47,707 nt of DNA, from assembly GCA_949292105.1 (NCBI GenBank), contig CASEYK010000010.1:1-47707 (forward strand), given 5' to 3'. Shown here one piece after another: positions 1 to 47,707 of this stretch; the stretch's first letter is position 1; every line of letters begins with the position of its first letter. This DNA is from an uncultured bacterium. Lineage in GTDB: Bacteria; Bacillota_I; Bacilli_A; RFN20; CAG-826. Made by a program: the position numbers and the translations under genes. Below the pieces are notes generated by a model, which saw only the letters and a program-made list of their open reading frames with translations, had not been told where the DNA came from and made no database searches.

Positions 1-115
1 TGAGACTTCCCATTCGCAAGAAGTAAGACCCCTAGTAAGTGACTAGGTTGATAGGTCAGAAGTGTAAGTGTCGTGAGGCATTCAGCTGACTGATACTAAT
101 AGGTCGAGGACTTAA
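1..115 (+). rRNA. 23S ribosomal RNA, 3' end (partial)
   Basis: The window opens inside a 23S rRNA gene. The stretch GATACTAATAGGTCGAGGAC at 91-110 is the near-universal 3' end of bacterial 23S rRNA. The mature end is placed at about 115 by analogy and could be off by a few bases. The rest of the gene lies upstream of the window. About 117 nt separate it from 5S, with no tRNA between them. Confidence 0.93.
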
Positions 116-191
116 TTTCTAAGATTTTTACTTCGAGTAAATCAAAAATAAAATTTAAGTTTTACCTTAACAAGAAAGAATACATATTAAT

Positions 192-227
192 ATCCAGTTT
201 TGAGAGAACAAATCAATCTCTCAACTA
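192..227 (+). other. Processing stem in the 23S-5S spacer
   Basis: The spacer between 23S and 5S is AT-rich and contains an inverted repeat, TGAGAGA then TCTCTCA about 9 nt later, just before 5S. Stems like this flank rRNAs in Bacillota and are usually RNase III or maturase substrates. The processing role is inferred from position. Confidence 0.45.
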
Positions 228-232
228 AAAAA

Positions 233-341
233 GTCTGGTGGCGATGGCGCGGTGGACACACCTGTTCCCATCCCGAACACAGAAGTTAAGCACCGTAGTG
301 GCGAAAATATCTAGTTTAGACAAGATAGCGAGCTGCCGGGC
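233..341 (+). rRNA. rrf: 5S ribosomal RNA
   Basis: The conserved 5S core is present: TCCCATCCCGAACACAGAAG at 269-288, followed by TTAAG. The 5' end GTCTGGT pairs with the 3' end GCCGGGC, allowing G-U pairs, which sets the limits at 233 and 341 (109 nt). A run of six T follows at once (342-347), so the terminal helix can double as the terminator hairpin. The helix IV/V region (about 308-330) is AT-rich, closing with TATCT/AGATA. It contains GTTTAGACAA, whose exact reverse complement lies downstream at 362-371. Confidence 0.93.
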
Positions 342-371
342 TTTTTTATTTTATTCACCTTTTGTCTAAAC
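314..371 (+). repeat. 10-bp inverted repeat joining 5S to its 3' flank
   Basis: GTTTAGACAA at 314-323, inside 5S, is the perfect reverse complement of TTGTCTAAAC at 362-371, just past the T run and next to the -10 of the following gene. The pairing would compete with the normal 5S fold and can form only in transcripts that read through the terminator. The repeat is seen directly; any role in processing or read-through is inference. Confidence 0.5.
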
Positions 372-382
372 ATTGGTAAAAT
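354..382 (+). promoter_or_regulatory. Promoter of the fucose-isomerase-like gene, nearly leaderless
   Basis: TTCACC (354-359), a 17-nt spacer and TAAAAT (377-382) lie directly before the ATG at 391. Only 8 nt separate the -10 box from the start codon and no Shine-Dalgarno sequence is visible, so the transcript would begin at or within about 3 nt of the ATG. Confidence 0.5.
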
Positions 383-390
383 AAATTAGT

Positions 391-1629
391 ATGAAAGTAA
401 AACTTATTAGACTTGGCAATTATTTAGCCAACGATGTCGAAAAAAAAGAAGCTGCTGATAACTTTATCAGCGATGTTAATTCGTTTCTCTTAAACGAAGA
501 TATTGAATTAGATGAAAATGTTGATTCTAAAGAATTAGGCGTAGTCGCCGTTTTTGTTGAATCTGGTGGTGCCGAACAAAAATTTATTAAAATTTTTGAT
601 CAACTGGAAGATTATATTTTGCTCTTAACTCATCAAAAGAATAATTCTCTTCCTGCTGCCTTTGAAATTAAAACCTATATTCTTGATCACGGAAAGCGAA
701 CAAACGTTGTTTTAGGGGCCAACGAAGAAGAAATTGCTTCTTTGATATCTATGCTCCTTTCAACTAATATCGCTAAAAAATCGATGGATAATGCTAATCT
801 AGGTGTTATAGGTCACCCGAGCGATTGGCTTATCGCTTCACAAGTCGATTATAACGAAGTTAAAGAAAAATTTAATTTTAATTTAATTGATATCCCGTAT
901 GAAGAATTAAAAAATGAAATTGCTCTCCATCAAATTGATACCATTCCCCATGTTCATCAACTCGAGAATAAATGGAAAGGAAAACACGAGGATTTAATTG
1001 GTGCTTTTGAAATATATAGTGCGATAAAACGCTTAATTTTAAAGTACGATTTGCAGGGTTTAACGATTCGCTGCTTTGATTTATTGTCTGATTTTTCAAA
1101 TACTGCATGCCTAGCTTTAGCCCTTTTAAACGAAGAAGGAATTGTTTCAACTTGTGAAGGAGATATTCCGACTCTTATTACAATGTTCATCGTTCATCAT
1201 CTCAATCAATCGAGTTCTTTCCAAGCCAATGTTTCAAAAATTGATTTAGAAGAAAAAACTATTTTAGTCGCTCACTGCACCGTACCGATGAACATGCTTT
1301 CTAAATATGAATTAGATACGCATTTTGAAAGCGGATTAGGCGTCGCTGTGAAAGGCGAATTGTCATTGAGTGAATGTTCAGTTATAAAAATCTCACCTAA
1401 ATTAGATTCGTTTTATGCTGTTTATGGCGAGATTAAATCTAATCCAAATTTGAGTGAATGCTGCCGAACGCAAGTTGTCATTAAGCTTGAAGATGAAGAT
1501 TTATATGAACTAATCAAAACAAATAAGGCCAATCATGTTGTCATCGCATATGGCAACATCATTTACCAATTTTATGATTTATTCCAAACATACATGTATG
1601 AATACGAACACAAGCACAAAATAGATTAA
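391..1629 (+). CDS. L-fucose isomerase-like protein (COG2407 type)
   Basis: This 412-residue protein resembles the L-fucose/L-arabinose isomerase fold family, which interconverts aldoses and ketoses in the cytoplasm using a divalent metal. Family-type motifs are GHPSDWLIAS (141-150), CEGDIP (255-260), HCTVP (295-299), HFESG (311-315) and CRTQ (358-361). Classical FucI is near 590 residues, so this is the shorter fucose-isomerase-like version whose substrate is generally unknown. No sugar kinase, aldolase or transporter is nearby: it sits alone between 5S rRNA and the asp23/fakA pair with its own promoter. The ATG has no Shine-Dalgarno sequence. The family call is fairly secure; the substrate cannot be named. 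Confidence 0.75.
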   Translation: MKVKLIRLGNYLANDVEKKEAADNFISDVNSFLLNEDIELDENVDSKELGVVAVFVESGGAEQKFIKIFDQLEDYILLLTHQKNNSLPAAFEIKTYILDHGKRTNVVLGANEEEIASLISMLLSTNIAKKSMDNANLGVIGHPSDWLIASQVDYNEVKEKFNFNLIDIPYEELKNEIALHQIDTIPHVHQLENKWKGKHEDLIGAFEIYSAIKRLILKYDLQGLTIRCFDLLSDFSNTACLALALLNEEGIVSTCEGDIPTLITMFIVHHLNQSSSFQANVSKIDLEEKTILVAHCTVPMNMLSKYELDTHFESGLGVAVKGELSLSECSVIKISPKLDSFYAVYGEIKSNPNLSECCRTQVVIKLEDEDLYELIKTNKANHVVIAYGNIIYQFYDLFQTYMYEYEHKHKID

Positions 1630-1667
1630 AATATCAAATATTCTCTTCTAGAGAAAATGTGGGTGGC

Positions 1668-1696
1668 TTGACAATTAACATTTTACTTTGTAAAAT
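1668..1696 (+). promoter_or_regulatory. Promoter of the asp23-fakA operon
   Basis: A consensus -35 TTGACA (1668-1673) lies 17 nt before TAAAAT (1691-1696). The expected start near 1703 leaves a short leader carrying AAGGAG (1709-1714) ahead of the ATG at 1720. This is one of the best sigma-A type promoters in the window. Confidence 0.75.
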
Positions 1697-1719
1697 ACAA
1701 GCACTCGTAAGGAGTAATT

Positions 1720-2109
1720 ATGAGCGAGACTATATCGAATAGAGCTAAACGGAAAAATCTTAGCAGTATAAACACCACTGATATACAACAGCTTGTCGCG
1801 GATACCGCCCTTAATTGTTATGGCGTTGTTTCTTTATGCAAGAAAAGCGTTGCGTTTGGTATCGTCTCTATTAAGACACTTAAAAATCAAAAAGCGCACG
1901 AAGGCGTCGATGTTAAACGATATTTAAACGGTACCATTGAAGTTACTATTTATATCAACATCGCTGTCGGCGTAAAAATTAGTGAAGTATTGTCTGAATG
2001 CCAAAAAGTCATTCTTTTTATTCTCAATAAAAAATATGGTAATTCGTTTTGCAAAACCGTGAACATTTATGCTGAAGGCATTTGTGTTAACGAGGAAGTT
2101 AGGAACTAG
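1720..2109 (+). CDS. Asp23/Gls24 family (DUF322) protein, YloU-like
   Basis: A 129-residue protein of the Asp23/Gls24 (DUF322) family. It keeps the typical layout of an N-terminal helix (DIQQLVADTALNCYGVV), a central region that ends in an IEVTIYINIAVGVKI strand, and an NIYAEGICV strand near the end. Family members in Bacillota associate with the membrane or cell envelope, and their biochemical role is still poorly defined. It starts 5 nt after AAGGAG and ends 2 nt before fakA. This asp23-fakA pairing is conserved as yloU-yloV in Bacillus, which supports the call more than sequence alone. Confidence 0.85.
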   Translation: MSETISNRAKRKNLSSINTTDIQQLVADTALNCYGVVSLCKKSVAFGIVSIKTLKNQKAHEGVDVKRYLNGTIEVTIYINIAVGVKISEVLSECQKVILFILNKKYGNSFCKTVNIYAEGICVNEEVRN

Positions 2110-2111
2110 AC

Positions 2112-3782
2112 ATGAAAGTTATTGATGGTCAAACATTGAAAGGAATGCTGATATCAGCATCAAATAATTTATATAACCATTATCCAGAAGTTGATGCGTT
2201 AAATGTTTTCCCTGTCCCTGATGGCGACACTGGTATGAATATGAATTTAACGATGACAAGCGGCGCGAAAGAAATTCAAAACCGCGGTGAAAATAGTTGT
2301 AGTGAAATCGCTAAATCATTCTCTCGCGGACTTTTGATGGGGGCACGCGGTAATTCCGGTGTCATTACCTCTCAAATTTTTAGAGGTTTTTATCAAGGTC
2401 TTGATGGCAAGGCTGAAATTAGTGCGAAAGATTTCGCTGCTGCGATGCAAAAAGGTGTCGAAGTCGCTTACAAAGCTGTTATAAAACCAGTTGAAGGCAC
2501 AATTTTAACAGTCGTCAGAGAAGCGAGCCAATATCTCTTTGATCATGTTCAAGATGGTATGAGTTTATCCAAAGCTATTCGATTGTTTCTCGATGAAGCT
2601 TATGATTCTTTAAATCGAACTCCTGAACTGCTTCCAATATTGAAAGAAGTTGGCGTTGTCGATTCTGGTGGTGCTGGACTTATCAAAATCTTTGAAGGGA
2701 TGGAATCGGCTTTAACTGGTAATCCCGTTGAAAGAAATCAAGCCACCGCCACAGAAGATAATCCTCTTATTGCCGCTGGCTCTAAGATGGAAAATGAAGA
2801 ATTTGGCTACTGCACTGAATTTATCATGTCTCTTGGTCCTGATACAGTTAAAAAACCATTTGATGAAAAGCGCTTCACAAATCATCTATTAGCGCGCGGC
2901 AATTCGCTTGTTGTGGTCCGCGATGAAGATATCGTAAAAGTACATGTTCATACATTAAATCCCGGCAATGTTTTGAATTATGGCCAACAATTTGGCGAAT
3001 TTCTCAAAATTAAGATTGAGAATATGACTGAGCAGCATCACGCCTTAGAAACCGGTGCTCTTAAACAAGAAGATGTTACACCTGATTTAGTCGAGGAAGA
3101 AGATAATGCTCCTCTTAATCCGTTTGCTCTTATCGCTGTTTCTTCTGGCCCCGGCATTGAAAAACATTTCAAAGAACTTGGTGTTGATGAAATTGTTAAA
3201 GGGGGGCAAACGATGAATCCTTCAGCTGAAGACTTTGTTGAAGCGATTAAAAAAGTGCACGCTCAAACTGTTTATATTTTCCCAAACAATTCAAATATTT
3301 TAATGGCAGCCGCGCAAGCCGCTGATGTCATTGAAGATAAAAGTATCAACGTATATGTCATACCGACTAAGACCATTCCTCAAGGCATGACCGCCGTGAT
3401 GACTTTTAACCCTGAAGAAAGTGCCGAAGATAACTTTAAAGCGATGAAAAGCGCCCTTAAAAATGTCAAATCAGGCGAAGTGACATTTGCTATTCGCGAC
3501 ACTGAAATGAATGGCGTATCGGTCAAAAAAGACGATTACATCGCAATCAGCGGTAAGCAAATCATTTCAGCGCACAGCAATAAGTTTGATGCATTAATGT
3601 CGCTACTTGAAACGATGGTAAGCGATGAAAACTATCTCATTAGCATTTTAGTTGGTGCTGATGTCGATGAAAAAGAAAAAGAACAACTCAAGGCAAAAAT
3701 TAATGAATTATACGGCGATTTAGACTGCGAAATTATTGATGGCGGGCAACCAGTATACTCATTCATTGTTGGAATTGAATAA
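2112..3782 (+). CDS. fakA: Fatty acid kinase catalytic subunit FakA (DAK2 domain, YloV)
   Basis: FakA phosphorylates fatty acids presented by a DegV-type FakB protein, giving acyl-phosphate for the PlsY/PlsX step of phospholipid synthesis. The N-terminal DAK2 (DhaL-like) nucleotide domain carries PVPDGDTGMNM (34-44), whose aspartates bind metal, and GARGNSG (77-83). The middle region and the C-terminal domain (from about residue 338, with QTMNPSAEDFVEAI and IFPNNSNI) match the full-length family. At 556 residues it is complete. It is translated from an ATG 2 nt after the asp23-family gene, with AGGAA just upstream. No FakB gene is in the window. With plsX and an acyl-ACP thioesterase nearby, it fits recycling of free or exogenous fatty acids. 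Confidence 0.93.
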   Translation: MKVIDGQTLKGMLISASNNLYNHYPEVDALNVFPVPDGDTGMNMNLTMTSGAKEIQNRGENSCSEIAKSFSRGLLMGARGNSGVITSQIFRGFYQGLDGKAEISAKDFAAAMQKGVEVAYKAVIKPVEGTILTVVREASQYLFDHVQDGMSLSKAIRLFLDEAYDSLNRTPELLPILKEVGVVDSGGAGLIKIFEGMESALTGNPVERNQATATEDNPLIAAGSKMENEEFGYCTEFIMSLGPDTVKKPFDEKRFTNHLLARGNSLVVVRDEDIVKVHVHTLNPGNVLNYGQQFGEFLKIKIENMTEQHHALETGALKQEDVTPDLVEEEDNAPLNPFALIAVSSGPGIEKHFKELGVDEIVKGGQTMNPSAEDFVEAIKKVHAQTVYIFPNNSNILMAAAQAADVIEDKSINVYVIPTKTIPQGMTAVMTFNPEESAEDNFKAMKSALKNVKSGEVTFAIRDTEMNGVSVKKDDYIAISGKQIISAHSNKFDALMSLLETMVSDENYLISILVGADVDEKEKEQLKAKINELYGDLDCEIIDGGQPVYSFIVGIE

Positions 3783-3809
3783 AATTATCTTTATTTTTTA
3801 CTCTTAAAG

Positions 3810-3833
3810 AAGATGCTCCCGCATCTTTTTTTA
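3810..3833 (+). terminator. Terminator of the asp23-fakA operon
   Basis: The stem AAGATGC (3810-3816) pairs with GCATCTT (3821-3827) across a TCCC loop and runs into a T tract, 28 nt after the fakA stop. Confidence 0.85.
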
Positions 3834-3900
3834 TCTTCGTATCTTTTCATTCTATTATGTATAATAATAAGAGAATAGTTGTGCATAGGGGGTGCGCAGA

Positions 3901-5055
3901 ATGAAAAAAAGATATGTCATCGGCTTGATATGCGATATTTTAATTATTTGCTTATCGATTGTCGGAGTTACTTTTGCCCTTGTCAATCAAGTTATTGAAG
4001 CCGAAAATTTAATTTATTTCTTAACGACCATTGGTGCTATTTTTGCGGGAGCGGTATCGCTCTTATCAATTGTCTTACATTTATGTACTTTAAAACATAA
4101 AAACGATCGAGTTGCTAAGAGTGTAGAAACAATCGAATATATTTTAAAACTCATTGCGACGACTACCATGATGTTTGCGTTTGTCATCGTTGTTGGATAT
4201 ATGCAGTGGTTTGAACAATCATTTATCCTGATTGACGACTTATGGATTAATGTTCTTCTTCATTATGTTTTGCCGCTCGTCATGCTCGTCGGTTTTGTTT
4301 TTGGAACTGGAGATAGAAAACATCGTTTTGCTCTTACGCTTTTAGGACCAATTCTTACCATCGCTTTTTATATTTATATTCCGATTTTAGTCGTCTTAGA
4401 CAATGTAAGTGTAAATGCGTTTCATGAATATATTGCTCAGTACTATTGGAAAGGTGAGACATATGTCATGGCGATTCTTGTTGTCGCCTTTGCAATTGTA
4501 GCTTATTTGATGTCTATCGCGCTTTACTTTTTGAACGCCTTAAGTTTAAAAGGCCATAAGCAAGATATTGCATTAAATATAGAAAAGAATATGGATCAAG
4601 TGGCTGAGGTGCCATCAACTGAGATGATTAAGGTTGAAGACAAAGAATCTGTCGAAGAGAAGCCAAATCAGCCTGAAGAGAATGATGACATAAATAATGA
4701 TAATGCTGTAAAAAATGAAAGTGACACACAAGAAAATTCAAAACAAAGCGAGGTGAAAAAAATGAATAAAACAACAGCCAAAAAAACACAAGAAAAGAAA
4801 GCGGCTAAACCAGCAACCACCAAAGAAAAAGCTGCTCCAAAAGCCAAAGACAAAGAATCTGTCGATTATCGTATCTATCACATTTCTTATCGTGAGAAAG
4901 ATCGCGCTTGGGCTGTAAAATATCAAAAAGGTCAAAGAGCTATTAAATTATTTGCTACCCAAGCTGAAGCTATTGAATATGCTAAAGCGTTAGCTAAAAA
5001 TCAAGATGGTTCTATTCGCGTCCATTCCACCAAAGGCCGCATTCGCAAAGCTTAA
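3901..5055 (+). CDS. Six-helix membrane protein (Pr6Pr-like) fused to a C-terminal DUF2188 domain
   Basis: A 384-residue protein in three parts. Residues about 1-215 form six hydrophobic helices; NVLLHYVLPLVMLVGFVFG is reminiscent of Pr6Pr/FAR-17a-type membrane proteins. Residues about 220-320 are a charged linker, acidic first and then lysine/alanine/proline-rich (AAKPATTKEKAAPKAK), recalling histone-H1-like tails. The last about 65 residues (YRIYHISYREKDRAWAVKYQ onward, ending GSIRVHSTKGRIRKA) match the small DUF2188 family. ATG 3901 is preferred over GTG 3892 because the GTG overlaps the ribosome binding site AGGGGG (3887-3892). An in-frame ATG at 4762 has its own GAGGTG. Function is unknown. 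The DUF2188 call is fairly firm, Pr6Pr tentative. Confidence 0.7.
   Translation: MKKRYVIGLICDILIICLSIVGVTFALVNQVIEAENLIYFLTTIGAIFAGAVSLLSIVLHLCTLKHKNDRVAKSVETIEYILKLIATTTMMFAFVIVVGYMQWFEQSFILIDDLWINVLLHYVLPLVMLVGFVFGTGDRKHRFALTLLGPILTIAFYIYIPILVVLDNVSVNAFHEYIAQYYWKGETYVMAILVVAFAIVAYLMSIALYFLNALSLKGHKQDIALNIEKNMDQVAEVPSTEMIKVEDKESVEEKPNQPEENDDINNDNAVKNESDTQENSKQSEVKKMNKTTAKKTQEKKAAKPATTKEKAAPKAKDKESVDYRIYHISYREKDRAWAVKYQKGQRAIKLFATQAEAIEYAKALAKNQDGSIRVHSTKGRIRKA
4762..5055 (+). CDS. Possible internally initiated DUF2188 protein
   Basis: Within the membrane-protein gene and in the same frame, GAGGTG (4750-4755) stands 6 nt before ATG 4762. Initiation here would yield a soluble, basic 97-residue protein: an about 35-residue Lys/Ala/Pro-rich tail plus the DUF2188 domain, without the membrane part. 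Stand-alone DUF2188 proteins of this size are common. Whether this start is used cannot be decided from sequence; the reading frame also encodes the long form. Confidence 0.35.
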   Translation: MNKTTAKKTQEKKAAKPATTKEKAAPKAKDKESVDYRIYHISYREKDRAWAVKYQKGQRAIKLFATQAEAIEYAKALAKNQDGSIRVHSTKGRIRKA

Positions 5056-5073
5056 TTAATTCTTAACATTGCA

Positions 5074-7077
5074 ATGAAATTATCTAGTTCCTCAAGGATC
5101 AACTTTTTGTTATATCAAATGGGCATTCATAATTACTATGATGTTATTTATCATTTGCCTAGAAGATATGAGGACTATACACCAAGTGATGAAAATCATC
5201 TTGTAGATGGCAAAAAAATCTCGATTGAAGGAACAATAATATCAAGTCCAAAACTCGTAAAAACAGCTCGAACAAGCATTACCACTTTTGACTTTTATTC
5301 GAGCAAAAAGAAATATTATCGCGTTGTTGCTTTCAACCGTGAATATTTGTCTAAAATTGTAAAAATCAATGATACTTATACGGTTTATGGGGTCTATGAT
5401 AAAAAGCGAAATGAAATCGATATGATTAACCTTCAAAAAGGAATTATTGTTCCTGAAGAATACATAAAACCAATCTATTCATTGCCTCAAGAACTAAAAA
5501 ATCATGAATTTGTTCGATTGGTCAAAAAAGCTTTCAAAGAAGTTGAATCAAAATTTATCTCTTTTGTGCCGTTTTATTTTGCTAATAAATATGGTTTAGT
5601 TGACAAAAAAACCGCACTTTTTAACGCTCATTTCCCCTCAAACCGCGATAATTTAAAAAAATCTTTATTGTTTTTGAAATATGAAGAAGCGTTGAAGTTT
5701 GCTTTGAATAACCGCCTTATTAAAGAAGAAAATTATTCCATTGAAAAATATAAATCAGATTACATCGAACAAGAGATGCTTGCGCCGATGATATCTCAAC
5801 TTCCATTTCAATTAACTCACGATCAATTAACCTCTATTGATGAAATTCTTAAAGATTTAAATGATGAACATTTAATGTATAGGTTACTGCAAGGTGATGT
5901 GGGAAGTGGCAAAACTGTTGTTAGTTTTGTAGCGATGTACGCCAATTATTTGCGGGGCCGACAGTCGGCTTTAATGTGTCCAACCGAAGTTTTAGCCCGC
6001 CAGCATTATGAGAATGCTAAGCGACTTTTTGCATTTTCTAAAGTTAACATTCGTCTATTGGTTGGCTCTATTCCAAACGATGAAAAGAAATCGATTCTCA
6101 ATGATCTACAAGATGGTGTAATTGATATTATCATCGGAACGCATTCACTTTTTTCAAAAAATGTTATTTACAATTCACTTGGACTTGTTGTTATCGATGA
6201 ACAACATCGTTTTGGTGTTAATCAGCGATTAGCGCTTCTTGGCAAAGATGATCATGCTGATTTATTGATGATGTCGGCCACCCCTATTCCAAGAAGTCTT
6301 GCTTTAAGCCTTTATGGTGATTTGGATATTTCGACAATAGTTTCGGCGCCTCAACAAACGCGAGACATAAAGACGATTGTTTGTGAAAAAGAGAGTGAAC
6401 AATTTTTTTCTTACATCGACGAAGCTTTAAAATCAGGACATAAAGTTTATGTTGTTCTTCCGCTGATTGAATTTGGTGAAAAATGTGAGGATTCAATTGA
6501 AACTGTATATCCAATATTCGAAGAACGTTATCCAAAGGAAGTGCAAATGCTTCACGGCAAAATGAAAAGTGAGGAAAAAGAAAAAGCCATTGCTCAATTT
6601 GCTAGCGGAGAAAAGCCATTGCTTGTCAGCACGCAAGTGATTGAGGTTGGTATCGATGTACGCGATGCAACATTAATGATAATTTATGGTGCTAATAATT
6701 TTGGTCTTGCCAGTTTGCACCAGTTGCGTGGGCGCATTGGAAGAGACGGACAGCCCAGTTTATGTGTTTGTTTAATTGATTCCATGATTGATGATGAAGG
6801 CAAAGAGCGTTTAAAAGTTTTCTGTAATACCAATGATGGTTTTGAATTGGCTGAATTAGATTTAAAAAGCCGTGGTCCAGGCGAACTTGTTGGACTAAAG
6901 CAATCTGGTTTGCCTGATTTTCATTTTCTCAATGTCGTTAATGATGTAAAAATTTTTAAAATTGCTAGAGAAGACGCGAAATACATTTTTGACAATCAAA
7001 TGTCGAATCAAAACTTTTTAAATTTGATTGAATTGTTGAAAAAAAGTGGAAATATCAAGAAGATAAGTAAAGGGTAA
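5074..7077 (+). CDS. recG: ATP-dependent DNA helicase RecG
   Basis: RecG remodels stalled replication forks and branch-migrates Holliday junctions. The 667-residue protein has the N-terminal wedge/OB region (about 1-250) followed by two helicase lobes. Motifs seen are Walker A GDVGSGKT (274-281), DEQHRFG (375-381), MSATPIPRS near 400, and QLRGRIGRDGQ late in lobe 2. Its length is about normal for the family. It starts 18 nt after the membrane-protein gene with no clear Shine-Dalgarno sequence. In Bacillus recG also precedes fapR-plsX; fapR is missing here. Confidence 0.96.
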   Translation: MKLSSSSRINFLLYQMGIHNYYDVIYHLPRRYEDYTPSDENHLVDGKKISIEGTIISSPKLVKTARTSITTFDFYSSKKKYYRVVAFNREYLSKIVKINDTYTVYGVYDKKRNEIDMINLQKGIIVPEEYIKPIYSLPQELKNHEFVRLVKKAFKEVESKFISFVPFYFANKYGLVDKKTALFNAHFPSNRDNLKKSLLFLKYEEALKFALNNRLIKEENYSIEKYKSDYIEQEMLAPMISQLPFQLTHDQLTSIDEILKDLNDEHLMYRLLQGDVGSGKTVVSFVAMYANYLRGRQSALMCPTEVLARQHYENAKRLFAFSKVNIRLLVGSIPNDEKKSILNDLQDGVIDIIIGTHSLFSKNVIYNSLGLVVIDEQHRFGVNQRLALLGKDDHADLLMMSATPIPRSLALSLYGDLDISTIVSAPQQTRDIKTIVCEKESEQFFSYIDEALKSGHKVYVVLPLIEFGEKCEDSIETVYPIFEERYPKEVQMLHGKMKSEEKEKAIAQFASGEKPLLVSTQVIEVGIDVRDATLMIIYGANNFGLASLHQLRGRIGRDGQPSLCVCLIDSMIDDEGKERLKVFCNTNDGFELAELDLKSRGPGELVGLKQSGLPDFHFLNVVNDVKIFKIAREDAKYIFDNQMSNQNFLNLIELLKKSGNIKKISKG

Positions 7078-7147
7078 TAAGACATTTTGTAAAACAATTT
7101 CCAACATTAGCGTGCGTATGGTAAGATGAAAGGCAGAGGTTATAACT

Positions 7148-8140
7148 ATGAAAATTGTTGTAGACGCAATGGGTGGCGATAACGGAAGCGGTATTGTTGT
7201 CCAAGCAGTAAAAGATTTCTTAAAAGAGAATAAAAATGTTGAGATAGCAGTCGTTGGCAGACAAGACGAACTCAAAGATTTAGATGGTATTTGTCGGGTT
7301 GTCCATGCCGATGATGTTATTCCGATGGAAGCCGGTGCGCTCGAAGCTATGCGCATGAAGAATTCATCGATGATGGTAGCTATTCGCTTGATGAAAGACG
7401 AAGGTTTTGACGGAATTGTTTCTTGCGGATCGACTGGTGGATTTTTAAGCGCGTCCGCTATTGTTTTGAAAATGATTGAAGGAGTAAAACGCGCAGCGTT
7501 AGTTGCTCCATTTCCCACTCAAATCAAAGGCAAAAAAGTTGTCATTCTCGATATTGGTGCCAACAATGAAAATTCAAGTGAAGAATTGCTCCAATTCGGC
7601 AAGATGGGAAGACTATATTCTCAAGCCGTGTATGGAGTTGAACAACCTAATGTTTATCTTCTTTCGAATGGTACCGAGAGTGAGAAAGGTTCTCCTGTCG
7701 TGAAAAAAGCTCATCAATTGTTTGTTGAAACGAACTTTCCTGGCTTTATGGGGAATGTCGAAGCAAGAAATGTATTAAATGGTTTAGCTGATGTTGTAGT
7801 TTGCGATGGCTTTAGTGGAAATGTTTTTCTAAAAGGTTGTGAAGGGTTAGCTAAATTTTTCTCTAAATCGATTAAAGATATTTTTAAAAAGAATTTGTGG
7901 ACAAAACTCGGGTATCTTCATGTTCGCAAAGGTGTTAAAGAATTTTCCCAAGTTATGGATTATAAATCGACCGGTGGCGCTATGTTATTAGGCGTTAATG
8001 GTGCAGTCGTTAAAGCGCATGGCAATAGTGACCCATATTCTTTTAAATGTGCATTAAATGTTTGTTTGAAACTTATTGAAGGCCATGTTGTTGAGAAAAT
8101 CAAAGAAGGTATGAAATCGGATGGAGAACCGATGCAATAA
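7148..8140 (+). CDS. plsX: Phosphate acyltransferase PlsX
   Basis: PlsX converts acyl-ACP and phosphate to acyl-phosphate, the donor used by PlsY to make lysophosphatidate. The 330-residue protein opens with the family signature IVVDAMGGDNG and carries SCGSTGGFL, LDIGAN, VVCDGFSGNV and GGAMLLGVNG, all typical. AGAGG precedes the ATG. The 70-nt gap after recG contains a plausible TAAGAT -10 box (7122-7127), but no FapR-type operator. The usual companions fabD, fabG and acpP are absent: the gene runs directly into rnc with a 20-nt overlap. Confidence 0.96.
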   Translation: MKIVVDAMGGDNGSGIVVQAVKDFLKENKNVEIAVVGRQDELKDLDGICRVVHADDVIPMEAGALEAMRMKNSSMMVAIRLMKDEGFDGIVSCGSTGGFLSASAIVLKMIEGVKRAALVAPFPTQIKGKKVVILDIGANNENSSEELLQFGKMGRLYSQAVYGVEQPNVYLLSNGTESEKGSPVVKKAHQLFVETNFPGFMGNVEARNVLNGLADVVVCDGFSGNVFLKGCEGLAKFFSKSIKDIFKKNLWTKLGYLHVRKGVKEFSQVMDYKSTGGAMLLGVNGAVVKAHGNSDPYSFKCALNVCLKLIEGHVVEKIKEGMKSDGEPMQ

Positions 8141-8810
8141 TTTTCTTTCCAATATCAATATCGAGCCAAATGATAGTCAACTCTATGAATTAGCTTTGAC
8201 TCATTCTTCTTTTAATGCTGACGCAAATACAAAGCATCACGATTATGAAAGGCTCGAGTATATCGGAGATGCAGTTATTGGTTTTGTTGTGGCGGATTTA
8301 ATTTATAAAATTCATAAAACAATGGAACCTGGGCTAATGTCGAAAATGCGCAGCTATCTCGTTAAGTCATCTTCATTGGCAAGTTATGCAAGAAAAATTA
8401 AATTATATGATTTTATAAAAGCTGGACATTCGCTCTCACAAAAACAAATTGAAAAGAGCGATAAGATTTTAGAAGATGTTTTTGAAGCTCTAATTGGAGC
8501 CATTTATTTAGATCAAGGTTTGAATTCTGCCTATCATTTCATCGATAAATTTGTTCACGATGAAATCAAAAACATCGATTTAGATGTGCTGACTGATTAT
8601 AAAACAAAATTGCAAGAAGCCATGCAAGCTGAATATCGTAATAGCGTTCAATACAGCGTTGAAAAAGTAGAAGGCCCAGCACACGACCGAACTTTTACAG
8701 TTATCGTTGAATTTAATGGATTGTTCTTAGCTCGTGGAGTTGGCAAATCAAAGAAAAGTGCAGAAGAAAATGCTGCGAAAAATGCTTTATTGAAAGGAAA
8801 TGTTCATTAA
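8121..8810 (+). CDS. rnc: Ribonuclease III
   Basis: Double-strand-specific endoribonuclease for rRNA precursor processing and mRNA decay. The catalytic domain contains the signature ERLEYIGDAV (43-52) and the second acidic cluster EDVFEALIGAIYLDQG. A C-terminal dsRNA-binding domain (about 155-226) includes KTKLQEAMQ and KSKKSAEENAAKNAL. At 229 residues it is full length. The ATG at 8121 lies inside the end of plsX, so the genes are probably translationally coupled. In many Bacillota acpP precedes and smc follows rnc; neither is here. Confidence 0.95.
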   Translation: MENRCNNFLSNINIEPNDSQLYELALTHSSFNADANTKHHDYERLEYIGDAVIGFVVADLIYKIHKTMEPGLMSKMRSYLVKSSSLASYARKIKLYDFIKAGHSLSQKQIEKSDKILEDVFEALIGAIYLDQGLNSAYHFIDKFVHDEIKNIDLDVLTDYKTKLQEAMQAEYRNSVQYSVEKVEGPAHDRTFTVIVEFNGLFLARGVGKSKKSAEENAAKNALLKGNVH

Positions 8811-8812
8811 GT

Positions 8813-9790
8813 ATGGGTTTGATTTCTTTTTTAAAAAATAAATTTTCCAAAAAGTCCAAAGTTGACGATAAATATGTCAATGGAATGAGCAAGTCTCGCA
8901 AAAACTTTTCGTCCAAACTGACCAATTTATCGCGCCGATACAAGTCTGTTAATCAAGCGTATTTTGATGAATTAGAAGAAATTTTAATTGAATCAGATGT
9001 TGGCGTTTCGCTCTCAATTAAAATTATTGAAGAAGTCTTAGAAGAAGCCAAAAAAGAAAAAATTGACGACCCAGTTAAAATAAATGAAATCTTAGTCGAT
9101 AAAATGTTTTTAGGTTATGCATCGAAAGGTGATATTACTAACGAGATTGAGTTTAAAGAAGGAATCCCAACTGTAGTTTTAGTTGTAGGGGTCAATGGAG
9201 TTGGTAAAACGACGAGTATCGCTAAACTGGCTTATCATTATTTGAAACAAAATAAAAAAGTTATGCTTGTTGCTGCTGATACATTTAGAGCTGGAGCTAT
9301 TGAGCAGTTGTCTATTTGGGGCGAAAGACTTCATATTCCTGTCATCGTGGGTAAGCCAGAATCCGATCCAGCATCTGTCAGTTATGACGGTGCAAAGGCT
9401 GCGTTAAAAGAAAAAGTTGATTTATTAATTGTCGATACGGCTGGTAGGCTTCAAACAAAAGTAAATTTGATGAATGAGCTAGCCAAAATTAAAAGAGTGC
9501 TTGGTAAAGAAATTGAAGGCGCTCCTCATGAAACATTCTTAATCATTGATGCGACAACGGGTCAAAATGGTGTTATTCAAGCCAAACAATTTAATGATGT
9601 CACAGATTTGAGCGGTGTCATTATTACTAAGATGGATGGCACGAGCAAAGGCGGTATCATTCTTTCAATTAGAGAAGAACTAGGAATCCCAGTTCGCTTT
9701 ATTGGTTTAGGTGAAAAACTTGATGATTTAGAGGAGTTTGACCTCGATCAATATTTATACGGATTATGTGTTGAACAAGATGAAAAATGA
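8813..9790 (+). CDS. ftsY: Signal recognition particle receptor FtsY
   Basis: FtsY is the membrane-associated SRP receptor GTPase that docks ribosome-SRP complexes on the translocon. Of 325 residues, the N-terminal helical domain (about 35-110) follows a short basic leader without the long acidic A domain of E. coli. The G domain has GVNGVGKTT (126-134), [17 protein letters not shown] and [10 protein letters not shown]. It starts 2 nt after the rnc stop and overlaps ylxM by 11 nt, so all three SRP-related genes (ftsY, ylxM, ffh) are contiguous. Confidence 0.96.
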
Positions 9791-10106
9791 TGTTGAAAAT
9801 AAATTAAAATTTATTAACCTACTTGATATTTATATCAAACTTTTGTCTAACACTCAGCAAAAGATTCTTTCAGATTACTATTATTTTGATTTATCGCTTT
9901 CAGAAATTGCGAGCAACAATAATATAACTCGTAGCGCAGTCATGGACGCCATTCATAAAGGGCAAAATAAATTGATGTCTTTAGAAGAAACCTTAAATTT
10001 ATTAAAAAAAAGAGAACAAATTTTGAATATTGTCGCAAAACTGCGTAAAAATATTACAAATGATGAAAAAAATTCATTGTTAGATCAATTGGAAAGGAAA
10101 TTATAA
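9780..10106 (+). CDS. ylxM: YlxM/p13-like helix-turn-helix protein
   Basis: A 108-residue protein of the YlxM family, which in Gram-positive bacteria is encoded next to ffh and has been linked to SRP function. It looks like an isolated sigma-70 region-4 domain: YYYFDLSLSEIASNNNITRS is the HTH, followed by VMDAIHKGQNKL. ATG 9780 is chosen because it gives the family's normal N-terminus and overlaps ftsY by 11 nt. The longer TTG start at 9738 would add 14 unrelated residues inside ftsY. Confidence 0.88.
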   Translation: MKNDVENKLKFINLLDIYIKLLSNTQQKILSDYYYFDLSLSEIASNNNITRSAVMDAIHKGQNKLMSLEETLNLLKKREQILNIVAKLRKNITNDEKNSLLDQLERKL

Positions 10107-10107
10107 A

Positions 10108-11460
10108 ATGGCATTTGAATCCTTAACTGATAAATTATCACAAATTTTCAAGAAACTTCGTGGCCAAGCTCGTTTAACCGAGTCAAACATGGATGAAATG
10201 CTGAAAGAAATTCGCATTGCTTTGCTTGAAGCTGATGTAAACTACAAAGTCGTAAAAGAATTTGTTAATAATGTTCGTGAAAAAGCTCTTGGACAAGATG
10301 TATTAAAAACTTTAAATCCTTCGCAGATGGTCGTGAAGATTGTCCGCGATGAATTAGTCGATTTATTAGGCAGCGAGGATAGTGAAATTCACTATCAAAG
10401 CAATAAACCAACTATTATTATGCTTGTCGGTCTTCAAGGTTCTGGCAAGACGACAACTGCTGGCAAACTTGCCTATTTAATGAAAAACAAATTAAACAAA
10501 AAAGTTCTTTTAGCGGCTGGTGATGTTTATCGACCTGCCGCTATTGAACAATTAGATCAAATAGCCAAGAAAGTTGGTGTGCCTCTACTGAACATGGGTA
10601 CTAACATTTCCCCAGTAACTATTGCAAAAAAAGCAAAAGAAATGGCCTTTAATGAGCATTATGATGTTTTAATTATCGATACTGCTGGCCGCTTACAAAT
10701 TGATGAACAGTTAATGGAAGAACTCAATCAGATTAAAGACGAAGTAAATCCAGATGAAATTTTGCTCTTAGTCGATGCAATGGCTGGCCAAGATGCAGTT
10801 AATGTCGCCAATACTTTCAATTCGCGTTTAGCCTTAAGTGGTGTCATTATGTCCAAGTTGGATGGAGATGCTCGAGGTGGTGCCGCATTATCTATTCGAC
10901 ATATGACCGGGGTTCCAATCAAATTTATGGGTACCGGCGAGAAACTGACCGATTTAGATATTTTTCATCCTGATAGAATGGCTGAAAGAATTCTTGGCAT
11001 GGGTGATATTTTGACACTTGTTGAAAAAGCCCAAGAGGAACTCGATGAAAAAGAGATGAAAAAGGGCGTTGGCAAAATGCTCAGCGGTAAGTTTGATCTC
11101 GACGATATGTTGATGTATATGAAAAAAGTTCAAAAACTAGGCTCACTTGGTGGTATCCTTAAATTCTTACCAGGGATGCCAAAAATTAATCCTGAACAAA
11201 TGGCGGTTGCTGAGAAAGAAATGTCAAATTTTGAGATTATAATCAACTCTATGACTCTAGAAGAAAGACGCCACCCCGAGATATTAAAATATTCACGAAA
11301 AATTAGAATTGCTAAAGGCTGCGGAAAAAATGTTAATGAGATTAATCGTGTGCTTAAAAAATATGAGCAAGCCAAAGAGAGTATGAAACAAGTTGAATCA
11401 TATCGTAAATCTGGGCGTTTTCCACCTGGAGGATTAGGTGGCTTCGGCGGTATTCATTAA
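10108..11460 (+). CDS. ffh: Signal recognition particle protein Ffh (SRP54)
   Basis: Ffh binds SRP RNA and hydrophobic signal sequences and pairs with FtsY in a GTP-dependent targeting cycle. The 450 residues show the N domain (1-90), the G domain with GLQGSGKTT (108-116), DVYRPAAIEQL, DTAGRL and SKLDGDARGGAAL, and the methionine-rich M domain (about 300-435, with GKFDLDDMLMYMKKV and FLPGMPK). It ends in a glycine-rich GGLGGFGG tail. AAGGAA precedes the start. Its stop codon shares TTAA with the stop of convergent trmD, leaving no room for a terminator. Confidence 0.97.
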   Translation: MAFESLTDKLSQIFKKLRGQARLTESNMDEMLKEIRIALLEADVNYKVVKEFVNNVREKALGQDVLKTLNPSQMVVKIVRDELVDLLGSEDSEIHYQSNKPTIIMLVGLQGSGKTTTAGKLAYLMKNKLNKKVLLAAGDVYRPAAIEQLDQIAKKVGVPLLNMGTNISPVTIAKKAKEMAFNEHYDVLIIDTAGRLQIDEQLMEELNQIKDEVNPDEILLLVDAMAGQDAVNVANTFNSRLALSGVIMSKLDGDARGGAALSIRHMTGVPIKFMGTGEKLTDLDIFHPDRMAERILGMGDILTLVEKAQEELDEKEMKKGVGKMLSGKFDLDDMLMYMKKVQKLGSLGGILKFLPGMPKINPEQMAVAEKEMSNFEIIINSMTLEERRHPEILKYSRKIRIAKGCGKNVNEINRVLKKYEQAKESMKQVESYRKSGRFPPGGLGGFGGIH

Positions 11461-12239
11461 TTTTTCTTAATAAATTTTTGTCCTTTATTTATCGCATCGA
11501 CGAGCCATTTAGGTTCGTCGATATTATTTTCTATTTCTTTTAATAATTTTGTATCTTCTTTTGTTAACTGATGTTTAGCAAATAAATCTGGACGATATTT
11601 TTGCGTTAATTTAAGGCTTTCTTTTCGTCGATATTTTTTAATTGCCGTATGGTTTCCACAATAAAGAATGTCGGGAATTTTTGCTCCTCGATAATCATAT
11701 GGTTCAGTGTATTGCGGATATTCTAATAATCCAGCTTCAAATGTTTCCTCTTCGAGTGATGGGGCACTGATGGCTCCGTCTAAAAGACGAATAATTGCAT
11801 CTGAAATGGCCATTGCGCCTATTTCTCCACCTGTCAAAATAAAATCACCGATAGAGACTAATTCATCAACATACTCATTGACTCTTTCGTCTACTCCTTC
11901 ATAGTGTCCACAAACAAGCAACATTTCATCATTTTCTCGAGCGTATTCACTGGCGCGCTTTTGATTGAACTGTTTTCCTCGAGGAGATAGTAAAATTTTA
12001 TGAGTTTTTGAAGTGGCATTATGCTCAATGGCATCAACGATGGGCTGGCATTTCATGATGAGACCCGCCCCTCCGCCAACAGGAGGAGTATCAACTCTCC
12101 CATATTTATCAATTGTATAATCGCGGATATTGACGATTTTAATTTCAACCGCTTTCTTTTCAATTGCTCTTTTAATAATTGAATTAGATACAAAACCATC
12201 AAACATTTGAGGAAACAATGTCAGAATTGTAATCTTCAT
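11457..12239 (-). CDS. trmD: tRNA (guanine37-N1)-methyltransferase TrmD
   Basis: TrmD methylates G37 beside the anticodon of several tRNAs, including proline tRNAs, using S-adenosylmethionine, and prevents frameshifting. The 260-residue SPOUT protein starts MKITILTLFPQMFDGF and has the knot motifs LLVCGHYEGVDERV and SIGDFILTGGE, with VDTPPVGGGAGL earlier. It overlaps the end of rimM by 4 nt (ATGA), so the pair is coupled. It converges on ffh with a 3-nt overlap. Confidence 0.97.
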   Translation of the reverse strand: MKITILTLFPQMFDGFVSNSIIKRAIEKKAVEIKIVNIRDYTIDKYGRVDTPPVGGGAGLIMKCQPIVDAIEHNATSKTHKILLSPRGKQFNQKRASEYARENDEMLLVCGHYEGVDERVNEYVDELVSIGDFILTGGEIGAMAISDAIIRLLDGAISAPSLEEETFEAGLLEYPQYTEPYDYRGAKIPDILYCGNHTAIKKYRRKESLKLTQKYRPDLFAKHQLTKEDTKLLKEIENNIDEPKWLVDAINKGQKFIKKN

Positions 12240-12742
12240 AGCATACCCTCGATTATTCTAACTAATATAGTTTTAGTTTTGATATTGATTGAAACAATAA
12301 AATCTTTGACGAACGGAATAAAAAAATCTTTACCGTCATTCTTTCTTACACGCAGCGTAATTTGTGCTGGAAATTCTTCAACTTTAACCACTTTGCCGAG
12401 TACTTGGTCGTTGCTGTCATCTTTAACTTCACATCCAATTAAATCAGAAAAATAATAGAGTCCTTTTTCTTGGAGCGATTCATCTTTTTCACAAAATAAA
12501 TCTTTTTTAATATATTGTTTGGCGGTTGGTTCATCTTTAATTTCTTCGAGCCCAATAACATCAATTTTGCCGATACTGTTATAACTCGATACTGTCAAAG
12601 CAAGAAAATTTTCATCTATTTTAACATAGACTAAATTTCCGGTTTTATAGCGGAGCGAAGCAAAATAAGTAGTGGAAAATATTTTTAATTTCCCATCTAA
12701 TCCGTGTGTCCCAATTATTGTTCCTATTTTGACATATTCCAT
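12236..12742 (-). CDS. rimM: 16S rRNA processing protein RimM
   Basis: RimM assists 30S head assembly and binds S19. Its 168 residues begin EYVKIGTIIGTHGLDGKLKI, the usual N-terminus of the first beta-barrel, and end in a PRC-barrel domain with FFIPFVKDFIVSINI. The ATG has no ribosome binding site. Instead TAAAAT ends exactly 6 nt upstream, just after the khpA terminator, so rimM-trmD may be made from a separate leaderless transcript. Confidence 0.93.
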   Translation of the reverse strand: MEYVKIGTIIGTHGLDGKLKIFSTTYFASLRYKTGNLVYVKIDENFLALTVSSYNSIGKIDVIGLEEIKDEPTAKQYIKKDLFCEKDESLQEKGLYYFSDLIGCEVKDDSNDQVLGKVVKVEEFPAQITLRVRKNDGKDFFIPFVKDFIVSINIKTKTILVRIIEGML

Positions 12743-12748
12743 ACTTAT

Positions 12749-12754
12749 ATTTTA
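12749..12754 (-). promoter_or_regulatory. -10 box of a leaderless rimM-trmD promoter
   Basis: On the minus strand TAAAAT occupies 12754 down to 12749, and 6 nt later comes the rimM ATG (12742), placing the expected +1 on the A of the ATG. The -35 region is only a T-rich tract from the khpA terminator, so strength is uncertain. Confidence 0.4.
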
Positions 12755-12771
12755 TGTGCGTAAGAGCACTT

Positions 12772-12801
12772 AAAAAAAGAAGAAGATTATTCGTCTTCTT
12801 C
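12772..12801 (-). terminator. Terminator after rpsP-khpA
   Basis: On the minus strand GAAGAAGA and TCTTCTTC form an 8-bp stem around a 7-nt loop and run into seven T. The khpA stop codon lies inside the hairpin, a compact overlap of coding and termination signals. Confidence 0.75.
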
Positions 12802-13044
12802 AAATGACTCAAATTGTAAATGAATGTGTTTGTCGGTGCTTTTGCCTGCTACACTAACAACTTCGCGAATAGCGTTGGCAATAGTGCCTTTTTTTCCAAT
12901 TAATCTAGCTGTGTCAATTTTGTTAGCAGCAATGATAATTTTAATGTCTTTACCATTGTCTTCTTCGATTTGACGAATAAGGATGCTTTCTTTCTCTTCA
13001 ACTAGCGGATCGATTATGGCATGAATAACTTTCTCGTAATCCAT
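12787..13044 (-). CDS. khpA: RNA-binding KH domain protein KhpA (YlqC)
   Basis: An 85-residue single KH-domain protein. The GxxG loop appears as IGKKG within ARLIGKKGTIANAIREVV, followed by the usual second helix. KhpA binds RNA, forms a heterodimer with KhpB/Jag and affects growth and division in several Bacillota. It lies between rpsP (3-nt gap) and rimM, the standard place, although ylqD is not present. Confidence 0.92.
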   Translation of the reverse strand: MDYEKVIHAIIDPLVEEKESILIRQIEEDNGKDIKIIIAANKIDTARLIGKKGTIANAIREVVSVAGKSTDKHIHLQFESFEEDE

Positions 13045-13047
13045 GAG

Positions 13048-13323
13048 TTATTTCTCGCCTTTTTTTGAATCATTAAATTTTTTCAAAAGACCCTTGCGAT
13101 TAAAAATGGCGCGAACTGTATCGCTTGGGGTAGCACCCAATTTTAACCATTTTAATGCAAGTTCTTCATTAACAACGGCATTTTCAACGCCTTTATCTGG
13201 ATCGATGTAACCAATTTGTTCAATAATTCTGCCGTCTCTTGCGTATCTGCTATCAGCTGCGACGATGCGATAGAATGGATCGCTGTGACGGCCAATGCGT
13301 GTTAATCTAATTTTTACTGCCAT
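13048..13323 (-). CDS. rpsP: 30S ribosomal protein S16
   Basis: Full-length 91-residue S16, a primary-assembly protein of the 30S body. It has the hallmark N-terminus VKIRLTRIGRHSDPFYRIV and PSDTVRAIFNRKGLL near the end. GGAGGA stands 8 nt before the ATG on the minus strand, preceded by a strong promoter. It leads the minus-strand block rpsP-khpA, with rimM-trmD beyond. Confidence 0.97.
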   Translation of the reverse strand: MAVKIRLTRIGRHSDPFYRIVAADSRYARDGRIIEQIGYIDPDKGVENAVVNEELALKWLKLGATPSDTVRAIFNRKGLLKKFNDSKKGEK

Positions 13324-13351
13324 GATTGTTTCCTCCTGTTCAGCTTGTTAA

Positions 13352-13380
13352 AGTCTAATCTATTTCACATAATGTGTCAA
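13352..13380 (-). promoter_or_regulatory. Promoter of rpsP-khpA
   Basis: On the minus strand TTGACA (13380-13375), a 17-nt spacer and TAGACT (13357-13352) form a near-consensus sigma-A promoter about 30 nt before the rpsP start. Confidence 0.75.
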
Positions 13381-13426
13381 GCATTATTGCTTTACATCTT
13401 TTATTATTTTTCTTTTTTAGCATTCG

Positions 13427-13435
13427 TGGTAGAAT
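13427..13435 (+). promoter_or_regulatory. Extended -10 promoter of the permease gene
   Basis: TGG followed by TAGAAT (13430-13435) is an extended -10 element without a recognisable -35. It is followed by AGGAGA (13449-13454) and the ATG at 13460. The short leader leaves no room for a purine riboswitch. Confidence 0.55.
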
Positions 13436-13459
13436 ATTTTTGCGTTTAGGAGATATTAT

Positions 13460-14932
13460 ATGAATGTTTTAGAAAAAGTTTTCCATATTAAGGAAAGACA
13501 AAGTAGTTTAAAAATGGAGATTATTGGTGGCCTTTGTACTTTTGTTGCGATGTGCTATATTTTACCTATTAATTCTTCAATCATGAGTGATGCGGGAATG
13601 AACTCGAGTGGCGTGTTCATTATCACGGCATTACTTAGCTGTTTGGTAACTATTATTATGGGTCTAGTTGCTAACTATCCAGTTGTACTTTCAGCTGGGA
13701 TGGGATTGAATGCTTTTTTAGCCTATACAATCATCGTTGAACAGGGTCTTTCATGGCAAGATGGAATGATTCTTTTAACAGTCTCTGGCATTATCTTTTT
13801 CGTTATCTCTTTGACTCCGATTCGCCGAAAAATAATCGATGCTATTCCGATGGATATTAAACTCATTATCAGTGCATCTCTCGGCGCTTTTATTTGTTTT
13901 GTTGGTTTAAAGAACTCGATGGTCATCACTTCAAGTTCTTCAACTTATGTCACTTTAAACTCTTTTTTGGATCCAGCTGTTTTGATTAGTGTCATAGGAA
14001 TTTTAATCTGTTTTGGACTAATGTTTGTCGGCAATAAAACAGTCAAAACATTAGCTATTCCTATCACAATTGCTGGCGTGGCGATTGTCGGTCTTATTAT
14101 TTCAACAATTATGATTGAAAATAATTCTATCATCAATGTCGATGGCCAATGGGTTTATAACATGGGAGAAGTTTTAAACGGACCATGTAAATTACCGATT
14201 TGGCCTGCATATGATTCATCAGTTAAATTCGCTGATTTTTCTGGTGTAAAAGATGTCTTTTTGTATGGTATTTTTTCTGATCAAGAATATGACTTTGCTC
14301 AAGGGCTTGTCGATGTTTTTACTAATCCTGTTTCTTACATTGGTATTTTCTCACTGATCATCGTTAATATGTTTGACACGACCGCAACTTTGTTAGCGGT
14401 TGGGCGCGATATCAACTTAATTGATAAAGATGGAAAGATGAAAAATTTTCAGCGGGCTGTTATCGCTGATGCTACTGGAGCTTTAATCTGTGGTCCTTTA
14501 GGAACATCAGCCGTGACATCATTTGCTGAAAGCAGTGTTGGTGTGTCTCTTGGAGCTCGAACTGGTCTTGCTGCTATTGTCGCTGCGTTGATGTTTTTCT
14601 TATCAGTGTTTATCTACCCCGTCTTCTTTATTTTTACCGCTGGAAGCGTTACTGCTCCTGCGCTAGTGTGCGTCGGCGCTCTAATTTTTGTCAATAATAT
14701 GAAAGAGATAAAATGGTCTTCTTTAATCATTGGCATTACCGCTTTCATTATGGTTATTTTCTCTGTTCTTTCTTATTCTATTTCAAGCGGTATTGGTTTG
14801 GGCTTAATTGCCTATTGTCTGATGATGCTTTTCTCTAAGAAAGGAAAAGAAGTTGGATGGCCCATCTATATGACTGCTTCTCTGTTCTTGATTTCGTTTG
14901 CCGCGACTGCGGTAATTAAATTGGTAAATTAA
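13460..14932 (+). CDS. NCS2-family purine/nucleobase permease (AzgA/PbuG type)
   Basis: A 490-residue multi-pass membrane protein of the AzgA-like branch of NCS2 transporters, which import guanine, hypoxanthine or adenine with protons. Family features are EIIGGLCTFVAMCYILPINS near the N-terminus, SAGMGLNAF, NMFDTTATLLAVG and GPLGTSAVTSFAESSVGVS, the last being the re-entrant substrate region. It stands between rpsP (divergent) and rplS, a place where B. subtilis has no transporter, so it was probably inserted with the rearrangement of that block. The exact purine cannot be named. Confidence 0.88.
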   Translation: MNVLEKVFHIKERQSSLKMEIIGGLCTFVAMCYILPINSSIMSDAGMNSSGVFIITALLSCLVTIIMGLVANYPVVLSAGMGLNAFLAYTIIVEQGLSWQDGMILLTVSGIIFFVISLTPIRRKIIDAIPMDIKLIISASLGAFICFVGLKNSMVITSSSSTYVTLNSFLDPAVLISVIGILICFGLMFVGNKTVKTLAIPITIAGVAIVGLIISTIMIENNSIINVDGQWVYNMGEVLNGPCKLPIWPAYDSSVKFADFSGVKDVFLYGIFSDQEYDFAQGLVDVFTNPVSYIGIFSLIIVNMFDTTATLLAVGRDINLIDKDGKMKNFQRAVIADATGALICGPLGTSAVTSFAESSVGVSLGARTGLAAIVAALMFFLSVFIYPVFFIFTAGSVTAPALVCVGALIFVNNMKEIKWSSLIIGITAFIMVIFSVLSYSISSGIGLGLIAYCLMMLFSKKGKEVGWPIYMTASLFLISFAATAVIKLVN

Positions 14933-14949
14933 GTATTGCAATACTTTTT
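14931..14949 (+). terminator. Terminator after the permease gene
   Basis: AAGTAT and ATACTT pair around a TGCA loop and run into a short T tract. The stem overlaps the last bases of the stop codon. It is small, so efficiency is uncertain. Confidence 0.5.
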
Positions 14950-14971
14950 ACCTATTGGTAATATTTATAAA

Positions 14972-15045
14972 GCGTCAGCCGACGATATAGGTGTTCCGCT
15001 ATTTGATTAAATATGAACACCTGAAGCATTTTAATGAGGAGGACA
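14972..15045 (+). promoter_or_regulatory. Structured leader of rplS, candidate L19 autoregulatory element
   Basis: Upstream of the GTG start, AGGTGTTC (14989-14996) and GAACACCT (15015-15022) form a perfect 8-bp stem with an 18-nt loop, preceded by a small CGTC/GACG hairpin. The stem ends 14 nt before the AGGAGG. L19 leaders are known in Bacillota; membership in that RNA family was not tested here. Confidence 0.5.
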
Positions 15046-15050
15046 TTATC

Positions 15051-15398
15051 GTGAATAATCGTTTAGTCGATGAAATTACAAAGTCCCAGATTCGTACTGA
15101 TTTACCTGAATTTTCTTCCGGTGATGAAGTAAAAGTGTCAGTGAAAATTATCGAAAACAACAAAAAGAGAATTCAAGTTTTCCAAGGTGTTGTTATCAGT
15201 GTTAGAGGTTCACAAGTCTCTAAAACATTCACTGTTCGCAAGATGTCTTATGGCATTGGTGTTGAAAGAACATTTAATTTAAATTCTCCATCCATCGATA
15301 GCATTGCCGTTGTGAGAAGAGGAAAAGTTCGCCGCAATAAGATTCATTATCTTCGTGAACGTTCTGGAAAATCTGCAAGAATTAAAGCAAAAATCTAA
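15051..15398 (+). CDS. rplS: 50S ribosomal protein L19
   Basis: L19 sits at the 30S-50S interface. The GTG at 15051 is preferred because AGGAGG (15037-15042) lies 8 nt before it and it gives 115 residues, the usual L19 length. A longer frame from 14991 would translate through the leader hairpin. The protein contains [30 protein letters not shown] and [14 protein letters not shown], all characteristic. It is followed by a strong terminator, so it is expressed on its own rather than with the rpsP block as in B. subtilis. Confidence 0.96.
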
Positions 15399-15419
15399 AA
15401 TTGCAGTTAATGAAAAGTT

Positions 15420-15445
15420 AAGGATTTCGTTGAAATCCTTTTTTT
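15420..15445 (+). terminator. Terminator of rplS
   Basis: AAGGATTTC (15420-15428) pairs with GAAATCCTT (15432-15440) and is followed by a run of T, ending 11 nt before the lepB -35 box. Confidence 0.85.
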
Positions 15446-15455
15446 CTTCTCAATA

Positions 15456-15484
15456 TTGAATGTGGACGAATTGGAAAGTATAAT
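15456..15484 (+). promoter_or_regulatory. Leaderless promoter of lepB
   Basis: TTGAAT (15456-15461), exactly 17 nt and a perfect TATAAT (15479-15484). The expected +1 is at 15490-15492, on or next to the ATG at 15492, and there is no ribosome binding site. An upstream in-frame TTG that could be taken as a start is in fact the -35 box. Confidence 0.7.
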
Positions 15485-15491
15485 ACAGCAT

Positions 15492-16178
15492 ATGAGTGAA
15501 ACAGCAAGAAACCATAAGCAAAAATTTTCAGTGACAACGCAAAAAATCTTTTGGTCTAGCCTTTATTTTTTGTTAATCATCGGCGTTTGCCTATGCTCTA
15601 TTACAGTTTTTGACCGCTTTTATTTTTCGTCTATCTATGTATCGGGTGAATCTATGAGTCCAACGCTCAATCACCACGCTGATGGGCGTGTAGATTTTGG
15701 CATCATCGATACCCATTTGTCAGCGAGAAAAAATATTGAAAGATTTAATATAGTAACAACTTATTATCCTTGGTCTGACTACACAAGCGACGGAAGTGGA
15801 AACGATACGCTTAAAGTCAATGCTACTTACAAGATTAAACGCATTATTGCCTTGCCAGGTGAAACCTTTCGAATTGTTGACAACAATTTACAAATTTTGA
15901 ATTTATCAACTAATACATTTGAAAATATTGAAATTAAGTTTTCACGCACAATCGAAAATTTACATAATTATTCTGAAACAACGCTTGGTGAAAATGAATA
16001 TTGGGTCATGGGTGATAATTGGGATAATTCTCAAGACTGTATCGATTCAGGCGAACCAGTACGTTTTGAAGACATTGTTGGGGTTTTAGTTTCAATTAAT
16101 GGCACCTGTCAAATTCAAGGCAGTGGAGCGGACGAGAAATGTGTGAACCGCCAATACACTTTTCCGAGGTACTTTTAA
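15492..16178 (+). CDS. lepB: Signal peptidase I
   Basis: Membrane serine protease that removes signal peptides from secreted proteins. With the ATG at 15492 the protein has 228 residues: a cytoplasmic N-terminus, one membrane segment (IFWSSLYFLLIIGVCLCSIT), the catalytic serine in SGESMSP (Ser about 54) and the general base lysine in KIKRIIALPGE (Lys about 116). YWVMGDNWDNSQD is the late GDN..NS.D motif. The insertion between Ser and Lys boxes (YYPWSDYTSDGSGNDTLK) is a little longer than usual. The stop overlaps the rbgA start (TAATG), so the two are coupled. Confidence 0.92.
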   Translation: MSETARNHKQKFSVTTQKIFWSSLYFLLIIGVCLCSITVFDRFYFSSIYVSGESMSPTLNHHADGRVDFGIIDTHLSARKNIERFNIVTTYYPWSDYTSDGSGNDTLKVNATYKIKRIIALPGETFRIVDNNLQILNLSTNTFENIEIKFSRTIENLHNYSETTLGENEYWVMGDNWDNSQDCIDSGEPVRFEDIVGVLVSINGTCQIQGSGADEKCVNRQYTFPRYF

Positions 16179-17026
16179 TGAGCAATATTCATTGGTTTCC
16201 TGGCCATATGAAAAAAGCTACTAACAAGATTAACGATAATATTCGTTTGGTCGATGTTGTTATTATTCTTTTAGATGCGCGCGCACCATTCTCTTTTATT
16301 AATGATGAACTTGATCGAATGTGCACTAATAAATTAAAACTCATCGTTCTATCAAAAGTTGATTTAGCAGATAAAAGTGTATTGGAAAAACAAATTCTTA
16401 TGCTCCGAGAGCAATATAACAATGTTATATCGATTAATAATAACGATGTAAATTCGAAAAAAATTATTTGCCAAGCAATTACTCAAATGGGAGAAGCTAA
16501 AAGACAAAAAGAGCTAAAAAAAGGGATGAAGCCTCAGCCGATTAGAGCGATGGTAATCGGTGTTCCTAATGTTGGTAAATCATCACTAATTAATCGCATT
16601 ACAAATAAATCTTCAACCGCAGTAGCCAATAAACCAGCCCTCACCAGAGGAGCCATTTGGATTAAGGTTAATAATGAATTTGAATTATTAGATACTCCAG
16701 GAGTGCTTCCAACATCCTACCAAAATGAACAAAAAGCAATGAATCTTGCTTTGCTTGGTTCAATTGATGATAATGTTTTGCCGACCACTGAAATGGTAAT
16801 ATATTTGATTAATTATTTAAAAGATAATTATCCTCATTCATTGAGTGCTAGATTTGGAATTGAAGAAATAAGCCAATATGAATTTGTAATGGAAACCATT
16901 TGCAAAAAAAGAGGTCTTATGCGCAGTGGAAATTATGATTTTGAGCGAGCTGAAACTTTGTTTTTAAAAGAATTTAGGCAAGGACTATTTGGACCAATTT
17001 CTCTAGAAAAAAATGCTAAATTTTGA
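16178..17026 (+). CDS. rbgA: Ribosome biogenesis GTPase RbgA (YlqF)
   Basis: RbgA is a circularly permuted GTPase needed for late 50S assembly. The permuted order is visible: G4 SKVD (59-62) precedes G1 GVPNVGKSS (128-136) and G3 DTPG (172-175). The N-terminal IHWFPGHMKKA is the family hallmark, and a C-terminal helical domain follows (about 200-282). ATG 16178 is chosen over the earlier 16139 start because it overlaps the lepB stop, follows GAGGT and gives the canonical N-terminus. It overlaps rnhB by 14 nt. Confidence 0.96.
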   Translation: MSNIHWFPGHMKKATNKINDNIRLVDVVIILLDARAPFSFINDELDRMCTNKLKLIVLSKVDLADKSVLEKQILMLREQYNNVISINNNDVNSKKIICQAITQMGEAKRQKELKKGMKPQPIRAMVIGVPNVGKSSLINRITNKSSTAVANKPALTRGAIWIKVNNEFELLDTPGVLPTSYQNEQKAMNLALLGSIDDNVLPTTEMVIYLINYLKDNYPHSLSARFGIEEISQYEFVMETICKKRGLMRSGNYDFERAETLFLKEFRQGLFGPISLEKNAKF

Positions 17027-17630
17027 AAATCAATATTATTCAAAAGATATTCATTATATTGCCGGAGTTGATGAAGCCGGGCGGGGATGTTGGCTCGGGC
17101 CTGTTGTTGCTGCCGCTGTTATTTTTCCACCTGATTATATTAATCCATTAATTGATGATTCAAAGAAATTATCTGCAAAGAAAAGAGCAGATCTTTATGA
17201 TGCAATTATCAGAGATGCTTTAGCGGTTGGTATAGGAATAGTGGACGCGGAAGAAATCGATAAAATAAACATATTGCAAGCAAGCAAAAAAGCGATGAAA
17301 ATCGCTATTGATAATTTAAACTACTCATATCAGTTAATTATTTCTGATGCGACAGCGCTAGACACCAAGGTTAAAACCATTCCAATTGTGAAAGCTGATG
17401 CCAAATGTCTGAATGTTGCGGCAGCTAGTATCATTGCAAAGGTAACACGCGACCGCATTTGTGATCAACTTGACGAACAATTTCCCGAGTATCACATCAA
17501 AAATCATAAAGGCTACGGAACGAAGGAGCACATTGAAGTGCTGAAGAAGTTTGGGCCAATTGAAGGTGTACACCGTTTTTCTTATCGACCAATTAAGCAA
17601 TTGTTGACGCAAAAAATAAGCTTGTTTTAA
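17013..17630 (+). CDS. rnhB: Ribonuclease HII
   Basis: RNase HII cuts RNA in RNA/DNA hybrids, including single ribonucleotides in DNA. At 205 residues it is full length, with the catalytic DEAGRG (20-25, Asp20 and Glu21), DDSKKLS, KADAKCLNVAAASIIAKVTR and the C-terminal HKGYGT..H motif. It starts inside the end of rbgA, the same pairing as in B. subtilis. The sequence downstream has no obvious terminator before dprA. Confidence 0.95.
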   Translation: MLNFENQYYSKDIHYIAGVDEAGRGCWLGPVVAAAVIFPPDYINPLIDDSKKLSAKKRADLYDAIIRDALAVGIGIVDAEEIDKINILQASKKAMKIAIDNLNYSYQLIISDATALDTKVKTIPIVKADAKCLNVAAASIIAKVTRDRICDQLDEQFPEYHIKNHKGYGTKEHIEVLKKFGPIEGVHRFSYRPIKQLLTQKISLF

Positions 17631-17708
17631 AGACTTTTTCAATTAAATACTTAAAAAATTACTAATTTATATCAGACGTACCTATTTAATAATAGGAGGT
17701 TTTTTATT

Positions 17709-18479
17709 ATGGTTAGAGGAAGAGACATCATAATTTATTTATCGATTAAATACAATGGTGAATGGGATGCAATTTATAACGCCATTAAGACAAAAGAAGA
17801 GATAGATTTTTCTACTGTGGAAAAAACTATATCAACTAATAAAGCAAATGTAGTAACGATTATCGATGAGAACTACCCACAATGTTTAAAAAATATTTTT
17901 CATCCACCATTTGTTTTATACTACTATGGAGATATTAGTCTCATTGCAAACGATCGTCAAAATCTTTCGGTCATCGGCTCCCGAAGTTGTTCACGATACG
18001 GCGAAAAAATTACAAAAGATTTAGTATCTTCAATTTGCTCGAAATTTAATATTGTTTCTGGCATGGCTAAAGGTATTGATAGTGTTGCGCACAATCAAGC
18101 GATTGTTTCAGGCGGAAGAACTATCGCTGTGCTTGGCAGCGGCATTGAATATTGTTATCCAAAATCAAATTTAGATTTGTATGAAAAAATAAAACAGTCT
18201 CATTTACTTATCTCAGAATATCCGAATCAATGCGTACCAACTCCTACTAATTTTATCAGTCGCAATCGCATCATCGCGGCTTTATCCAAAGCTATTTTAA
18301 TTACTGAAGCAAAAGAAAAATCCGGTACTCTTACCACCGTTTCATTTGGACTACAATTTGGAAAAGATGTTTTTTGTGTTCCATACCCAGCAGGAGAAAA
18401 ATCGGTTTGCAATCGTTTGATTAGAGACGGCGCTTCACTAATTGAAAACGCTGATGATTTATCGCAAGAACTAGAATGA
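17709..18479 (+). CDS. dprA: DNA processing protein DprA (Smf)
   Basis: DprA loads RecA on incoming single-stranded DNA during transformation and is also kept in many non-competent species. The Rossmann-like core has VIGSRSCSRYGEKI, IVSGMAKGIDSVAHNQAI, TIAVLGSGIEYCYPKSN and SGTLTTVSFGLQFGKDVF. The 256 residues include a short N-terminal region but no C-terminal winged helix. AGGAGG (17694-17699) precedes the ATG. No other competence genes are in the window, so natural transformation cannot be inferred. Confidence 0.95.
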   Translation: MVRGRDIIIYLSIKYNGEWDAIYNAIKTKEEIDFSTVEKTISTNKANVVTIIDENYPQCLKNIFHPPFVLYYYGDISLIANDRQNLSVIGSRSCSRYGEKITKDLVSSICSKFNIVSGMAKGIDSVAHNQAIVSGGRTIAVLGSGIEYCYPKSNLDLYEKIKQSHLLISEYPNQCVPTPTNFISRNRIIAALSKAILITEAKEKSGTLTTVSFGLQFGKDVFCVPYPAGEKSVCNRLIRDGASLIENADDLSQELE

Positions 18480-18533
18480 AAATTTAAATAAAATGGCTTT
18501 TTTATTTAATATTTAAGATGATATAGAGAATGA

Positions 18534-18562
18534 TTGACAAACAACAATTTTATTTCGATAAT
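18534..18562 (+). promoter_or_regulatory. Promoter of topA, nearly leaderless
   Basis: Consensus TTGACA (18534-18539), 17 nt, and GATAAT (18557-18562). The ATG follows 9 nt later with no ribosome binding site, so the 5' UTR would be 0-3 nt. Confidence 0.7.
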
Positions 18563-18571
18563 GAGTAGACT

Positions 18572-20515
18572 ATGAAACTAGTAATTGTTGAGTCACCCGC
18601 TAAATGTACAACGATCAAAAGATATCTTGGCGATGAATATGAAGTCGTCGCTTCTAAAGGCCACATCAGAGATTTAGCCACTTCAGGCAAGGGCGGTCTT
18701 GGAGTTGATATCGAGCATAATTTTGCCCCTACTTATGTTATCAACAAAGATAAATTATCCATTGTTAAAGAATTAAAAAATGATGCGAAGAAGTGTAGTG
18801 AAGTTATTTTAGCTACTGACCCAGACCGTGAAGGTGAAGCTATAGCTTGGCATTTAGCACAGGTATTAAATTTAGATGTTGAAAAGACAAAGAGACTTGA
18901 ATTTCATGAAATAACTCGAGTCTCAATTCAAGAAGCGATGGAAAAACCGCGCATTATCAACAAAGATTTAGTATCTTCCCAAGAAACAAGAAGGATATTG
19001 GATCGAATTATTGGTTTTAAATTGTCTACGTTAATCAACCGAAAAATACATTCAAAAAGTGCAGGTCGTGTTCAAACGGCAACATTGAAAATGATTTGTG
19101 ATCACGACATCGACATCACCAAATTTGTTCCTGAAGAATATTGGACTATTGATGTTAAGGCTGAAATTTTTGGGAAAACATATGATTTGGTTTATGACAG
19201 TGTAAATGGCGAAAACAAAAAAGTTGTTGATGGTGCAACCGCACAACAAATTATCGACCGAATTCCGAACGATTTATTTGTTACAAATGTTTCAAAAACA
19301 ATTAAATCGCGCGAATCTAGAGAACCGTTTACAACTTCAACTTTACAACAAGAAGCGTTTTCTCGTTTAAAGTTTAAAACATCAAAAACTCAGCGTATCG
19401 CTCAAGAATTATATGAAGGCATCAATGTCGGCGGCGAGCATGTTGGTTTAATTTCATACATGCGTACTGACTCTACGCGTTTGTCTCCAACTTTTGTCGA
19501 TAGAGCGACAAAGTACATCACTGAAACATTCGGAAAAGAATATTTAGGTCATCCTAAACATTTGAAAAAAATTGGTTTGATGCAAGATGCGCACGAAGCT
19601 ATTCGACCAACGAGTAATCATCGTACTCCTGAATCGGTTAGAGAATATTTAACTCCTGAGCAATTCGAATTATATCGTTTAATTTATAATCGTTGTCTTG
19701 CTTCATTAATGAAACCAAAACAAGAAGAAATAATGGAGATTGATCTCGATGGCAATGGTGTTAAGTTTCATACTCAATTAAGCAAAACTATTTTTAAAGG
19801 ATATGAAATTTTGCTTAAAGAAAAAAATAGCGATGATTGCCAAGAATTTCCTGATATTCAGCAAGGATATATTTTCCATTTAATAGAGAAAAAATGTGAA
19901 CAAAAATTCACACAACCGCCCGCTCATTATTCGGAAGCTAAACTAGTCAAGATGATGGAAGAAGTAGGCATTGGTAGGCCTTCTACTTACGCTTCAACTA
20001 TCGATATTTTGCGAAAGAGAAAATATATCGAAAACGTTGGTGGAATTTTAACATCGACTGATCAAGGCAAAAAAACTGCTCACGTCTTAGAAAAATATTT
20101 TCCTGAGATTATCAACACTAAATACACCGCAGCGATGGAAAAGAAACTCGATAACATTGAAACAGGCTCTATTTCCTCTCTCGAAGTACTCAATGATTTT
20201 TATCAACCCTTCATTAAACAATTGGATAATGCGTATGAATTGATGTATAAAGACGAAGAAAAAGAAGTGGGAGAACAGTGCCCTTTATGTGGTGCGCCGC
20301 TAGTTCATAAGCATGGCAAAAACGGCACATTTATTGGCTGTAGTAATTATCCAACTTGTCGTTATCGACGCGATGAGCCTGTAAAAAAATGTCCGAACTG
20401 CGAAACTGGTTATCTTGTTAAGAAAAAAGGTAAATTCGGTTATTTCCTAGGCTGTACTAATTATCCGCAATGCAATCATATGGAAAAAATATATACAAAA
20501 AGAAAGAGAAAATAA
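18572..20515 (+). CDS. topA: DNA topoisomerase I (type IA)
   Basis: Relaxes negative supercoils behind RNA polymerase and replication forks. The 647-residue protein has the TOPRIM start KLVIVESPAKCTTIKRYLG, DPDREGEAIAWHL with the metal-binding acids, and the active-site tyrosine in SYMRTDSTRLS (Tyr about 296). Two C-terminal zinc modules remain: CPLC...CSNYPTC (about 570-600) and CPNC...CTNYPQC (about 609-637). Its neighbours are dprA and xerC, as in Bacillus but without trmFO. Confidence 0.97.
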   Translation: MKLVIVESPAKCTTIKRYLGDEYEVVASKGHIRDLATSGKGGLGVDIEHNFAPTYVINKDKLSIVKELKNDAKKCSEVILATDPDREGEAIAWHLAQVLNLDVEKTKRLEFHEITRVSIQEAMEKPRIINKDLVSSQETRRILDRIIGFKLSTLINRKIHSKSAGRVQTATLKMICDHDIDITKFVPEEYWTIDVKAEIFGKTYDLVYDSVNGENKKVVDGATAQQIIDRIPNDLFVTNVSKTIKSRESREPFTTSTLQQEAFSRLKFKTSKTQRIAQELYEGINVGGEHVGLISYMRTDSTRLSPTFVDRATKYITETFGKEYLGHPKHLKKIGLMQDAHEAIRPTSNHRTPESVREYLTPEQFELYRLIYNRCLASLMKPKQEEIMEIDLDGNGVKFHTQLSKTIFKGYEILLKEKNSDDCQEFPDIQQGYIFHLIEKKCEQKFTQPPAHYSEAKLVKMMEEVGIGRPSTYASTIDILRKRKYIENVGGILTSTDQGKKTAHVLEKYFPEIINTKYTAAMEKKLDNIETGSISSLEVLNDFYQPFIKQLDNAYELMYKDEEKEVGEQCPLCGAPLVHKHGKNGTFIGCSNYPTCRYRRDEPVKKCPNCETGYLVKKKGKFGYFLGCTNYPQCNHMEKIYTKRKRK

Positions 20516-20528
20516 TTTCTCTTTTTTT
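20504..20528 (+). terminator. Terminator of topA
   Basis: AAGAGAAA (20504-20511) pairs with TTTCTCTT (20516-20523), followed by T. The topA stop codon forms part of the loop. The next gene's -10 box is only 10 nt further on. Confidence 0.75.
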
Positions 20529-20537
20529 GTTTTATTG

Positions 20538-20543
20538 TAGAAT
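20538..20543 (+). promoter_or_regulatory. -10 box of a leaderless xerC promoter
   Basis: TAGAAT lies exactly 6 nt before the ATG at 20550. The seventh base after the box is the A of the ATG. No -35 match is convincing and no ribosome binding site is present. Confidence 0.45.
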
Positions 20544-20549
20544 AGAAGC

Positions 20550-21464
20550 ATGAATAAAATTACTAAGGATTACTTGAATTACCTCAAATATGAAAGAAAT
20601 TATACTGACCAGACTATCGATTCATACAAACGCGATATCGAGAAATTTTTTAAGTTCTTGTTAGAAGAAGATGTCCTTTTTGATGAAGTAGATGCAACTG
20701 TGATTCGTAATTTTTTGTCTAATGAATTAAATGAAGGCATAAGCAAAAAATCTTGCAAGAGGAGAATATCATCGCTTAAAGGTTTTTATTTGTTTCTGCA
20801 AGAAAAGCATTTAGTGAAAAATAATCCTTTTGTTTTTATGTCAACATTGAAAACCGATCAGAAATTTCCGCATGTTCTTTACAAAGAACAAATTGAAGAA
20901 TTATTTAAACAAAATCGAAGTCGAAATGACTCTTTAATGCTGCGCGATCAAGCGATTATTGAAACGCTTTATTACACAGGTATTCGAGCGAGCGAACTAA
21001 TTCAAATCGATATCCAAGATGTCAATTTTAAAAGCCGAGTGATAAGAATTTTTGGCAAAGGTCGAAAGGAAAGACTGGTTCCATTTTCTCAAGAATGTTT
21101 AAACACAATTGAACAATATGTAAAAGAGTGCCGACCAAAATTGCTATACAAAGATTTAACGAACGCTTTATTTCTAAATAACAACGGGCAAAGATTATCG
21201 CGCCGAGGACTCGAGTATATCCTTTCTTCAATTGAGGAAAAAACAGGCGTTTTCGTCCATTTGCATCCACATGTTTTGCGTCACTCATTTGCCACACATT
21301 TACTCGAAAACGGTGCAGATCTCAGGGTAATTCAAGAATTATTGGGTCATAAAAGCATTAACGCGACTCAAATTTATACGCATGTTTCTCAGCAAGCGAT
21401 GAAGACAATTTATGAAGGTACTCACCCAAGAGCTAAGCATCATAACGACGAAGATAAAGATTAA
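20550..21464 (+). CDS. xerC: Tyrosine recombinase XerC/XerD type
   Basis: Xer recombinases resolve chromosome dimers at dif. The 304-residue protein has an N-terminal SAM-like core-binding domain (about 1-90) and a catalytic domain with TGIRASELIQI (first Arg), the HPHVLRHSFATHLLE box (HxxR), ELLGHKS (His) and QIYTHV (nucleophilic Tyr). The symbol follows position: xerC (codV) lies between topA and rpsB in B. subtilis. Sequence alone does not separate XerC from XerD. The ATG has no Shine-Dalgarno sequence. Confidence 0.88.
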   Translation: MNKITKDYLNYLKYERNYTDQTIDSYKRDIEKFFKFLLEEDVLFDEVDATVIRNFLSNELNEGISKKSCKRRISSLKGFYLFLQEKHLVKNNPFVFMSTLKTDQKFPHVLYKEQIEELFKQNRSRNDSLMLRDQAIIETLYYTGIRASELIQIDIQDVNFKSRVIRIFGKGRKERLVPFSQECLNTIEQYVKECRPKLLYKDLTNALFLNNNGQRLSRRGLEYILSSIEEKTGVFVHLHPHVLRHSFATHLLENGADLRVIQELLGHKSINATQIYTHVSQQAMKTIYEGTHPRAKHHNDEDKD

Positions 21465-21465
21465 T

Positions 21466-21490
21466 ATTAACTTGTATAGTTAATTATTTT
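21466..21490 (+). terminator. Probable terminator of xerC
   Basis: ATTAACT (21466-21472) pairs with AGTTAAT (21478-21484) around TGTAT, followed by TATTTTT. The stem is AT-rich and overlaps the -35 box of the rpsB promoter. Confidence 0.45.
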
Positions 21491-21499
21491 TGGTATAAT
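21472..21499 (+). promoter_or_regulatory. Promoter of rpsB-tsf
   Basis: TTGTAT (21472-21477), 16 nt, and TATAAT (21494-21499) preceded by TGG, giving an extended -10. Transcription would start near 21506, leaving an about 106-nt leader. Confidence 0.7.
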
Positions 21500-21506
21500 A
21501 AATTGG

Positions 21507-21594
21507 CTTTACTCAAGTAAAGACTACACACACTGTGAATTCAATGCCCATGTCCCTTTAGGGTGGTAATTGTTCGAAACAGTGGAGGAAAAAC
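21507..21594 (+). promoter_or_regulatory. Structured leader of rpsB
   Basis: Three pairings are visible. A 5' hairpin CTTTAC/GTAAAG has a TCAA loop (21507-21522). An outer helix CACTGT (21531-21536) pairs with ACAGTG (21579-21584). Inside it lies a bulged hairpin with CAAT/ATTG, CCA/TGG and CCC/GGG around TTTA. The outer helix overlaps GTGGAGG, a ribosome binding site for a short ORF. An S2-responsive control element is a plausible reading, not shown here. Confidence 0.5.
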
Positions 21595-21612
21595 ATGAAG
21601 GAGGTCTTCTAA
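21595..21612 (+). CDS. Five-codon upstream ORF overlapping the rpsB start
   Basis: GTGGAGG (21582-21588) stands 6 nt before ATG 21595, which opens a frame encoding MKEVF and stops at TAA 21610-21612. The last A of this stop is the first base of the rpsB ATG (TAATG). The rpsB ribosome binding site AAGGAGG forms codons 2-3 of the short frame. The layout suggests translational coupling, but expression of the pentapeptide is unproven. Confidence 0.4.
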
Positions 21613-22682
21613 TGGAAGAAGAAAAAATGACGACTCCAGAAGCAAGTGAATCAACAGAAGAAACAAAAGTTGAAGAAACGATGGAGTCATTAATGCATGA
21701 TCCTGATGCCCCAGTCATTACAATGAAAAAATTGTTGGAAGCTGGTGCTCATTTCGGTCATCAAACACGCCGATGGAACCCAAAGATGAAAAAATACATC
21801 TACGGCGCTAGAAATGGGGTTTACATTATCGATTTAGCTAAAACAGTTTCTCATATTGAAGAAGCTTATAAAGCGATGAAAGAAATTGTCGATAATGGTG
21901 GCAAAGTCCTCTTTGTGGGTACAAAGAAACAATGTCAAGAAGCAGTTGAAGCTGAAGCTTTAAGATCTGGTAGCTTCTACATTACCAATCGTTGGTTGGG
22001 CGGTATTCTCACCAATTTCCGTACCATCCAAAGCCGTACTCGTTATTTAAAAGAACTCGAGAGACGTGAAGAAGAAGGAGAACTTGATATCCTTCCAAAG
22101 CAAGAAGCTGCTGCACTTCGTAAAGAAAAAGAAAAATTATCTAAAAACCTTGCTGGTATTAAAGAAATGCGCAAGATTCCAAACGCTATCTTTGTGGTTG
22201 ATCCAAATATTGAACACAATGCTGTTATGGAAGCTCGCAAATTGAAAATTCCTGTCTTTGGAATTATCGATACAAATAGCAACCCTGATGATGTTGATTA
22301 CATTATCCCAGCTAATGATGATGCAATTCGTTCTGTCTCGTTGATTCTTGCTGTTATGGCTGATGCAATCGTCGAGAGCAAAGGCGGTATTCCCGTTGTT
22401 GCTTATGTTAAAGACGAAGGCGAAAGCGTGACCATGAAAGATGTCATTCGTCAAACCGATAAAGAAAATGCTGAAAAATTAGCCAAAATTAGAGCCGAAA
22501 GACAAGCTCGTCAAGAACAATATGAAAAAGAACAAGCTCTCCGCGCTCAATCTGGCGATAAAGCTTCTGCGGTTGTAGAAGAAGAAAAAGCTCTCAAGAA
22601 AAAAGCACCTCGCAAAACCACAGCCAAGAAGGCTGAAACCGAAACATCTGACAAACCGGTAGCAGAAGATGCTGGAGAATAA
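21612..22682 (+). CDS. rpsB: 30S ribosomal protein S2 with extended ends
   Basis: S2 binds late to the 30S subunit between head and body. The core begins at [20 protein letters not shown] (about residue 36) and includes [40 protein letters not shown] and [20 protein letters not shown]. The protein is 356 residues against about 230-260 normally. It carries an acidic N-terminal extension of about 35 residues ([17 protein letters not shown]) and a C-terminal tail of about 55 residues that is Lys/Ala-rich and then acidic. The start is fixed by AAGGAGG (21598-21604). It forms an operon with tsf, whose start follows 2 nt later. Confidence 0.95.
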
Positions 22683-22684
22683 TT

Positions 22685-23566
22685 ATGGCCGACAATAATC
22701 TCATTGAATTAATTAAAGTCTTAAGAGAAAGAACCGGAGCAGGACTGATGGACTGTAAAGGTGCTTTGCTTGCCAATGACTTAGATGTTGATAAAGCTTG
22801 TGACTGGTTAAGAGAAAAAGGCTTAGCTAAAGCTGCTAAAAAAGCTGAAAGAATTGCTGCTGAGGGATTAGCCATCACAAAGACTTGTGAATCATGTGGT
22901 AAAACCGTCATTCTTGAAGTCAACTGCGAAACCGATTTTGTGGCTAAAAGTGACGCATTCAAATCGTTCGTTGATGAAATCGCTTCTCGCATTCTTTCTA
23001 AAAATTTAAAAGATGTTGTTTCAGCTACTGAAGCTTGCGAAGATTTATTTTCAGAAGCGACTGTGAAAATGGGAGAAAAATTCTCACTACGACGCTTTGA
23101 AGTAGTGGACAAAAAAAGTGAAGAAGGAATTGGAACCTATATCCATATGGGTGGCAAGATTGCTGTTGTTGTTGTTTTGGAAAAAGCCAATCCAGAACTT
23201 GAAAAACAACTAGCTATGCATATCGCTGCCAACAATCCTCAATATATCAATATGTCCGATGTTCCAGCTGATGTCTTAGAGCATGAAAGAAATGTACAAA
23301 TTGAAGCGGCTAAAAATGATGAAAAATTGAAGTCAAAGCCTCTTCCTGTTCTTGAAAAAATTGTCGATGGTAAAGTTCATAAGACTTTCCAAGAGATGAC
23401 TCTTTCCGAACAACCATTCCTTATGGATGATTCAAAGACCATTGCTCAAGTCTTAACTGAAAAAAACAATCGCGTTCTTCGCTTCATCCGTTACCAAGTA
23501 GGTGAAGGAATTGAAAAAAGAAAAGATGACTTTGCTAGTGAAGTCATGAAAGAAATTGGAAAATAA
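22685..23566 (+). CDS. tsf: Elongation factor Ts
   Basis: EF-Ts exchanges GDP for GTP on EF-Tu. The 293-residue protein has the N-terminal UBA-like module (LIELIKVLRERTGAGLMDCK), then VILEVNCETDFVAKSDAF, GGKIAVVVVLEK and AMHIAANNPQYI in the core repeats, and ends with QVGEGIEKRKDDFASEV. Translation starts 2 nt after the rpsB stop with GGAG inside the end of rpsB. Confidence 0.97.
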   Translation: MADNNLIELIKVLRERTGAGLMDCKGALLANDLDVDKACDWLREKGLAKAAKKAERIAAEGLAITKTCESCGKTVILEVNCETDFVAKSDAFKSFVDEIASRILSKNLKDVVSATEACEDLFSEATVKMGEKFSLRRFEVVDKKSEEGIGTYIHMGGKIAVVVVLEKANPELEKQLAMHIAANNPQYINMSDVPADVLEHERNVQIEAAKNDEKLKSKPLPVLEKIVDGKVHKTFQEMTLSEQPFLMDDSKTIAQVLTEKNNRVLRFIRYQVGEGIEKRKDDFASEVMKEIGK

Positions 23567-23592
23567 AGAAACACTTTTGTGTTTCTTTTTTT
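23566..23592 (+). terminator. Terminator of rpsB-tsf
   Basis: AAGAAACAC (23566-23574) pairs with GTGTTTCTT (23579-23587) around TTTT and runs into a T tract, directly after the tsf stop. Confidence 0.88.
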
Positions 23593-23626
23593 ATATTTAA
23601 TTTCTATGTAAGAAAAGGAGGAAAAA

Positions 23627-24343
23627 ATGTATAAACGCGTTTTACTCAAATTGAGCGGTGAAGCTCTTCATCCAGCCAAAGGCAATTCTATTTTGAATGT
23701 TGATTATTTGAAAAATATCGCCCAAATTATTAAAGATATTTATGACAATCATATCGAAGTAGCAGTTGTTATTGGCGCCGGAAATATTTGGCGCGGAAAA
23801 TTAGCCGATGCAATTGGAATTGAAAGAGTTCCAGCTGATTATATGGGAATGCTAGGAACGGTCATCAATGCCGTTGCTGTTTCTTCAGCACTGAAAAATA
23901 TTGGAGTTGATAGTGTGGTTTATTCTTCAATTCCTCCTATCCCTGATGTGACGGTTGCATACTCGAAACCCGAAGCGATAAAATCGTTAAAAGAGGGTAA
24001 AGTTATCTTTTTATCAGGAGGAACTGGCAAACCATTTTTTACGACTGATACTGCCGCTACTATCTTAGCGCTCGATATCGACGCTGATGCCATTTTGATG
24101 GCTAAAAACGGAGTTGATGGTGTGTACAATGATGATCCAACCATTAACAAGAATGCCAAATTATTGAAAACCATTACTTATCGTGAGATGCTCGATAAAG
24201 ATTTAAAAGTTATGGATAATTCGGCGGTTGAATTATTGCTCGATAAAGACATAGAAATTCGCGTATTTAACATGTCTGATCCCAAAAATTTTATGCGAGT
24301 AATTAACGATGAAGATATTGGCACAATTTGCCGAAAGGAATAA
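23627..24343 (+). CDS. pyrH: UMP kinase
   Basis: Phosphorylates UMP to UDP in pyrimidine nucleotide synthesis; bacterial enzymes are hexamers of the amino-acid-kinase fold. The 238 residues include VLLKLSGEAL at the N-terminus, VVIGAGNIWRG, DYMGMLGTVINA, FLSGGTGKPFFTTDTAA and GVDGVYNDDP. AAAGGAGG stands 7 nt before the ATG. It is followed after 5 nt by frr, the conserved pairing. Confidence 0.97.
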   Translation: MYKRVLLKLSGEALHPAKGNSILNVDYLKNIAQIIKDIYDNHIEVAVVIGAGNIWRGKLADAIGIERVPADYMGMLGTVINAVAVSSALKNIGVDSVVYSSIPPIPDVTVAYSKPEAIKSLKEGKVIFLSGGTGKPFFTTDTAATILALDIDADAILMAKNGVDGVYNDDPTINKNAKLLKTITYREMLDKDLKVMDNSAVELLLDKDIEIRVFNMSDPKNFMRVINDEDIGTICRKE

Positions 24344-24348
24344 TTTAT

Positions 24349-24894
24349 ATGGACGAATTAGCAATTGAAGCACAAACAAAAATGGACAAAAGCGTCGATT
24401 CTTTGAAATCAGCGCTTTCAACTTTGCGAACAGGAAGAGCCTCAGCGGCTATGCTCGAAGGTGTTCTTGTCGATTACTATGGTTCGATGACACCAATCAA
24501 TCAAATCTCATCGATTTCCATTCCAGAACCACGACAACTTTTGATTAAACCTTATGACAAAAACGATGTCAAATCAATTGTTGCGGCTATTTCGGCAAGC
24601 GACTTAGGTCTTAATCCTATTAATGAGGGCAATGTTGTGCGTTTGATTATCCCTGTCTTAACAGAAGATCGCCGTCGCGATATTGTCAAACAAGCCAAAA
24701 AATATGGTGAAGAAACTAAAATCGCAATACGAAATATTCGCCGCGACTATATGGATTTTGTAAAAAGCGACGATGAAATGAGCGATGATCTCAAAAAGCG
24801 TATCGAAGGCGATATTCAAAAAGTTACTGACGAGGTGACAAAAAAAGTGGATGTTATTATCGCTGAAAAAGAAAAAGAAATCATGGCGATTTAA
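24349..24894 (+). CDS. frr: Ribosome recycling factor
   Basis: RRF splits the post-termination ribosome together with EF-G. The start at 24349 gives 181 residues, close to the family length, and has AAAGGA 9 nt upstream inside the end of pyrH. The longer frame from 24328 would add residues encoded within pyrH. Family motifs are LRTGRASAAMLEGVLVDYYG near the N-terminus, PLPEPRQL-like SIPEPRQLLIKPYD, and LTEDRRRDIVKQAKKYGEE. Confidence 0.96.
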   Translation: MDELAIEAQTKMDKSVDSLKSALSTLRTGRASAAMLEGVLVDYYGSMTPINQISSISIPEPRQLLIKPYDKNDVKSIVAAISASDLGLNPINEGNVVRLIIPVLTEDRRRDIVKQAKKYGEETKIAIRNIRRDYMDFVKSDDEMSDDLKKRIEGDIQKVTDEVTKKVDVIIAEKEKEIMAI

Positions 24895-24921
24895 AGTGCC
24901 AAGGATAGCAATTATTTAAAT

Positions 24922-24943
24922 AAAGGCGAAATTCGCCTTTTTT
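24922..24943 (+). terminator. Terminator of pyrH-frr
   Basis: AAAGGCG (24922-24928) pairs with CGCCTTT (24934-24940) around AAATT and ends in a T run. Confidence 0.88.
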
Positions 24944-24984
24944 ATTTTGTATAGTAAAATTAAATGCTATTTTTTCATAATGCA

Positions 24985-25012
24985 TACAAGTATAAAAATA
25001 TGTATACTTGTA
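24985..25012 (+). repeat. Perfect 10-bp inverted repeat at the uppS start
   Basis: TACAAGTATA (24985-24994) and TATACTTGTA (25003-25012) are exact reverse complements separated by 8 nt, ending 2 nt before the uppS ATG. The right arm contains TATACT (25003-25008), which would be the -10 box of a leaderless promoter, with the seventh base after it being the A of the ATG. The repeat could be an operator or, if transcribed from further upstream, a hairpin hiding the start. Confidence 0.55.
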
Positions 25013-25014
25013 AT

Positions 25015-25731
25015 ATGAGCAAAAATTCTGTTCCACAACACATCGCCTTTATTATGGATGGAAATGGCCGATGGGCAAAAGCCAAAGGTTTGCCACGCCA
25101 TCTAGGCCATAAAGAGGGATGTGAACGCGTTATTGATATTTATGAACAGTGCCTTGAAGAAGGCGTGAAGATTATGTCTTTGTATGCTTTTTCAACTGAA
25201 AATTGGAATCGCCCAAAGGCTGAAATTAAGCACCTCTTTAATTATCTTGAGAAGTTTTTTCTCCGCGAAAGAGAAAGAATGATTCGAGATGGTTGCAAAA
25301 TTATTGTCAGCGGTGATATTACACCTCTTCCATCTTCAACTAAAAAGGTTATTTTGGATTCGATTGAGTTGACCAAAAACGGTACTAATTTTACTTTTAA
25401 CATTTGTTTGAATTATGGCGGAAAAGCTGAACTCGTCAGGGCAGCAAAATTGTTTGCTCAAGATGTTTTAGACAAAAAAGCATCAATCGATGAATTAGAT
25501 GAAAATACTTTCAATAATTATCTCTACACGAAAGGTTTACCACCTGTCGATCTTTTAATTAGGACAAGTGGTGAACAAAGAACATCAAATTTTCTTCCTT
25601 ATCAGCTCGCATATGCTGAATTTCTTTTCCCTCATACGCCGTGGCCTGATTTTACTAAAGAAGAATTTAAAAAAGCGTTATCTGAGTACTATACTCGAGA
25701 CCGACGTTTTGGGAGTATAAAAGATGAGTAA
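25015..25731 (+). CDS. uppS: Isoprenyl transferase (undecaprenyl diphosphate synthase)
   Basis: Condenses isopentenyl units in cis to the C55 carrier lipid used for cell-surface polymers. The 238 residues from ATG 25015 include the catalytic MDGNGRWAKAKGLPRHLGH (Asp15), YAFSTENWNRP, CLNYGGKAELVRAA and DLLIRTSGEQRTSNF. Starting at 24964 would add 17 residues encoded by the inverted repeat region and is rejected. No Shine-Dalgarno sequence is seen. It overlaps cdsA by 8 nt and heads a lipid/isoprenoid operon with dxr. Confidence 0.95.
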   Translation: MSKNSVPQHIAFIMDGNGRWAKAKGLPRHLGHKEGCERVIDIYEQCLEEGVKIMSLYAFSTENWNRPKAEIKHLFNYLEKFFLRERERMIRDGCKIIVSGDITPLPSSTKKVILDSIELTKNGTNFTFNICLNYGGKAELVRAAKLFAQDVLDKKASIDELDENTFNNYLYTKGLPPVDLLIRTSGEQRTSNFLPYQLAYAEFLFPHTPWPDFTKEEFKKALSEYYTRDRRFGSIKDE

Positions 25732-26752
25732 ATCACGAGGCGAAATTAAACATAATGAATTGAGCAAAGATGCTAAAAAAAGTATGCTTGTCAGATGCGT
25801 TACAGCAGCGGTGGCACTCATTGTTATTTTGCCTTGTGTCTTTTTAGGCGATTGGCTTTATCTAGGTTTAGTCTGTATTATTGGTATTTTATCGTCGATT
25901 GAAATTATCCGCTGTGCCAAACGCCGTTATTCACCTATTTTGTATATTGTTAGTGCTATTTTAGTCATCGCTTTGGCATATTGGCCAATATTGAGAGGCT
26001 TTTTCGAAGAAAATTCATTTGAAGAAGGCTATCGGCTTTTTACTGATTTTGATACCCTTTATCTCTCTATCTTTGTACTGGTTGTTGGTTTTTGCCTCGT
26101 TTTGTCAATGGTTTTAATCGACAGCAATTTTACCGTTCGCGATGCTTGCTTTATTTTTGTATTTCTTCTTATTTTAGCTTTGGGCATGCAAAGCGCAATT
26201 TTTCTAAGAAATTTTCCGTTGTATGTATACTATCAAGTCGATGGTAACGATTATACCTCTTATTTTAATTTTTATGATTCGTTCCTTTCTTCAATGTTAT
26301 TCATTTATGTCGCGATTGGAACATTTGTGACTGATGCTGGGGCATATTTCATCGGCATCTTTTTTGGAAAAAATAAAATGAATGAAAGAATTTCACCGAA
26401 GAAAACATGGGAAGGTTTTGTCGGTGGTATCTTCTTCTCATTTGCCATCTCTTTTTCCTTTGGAATGATTCTTGCTGCTACAGGTCATCCTTTATTGAAT
26501 AATGTATTAGACTTAGAACATTGGTATTATATTTTAATTTTGTCTTTGTTAATGCCTTTAATCGCCACCTTTGGTGATTTTGTCTTTTCGAGCGCTAAAC
26601 GATACTACGATATTAAAGATTATGGTTCTTTCTTCCCGGGCCATGGTGGCGTTCTCGATCGCATTGACTCTTTATTATTTACTATGATTGTCACAGCGAT
26701 TTTTACAAACATTGTCGCCAATGCTACAGGTATTGGTAATCTTCTTATTTAA
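25724..26752 (+). CDS. cdsA: Phosphatidate cytidylyltransferase
   Basis: Makes CDP-diacylglycerol from phosphatidate and CTP, the branch point to phosphatidylglycerol and cardiolipin. The 342-residue protein has about eight hydrophobic segments, ISPKKTWEGFVGG, and the family signature near the C-terminus (SSAKRYYDIKDYG then FFPGHGGVLDRIDSL). Loops between helices 3-5 are longer than in B. subtilis CdsA (about 270 residues). GGGAG lies before the start inside uppS. Confidence 0.94.
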   Translation: MSKSRGEIKHNELSKDAKKSMLVRCVTAAVALIVILPCVFLGDWLYLGLVCIIGILSSIEIIRCAKRRYSPILYIVSAILVIALAYWPILRGFFEENSFEEGYRLFTDFDTLYLSIFVLVVGFCLVLSMVLIDSNFTVRDACFIFVFLLILALGMQSAIFLRNFPLYVYYQVDGNDYTSYFNFYDSFLSSMLFIYVAIGTFVTDAGAYFIGIFFGKNKMNERISPKKTWEGFVGGIFFSFAISFSFGMILAATGHPLLNNVLDLEHWYYILILSLLMPLIATFGDFVFSSAKRYYDIKDYGSFFPGHGGVLDRIDSLLFTMIVTAIFTNIVANATGIGNLLI

Positions 26753-26763
26753 TAGCATTGCTT

Positions 26764-27921
26764 ATGGATCTTTTATTATTAGGTGCTTCAGGCAGTATTG
26801 GCCGTCAAACAATAGATATTTTAAAAAACAACCGTCAAACCTTCAGTTTGATGGGCTTTTCGGTCGGGCATAAAACGCGCTATATATCAAAACTTATCCG
26901 CCTTTTTCCAGAAGCAAAGCATATTTATATGCAATCAGCCCAAAGCTATCGTTGGTATAAGGATAAGTATCCTTCTATCAACTTTTATTTTGGAAAAGAA
27001 GGGTTACAACAATTGCTCAACAATGCATCCTACGATATGTTGGTTAATGCTTTAGTTGGCTTTGTCGGTTTGGAACCTACTCTAATCGCACTTGAAAATA
27101 ATAAAAAAGTTGCTTTAGCAAATAAAGAATCACTAGTTGTCGGTGGCGACTTGATATTAAAGTTGCTCGATAGTGGTAAAGGAACTATTTATCCGATTGA
27201 TTCAGAACATAGTGCTGTTTATAAATGTTTAAAAGTCCAAGATAAGAATGTTGACAAGATAATTTTAACGGCATCCGGTGGTGCATTTCGTAATCTTTCT
27301 CTTTCTGAATTGAATAATGTGACGTCAGCCGATGCTCTTAGACATCCAACTTGGAAAATGGGACCAAAGATTACAATTGACTGTGCAACGATGATGAATA
27401 AATGTTTTGAAGTGGTTGAAGCTTTTTACTTATTTCGATATCCCTATAGAAAAATAGGTGTAATTTTACACGATGAGTCATATGTTCATTCTATGGTTCG
27501 CTACAAGGACGGATATTATAGGGCTGAAATCAATCGTCCCGATATGCATAATCCTATCGAATTTGCTCTATTTGAAGGCGAGATTCCATTTACAACTTAT
27601 TCGTTTCAATCGCTTGAAGAATTAGATAAATTTCATTTTCATCAATTAGACTACAGCCGATACCCATTAATGAAGCACGCTGAAAAACTCTTAAAGCATC
27701 GCGGTAGTTATGGGACAGTGTTGAATGCCGCTAACGAAGTGGCGGTACATGCTTTTTTAAATTCACAAATTTCATTTCTCGATATTGAAAAAGTTATTGA
27801 TTATGTTATTCGTCACACAAGAATTTTAAAAGATGTTAATTATGAGAAAATTTGTCAAATTGATAAAAAAACAAGGCAAAAAGCCAATAAAATTATTAAA
27901 TTATGGAGTAAAATGTCATGA
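26764..27921 (+). CDS. dxr: 1-deoxy-D-xylulose 5-phosphate reductoisomerase
   Basis: NADPH-dependent second enzyme of the MEP isoprenoid pathway, which feeds UppS. The 385 residues show the NADPH motif LLGASGSIGRQ, ANKESLVVGG, PIDSEHSAVYKCL (metal and substrate site), SGGAFRN, HPTWKMGPKITIDCATMMNK and LNAANEVAVHAFL. ATG 26764 is chosen over the TTG at 26758. There is no clear ribosome binding site, so coupling to cdsA is likely. It overlaps rseP by 4 nt. Confidence 0.95.
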   Translation: MDLLLLGASGSIGRQTIDILKNNRQTFSLMGFSVGHKTRYISKLIRLFPEAKHIYMQSAQSYRWYKDKYPSINFYFGKEGLQQLLNNASYDMLVNALVGFVGLEPTLIALENNKKVALANKESLVVGGDLILKLLDSGKGTIYPIDSEHSAVYKCLKVQDKNVDKIILTASGGAFRNLSLSELNNVTSADALRHPTWKMGPKITIDCATMMNKCFEVVEAFYLFRYPYRKIGVILHDESYVHSMVRYKDGYYRAEINRPDMHNPIEFALFEGEIPFTTYSFQSLEELDKFHFHQLDYSRYPLMKHAEKLLKHRGSYGTVLNAANEVAVHAFLNSQISFLDIEKVIDYVIRHTRILKDVNYEKICQIDKKTRQKANKIIKLWSKMS

Positions 27922-29177
27922 CAACTATTCTTAATATTTTGCTTTTCATACTCAGCTTTTCGATTTTGATTGTTGTCCATGAATTAGGACACTTAACTGC
28001 TGCCAAAATTTTTAAAGTGTATTGCTTTGATTTTTCTATTGGCTTCGGGCCAGCATTTGTTCATGTGAAGCGTAAAAAAGGCGAAACTTATTTTTCTCTT
28101 CGTGCAATTCCATTTGGCGGCTATGTATCAATGTATGGAGAAGAAAGCGAAACACCAGAAGGAATTGATGTCCCAATTGAAAGAAGCGTCGAAGGCGTTA
28201 AGAAATGGAAAAAAGCTATTATTATGGGTGCTGGCATTTTCATGAATGCGCTCTTAGCTATTATTTTGTTCTATACCTCCGCTCAATTTTTTCCAAACCA
28301 GACAATTTATATCAATGTCATTGAAGTGAGTGAAAACTCGATTGCCGGGCGTGCTGGGCTTCAATCTCATGATATTATTTCATATGTAGATTTGAGTGAG
28401 ATAATGGATGAAGATCAACTTAAATTAGAAACGGAGTCATTATATTATTTTGATGTTGAAGGTACTGCTGTTTTCGCAAGTGGGGGAACCCAAACGATTC
28501 GCGTTGGAATGACAACTAACAATATTACTCCGACTAGCCTTGATCTCAATAGTTTTATCAAAGCGTATCAAGTTACTTATGAAGACAATAAAATTACTTA
28601 TTCGAATGTTTTAAATTATCCTGATATTGCTTCGATAAATTTCAACATCAACACGATTGAGAAAGATACTAATGATGAAATTATTTTAATAGCGCACAGT
28701 GTTACGCTTAATGTTATTGAGAAAGAAAAAACTAAAACATTCGAACCATTAGGTATATCTTTTTATCTTGACTCTCATTCAAACTCTTTTCCTGAAGCCG
28801 TTAAACAAACTTTTGTCGATTTTGGCGAATCATCAATATTAATTTTCCAAAGTGTTGGAAATTTATTAGCCGGAAAAGGTTGGGCTGATGTTGGTGGCCC
28901 AGTTGCAATTTATGGCGTTACTACTTCTGTTTTACAAAATTATGGTGTTGGTACTTTCATTTACATGTGGGGCGTTATATCCGTCAATCTTGCCATTATA
29001 AATCTTTTGCCTTTCCCCGGCCTAGACGGTTGGCATCTACTTGTCGTTATAATTGAAGGTATTACTCGTAAGAAAATTCCAAACAAAGTCAAAAATATCG
29101 TTTCTTTTATTGGAATTGTTCTCCTATTCGCGCTTATGATTATTATATTGCTAAAGGATATTATTGGGTTATTTTGA
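27918..29177 (+). CDS. rseP: Site-2 zinc metalloprotease RseP/RasP
   Basis: Intramembrane protease that cleaves anti-sigma factors and leftover signal peptides. The 419-residue protein has the active-site VVHELGHLTAAK in the first membrane helix (His21, Glu22, His25), FGPAF and PFGGYVSM, a PDZ region (about 130-160, ENSIAGRAGLQSHDIISYVD) and the second metal motif NLLPFPGLDGWHLL with LDG. Its substrates here are unknown. It is coupled to dxr (ATGA) and polC (TGATG). proS, which separates these genes in Bacillus, is missing. Confidence 0.94.
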   Translation: MTTILNILLFILSFSILIVVHELGHLTAAKIFKVYCFDFSIGFGPAFVHVKRKKGETYFSLRAIPFGGYVSMYGEESETPEGIDVPIERSVEGVKKWKKAIIMGAGIFMNALLAIILFYTSAQFFPNQTIYINVIEVSENSIAGRAGLQSHDIISYVDLSEIMDEDQLKLETESLYYFDVEGTAVFASGGTQTIRVGMTTNNITPTSLDLNSFIKAYQVTYEDNKITYSNVLNYPDIASINFNINTIEKDTNDEIILIAHSVTLNVIEKEKTKTFEPLGISFYLDSHSNSFPEAVKQTFVDFGESSILIFQSVGNLLAGKGWADVGGPVAIYGVTTSVLQNYGVGTFIYMWGVISVNLAIINLLPFPGLDGWHLLVVIIEGITRKKIPNKVKNIVSFIGIVLLFALMIIILLKDIIGLF

Positions 29178-32100
29178 TGAATGAAAAAATGATTCGTTTT
29201 CTAAAAAGCATTCATATCGAAAATTTTGATGATTTCGATATTGATTTTGAAATGCTCGGAAAGAATCGTTTTAATCCAAATCAGTGGGATATGATTATAG
29301 TCAAAGAAACGCCTTGGAAATATTCTTATTTACATGAATTTATTGATCATTTGCAGTTTATCAACTACAAGTACACGCTTCAATTCTCCTATTTATCACG
29401 TCCCACAGAAAATGATGTGCTCGATATTTTTCGAGACTGGTATTTAACGATTTATCGCATGCCCCTGGAACTTGATGTCAGTGTTGAAGATGATGTCATA
29501 AAAGTCGTCTACAAAAATGAAGAAGAGGCTAATAAAGCAAAACCAATTATCAAAGATTTTGGCGATTTTCTTAATTTTATTAGTTATGAGTTTGTCATTG
29601 TTGAAGAAACTAAGAAAGATGATGATATCAAGCTTTCAAAAAAAGAGATGAAACAAATCACGAAAGAAGCCGAAGCTGAAGCGAAAGATGCGATTAAAGA
29701 AAGTGTCGAAGAAACACCAGATGTTTCATATTATGAGAGAAGCCCAATTGATCAAATTGAGCAAGACCGTCAAACTATCACGGCACAAGTGGAAGACGCG
29801 ATGCTTAAGCAAATGAAAAGAAATGCTCGTGAAATGGCTAAAGAAAGGGAAAGAATTCGGTTGAATAAACGCGGCAATTATATGCCTTATGATTTAATTG
29901 ACGCAATCGACACTAATTCCGGAAATGTTGATATAAATGGAACTATTTTTTCAATCGAACAAAACGAATATGGCGGAAAAGTAAGTTTAACTATCGGCGT
30001 CAATGATGCGCACGGTGGTGCCATTTATGCAAGAGCCTACGAGGGCGGAACGCTTTCGTCTGAGCAAATAAAAGAGTTAAAAAAAGGCGTCAATGTTCGC
30101 GTTAGAGGTGCTGTTTACTACGATGAATTTGGCAAATCACTAACTATCCGAGTTCATTACATTGATTTATTACCGCCTGATGAGATTGAGGAAGAAAAAG
30201 TAGAGACGAAACGGGTTGAACTCCATCTTCATACTCTCATGTCTACTCAGGATGGTGTTTGTTCTATTACTAATTACTGTCAGTATGCGAAGGCGCTTGG
30301 CCACAAAGCGATTGCTGTTACCGATCATGGTGTTGTTCAATCTTTTCCAGAAGCGCATAAGGCTGCTAAACAGACTGGACTCAAAATGATTTATGGCTGT
30401 GAACTTTATATGGTCGATGACCAGCTGAAATATGTTTTTAATCCAGCAGATATCGAATTGAATAAAGCAACTTTCGTCGTCCTCGATTTAGAAACAACTG
30501 GCTTATCAACTAGACACGACCGCATTATTCAGTTTGGGGCGGTTAAAGTTGAAAAAGGAGTGCAGATTGGCAAAAAAGATATTCTTATCAATCCAGAAAA
30601 GAAGTTAGATCAAAAGATTATCGATATTACTGATATCACCAATGAAATGTTGGAAGGGAAACCAACAATTGAAGAGGTGTTACCAGAAATTGTTGAATTT
30701 GTTAAAGGCGCAATTCTTGTTACGCATAATGCTTCATTCGACTTTGGATTTTTAAATGAAGAATTAAAGCGATGCCATATGCCCATTTTAACTAATCCTG
30801 TTATTGACACGCTCGCTTTATCTCGTTACTTATTTCCGAATAACCGCAATCACCGACTTGGGACTTTGTGTCGCAACATGGAAGTTAAATATGACGAGAA
30901 TGAAGCTCACCGCGCTGATTACGACGCTATTGTTTTGAATGAAGTTTGGCAACCGATGCTTGCTGTTTTGTGCAAAGATAATTTGCATTTAAAACATTCT
31001 GATTTAGCGAATTTGAAAACACCGACCGAACTATTGAAACACATATATCCTTTACATGTGACAGCTTTGGTCAAAAACAAAAAAGGATTAAAAGATCTAT
31101 ATAAAATCGTTTCTAAATCACATATTGAATATTTTTCAAATGTTCCTAAAATTCCTCGTCGTGAATTAGAAACTTTACGCTCTGATTTACTACTCGGTTC
31201 AAGTTGTTTTAATGGAGAAATATTTAGAACAGCCAGGACTGAAAACAAAGAAAAATTGAAAGAATTGATGGAGTTTTACGACTTTATTGAAATTCAACCA
31301 CTAGAAAATTATTCATATTTAGTCAACATGGGCGAGCTTGATGAAGAACAATTAAAGCGTGTCATTAACGATATTATTGAAGCGGCTGATGAACTCCATA
31401 AACCCATTGTTGCTACTGGCGATGTTCACTATTTAAGAAGAGAAGATAAAGTCTTTCGCGATGTGTATATTTATGCTCTTGCTGTTGGAAAAGTGAGTCA
31501 CCCGCTCAATCCAATCAGCCGAAAAGACAAGCCACATTTTGAAAACCCCGATCAGCATTTTCGCTCGACTCCAGAAATGCTGGAATGCTTTTCTTATTTA
31601 GGTGAAGATAGAGCCTATGAATTTGTCGTGACCAACACAAATAAGATTGCTGACCAAATTGAAGAAATTGAACCTATCCCATCTGATAAACTCTATACTC
31701 CAAAGATTGATAACTGCGAAAACATGCTCACGGAAATTTGTTATAAGAAAGCTCATGAAATATATGGTGATCTTTTACCTGAATTCATTGAAAATCGTTT
31801 AAAGGCCGAACTTGATGGAATTATTAAAAATGGTTTCTCGGTTATTTATTACATCGCTCACAAGATTGTGAAGAAGGCATATGAAGATGGTTTCTTGGTT
31901 GGCTCGCGAGGATCGGTTGGTTCATCTTTTGTTGCCACGATGGCGGGTATTACCGAGGTGAATCCTCTACCACCTCATTATATTTGTCCAAATTGCAAGC
32001 ACCTCGAATGGACGAGCGAAACACAACCTGATGTCCGCTCTGGCTATGATCTCGAAGATAAACTCTGCCCAGTTTGCCACACTAAAATGATTCATGATGG

Positions 32101-33607
32101 GCAAAATATTCCATTTGAAACATTCCTTGGCTTTAAGGCTGAAAAAACACCTGATATCGACTTAAATTTCCCAGGTGATTACCAAGCACGCGCACACGAA
32201 TATACAAAAGTGTTGCTCGGCGAATCAAATGTTTATCGAGCCGGCACGATTGAAACTGTCGCGGAAAAAACAGCTTTTGGTTTTGCTCGTGGATATTTAG
32301 AAAGAACAGGAGTGGATTTAACTAATTATCCAAAAAGTAAAATTGCCTATCTTGCCTCTGGTTGTGTCAATGTTAAGAGGACAACTGGTCAACATCCAGG
32401 TGGCATTGTTGTTATTCCGACCGGTTATGATGTTTATGATTTCACGCCTGCCCAATATCCTGCCGACGAAAAAGACGCCTCGTGGAAGACAACTCATTTT
32501 GATTTCCATTCTCTCCATGACACAATATTAAAACTTGATCTTTTAGGCCATGTTGATCCAGCGGCCCTCAAGATGATGTGCAATCTTACAAATATTAACA
32601 TTAAAGATATTCCTCTTAATGATAAGGATGTTTTATCAATCTTTTCCTCAGCCGATGCTTTAAAAATGTCTCATAATTACTTAGCTCAAAGAACTGGTGC
32701 GATGGGTATTCCTGAATTCGGCACCGAAACTGGCCGAGGTATATTAGAGACTACCATGCCAAAAACTTTTTCCGACTTAGTTATTATTTCAGGTTTAGCC
32801 CATGGTGAAGGAGTATGGGCTGGCAACGCTGAAAAACTTATTCGTGAAGGCAAAGCAACATTAAGAGAAGTAATCGGATGTCGTGATGATATTATGACTT
32901 ATTTGATTGGGAAAGGTCTCCCTTCTTCTGTTGCCTTTTCAATCATGGAAGATGTAAGAAAAGGTCGTGGTTTAAAGCCTGAATATGTCGAGATAATGCG
33001 CGCTAACAAGGTACCATCTTTTTACATTGATTCTTGCAATCTAATTAAGTATATGTTCCCAAAAGGACATGCAACTGCTTATGTGATGATGGCGATAAGA
33101 GTTGGCTATTTCAAGATTCATTATCCTCTCGAATTTTATGCGACTTTTTTCACATTGCGATCTAAACAATATGAAATCGCGACAATGATTAAAGGCGAAC
33201 AAGCGATTATTGATCGGTTAGAAAAATTAAAAACTCGTGAGAGAAGCAAAACAGCTGAAGCCTTAAATCCAAAAGAAAAGGAAATTTTAAAAACTTTACA
33301 GATGTCGATTGAAATGGTTCAAAGAGGATTTAAATTTTCAAATCTAGATCTTTATAAATCCGATGCCGTTAATTTCGTTGTCGACCATGAAACTAATTCC
33401 ATTATTCCTCCTTTTATCACTCTCGATGGTCTTGGCGAAAACGCTGCTATTTCTTTAGTTGAAGCGAGAAAACAAGGCAAATTTACTTCTAAAGACGATT
33501 TATTAAGAAGAACTAAACTTACTTCAACAAATGTCAAAGATTTAGAAGAATTGGGCGTCTTAAAAGGTTTGAATGATAACGACCAACTTTCTTTATTTGA
33601 TTTCTAA
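29177..33607 (+). CDS. polC: DNA polymerase III PolC-type alpha subunit
   Basis: Main replicative polymerase of low-GC Gram-positives, with built-in proofreading. The 1476 residues contain an N-terminal region and OB fold (about 230-345, NVDINGTIFSIEQNEYGGKV), a PHP domain starting VELHLHTLMSTQDG (about 347) that is split by a DEDD exonuclease (FVVLDLETTGLS, about 432-600), a zinc site (CPNC...CPVC, about 936-975), and the polymerase core with PDIDLNFPGDYQ (992-1003). The ATG at 29177 overlaps the rseP stop. The tRNA-Pro promoter's -35 begins inside the last codons. Confidence 0.97.
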   Translation: MNEKMIRFLKSIHIENFDDFDIDFEMLGKNRFNPNQWDMIIVKETPWKYSYLHEFIDHLQFINYKYTLQFSYLSRPTENDVLDIFRDWYLTIYRMPLELDVSVEDDVIKVVYKNEEEANKAKPIIKDFGDFLNFISYEFVIVEETKKDDDIKLSKKEMKQITKEAEAEAKDAIKESVEETPDVSYYERSPIDQIEQDRQTITAQVEDAMLKQMKRNAREMAKERERIRLNKRGNYMPYDLIDAIDTNSGNVDINGTIFSIEQNEYGGKVSLTIGVNDAHGGAIYARAYEGGTLSSEQIKELKKGVNVRVRGAVYYDEFGKSLTIRVHYIDLLPPDEIEEEKVETKRVELHLHTLMSTQDGVCSITNYCQYAKALGHKAIAVTDHGVVQSFPEAHKAAKQTGLKMIYGCELYMVDDQLKYVFNPADIELNKATFVVLDLETTGLSTRHDRIIQFGAVKVEKGVQIGKKDILINPEKKLDQKIIDITDITNEMLEGKPTIEEVLPEIVEFVKGAILVTHNASFDFGFLNEELKRCHMPILTNPVIDTLALSRYLFPNNRNHRLGTLCRNMEVKYDENEAHRADYDAIVLNEVWQPMLAVLCKDNLHLKHSDLANLKTPTELLKHIYPLHVTALVKNKKGLKDLYKIVSKSHIEYFSNVPKIPRRELETLRSDLLLGSSCFNGEIFRTARTENKEKLKELMEFYDFIEIQPLENYSYLVNMGELDEEQLKRVINDIIEAADELHKPIVATGDVHYLRREDKVFRDVYIYALAVGKVSHPLNPISRKDKPHFENPDQHFRSTPEMLECFSYLGEDRAYEFVVTNTNKIADQIEEIEPIPSDKLYTPKIDNCENMLTEICYKKAHEIYGDLLPEFIENRLKAELDGIIKNGFSVIYYIAHKIVKKAYEDGFLVGSRGSVGSSFVATMAGITEVNPLPPHYICPNCKHLEWTSETQPDVRSGYDLEDKLCPVCHTKMIHDGQNIPFETFLGFKAEKTPDIDLNFPGDYQARAHEYTKVLLGESNVYRAGTIETVAEKTAFGFARGYLERTGVDLTNYPKSKIAYLASGCVNVKRTTGQHPGGIVVIPTGYDVYDFTPAQYPADEKDASWKTTHFDFHSLHDTILKLDLLGHVDPAALKMMCNLTNINIKDIPLNDKDVLSIFSSADALKMSHNYLAQRTGAMGIPEFGTETGRGILETTMPKTFSDLVIISGLAHGEGVWAGNAEKLIREGKATLREVIGCRDDIMTYLIGKGLPSSVAFSIMEDVRKGRGLKPEYVEIMRANKVPSFYIDSCNLIKYMFPKGHATAYVMMAIRVGYFKIHYPLEFYATFFTLRSKQYEIATMIKGEQAIIDRLEKLKTRERSKTAEALNPKEKEILKTLQMSIEMVQRGFKFSNLDLYKSDAVNFVVDHETNSIIPPFITLDGLGENAAISLVEARKQGKFTSKDDLLRRTKLTSTNVKDLEELGVLKGLNDNDQLSLFDF

Positions 33608-33625
33608 ATCATGAGAAATTAGAAT
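33597..33625 (+). promoter_or_regulatory. Promoter of the proline tRNA
   Basis: TTGATT (33597-33602), 17 nt, and TAGAAT (33620-33625) place transcription start 2-3 nt before the mature tRNA 5' end at 33635. The -35 box overlaps the end of polC. Confidence 0.65.
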
Positions 33626-33634
33626 ATAGAGGAC

Positions 33635-33711
33635 CGGGACGTAGCACAGCTTGGTAGTGCGCTTGGTTCGGGACCAAGAGGTCACGAGTTCGAATCTCGT
33701 CGTTCCGACCA
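33635..33711 (+). tRNA. tRNA-Pro (anticodon CGG)
   Basis: A full cloverleaf folds. Acceptor CGGGACG pairs with CGTTCCG (one G-U), the D arm is GCAC/GTGC, the anticodon stem is CTTGG/CCAAG with loop TTCGGGA, and the T arm is ACGAG/CTCGT with TTCGAAT. The encoded CCA ends at 33711. The anticodon at 33669-33671 is CGG, reading CCG. C1-G72 and G37 are proline-type features, the latter being the TrmD target. Confidence 0.95.
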
Positions 33712-33724
33712 CTTGAAATGAATC

Positions 33725-33773
33725 ATCCCCATAAATTTTGCCTAATGTTAGGCAAAATAACAGGGGATTTTTT
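33725..33773 (+). terminator. Two-tier terminator after tRNA-Pro
   Basis: An outer stem ATCCCC (33725-33730) with GGGGAT (33763-33768) encloses a second perfect 9-bp stem TTTTGCCTA/TAGGCAAAA with an ATGT loop, followed by T. This is longer than most terminators in the window. Confidence 0.8.
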
Positions 33774-33853
33774 ATTAATAGTTTTAGTTTATCGATTAAA
33801 TAGAGCGAGAATGTTTAATATTTTATGTCAAATGAATTTTAATAGATGAGATG

Positions 33854-35038
33854 TTATCGTCTAAACATAATACTCTCATTATTGAACATTTTGACAATAA
33901 GAAAGACGAATAAAATAGTGTATATGATGTTACTGAGTATTGTCATTGATAGGAAAAGAAAATCGACAGTGCCTTTTAAAATCATGCTTATTGCTGAACA
34001 AATATTCAAAACAGGAATAAAACTATACCAAATACCAGTAGTTGGGCTGATGGCTGGTATAAGGGCCAAAACAACGAATATTCCAGTAAATGGTCCGAGA
34101 TAGGATAAAGCTTCTTTAACAGTTTTTGCAAAAGCTGAGACAACGCTAGCTAGTGCGACAAAAAAGACAACAGCGGTTAAAATCATCAAAAATAATAAGA
34201 AATAACTCGAAATCGAAATACTAATATCGCCTATCATAGAGGGTAAAGACGCGACAACGCCTGCTCCAGATACGGTTCCAGCTACAATTGAAACAATTGA
34301 AAGAGCTGCAATTTTGCCGAGCGCTAATTCACTTCTCTTAATCGGACTGATAAGAATTGAAGCAAGGGTGCCGCGCTCCTTTTCTCCCGCGATTGATTCA
34401 GTACAAGACGATAGTGTTGCGCTATAAAGAAGCGAAATAGTTATCATCGGCAAAATAAATGAGATGATTTGATTCATTGTGTAGGAAGAGTTTCCAAGCC
34501 CAGGATTTGGGTTGGTGATATTGATAGTAAAACTTTGATATGCTGTTTGGATAATTGAAACTGCAACTGTATATAGACTTTCGGATTCTCCGACTTCCTT
34601 GTTATACCAAATATTAGCGTTAGGCATAATAGTGGAACTAGGGTTTTCAATATAATTTTCAAAATCGTCGCTGAATTGAACGAGCAAGTCGATATCCTTA
34701 TCGAGCAGCTTAGTTTTATATTCTTCTATTTCATCGGCTCCAATATACTCGAATTGAGCCGGCGGATAATTTTCAAACTCGAGGTATGCCGTTAAATAAA
34801 TTTCAAATTTGGATTTTGGATTAGAAATGATATCATCACGATAATTATTAGTCATAACAACACGATATTCGTAGTCGGTGGAAGTACCGCTGAAGTCAAT
34901 ATTGTTCATGATGTTACCCATCAGTGTATAAAGACAAAAGATTAAAATGCCAGGTAAAAAGATAGCCCCTAACATACGCGGATTGGTAAAAAATTTCTTC
35001 AATTCTTTTTTAATAATCGCCCAAATTCTTTTCATCAT
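33854..35038 (-). CDS. ABC-2 type exporter permease (NatB-like)
   Basis: A 394-residue membrane subunit that would pair with the ATPase upstream. One helix near residues 21-43 is followed by a large outward domain (about 45-190), then five or six helices. The GEKERGTLASILISP motif (218-232) between helices is typical of NatB/ABC-2 permeases. In B. subtilis NatAB exports sodium, but relatives move antibiotics, lipids or peptides, so the cargo is open. The ATG overlaps the ATPase stop (4 nt). The 142 nt between this gene and the tRNA hold only the tRNA terminator. Confidence 0.85.
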   Translation of the reverse strand: MMKRIWAIIKKELKKFFTNPRMLGAIFLPGILIFCLYTLMGNIMNNIDFSGTSTDYEYRVVMTNNYRDDIISNPKSKFEIYLTAYLEFENYPPAQFEYIGADEIEEYKTKLLDKDIDLLVQFSDDFENYIENPSSTIMPNANIWYNKEVGESESLYTVAVSIIQTAYQSFTINITNPNPGLGNSSYTMNQIISFILPMITISLLYSATLSSCTESIAGEKERGTLASILISPIKRSELALGKIAALSIVSIVAGTVSGAGVVASLPSMIGDISISISSYFLLFLMILTAVVFFVALASVVSAFAKTVKEALSYLGPFTGIFVVLALIPAISPTTGIWYSFIPVLNICSAISMILKGTVDFLFLSMTILSNIIYTILFVFLIVKMFNNESIMFRR

Positions 35039-35826
35039 TCATTTCCTCCTTTGATAGAGTAATAAAGATTAAAAAACACTTCTTCAAGCGATTGGGTGGC
35101 ACACATATTTGCTTTTTCACCCTCATCAACTAGTTTTCCATCAATGATAATACCGATTCTGTCACATAGTTTTTCAACGAGAGAAAAAATATGTGTCGAA
35201 ATAATTAATGTTTTTCCCTCACTTTTAAGTTGAAGTAGATAATCTTCAACAATTTTTGATGTGATAATATCTAAGCCATTAGTTGGCTCATCAAAAATAA
35301 TTAAATCGGGATCGTGAACTAAAGAAATGGCAAGTGAGACTTTTTGTTTCATGCCTGTCGATAGTTCAGATATCTTTGTATGTGCAAATTCTGAAATTCC
35401 AAATTGTGAAAAGAGAAGTTGCTTTCTTTTTGCGATTTGTTGTTTGTCCATTGAATATAGTGAAGCAAAAAAATCAAAAGTATAATCGGGTGTAAAAAAA
35501 TCATCTAATTTTAATTCACTAGTTAAAAATCCTAATTTGCTTCGGATAAATTCATTATCCTTTTTGTAATCTTTATCCAAAAAAGTTATCGTGCCACTCG
35601 TTGGAGAGATTAGTGTTGCGAGCATGCGGAGAGTGGTTGTTTTGCCGGCTCCATTTGGACCGAGCAAGCCATAAATTTCGCCTTTATAGAGTTGAAACGA
35701 TAAATCATTGACCGCAACTAAAACAGGCTCACTTGTTTTTCTCTCTTTCATTTGTTTTTTGTTCAATGAAAATTTTTTGTAGAGGTTTTTTACAACTAGA
35801 ACTGGCTCTTGTTTATTGACTGTCAC
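35035..35826 (-). CDS. ABC transporter ATP-binding protein (NatA-like)
   Basis: ATPase of the exporter, 263 residues. Walker A is GLLGPNGAGKTTTLRM (54-69), then the Q-loop region, signature LSTGMKQKVSLAISLVHDPD, Walker B LIIFDEPTNGLD and switch histidine in IISTHIF. A basic insertion after strand 1 (LNKKQMKERKTSEPVL) is slightly unusual. The GTG start at 35826 follows GGAG at 7 nt and lies inside the end of the thioesterase gene (14-nt overlap), which ties all three genes into one transcript. Confidence 0.93.
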   Translation of the reverse strand: MTVNKQEPVLVVKNLYKKFSLNKKQMKERKTSEPVLVAVNDLSFQLYKGEIYGLLGPNGAGKTTTLRMLATLISPTSGTITFLDKDYKKDNEFIRSKLGFLTSELKLDDFFTPDYTFDFFASLYSMDKQQIAKRKQLLFSQFGISEFAHTKISELSTGMKQKVSLAISLVHDPDLIIFDEPTNGLDIITSKIVEDYLLQLKSEGKTLIISTHIFSLVEKLCDRIGIIIDGKLVDEGEKANMCATQSLEEVFFNLYYSIKGGNE

Positions 35827-36568
35827 TTTTTTTCTCCAATGTTAATAATATTTTTGTAGTAGCGATATTTTCATGAAAAAATATGGCTTTTACGCAGTTT
35901 TCACATATTTTATATTTAATTTTAATAGTTGAGCCAAAATTGATTTCATGTAAATAGTTAGCCTGAAATGAGATGATTTGGTAATTTTGATCCAATTGAA
36001 TAGCGTTGCTTAATTCCTCTAGGTATTTAGTGTTGTTCATGTGCTTATTGTGGTCAAGGTGTGAAAAAGTTACTAAGAAGGAATATTCTTTGTCCAATTC
36101 GGTTTCATCGATGGGCAAGGCTAAGAGCGGTTCTTCAATAGCGACCTCTTCTGGATATTCAATGTCGTTTGAATAAAAATCTGAGAGAGACATTATTTTT
36201 CTTGTTTTGACATTGATTACTGCCCATTTGAATTTGGCTTTGATAATTAACTTACCAAGCCCATCATAAATATAGTAATTGCGGAAGCAGTGGAATTTAT
36301 CGTATTGATTTGGCCAAGTACAAACTTCAAGATCTAAATTAGTATCGCTTGGCATAGCGACGACATCATATCTCGTGCGTGTCAAAACCCAAAGAGCATC
36401 TTTTTCGAGCATTTTTTCAAAACTCAAAGATGAATGGCCGACATCTTTAATAGAAATATCTTGCAATATATCCAAAATAGCTGTCGGTGTGATGCGGTCA
36501 TATGCGTCAAACATATTGAGCGTTAATGGATAATGTTTCTTGAAAGATACATACTTCATCATAAGCAT
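35813..36568 (-). CDS. Acyl-ACP thioesterase (FatA/FatB-like)
   Basis: Hydrolyses acyl-ACP to free fatty acid. The 251 residues form two hot-dog repeats: the first has PTAILDILQDISIKDVG and ALWVLTRTRYDV, the second LVTFSHLDHNKHMNNTKY, whose DxNxH (Asp172, Asn174, His176) is the catalytic pattern in this family. GAGGT lies 10 nt upstream of the ATG; two in-frame ATGs follow within 9 nt, so the N-terminus may be 2-3 residues shorter. It is the first gene of an operon with a two-part ABC exporter, an unexpected pairing. The chain-length preference cannot be inferred. Confidence 0.85.
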   Translation of the reverse strand: MLMMKYVSFKKHYPLTLNMFDAYDRITPTAILDILQDISIKDVGHSSLSFEKMLEKDALWVLTRTRYDVVAMPSDTNLDLEVCTWPNQYDKFHCFRNYYIYDGLGKLIIKAKFKWAVINVKTRKIMSLSDFYSNDIEYPEEVAIEEPLLALPIDETELDKEYSFLVTFSHLDHNKHMNNTKYLEELSNAIQLDQNYQIISFQANYLHEINFGSTIKIKYKICENCVKAIFFHENIATTKILLTLEKKSDSQ

Positions 36569-36614
36569 TATTATATCGACCTCTTCAATTTTAATTCAAT
36601 ATAATTGAACAAAA

Positions 36615-36643
36615 TTGTTTTTGTTTGCTTAATATGTTATAAC
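36615..36643 (+). promoter_or_regulatory. Promoter of pyk
   Basis: TTGTTT (36615-36620), 17 nt, and TATAAC (36638-36643) precede the pyk ATG at 36677, with GAGGGA between. The same 108-nt region must contain the promoter of the divergent thioesterase operon; no clear match was found for it. Confidence 0.6.
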
Positions 36644-36676
36644 TAGAACGATGATAATAATTCGAGGGAACTTTTT

Positions 36677-38092
36677 ATGAGAAAAACTAAAATTATTTGC
36701 ACCATAGGTCCAGCTTGTGAAAGCGAAGAAATTCTCACCAAGATGTGCTTAGCGGGCATGAATGTTGCGCGTTTAAACTTTTCACACGGGACACATGAGC
36801 AACACTTACAAAAAATTGAAACAATTAAAAAAGTTCGTGAAAAATTAAATTTGCCTATCGCGATTATGCTGGACACCAAAGGGCCAGAATATCGTATTAA
36901 AAATTTTAAAAATGGTTCGATTGTTCTCAAAGAAAATGACATTTTTATTTTTACAACCGACGAAGTAGAAGGAGACGAAACTAGAGTTAGTGTCAATTAT
37001 AAATATTTGCCAAATGATTTAGAGGTTGGTGACCGCATTACCGTCAACAACGGATTAGTCATTTTTGATGTTACAAAAATTGAAGGACATAATGTCATTT
37101 GTAAGGTTATTGTTGGTGGCGAACTTTCTAACCAAAAGAGCATGAATTTTCCAAATAAATTAATTAACAATGTCTACTTGAGCGATGCTGATAAGGATGA
37201 TTTACTTTTCGGCATTAAGCATGGGGTAGACTTTGTTGCCGCTTCTTTTGTTTCAAGAAAACAAGATTTAGATGATTTGCGAAAATTCTTAAATGATCAT
37301 GGTGGAGCCGATATTGATGTTATCGCTAAAATTGAAAATCGAAGCGGAGTAAATAACATTGATGAAATATGTCAAGTCGCTGATGGCGTCATGGTCGCTA
37401 GAGGAGATTTAGGAGTAGAAATTCCTTTTGTTGAAGTTCCTGCTGTTCAAAAATTGCTCATTAGAAAATGTCGAATGCTAGGCAAGAGAGTTATAACGGC
37501 AACCGAAATGCTCGAATCAATGATTCGCAATCCTCGCCCGACAAGAGCAGAAATTAACGATGTTGCTAACGCAGTGTATGATGGCAGCAGTGCTATTATG
37601 CTTTCAGGCGAAACGGCTTCAGGTAAGTATCCTGTAGAAACTGTTAAAGCCATGTCCGAAATTGCTGAATTTACAGAGCAAAATATCGACTATAATCGTT
37701 GGTTTAATACAACCGAATTTAAAATCACGAGCGTGACCGATGCTTTGTCGCACGCTACATGTGCAATGGCGATTGATGTTGATGCGAAATGTATTGTTGT
37801 CAGTACTCTTTCTGGGCGAACAGCTAGAATGGTTTCACGCTTTAGACCGCCAATCGATATTGTTGGAATGACTCTCGATGACAAAGTATTAAGAAAACTA
37901 AATTTGAGTTGGGGCGTAACACCTCTTAAGACAGAAAAAATGAATACGACAGATGAAATGTATCATCGTGCGCTCGATCAAGCTGCCCAATTTCTCCATT
38001 TAAATAAAGATGATAATGTCGTTTTAACTGGTGGAGAAGTCGATGGCAAAATTGGCAATACAAACACTATCAAAGTAATGAAAGTCTCATAA
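36677..38092 (+). CDS. pyk: Pyruvate kinase
   Basis: Final ATP-forming step of glycolysis. The 471-residue protein has the TIM barrel with KIICTIGPAC, MNVARLNFSHG, MLDTKGPEYR, metal ligands in KIENRSG and MVARGDLGVEI, NPRPTRAEINDVANAVYDG and LSGETASGKYP, plus the C-terminal regulatory domain. The usual ENxEG reads ENRSG (Glu to Ser), while the metal-binding Glu and Asp are kept. There is no extra PEP-utiliser domain. Only a weak CATTA/TAATG hairpin with T run (38131-38152) follows. Confidence 0.97.
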   Translation: MRKTKIICTIGPACESEEILTKMCLAGMNVARLNFSHGTHEQHLQKIETIKKVREKLNLPIAIMLDTKGPEYRIKNFKNGSIVLKENDIFIFTTDEVEGDETRVSVNYKYLPNDLEVGDRITVNNGLVIFDVTKIEGHNVICKVIVGGELSNQKSMNFPNKLINNVYLSDADKDDLLFGIKHGVDFVAASFVSRKQDLDDLRKFLNDHGGADIDVIAKIENRSGVNNIDEICQVADGVMVARGDLGVEIPFVEVPAVQKLLIRKCRMLGKRVITATEMLESMIRNPRPTRAEINDVANAVYDGSSAIMLSGETASGKYPVETVKAMSEIAEFTEQNIDYNRWFNTTEFKITSVTDALSHATCAMAIDVDAKCIVVSTLSGRTARMVSRFRPPIDIVGMTLDDKVLRKLNLSWGVTPLKTEKMNTTDEMYHRALDQAAQFLHLNKDDNVVLTGGEVDGKIGNTNTIKVMKVS

Positions 38093-38173
38093 ATAAATTC
38101 ATTAATTTAATACGTTTTTGCCGCGAAATGCATTAATTTTAATGACTTTTTTGATGTGCTCGCTAAAAAAGTT

Positions 38174-38202
38174 TTGACATGCACGCACATATGTCATAAA
38201 TT
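38174..38202 (+). promoter_or_regulatory. Promoter of the large lipoprotein gene
   Basis: A consensus TTGACA (38174-38179) and TAAATT (38197-38202) with 17 nt between. Transcription near 38209 would leave an about 87-nt leader. Confidence 0.5.
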
Positions 38203-38218
38203 GTTCACATAATATTTT

Positions 38219-38265
38219 TTGGTGGTCTAGCGATGTGATTCGTCAGCAGCTCTCGCTAAAACCAA
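38219..38265 (+). promoter_or_regulatory. Hairpin in the 5' UTR of the large lipoprotein gene
   Basis: TTGGT (38219-38223) pairs with ACCAA (38261-38265), and after a small internal loop TAGCGA (38228-38233) pairs with TCGCTA (38253-38258), leaving a 19-nt apical loop. It ends 18 nt before the AAGGAGGG of the gene. The 203-nt gap between pyk and this gene otherwise holds only the promoter and short repeats. Confidence 0.45.
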
Positions 38266-38295
38266 ATATATTAAAAGTTTTTAAGGAGGGATTTT

Positions 38296-39990
38296 ATGAA
38301 ATTTAAAAACTTAAGCGCCTTAACGCTTTTAGCTGTTGCAGGTTTAGCTGGTTGCGGTGGATCTAAAACACTATCTGATGCTGATGTTCTAGCTAAGTTG
38401 CAAGGCGAAATTACTTTGAGTGGTGTTTTAACAACTACCCAAGCTTTGGCTGATGCCGATACTGGTGAAGCAACTGGCGAAACTGAAGTTTATGTATCTG
38501 ATTTAGTTACTTATTGGTCTGCTGAAGAAGTGTATCTCAATGAAATCGATCAGAGCGATGACTATGTTTGGGCAGACTATCACTATTGGGCGAGTGCTGA
38601 AGGTAAAGTTGTTGGCTATGAACTTGGCATCGACAATACTGTTGAAACCATCAACTATGTTGATAGTTCTAATACACCTGCCGTTTATGCTGATAGCTTC
38701 CCATCACCATTTTCAGTGGTCAATCTCGAAGATATTACTCGCGATGAAACCGACAACACTAAAATCACAGTGACGCTTGCTGACGAAAGTGATCAATCCA
38801 CTTTGGTAAGCTCATTGATAGGATATTCATCCCCTATTGCATCATTATCTTTGACAGTTACTTCGAAAGGTGTTACTGCTCTCTCATTTGATTCTGGAGT
38901 GTTTCTCGCTTCTGATTCTTGGGGAGATACTTATTTAGTTCAATACACATTCGAAGCTGTCGGTGTTGAAAAAGATAGTGTCGTTCCAGCGACTCCTACT
39001 CCAATTGAAACACGAGCGGAACACGCTGCTTTACAAGCCGCTATCGATTCATTAAATGAACAAAATTATTCTCTCAGTTATGAAGAAACACTTGATGGCA
39101 GTGTTGTTAGTTCATTCACAGCTATTATGACATCTGATGCTTTCTTTATGACAAACGAATACGGCACAAGTGGAACGATTGTTGCACCAGAGGGTGGCGT
39201 TGTTGGAGTCAATGTGGTTGAAGAAGATGGAAATGTTGAATTGCAAGCCATTTCGAGTCCAAATACTTCAGTTTCAATTGATGATTATCGCCCTGATTTC
39301 ACCTACGCTGCTGAAATCTTCGATTTAGTTGAAGGAAGTAATAATTCATATGTTTTAAGAGACGATTTGAGTGATACTATTGCTGAATATGGTTATTATT
39401 CTCCAGACGCAATCTTTGGTGGTTCTACCTCTTACCATGATTTAGGTTCCTTAACTGTCACATTGAATGAAGATGGTTCTATGGAGTTTGCATGTACAAC
39501 TCAAACAATCGATTGGGAAACATTTGAATATGTTACTTCAAACATTTCAGTTGTTATAAGTAACATCGGTACTACAGTTTTGCCATATAACATTGAAGAA
39601 CAATATGTTGCCTTCACTGCACCAACATCTTGGGAAGAATTTGCCCCAGAATTAGCTGCTACATTTACAACTTTGTATGGCTCAAGCGAGGCAGTTCCAT
39701 TTTTCTGGCCAACTGTAGGTTGGGATTACTATTCTGCTGATGTTGACTATTATGTAATGGTGTCAGCTACAGAAACTTCATTGGAAAATGCTCAAGCTGT
39801 TGTCGATGCTTACATTGAAGTATTAGAAGCAGCTGGTTTCACATATGCTGGTATTAATGATTATGATGAGGAAATATATGCCGATAGCGAAGAAAATGTC
39901 GTTATTGGTTTAAATGCATATGAATCATACTTCGGCGATGGTTTCAATGTTGATGTATATTTCTATGATGCTTCTGAAATTCCTGCATAA
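38296..39990 (+). CDS. Large acidic lipoprotein of unknown function
   Basis: A 564-residue protein with a lipoprotein signal: short basic start MKFKN, hydrophobic core and lipobox LAGC with Cys20, so it should be anchored on the outer face of the membrane. The mature part is very acidic with few lysines or arginines and many tyrosines. By eye it has two similar beta-rich halves (about 30-225 and 245-425), each containing a strand pattern like ITVTLADE or LTVTLNEDG, followed by a distinct C-terminal domain (about 440-564, AFTAPTSWEEF to the end). I do not recognise a family. AAGGAGGG precedes the ATG and a strong terminator follows, so it is monocistronic, and its promoter suggests high expression. 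Confidence 0.75.
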   Translation: MKFKNLSALTLLAVAGLAGCGGSKTLSDADVLAKLQGEITLSGVLTTTQALADADTGEATGETEVYVSDLVTYWSAEEVYLNEIDQSDDYVWADYHYWASAEGKVVGYELGIDNTVETINYVDSSNTPAVYADSFPSPFSVVNLEDITRDETDNTKITVTLADESDQSTLVSSLIGYSSPIASLSLTVTSKGVTALSFDSGVFLASDSWGDTYLVQYTFEAVGVEKDSVVPATPTPIETRAEHAALQAAIDSLNEQNYSLSYEETLDGSVVSSFTAIMTSDAFFMTNEYGTSGTIVAPEGGVVGVNVVEEDGNVELQAISSPNTSVSIDDYRPDFTYAAEIFDLVEGSNNSYVLRDDLSDTIAEYGYYSPDAIFGGSTSYHDLGSLTVTLNEDGSMEFACTTQTIDWETFEYVTSNISVVISNIGTTVLPYNIEEQYVAFTAPTSWEEFAPELAATFTTLYGSSEAVPFFWPTVGWDYYSADVDYYVMVSATETSLENAQAVVDAYIEVLEAAGFTYAGINDYDEEIYADSEENVVIGLNAYESYFGDGFNVDVYFYDASEIPA

Positions 39991-40014
39991 GTAGATTCTT
40001 ATCAAATAGACTTT

Positions 40015-40046
40015 AAACTAGGTGCTTCGCGGCACCTAGTTTTTTG
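40015..40046 (+). terminator. Terminator of the large lipoprotein gene
   Basis: AAACTAGGTGC (40015-40025) pairs with GCACCTAGTTT (40032-40042) around TTCGCG and ends in T, the strongest hairpin in the window. Confidence 0.92.
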
Positions 40047-40102
40047 TTGAGCAAAATCAATGTAAGTGTATTAAAATATTCTTTATAGAAAAGGGAAAAA
40101 AT

Positions 40103-41332
40103 ATGAAAAAAAGTTATCTTAAAAATTATGCTAAATTAATCGTTCGACAAGGCATCAATATTCAAAAAGGGCAAAATGTTGTCATTGTTGCTGATTTAGA
40201 TCAGCCAGAATTTATTAGTTATTTAGTTGAAGAATGCTACAAATGCCACGCTCGCTCAGTCGAGGTAAAATGGAATTATCAACCATTGACTAAACTTCAT
40301 TACCGCTATAAAAGTATTGAAGCTTTAACAGAAGTTCCAAAATATGTACTCGAAAGAGAGGAATATTATGTTAAAACTAATCCAGCGATGATTTATATTC
40401 TCAGCGCTGATCCTGACGGTTTACAAGGCATTAATCATAAAAAATTAGCGGAAGTGAATCAAAAATTATATCCAATAATGAAACCTTATCGCGATGCTCG
40501 TGAAAATAAATATCAGTGGTGCATCGCGGGCGTTCCTTCTTATGGTTGGGCAAAAAAAGTTTTTCCACATTTAACAAAAAAGAAAGCTTATGAATCTCTG
40601 TGGGAAGCTATTTTAAAAACTTCGAGAGCATTGAATGATAATCCGATGAAAGCATGGGAAGAGCACAATCGAAATCTTAAACAAAAAATGGATTATCTTA
40701 ACTCGCTGCAACTTGTTTCTCTTCACTATCAAAATAGTTTAGGAACGGATTTTACAGTTGGCTTACTCGATGGCGTGAAATGGGAAGCCGGCAGCGAAAT
40801 TGCTCTTGGAACTAATATTGTTTATAATCCAAACATTCCTTCTGAAGAATGTTTTACATCGCCAAATAAAAATGAGATGAATGGTGTCGTTTATTCATCT
40901 AAGCCGTTATCCTACCAAAATCAGTTGATTGAAGATTTTTATCTCGTTTTTAAAGATGGAAAAGTAGTGGAAGTTCACGCTAAAAAGAACGAAGAACTGC
41001 TCAAACAAATGATTAGTATGGATGAAGGTGCTTCTCGACTTGGTGAAGTTGCTCTTGTTCCATTTGATTCACCAATTAACCAAAGCGGTATTTTGTTTTA
41101 TAACACCTTGTATGATGAGAATGCTTCGTGCCACTTAGCACTTGGTGTTGGATTTACAAATTTGGTTGACAATTATGAAAACTATAAGTTAGAAGAACTA
41201 TATGACAAAGGTATTAATAATTCAATGATACATGTCGATTTTATGATTGGCACAAAAGATCTATCGATTGTTGGAAAAACAAAAAATGGCAAGGAAATTA
41301 CTATTTTTAAAGATGGAAATTGGGCTTTTTGA
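40103..41332 (+). CDS. M29-family aminopeptidase (AmpS/thermophilic aminopeptidase type)
   Basis: Cytoplasmic metallo-aminopeptidase that trims N-terminal residues from peptides. The 409 residues match the M29 layout: an N-terminal alpha/beta domain and a catalytic domain with [17 protein letters not shown] (Glu ligand), [24 protein letters not shown] (His ligand) and [12 protein letters not shown] (His/Asp). AAAGGGA precedes the ATG; a TAAAAT box (40072-40077) with a poor TTGAGC -35 may be its promoter. The stop overlaps the glyA start. Confidence 0.92.
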
Positions 41333-42561
41333 TGAAAATGTTTGATCGTGAAATTTTTAATTTAATTGATGAAGAGTTTGCTCGTCAAGATGAGAATATC
41401 GAATTGATAGCTAGCGAAAATTTTGCTTCGCTAGAAGTGCGAAAAGCCCAAGGTTCTATTTTGACAAATAAATATGCAGAAGGTTATCCAAGTAAGCGTT
41501 ATTATGGTGGATGCCGATATGTGGATAAAATTGAAAATATTGCCAAAGAGCGCGTACAGAAATTATTCTCGGTTCGCTTTTCTAATGTTCAACCACATTC
41601 AGGTAGTCAAGCCAATCAAGCTGTTTATCGCGCTTTATTAAAATCGGGTGATAAAATTCTTGGTATGAGTTTATCGGCCGGTGGTCATTTAACCCACGGT
41701 TACCCTTTATCTTTTTCTGGCCAAGATTATGAAGCATACTCATATGGTTTAAATGAAACGACGGAATTAATCGATTATGATGAGTTGGAAAAACTCGCTT
41801 TAGAGATTAAACCAAAGATGATTGTGGCTGGAGCATCTTCATATCCGCGCATTATCGACTGCCAGCGCATCCGAGAAATCGCCGATAAAGTCGGTGCATA
41901 TTTCTTTTTTGATATGGCGCACATCGCTGGTCTTGTCGCTAGTGGACTCCATCCTAATCCTTGCTTATACGCTGATGTTGTCTCTTCAACGACACACAAG
42001 ACATTAAGAGGGCCTCGCGGCGGGATTATTTTAACTAATAACGAAGACATTGCTAAAAAAATTGATAAAGCTGTTTTTCCCACCTCCCAGGGCGGTCCGT
42101 TAATGCATGTTATCGCCGCTAAAGCGGTATGCTTTTACGAGGCGATGAGCGATGATTTTATCAAATATCAAAAGCGAGTTGTAGCTAATGCTCGCACTCT
42201 TGCTGATAGTCTTGCGTCACTCGGGTATCGGATTATTACTGGCGGTACCGACAACCACATCGTTTTAGTTGATGTTTACAATTCAGTTGGTATCAGCGGT
42301 ATCGAAGCACAGAATATGCTTGAAGAAGTAAATATCACTTGCAATAAAAACGCCATTATGAATGATACATTGCCTCCTTTTAAATCATCCGGTATCCGTC
42401 TAGGCACACCAGCGATGACAACGCGCGGATTTCAAGAAGATGATTTTGTTCTCGTTGCTCGTTTAATCGACGACAGACTCCGCAAAAAGCGAACAATTGG
42501 CGAAATTAAAAAAGATGTTGCTATTTTGACGAAAAAATATCCTCTCAAAGGTGGTAAATAA
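41332..42561 (+). CDS. glyA: Serine hydroxymethyltransferase
   Basis: PLP enzyme converting serine and tetrahydrofolate to glycine and methylene-THF, a key one-carbon source. The 409 residues include [52 protein letters not shown] and the PLP lysine in [13 protein letters not shown] (Lys223). ATG 41332 overlaps the aminopeptidase stop; an in-frame ATG two codons later is an alternative. No glycine riboswitch precedes the operon. Confidence 0.96.
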
Positions 42562-42563
42562 AA

Positions 42564-43415
42564 ATGAAAGTTTTGTTTGTTTATAATTCTTCGAGTGGAA
42601 AACAATCCATTGTTCGCCAAATTCCTAAAATTCGAAAAAAATTGACTAAAATTTATGGTAGTGTCGATATTATTGCCTCGACATCAGCTGAACATTTTAT
42701 CTCTCTTTGCCACCAGGCTTGTACAGAGTATGATTTATTTATTTTTTCTGGTGGCGATGGTACCTTTAATATGGTCGTCAATGAAATTGCTCATGAGCCT
42801 AAAAAACCGATTTTAGCACTTATTCCTTCGGGAACGATTAACGATGCTGGAAAAAATTTCGGTCTAAATAAAAATGTTAATCGCTGTCTTCGAATAATTA
42901 AAAAACAAAAAACGAAAGAAATTGATATTGTTCAAATCAATGATCGCTATTTCGCTTATGTCGCTGCTGCTGGTCTTTTTTCGGATATTCCTTTACAAAC
43001 AAAACAAAGAAAGAAAAAAATCTTTGGTTTTCTAGCCTATTATTCCAAAGCGATTAAACAAGTCTTTCAACGAAAGACAATCAAAGGGCAAGTGACATTA
43101 GATAATGGCCGTATTATTCCTTTTGAGACACCATTTATCATGTTTTTGAACAGCAAAAGAGTAGGTGGATTTACTATCAATCCTAAAGCCAATCTCAGTG
43201 ATGGAAAAATTGATTTTTTTATCACGAAACGCGGGCCTTTCAATGGTTTGCTTGCATATTTGTTTCAAAGCCCAAATATTGAAAGATATGAAGTCAAAGA
43301 AGCGAGAATACATCTTGAAAGTGAAGAGATTTGGGATATTGATGGTGAAAGAGGTCCAGTAGGAGATATTACCGTCACTGTTTTACCTCGTTTTTTAAAG
43401 ATGATAGTTAAATAA
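42564..43415 (+). CDS. Diacylglycerol/lipid kinase family protein (DagK/YegS type)
   Basis: A 283-residue member of the diacylglycerol-kinase catalytic family. It has the nucleotide motif SGGDGTFNMVVNEI (GGDGTFN 63-69) and IPSGTINDAGKNFGL (88-94 core), and a C-terminal beta domain ending DIDGERGPVGDITVTVLP. Related DgkB recycles diacylglycerol to phosphatidate, which would feed CdsA. Other members act on sphingosine or unknown lipids, so the substrate is not certain. It follows glyA by 2 nt as the last gene of the operon. Confidence 0.88.
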   Translation: MKVLFVYNSSSGKQSIVRQIPKIRKKLTKIYGSVDIIASTSAEHFISLCHQACTEYDLFIFSGGDGTFNMVVNEIAHEPKKPILALIPSGTINDAGKNFGLNKNVNRCLRIIKKQKTKEIDIVQINDRYFAYVAAAGLFSDIPLQTKQRKKKIFGFLAYYSKAIKQVFQRKTIKGQVTLDNGRIIPFETPFIMFLNSKRVGGFTINPKANLSDGKIDFFITKRGPFNGLLAYLFQSPNIERYEVKEARIHLESEEIWDIDGERGPVGDITVTVLPRFLKMIVK

Positions 43416-43504
43416 TCTCGCAACATTTTATAATTTTTCTTTCGTATTTACGAAAAATCTAACATAATAATTGTATACAACCCAATTAAATTTGGAGGTT
43501 TATC

Positions 43505-44785
43505 ATGAAACAAAAAATCTTAGTTATAGGAGTCGCTGTTTTATCTGTATTCGCTCTAACTGGCTGCGAAGAAGAATTTAATCCATTTGATTTTAATAAT
43601 TTGAATATTATTAGTTCGCAAGAATCTTTTTATATTGATAGCACCGCTACCAATAATTTACTTCATGTTTCTAATGTTGAAAAAAAAGAAATTAGCCGTC
43701 TCGATGAAACAAGTTTTTATAGCGGATCAGCGAGCAGCTATGCTTCATATCGCGAAAACATAACTGAATCATCTATTCAATTTTATTCTAATCGCGGCTA
43801 TTCAAATAGCGAGCACAACAAAACAACGCTTGGCAATGGTTTAAGTGGCCGTTATTATTCAGAAACAATTGAAAATACTGATGAGTGGATTAGCAAAGAT
43901 GCTTCTTCACCATCTGATTATTTACTCTATACCGTCAGCCAATATAACAATCCACAGTCGGATGCTAAACCGACAATTTCTTCATCATCAAGTCTTTTTG
44001 CTACAACAAATAATTACGATATTATGTGGACAAAAAAGTGTTTGGATTTGGTCTGCGATGGTTATTCATATTCTGATTTTAAGTTTGGTTCTCGCGATGG
44101 TAACATTTACGCCTTTGAACAAAGCATTGTCGAGAGCGTTGTGACTAACCCATTGGTGTCGGGCGAAAACATCATTACCTATGAAGAAAATATGCGCGTT
44201 CGACACTACATTAAACACGAAACGCTCGGTTGGGTTATATCCTATAGCGCTACTAAACAAAACCTTTATTATGCAACATCGATGACCGGTGAAGTATTTG
44301 ATGATCCGCTCCTTGTTGAAGAGAATCAAGTTTTTTATCGTTACACTTATAACGAACTTACTTCCAACACCTTCGTTTTTCTTCAAAGCGATGTGCTATT
44401 AAATTACCAGCCATTGCTCTTTTCTTATACGCCAGTTGAAGGAGTGGCTTTAGATTACACCAATCCGACAGCTAGTGAGCAACTCGATATTAAATATTTG
44501 CCGCGTTCAGATAAAGATGCTGATTTATTTTATTGCTCTTGCATCGTGACATTAAGGCCGGAAAATTATTATCTTCTCGGCATGGAAATCGATAATAAGA
44601 TATCTTATTATGATTATTCGTTTATTGACATCCAAGGCAATTTTACTCTTTCTGTTTTAGATGTCGATTCGGCTGAATTTTTTACATCGCATTTTCCTGT
44701 CAAACTCTACTTGGTTATCAGCTTGTTGGAAGATGGAAATATTCATACCGTCCAGGCCTATTATTGGTCGACAATTATTAAATAA
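43505..44785 (+). CDS. Lipoprotein of unknown function, paralogue A
   Basis: 426 residues with a signal peptide and lipobox LTGC (Cys21). The mature part is acidic and rich in Ser, Asn, Tyr and Thr, predicted mostly beta. It resembles the next lipoprotein over its length: both have Cys21, NPLVSG here (215-220) against NPLHSG there (230-235), followed by a YE...V...E..G(W/Y)V pattern and NQVFYRYTYNELTS against PRVFYELSYETVYS. No known family recognised. GGAGG (43494-43498) precedes the ATG. The 89-nt upstream gap has a TTTCGT/ACGAAA hairpin but no convincing promoter. Confidence 0.75.
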   Translation: MKQKILVIGVAVLSVFALTGCEEEFNPFDFNNLNIISSQESFYIDSTATNNLLHVSNVEKKEISRLDETSFYSGSASSYASYRENITESSIQFYSNRGYSNSEHNKTTLGNGLSGRYYSETIENTDEWISKDASSPSDYLLYTVSQYNNPQSDAKPTISSSSSLFATTNNYDIMWTKKCLDLVCDGYSYSDFKFGSRDGNIYAFEQSIVESVVTNPLVSGENIITYEENMRVRHYIKHETLGWVISYSATKQNLYYATSMTGEVFDDPLLVEENQVFYRYTYNELTSNTFVFLQSDVLLNYQPLLFSYTPVEGVALDYTNPTASEQLDIKYLPRSDKDADLFYCSCIVTLRPENYYLLGMEIDNKISYYDYSFIDIQGNFTLSVLDVDSAEFFTSHFPVKLYLVISLLEDGNIHTVQAYYWSTIIK

Positions 44786-44802
44786 AAGGAGGGACGAAAA
44801 TT

Positions 44803-46149
44803 ATGAAAAAGAATTTGTTCTTGCTCGGAATTATCTCGTGTGCATTGCTCGCTCTCTCTGGATGTGATTCTGGAAAAACTTTGTATGGTAACGATAATGT
44901 TCGTCTGGATGAAATGGAAATTGAAGAACTTAAGACTGATGTCTTACGCAACCGCCAATATGTCAGCAGTGTTTCTATCCAGACTAAATTAGAAGAGAAA
45001 GATGTTTCGTCGACTGTTCATTTGAGTCAGCAACTCCAAAATAGTGAGCAAAACATCGTTTTAACCGCCCATAAAAATCGCGCTTTATCATCTAAGACAA
45101 CTATCCAAACTGAAATAACTTCAACTCTTACTAATTTCGTCTATCATGAGCAAGTCGAAAATAGTGGATGGACTTGGCTAGGCTTTAATTCTTCAGAAAA
45201 TACTGGCGCAGAATCGGCCTATAATTTATACACTTATTCAGAAACATCGCACAACAATGGTAATGTATCCACATCATACGTAATGAAAGATAGCGACATA
45301 AATGTTGATATAGTCGATGAATTTTGGTCTAACTACATTCTTGCATCTTTCTTCCAAATTGGTGGTTCGCTCGGATTTTCTTCTACTGATTTAGTCGATA
45401 TTTTTTCTCCTTCGAGCAACTATACATTTATTTCGAGACTTGATGGGATTGTCGCATTTGTGGATTACACTAGATTAGCAGAAATCGATAATCCTCTTCA
45501 TAGCGGACAGACATTGACTGTTTTATATGAATATTCGATTGGAGTGCATTTTAAAAGCCATGAAAAGTTTGGCTATGTTTTCGACACTGTCTCTTCATTT
45601 GAGAGAAGAAAACTTTTGGAAAACTTTGAGAATAAATATTTAGATAACCCAAGAGTTTTCTATGAATTGAGTTACGAGACAGTTTATTCGTATTCTGATT
45701 CACTAACTATTCTAGAATTGCCCTATATCGACACTGGAATGAGTGCTACTTTCCAGCCATCGCTAAATGTGTTTGGTAGCAGTACTGCTTTATCGCCTAT
45801 TTCTACTTATTCTGAAGCGATCAACTTAACAAATGTTTATCAGAGCGAAAATCTTGTGTTCAATGGTTATGTTTATGCTCTATCTATTTCTGTTGATTCC
45901 CTCGATTATACTTATGCTTTTTCAACCGTTGAAGATGTCGAGTCTTCAGATCCGATTTATAATCGCTGGGGTTTTGATGATCTAGATATCGTTGATTTGC
46001 CACAAAATTTGATTTATTTAGTTCAAGCAGAGAACCAAACTAACCATTTTGCTTTTTCACAAACTGGTGAATATTGTTTCATTCTTTCTTTTGATGACAA
46101 TTACGAACTGACAAGCGCTGAAGTTTTAATTATTTCGCTTGGAGATTAA
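44803..46149 (+). CDS. Lipoprotein of unknown function, paralogue B
   Basis: 448 residues, with signal MKKNLFLLGIISCALLALSG and lipid-modified Cys21. It is 17 nt downstream of paralogue A with AAAGGAGG in the gap, so the two are co-transcribed. The shared spacing of the NPL-SG and VFY motifs shows an old tandem duplication. The N-terminal third has diverged most, while the middle (about 200-300) is best kept. The C-terminal part (ISVDSLDYTYAFSTVEDVES) resembles the matching part of A only loosely. Possibly a surface binding protein, but no ligand can be proposed. Confidence 0.75.
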   Translation: MKKNLFLLGIISCALLALSGCDSGKTLYGNDNVRLDEMEIEELKTDVLRNRQYVSSVSIQTKLEEKDVSSTVHLSQQLQNSEQNIVLTAHKNRALSSKTTIQTEITSTLTNFVYHEQVENSGWTWLGFNSSENTGAESAYNLYTYSETSHNNGNVSTSYVMKDSDINVDIVDEFWSNYILASFFQIGGSLGFSSTDLVDIFSPSSNYTFISRLDGIVAFVDYTRLAEIDNPLHSGQTLTVLYEYSIGVHFKSHEKFGYVFDTVSSFERRKLLENFENKYLDNPRVFYELSYETVYSYSDSLTILELPYIDTGMSATFQPSLNVFGSSTALSPISTYSEAINLTNVYQSENLVFNGYVYALSISVDSLDYTYAFSTVEDVESSDPIYNRWGFDDLDIVDLPQNLIYLVQAENQTNHFAFSQTGEYCFILSFDDNYELTSAEVLIISLGD

Positions 46150-46158
46150 TTTTCTTAC

Positions 46159-46180
46159 TTTCTATTTGTGTAAATAGAAA
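46159..46180 (+). repeat. Perfect 9-bp hairpin over the eno -35 box
   Basis: TTTCTATTT (46159-46167) and AAATAGAAA (46172-46180) are exact reverse complements around GTGT. No T run follows, so it is not a normal terminator for the lipoprotein operon. It overlaps the -35 element of eno, where an operator would lie. Confidence 0.5.
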
Positions 46181-46194
46181 ACAATAACTATAAT
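46166..46194 (+). promoter_or_regulatory. Promoter of eno
   Basis: TTGTGT (46166-46171), 17 nt, and perfect TATAAT (46189-46194). Transcription would start about 46201, with AAGGAG (46211-46216) before the ATG at 46224. Confidence 0.7.
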
Positions 46195-46211
46195 ATTATC
46201 GGACAAAATAA

Positions 46212-47531
<1,320 letters not shown>

Positions 47532-47572
47532 TTGATTAATATAATAAGAATAAAAAACAAAAACAGGTTGAG

Positions 47573-47613
47573 AGGTACCCAAAATCCTAGACATTAGGAA
47601 AGGGGTACTTTTT
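47573..47613 (+). terminator. Hairpin with T run at the IS end, possible eno terminator
   Basis: GTACCC (47575-47580) pairs with GGGTAC (47603-47608), and TCCTA (47585-47589) with TAGGA (47595-47599), followed by TTTTT (47609-47613). It could block outside transcription from entering the transposase and would also end eno transcripts. Confidence 0.55.
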
Positions 47614-47615
47614 CT

Positions 47616-47707
47616 ATGAAATATTCATGGGAATACAAGCTTGAATGCGTCAACAAGCATAAAAATGGCGAATACATCGAATTTATAGGAACACCTAAAC
47701 AGCGTCA
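47616..47707 (+). CDS. Transposase N-terminus, IS3-family OrfA-like (partial)
   Basis: An open frame from ATG 47616 to the window end encodes about 30 residues beginning MKYSWEYKLECVNKHKNGEY, a start seen in helix-turn-helix transposase subunits of IS3-like elements in Erysipelotrichales-type bacteria. GGGG lies 10 nt before the ATG. The family call rests on this short N-terminus and the neighbouring terminal repeat. Confidence 0.55.
   Translation, partial: MKYSWEYKLECVNKHKNGEYIEFIGTPKQR

Follow-up and report, generated by a model that had tools for sequence, protein, structure and literature searches.

A membrane-anchored DUF2188 protein with a possible internal start in its linker, and a free DUF2188 gene in the sister species

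The window (the whole stretch of 47,707 nt that was analysed) contains a gene for a protein with a Pr6Pr-type membrane domain, a linker and a C-terminal DUF2188 domain (Table 1). It lies between two genes that we take to be fakA (2112-3782, upstream) and recG (5074-7077, downstream), from general knowledge of both families. Membrane-DUF2188 fusions are ordinary for this clade, and the possible dual start of this one is the part worth testing. The best overall explanation, which we consider fairly probable, is that DUF2188 is anchored at the membrane here, that an internal start came with a stretch of the linker, and that gene fission took place in the sister species.

Table 1. Features of the fusion gene and their positions in the window
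Feature	Position	Strand	Basis or remark
Whole gene: Pr6Pr-type membrane domain, linker and DUF2188, 384 aa	3901..5055	+	ORF, Pfam match, orthologous same-slot fusions
Membrane domain of six helices, residues 1-230, N- and C-terminal ends predicted on the cytoplasmic side	3901..4590	+	AlphaFold2, positive-inside loops, Pr6Pr profile-profile match
Acidic linker half, residues 233-287, net -9	4597..4761	+	Composition
Left copy of perfect 19-bp direct repeat AAGACAAAGAATCTGTCGA	4637..4655	+	0 expected in shuffles
Internal Shine-Dalgarno-like GAGGTGA	4750..4756	+	5 nt before in-frame ATG 4762; RNA unstructured, -0.9 kcal/mol
Lys/Ala/Pro-rich basic linker half, residues 288-325, predicted disordered	4762..4875	+	Composition, low pLDDT
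Putative free basic DUF2188 product, 97 aa, predicted pI 10.2	4762..5055	+	Internal ATG
Right copy of 19-bp direct repeat	4847..4865	+	210 bp from left copy, in frame
DUF2188 domain, residues 326-383, beta-beta-beta-alpha-beta	4876..5049	+	Pfam PF09954 E 2.5e-15; AlphaFold2 core pLDDT ~90

The membrane half

The frame runs through 384 codons without interruption. The Shine-Dalgarno match at its start is only 4 nt long; an alternative start, an upstream GTG (3892), would lengthen the protein by three residues and is without a Shine-Dalgarno match. Scans for promoters and terminators gave counts not above those in shuffles. A six-helix membrane domain joined to DUF2188 through a long linker had been described from the sequence, and helix prediction, AlphaFold2 and Pfam confirmed it. 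Six hydrophobic segments begin near residues 10, 44, 81, 116, 147, and 189, and the AlphaFold2 model of the domain (mean pLDDT 84.6, pTM 0.84) has six long helices and some short ones. The N-terminal start, the loop past helix 2, and the loop past helix 4 each carry three to four Lys/Arg residues, and the opposite loops are acidic. Because of this positive-inside pattern, the N- and C-terminal ends of the domain should both be in the cytoplasm. The tail predicted to be cytoplasmic from these charges also agrees with the earlier proposal of a basic DUF2188 domain tethered at the membrane.

Searched alone against Pfam and NCBIfam models, the membrane domain gave nothing useful, and the protein did not match the NCBIfam Pr6Pr model NF038065 (curated cut-off 30 bits). 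The Pr6Pr model matches 10 of the 23 aligned members of the membrane-domain group, and the fused relative G007 scores above the curated cut-off. When the group was compared with non-fused Pr6Pr proteins by profile-profile alignment (hhalign), they matched over the full length at 99.6% (E 2.7e-24), and a profile built from only this protein and its same-slot fusions matched Pr6Pr at 99.1%. By sequence, the membrane half belongs to the Pr6Pr type as a divergent member, a kinship that is visible in this protein only via relatives and profiles. A literature search on Pr6Pr and a search for Pr6Pr relatives on plasmids found none. Solved structures searched with full-length and DUF2188 sequence profiles gave chance matches only, and GPCRs were rejected as structural kin of the membrane domain, with a TM-score below 0.4 in Foldseek against PDB.

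Compared with the same-slot fusions (fakA-recG), identity is 25-28% in the membrane half and 67-70% in DUF2188, and because of this difference we infer that the membrane half is mainly an anchor. We consider it quite unlikely that the membrane half is instead an enzyme resembling the eukaryotic AIG1/ADTRP proteins (lipid hydrolase or acyltransferase) and that DUF2188 merely regulates it. The chemistry of AIG1 has been described in the literature. An enzyme would be in keeping with Thr (42/43), His (121), and Tyr (156), which are kept at Pr6Pr motif positions, and with the control genome of Caulobacter vibrioides, in which the Pr6Pr model and the Far-17a_AIG1 model each have a match, not necessarily in one gene. 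The adjoining fakA and plsX would suit lipid work as well, but closeness of fakA, recG, and plsX is a common arrangement in Firmicutes. Moreover, the motif His is absent from several fused relatives, making a conserved enzyme unlikely, and divergence is far faster in the membrane half than in DUF2188. The Far-17a_AIG1 model (PF04750) matches none of the 245 genomes of the phylum, this one included, and we therefore rejected an AIG1-type identity.

DUF2188 and its fusions in related genomes

The C-terminal 58 residues of the protein score 56.8 bits with PF09954 (gathering cut-off 22) and have the positions that are invariant in an alignment of 58 domains (Y-H, W, F-x-T-Q-x-E-A, H...G). The net charge of the domain is about +10, or about +15 including the basic tail. 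Complex I (NDUFS4-type) and TTHA1013 were rejected as structural kin, since their Foldseek matches in PDB were weak (E 0.1-0.3); NDUS4 Pfam matches in four DUF2188 members point in the same direction and are too weak for use. Among solved structures, neither the membrane domain nor DUF2188 has a significant likeness. A literature search on DUF2188 found no experiment among the mentions looked at, which were protein or gene tables only.

A scan of the family found DUF2188 in 107 of 142 genomes. The preliminary description held that DUF2188 proteins are normally short, which fits about 86 of the 150 frames listed (under 160 aa) but not the approximately 57 that have 280-560 aa. Across all loci that were compared, at least four predicted helices precede DUF2188 in 44 distinct frames, this one included (some frames are nearly identical). 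The hosts of the 43 further fusions are related uncultured Bacilli/Clostridia, and thus the fusion is not the oddity for which it had been taken. Relatives of the protein are present in 39 of 58 related genomes, and orthologous fusions occupy the same fakA-recG slot in another genus. The membrane part of most fusions is Pr6Pr-type. Several others have a membrane domain without detected similarity to it, and therefore the anchoring of DUF2188, judged from sequence, may have arisen more than once.

One genome (G019) has a triplet of DUF2188 genes, in which a six-helix fusion stands between two free ones (L040:8294-10396), and L156:2856-5183 is a tandem pair of Pr6Pr-DUF2188 fusions. Directly 3' of another such fusion, L082:4989-6494 encodes four helices, an acidic and then Lys/Ala/Pro linker, and three DUF1508 domains, which is the same plan with another small domain. 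A TMEM164-family membrane domain is joined to an ABC transporter ATPase domain in a 799-aa protein (L047:4159-6555). The same-slot fusion of G111 (L052:1486-2331) misses about 41 residues of the DUF2188 core in frame, either by real loss or by assembly error, and its genome has a free DUF2188 elsewhere. The DUF2188 protein in a record titled Corallococcus (L142) falls inside Clostridia in the tree, and the contig may be mis-binned or the gene transferred.

The genomic contexts of the fusions are varied, with neighbours such as a choloylglycine hydrolase, a protein of the SpoIIE type, or a 5'-nucleotidase. The order yidC-khpB-[fusion]-mnmE (khpB is also called jag) recurs in six related species (L103:2016-6726, L110, L121, L094, L154, L038). 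KhpB is an RNA-binding protein encoded within the conserved rnpA-yidC-khpB operon, and contact with YidC has been reported (PMC12542702). The strong basic charge of the domain and the recurrence of this slot speak for contact of DUF2188 with RNA or ribosomes at the membrane, although we hold this to be less likely than not. DUF2188 is a widespread bacterial domain, and rapidly diverging anchors repeatedly hold it at the inner membrane. This offers an initial, testable hypothesis on its place of action, to which the placement right behind yidC and khpB in six species adds.

Linker, repeat, and internal start

The second half of the linker is Lys/Ala/Pro-rich, as had been described, with 11 K, 7 A, and 2 P among its 38 residues and a net charge of +7. 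Its likeness to histone H1 had also been noted; this stands for composition and for nothing beyond it. Across the fusions, the part of the linker next to the membrane is regularly rich in acidic residues, and the part next to DUF2188 is often rich in Lys, Ala, and Pro. The resemblance to H1 is thus common to fusion linkers in general and not peculiar to this protein.

The stretch of 210 bp bounded by the 19-bp repeat contains the internal start as well as the basic tail and the greater part of the acidic linker. The same-slot fusions of the neighbouring genus are without a comparable stretch, and taking out the 210 bp in thought gives their layout. Tandem duplication was rejected as the origin of the repeat, since only 19 bp recur and the flanking stretches are unrelated.

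Within related loci, a 7-nt Shine-Dalgarno match at a spacing of 4-9 precedes 39 of 721 ORF starts and only 5 of 3705 internal ATGs. ATG 4762 is the one internal ATG of 272 in the window that has such a match, and about 0.4 such sites are expected over the whole window. A single site is thus unsurprising by itself; what is surprising is that it falls exactly at the boundary between modules. The match is longer than that of the gene's own start (7 nt against 4 nt), and by this measure the internal start is on a par with real ones. The preliminary description had proposed GAGGTG before this ATG as a second start and its conservation as the check. The site is indeed present, with a better Shine-Dalgarno match than the gene's own, but it is not conserved: an ATG with a match of at least 6 nt is absent from the linkers of all 43 other fusions, and the sole other genome of the genus in the comparison has no fusion. 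Among the other fusions, G025 comes nearest with a match of 5 nt (L017, residue 375), together with L068, where 6 nt match before a GTG.

It is a serious possibility, a little short of probable, that one gene gives two products, the anchored protein of 384 aa and a free one of 97 aa. We are evenly divided over the alternative that only the anchored protein is made and that GAGGTGA and the ATG arose by chance from A-/G-rich Ser-Glu-Val-Lys-Lys-Met codons. Chance is favoured by the absence of the site from every other fusion, by the number of such sites expected among the internal ATGs of the window, and by the weak Shine-Dalgarno matches of most genes in the window anyway. It accounts less well for a match that exceeds that of the gene's own start and for a site at the very boundary where the free gene of the sister species begins.

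The sister species and comparison with known systems

The comparison within the genus is between this genome and one other, G001. Next to recG, G001 has a free DUF2188 gene of 105 aa with its own AAAGGAG, and 43 residues precede the domain in its product, compared with 38 in the putative 97-aa product. The fakA contig of G001 continues with a secreted-type protein and ends in the start of an ABC transporter gene, while the recG contig opens with the remainder of a similar ABC transporter; we infer that the two contigs adjoin. Across this contig gap, a secreted-type protein of 276 aa and the ABC transporter lie between fakA and the free DUF2188 gene (L031, L177).

In the DUF2188 tree, which has 63 columns, many open forks, a bootstrap that has not settled, and a long G001 branch, the two genes are sisters (84/90) within a clade (97/86) that also contains four same-slot fusions. 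Because they group inside a clade of fusions, loss of the anchor in G001 is favoured, and a fusion was probably the source of the free DUF2188 of G001. When the two proteins are compared directly, the alignment is confined to the domain and a few preceding residues. The Lys-rich tails align no better than their composition allows (z 1.1), so a common origin of the two starts is unsupported.

The free state could instead be ancestral in the genus: loss of a stop codon would have joined a free DUF2188 gene to a membrane gene that was once separate, with the internal start as the old start. The free G001 gene in the same slot, the Shine-Dalgarno sequence and ATG at the joint, and the 19-bp repeat, which points to recombination there, all speak for this. 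We nevertheless consider it unlikely, since in the tree both genes are nested among same-slot fusions of another genus, and a fused ancestor therefore takes fewer steps.

In the best overall explanation, the six-helix Pr6Pr-type domain lies in the membrane and, as charge and model suggest, has its two ends on the cytoplasmic side. The flexible acidic-then-basic linker would present DUF2188, which is conserved and strongly basic, on the inner face of the membrane; the membrane half would be mainly an anchor and DUF2188 the working part. The 210-bp stretch may have brought or created the strong internal start, and the free 97-aa domain would then possibly be made too. In the sister species, the membrane half would have gone from the slot and the domain persisted as a free gene. 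The species pair would thus most likely represent stages of fission: fusion, possible dual start, and free gene. We propose only tentatively that both stages can be seen, i.e., that the fusion gained its internal start with a repeat-bounded insertion and gives both forms here, and that the sister then shed the anchor and retained the free gene alone in the slot. This gene and that of G001 offer a compact and specific example of how a fusion may come apart via an internal start.

Among known families, Pr6Pr (NF038065) shares with the protein its six-helix layout and a motif (Y-F-T ... IT ... H...P ... Y), but the protein is without the motif Ser-Asn and has an added DUF2188 tail. As regards Far-17a/AIG1 hydrolases, Thr and His occupy Pr6Pr motif positions in the protein. 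Uncharacterised membrane proteins of nucleopolyhedroviruses (baculoviruses, BFVD) have a predicted fold similar to that of the membrane domain (TM-score up to ~0.7, probability 1.00), but with E-values of only 3e-3 to 5e-2 and an identity of ~11-14%. The basic disordered linker half, a Lys/Ala/Pro-rich stretch of 38 residues, resembles histone H1-like tails in composition only. The DUF2188 region matches the phage family phrog_3220 (E 5.6e-9); DUF2188 (PF09954) is free in its usual short form, whereas in this protein it is attached to a membrane domain through a linker some 100 residues long. Dual-start genes likewise have a strong Shine-Dalgarno sequence and a start codon in frame at a domain boundary, to which GAGGTGA and ATG 4762 would correspond, but here the internal start is not conserved in the fused relatives (0/43). 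Close systems are also the membrane-DUF2188 fusions of related uncultured Bacilli (fakA-recG or khpB-mnmE). Their linkers are different and none has the internal Shine-Dalgarno sequence and ATG, but the order of parts is the same: a membrane domain, a charged linker, and a C-terminal DUF2188.
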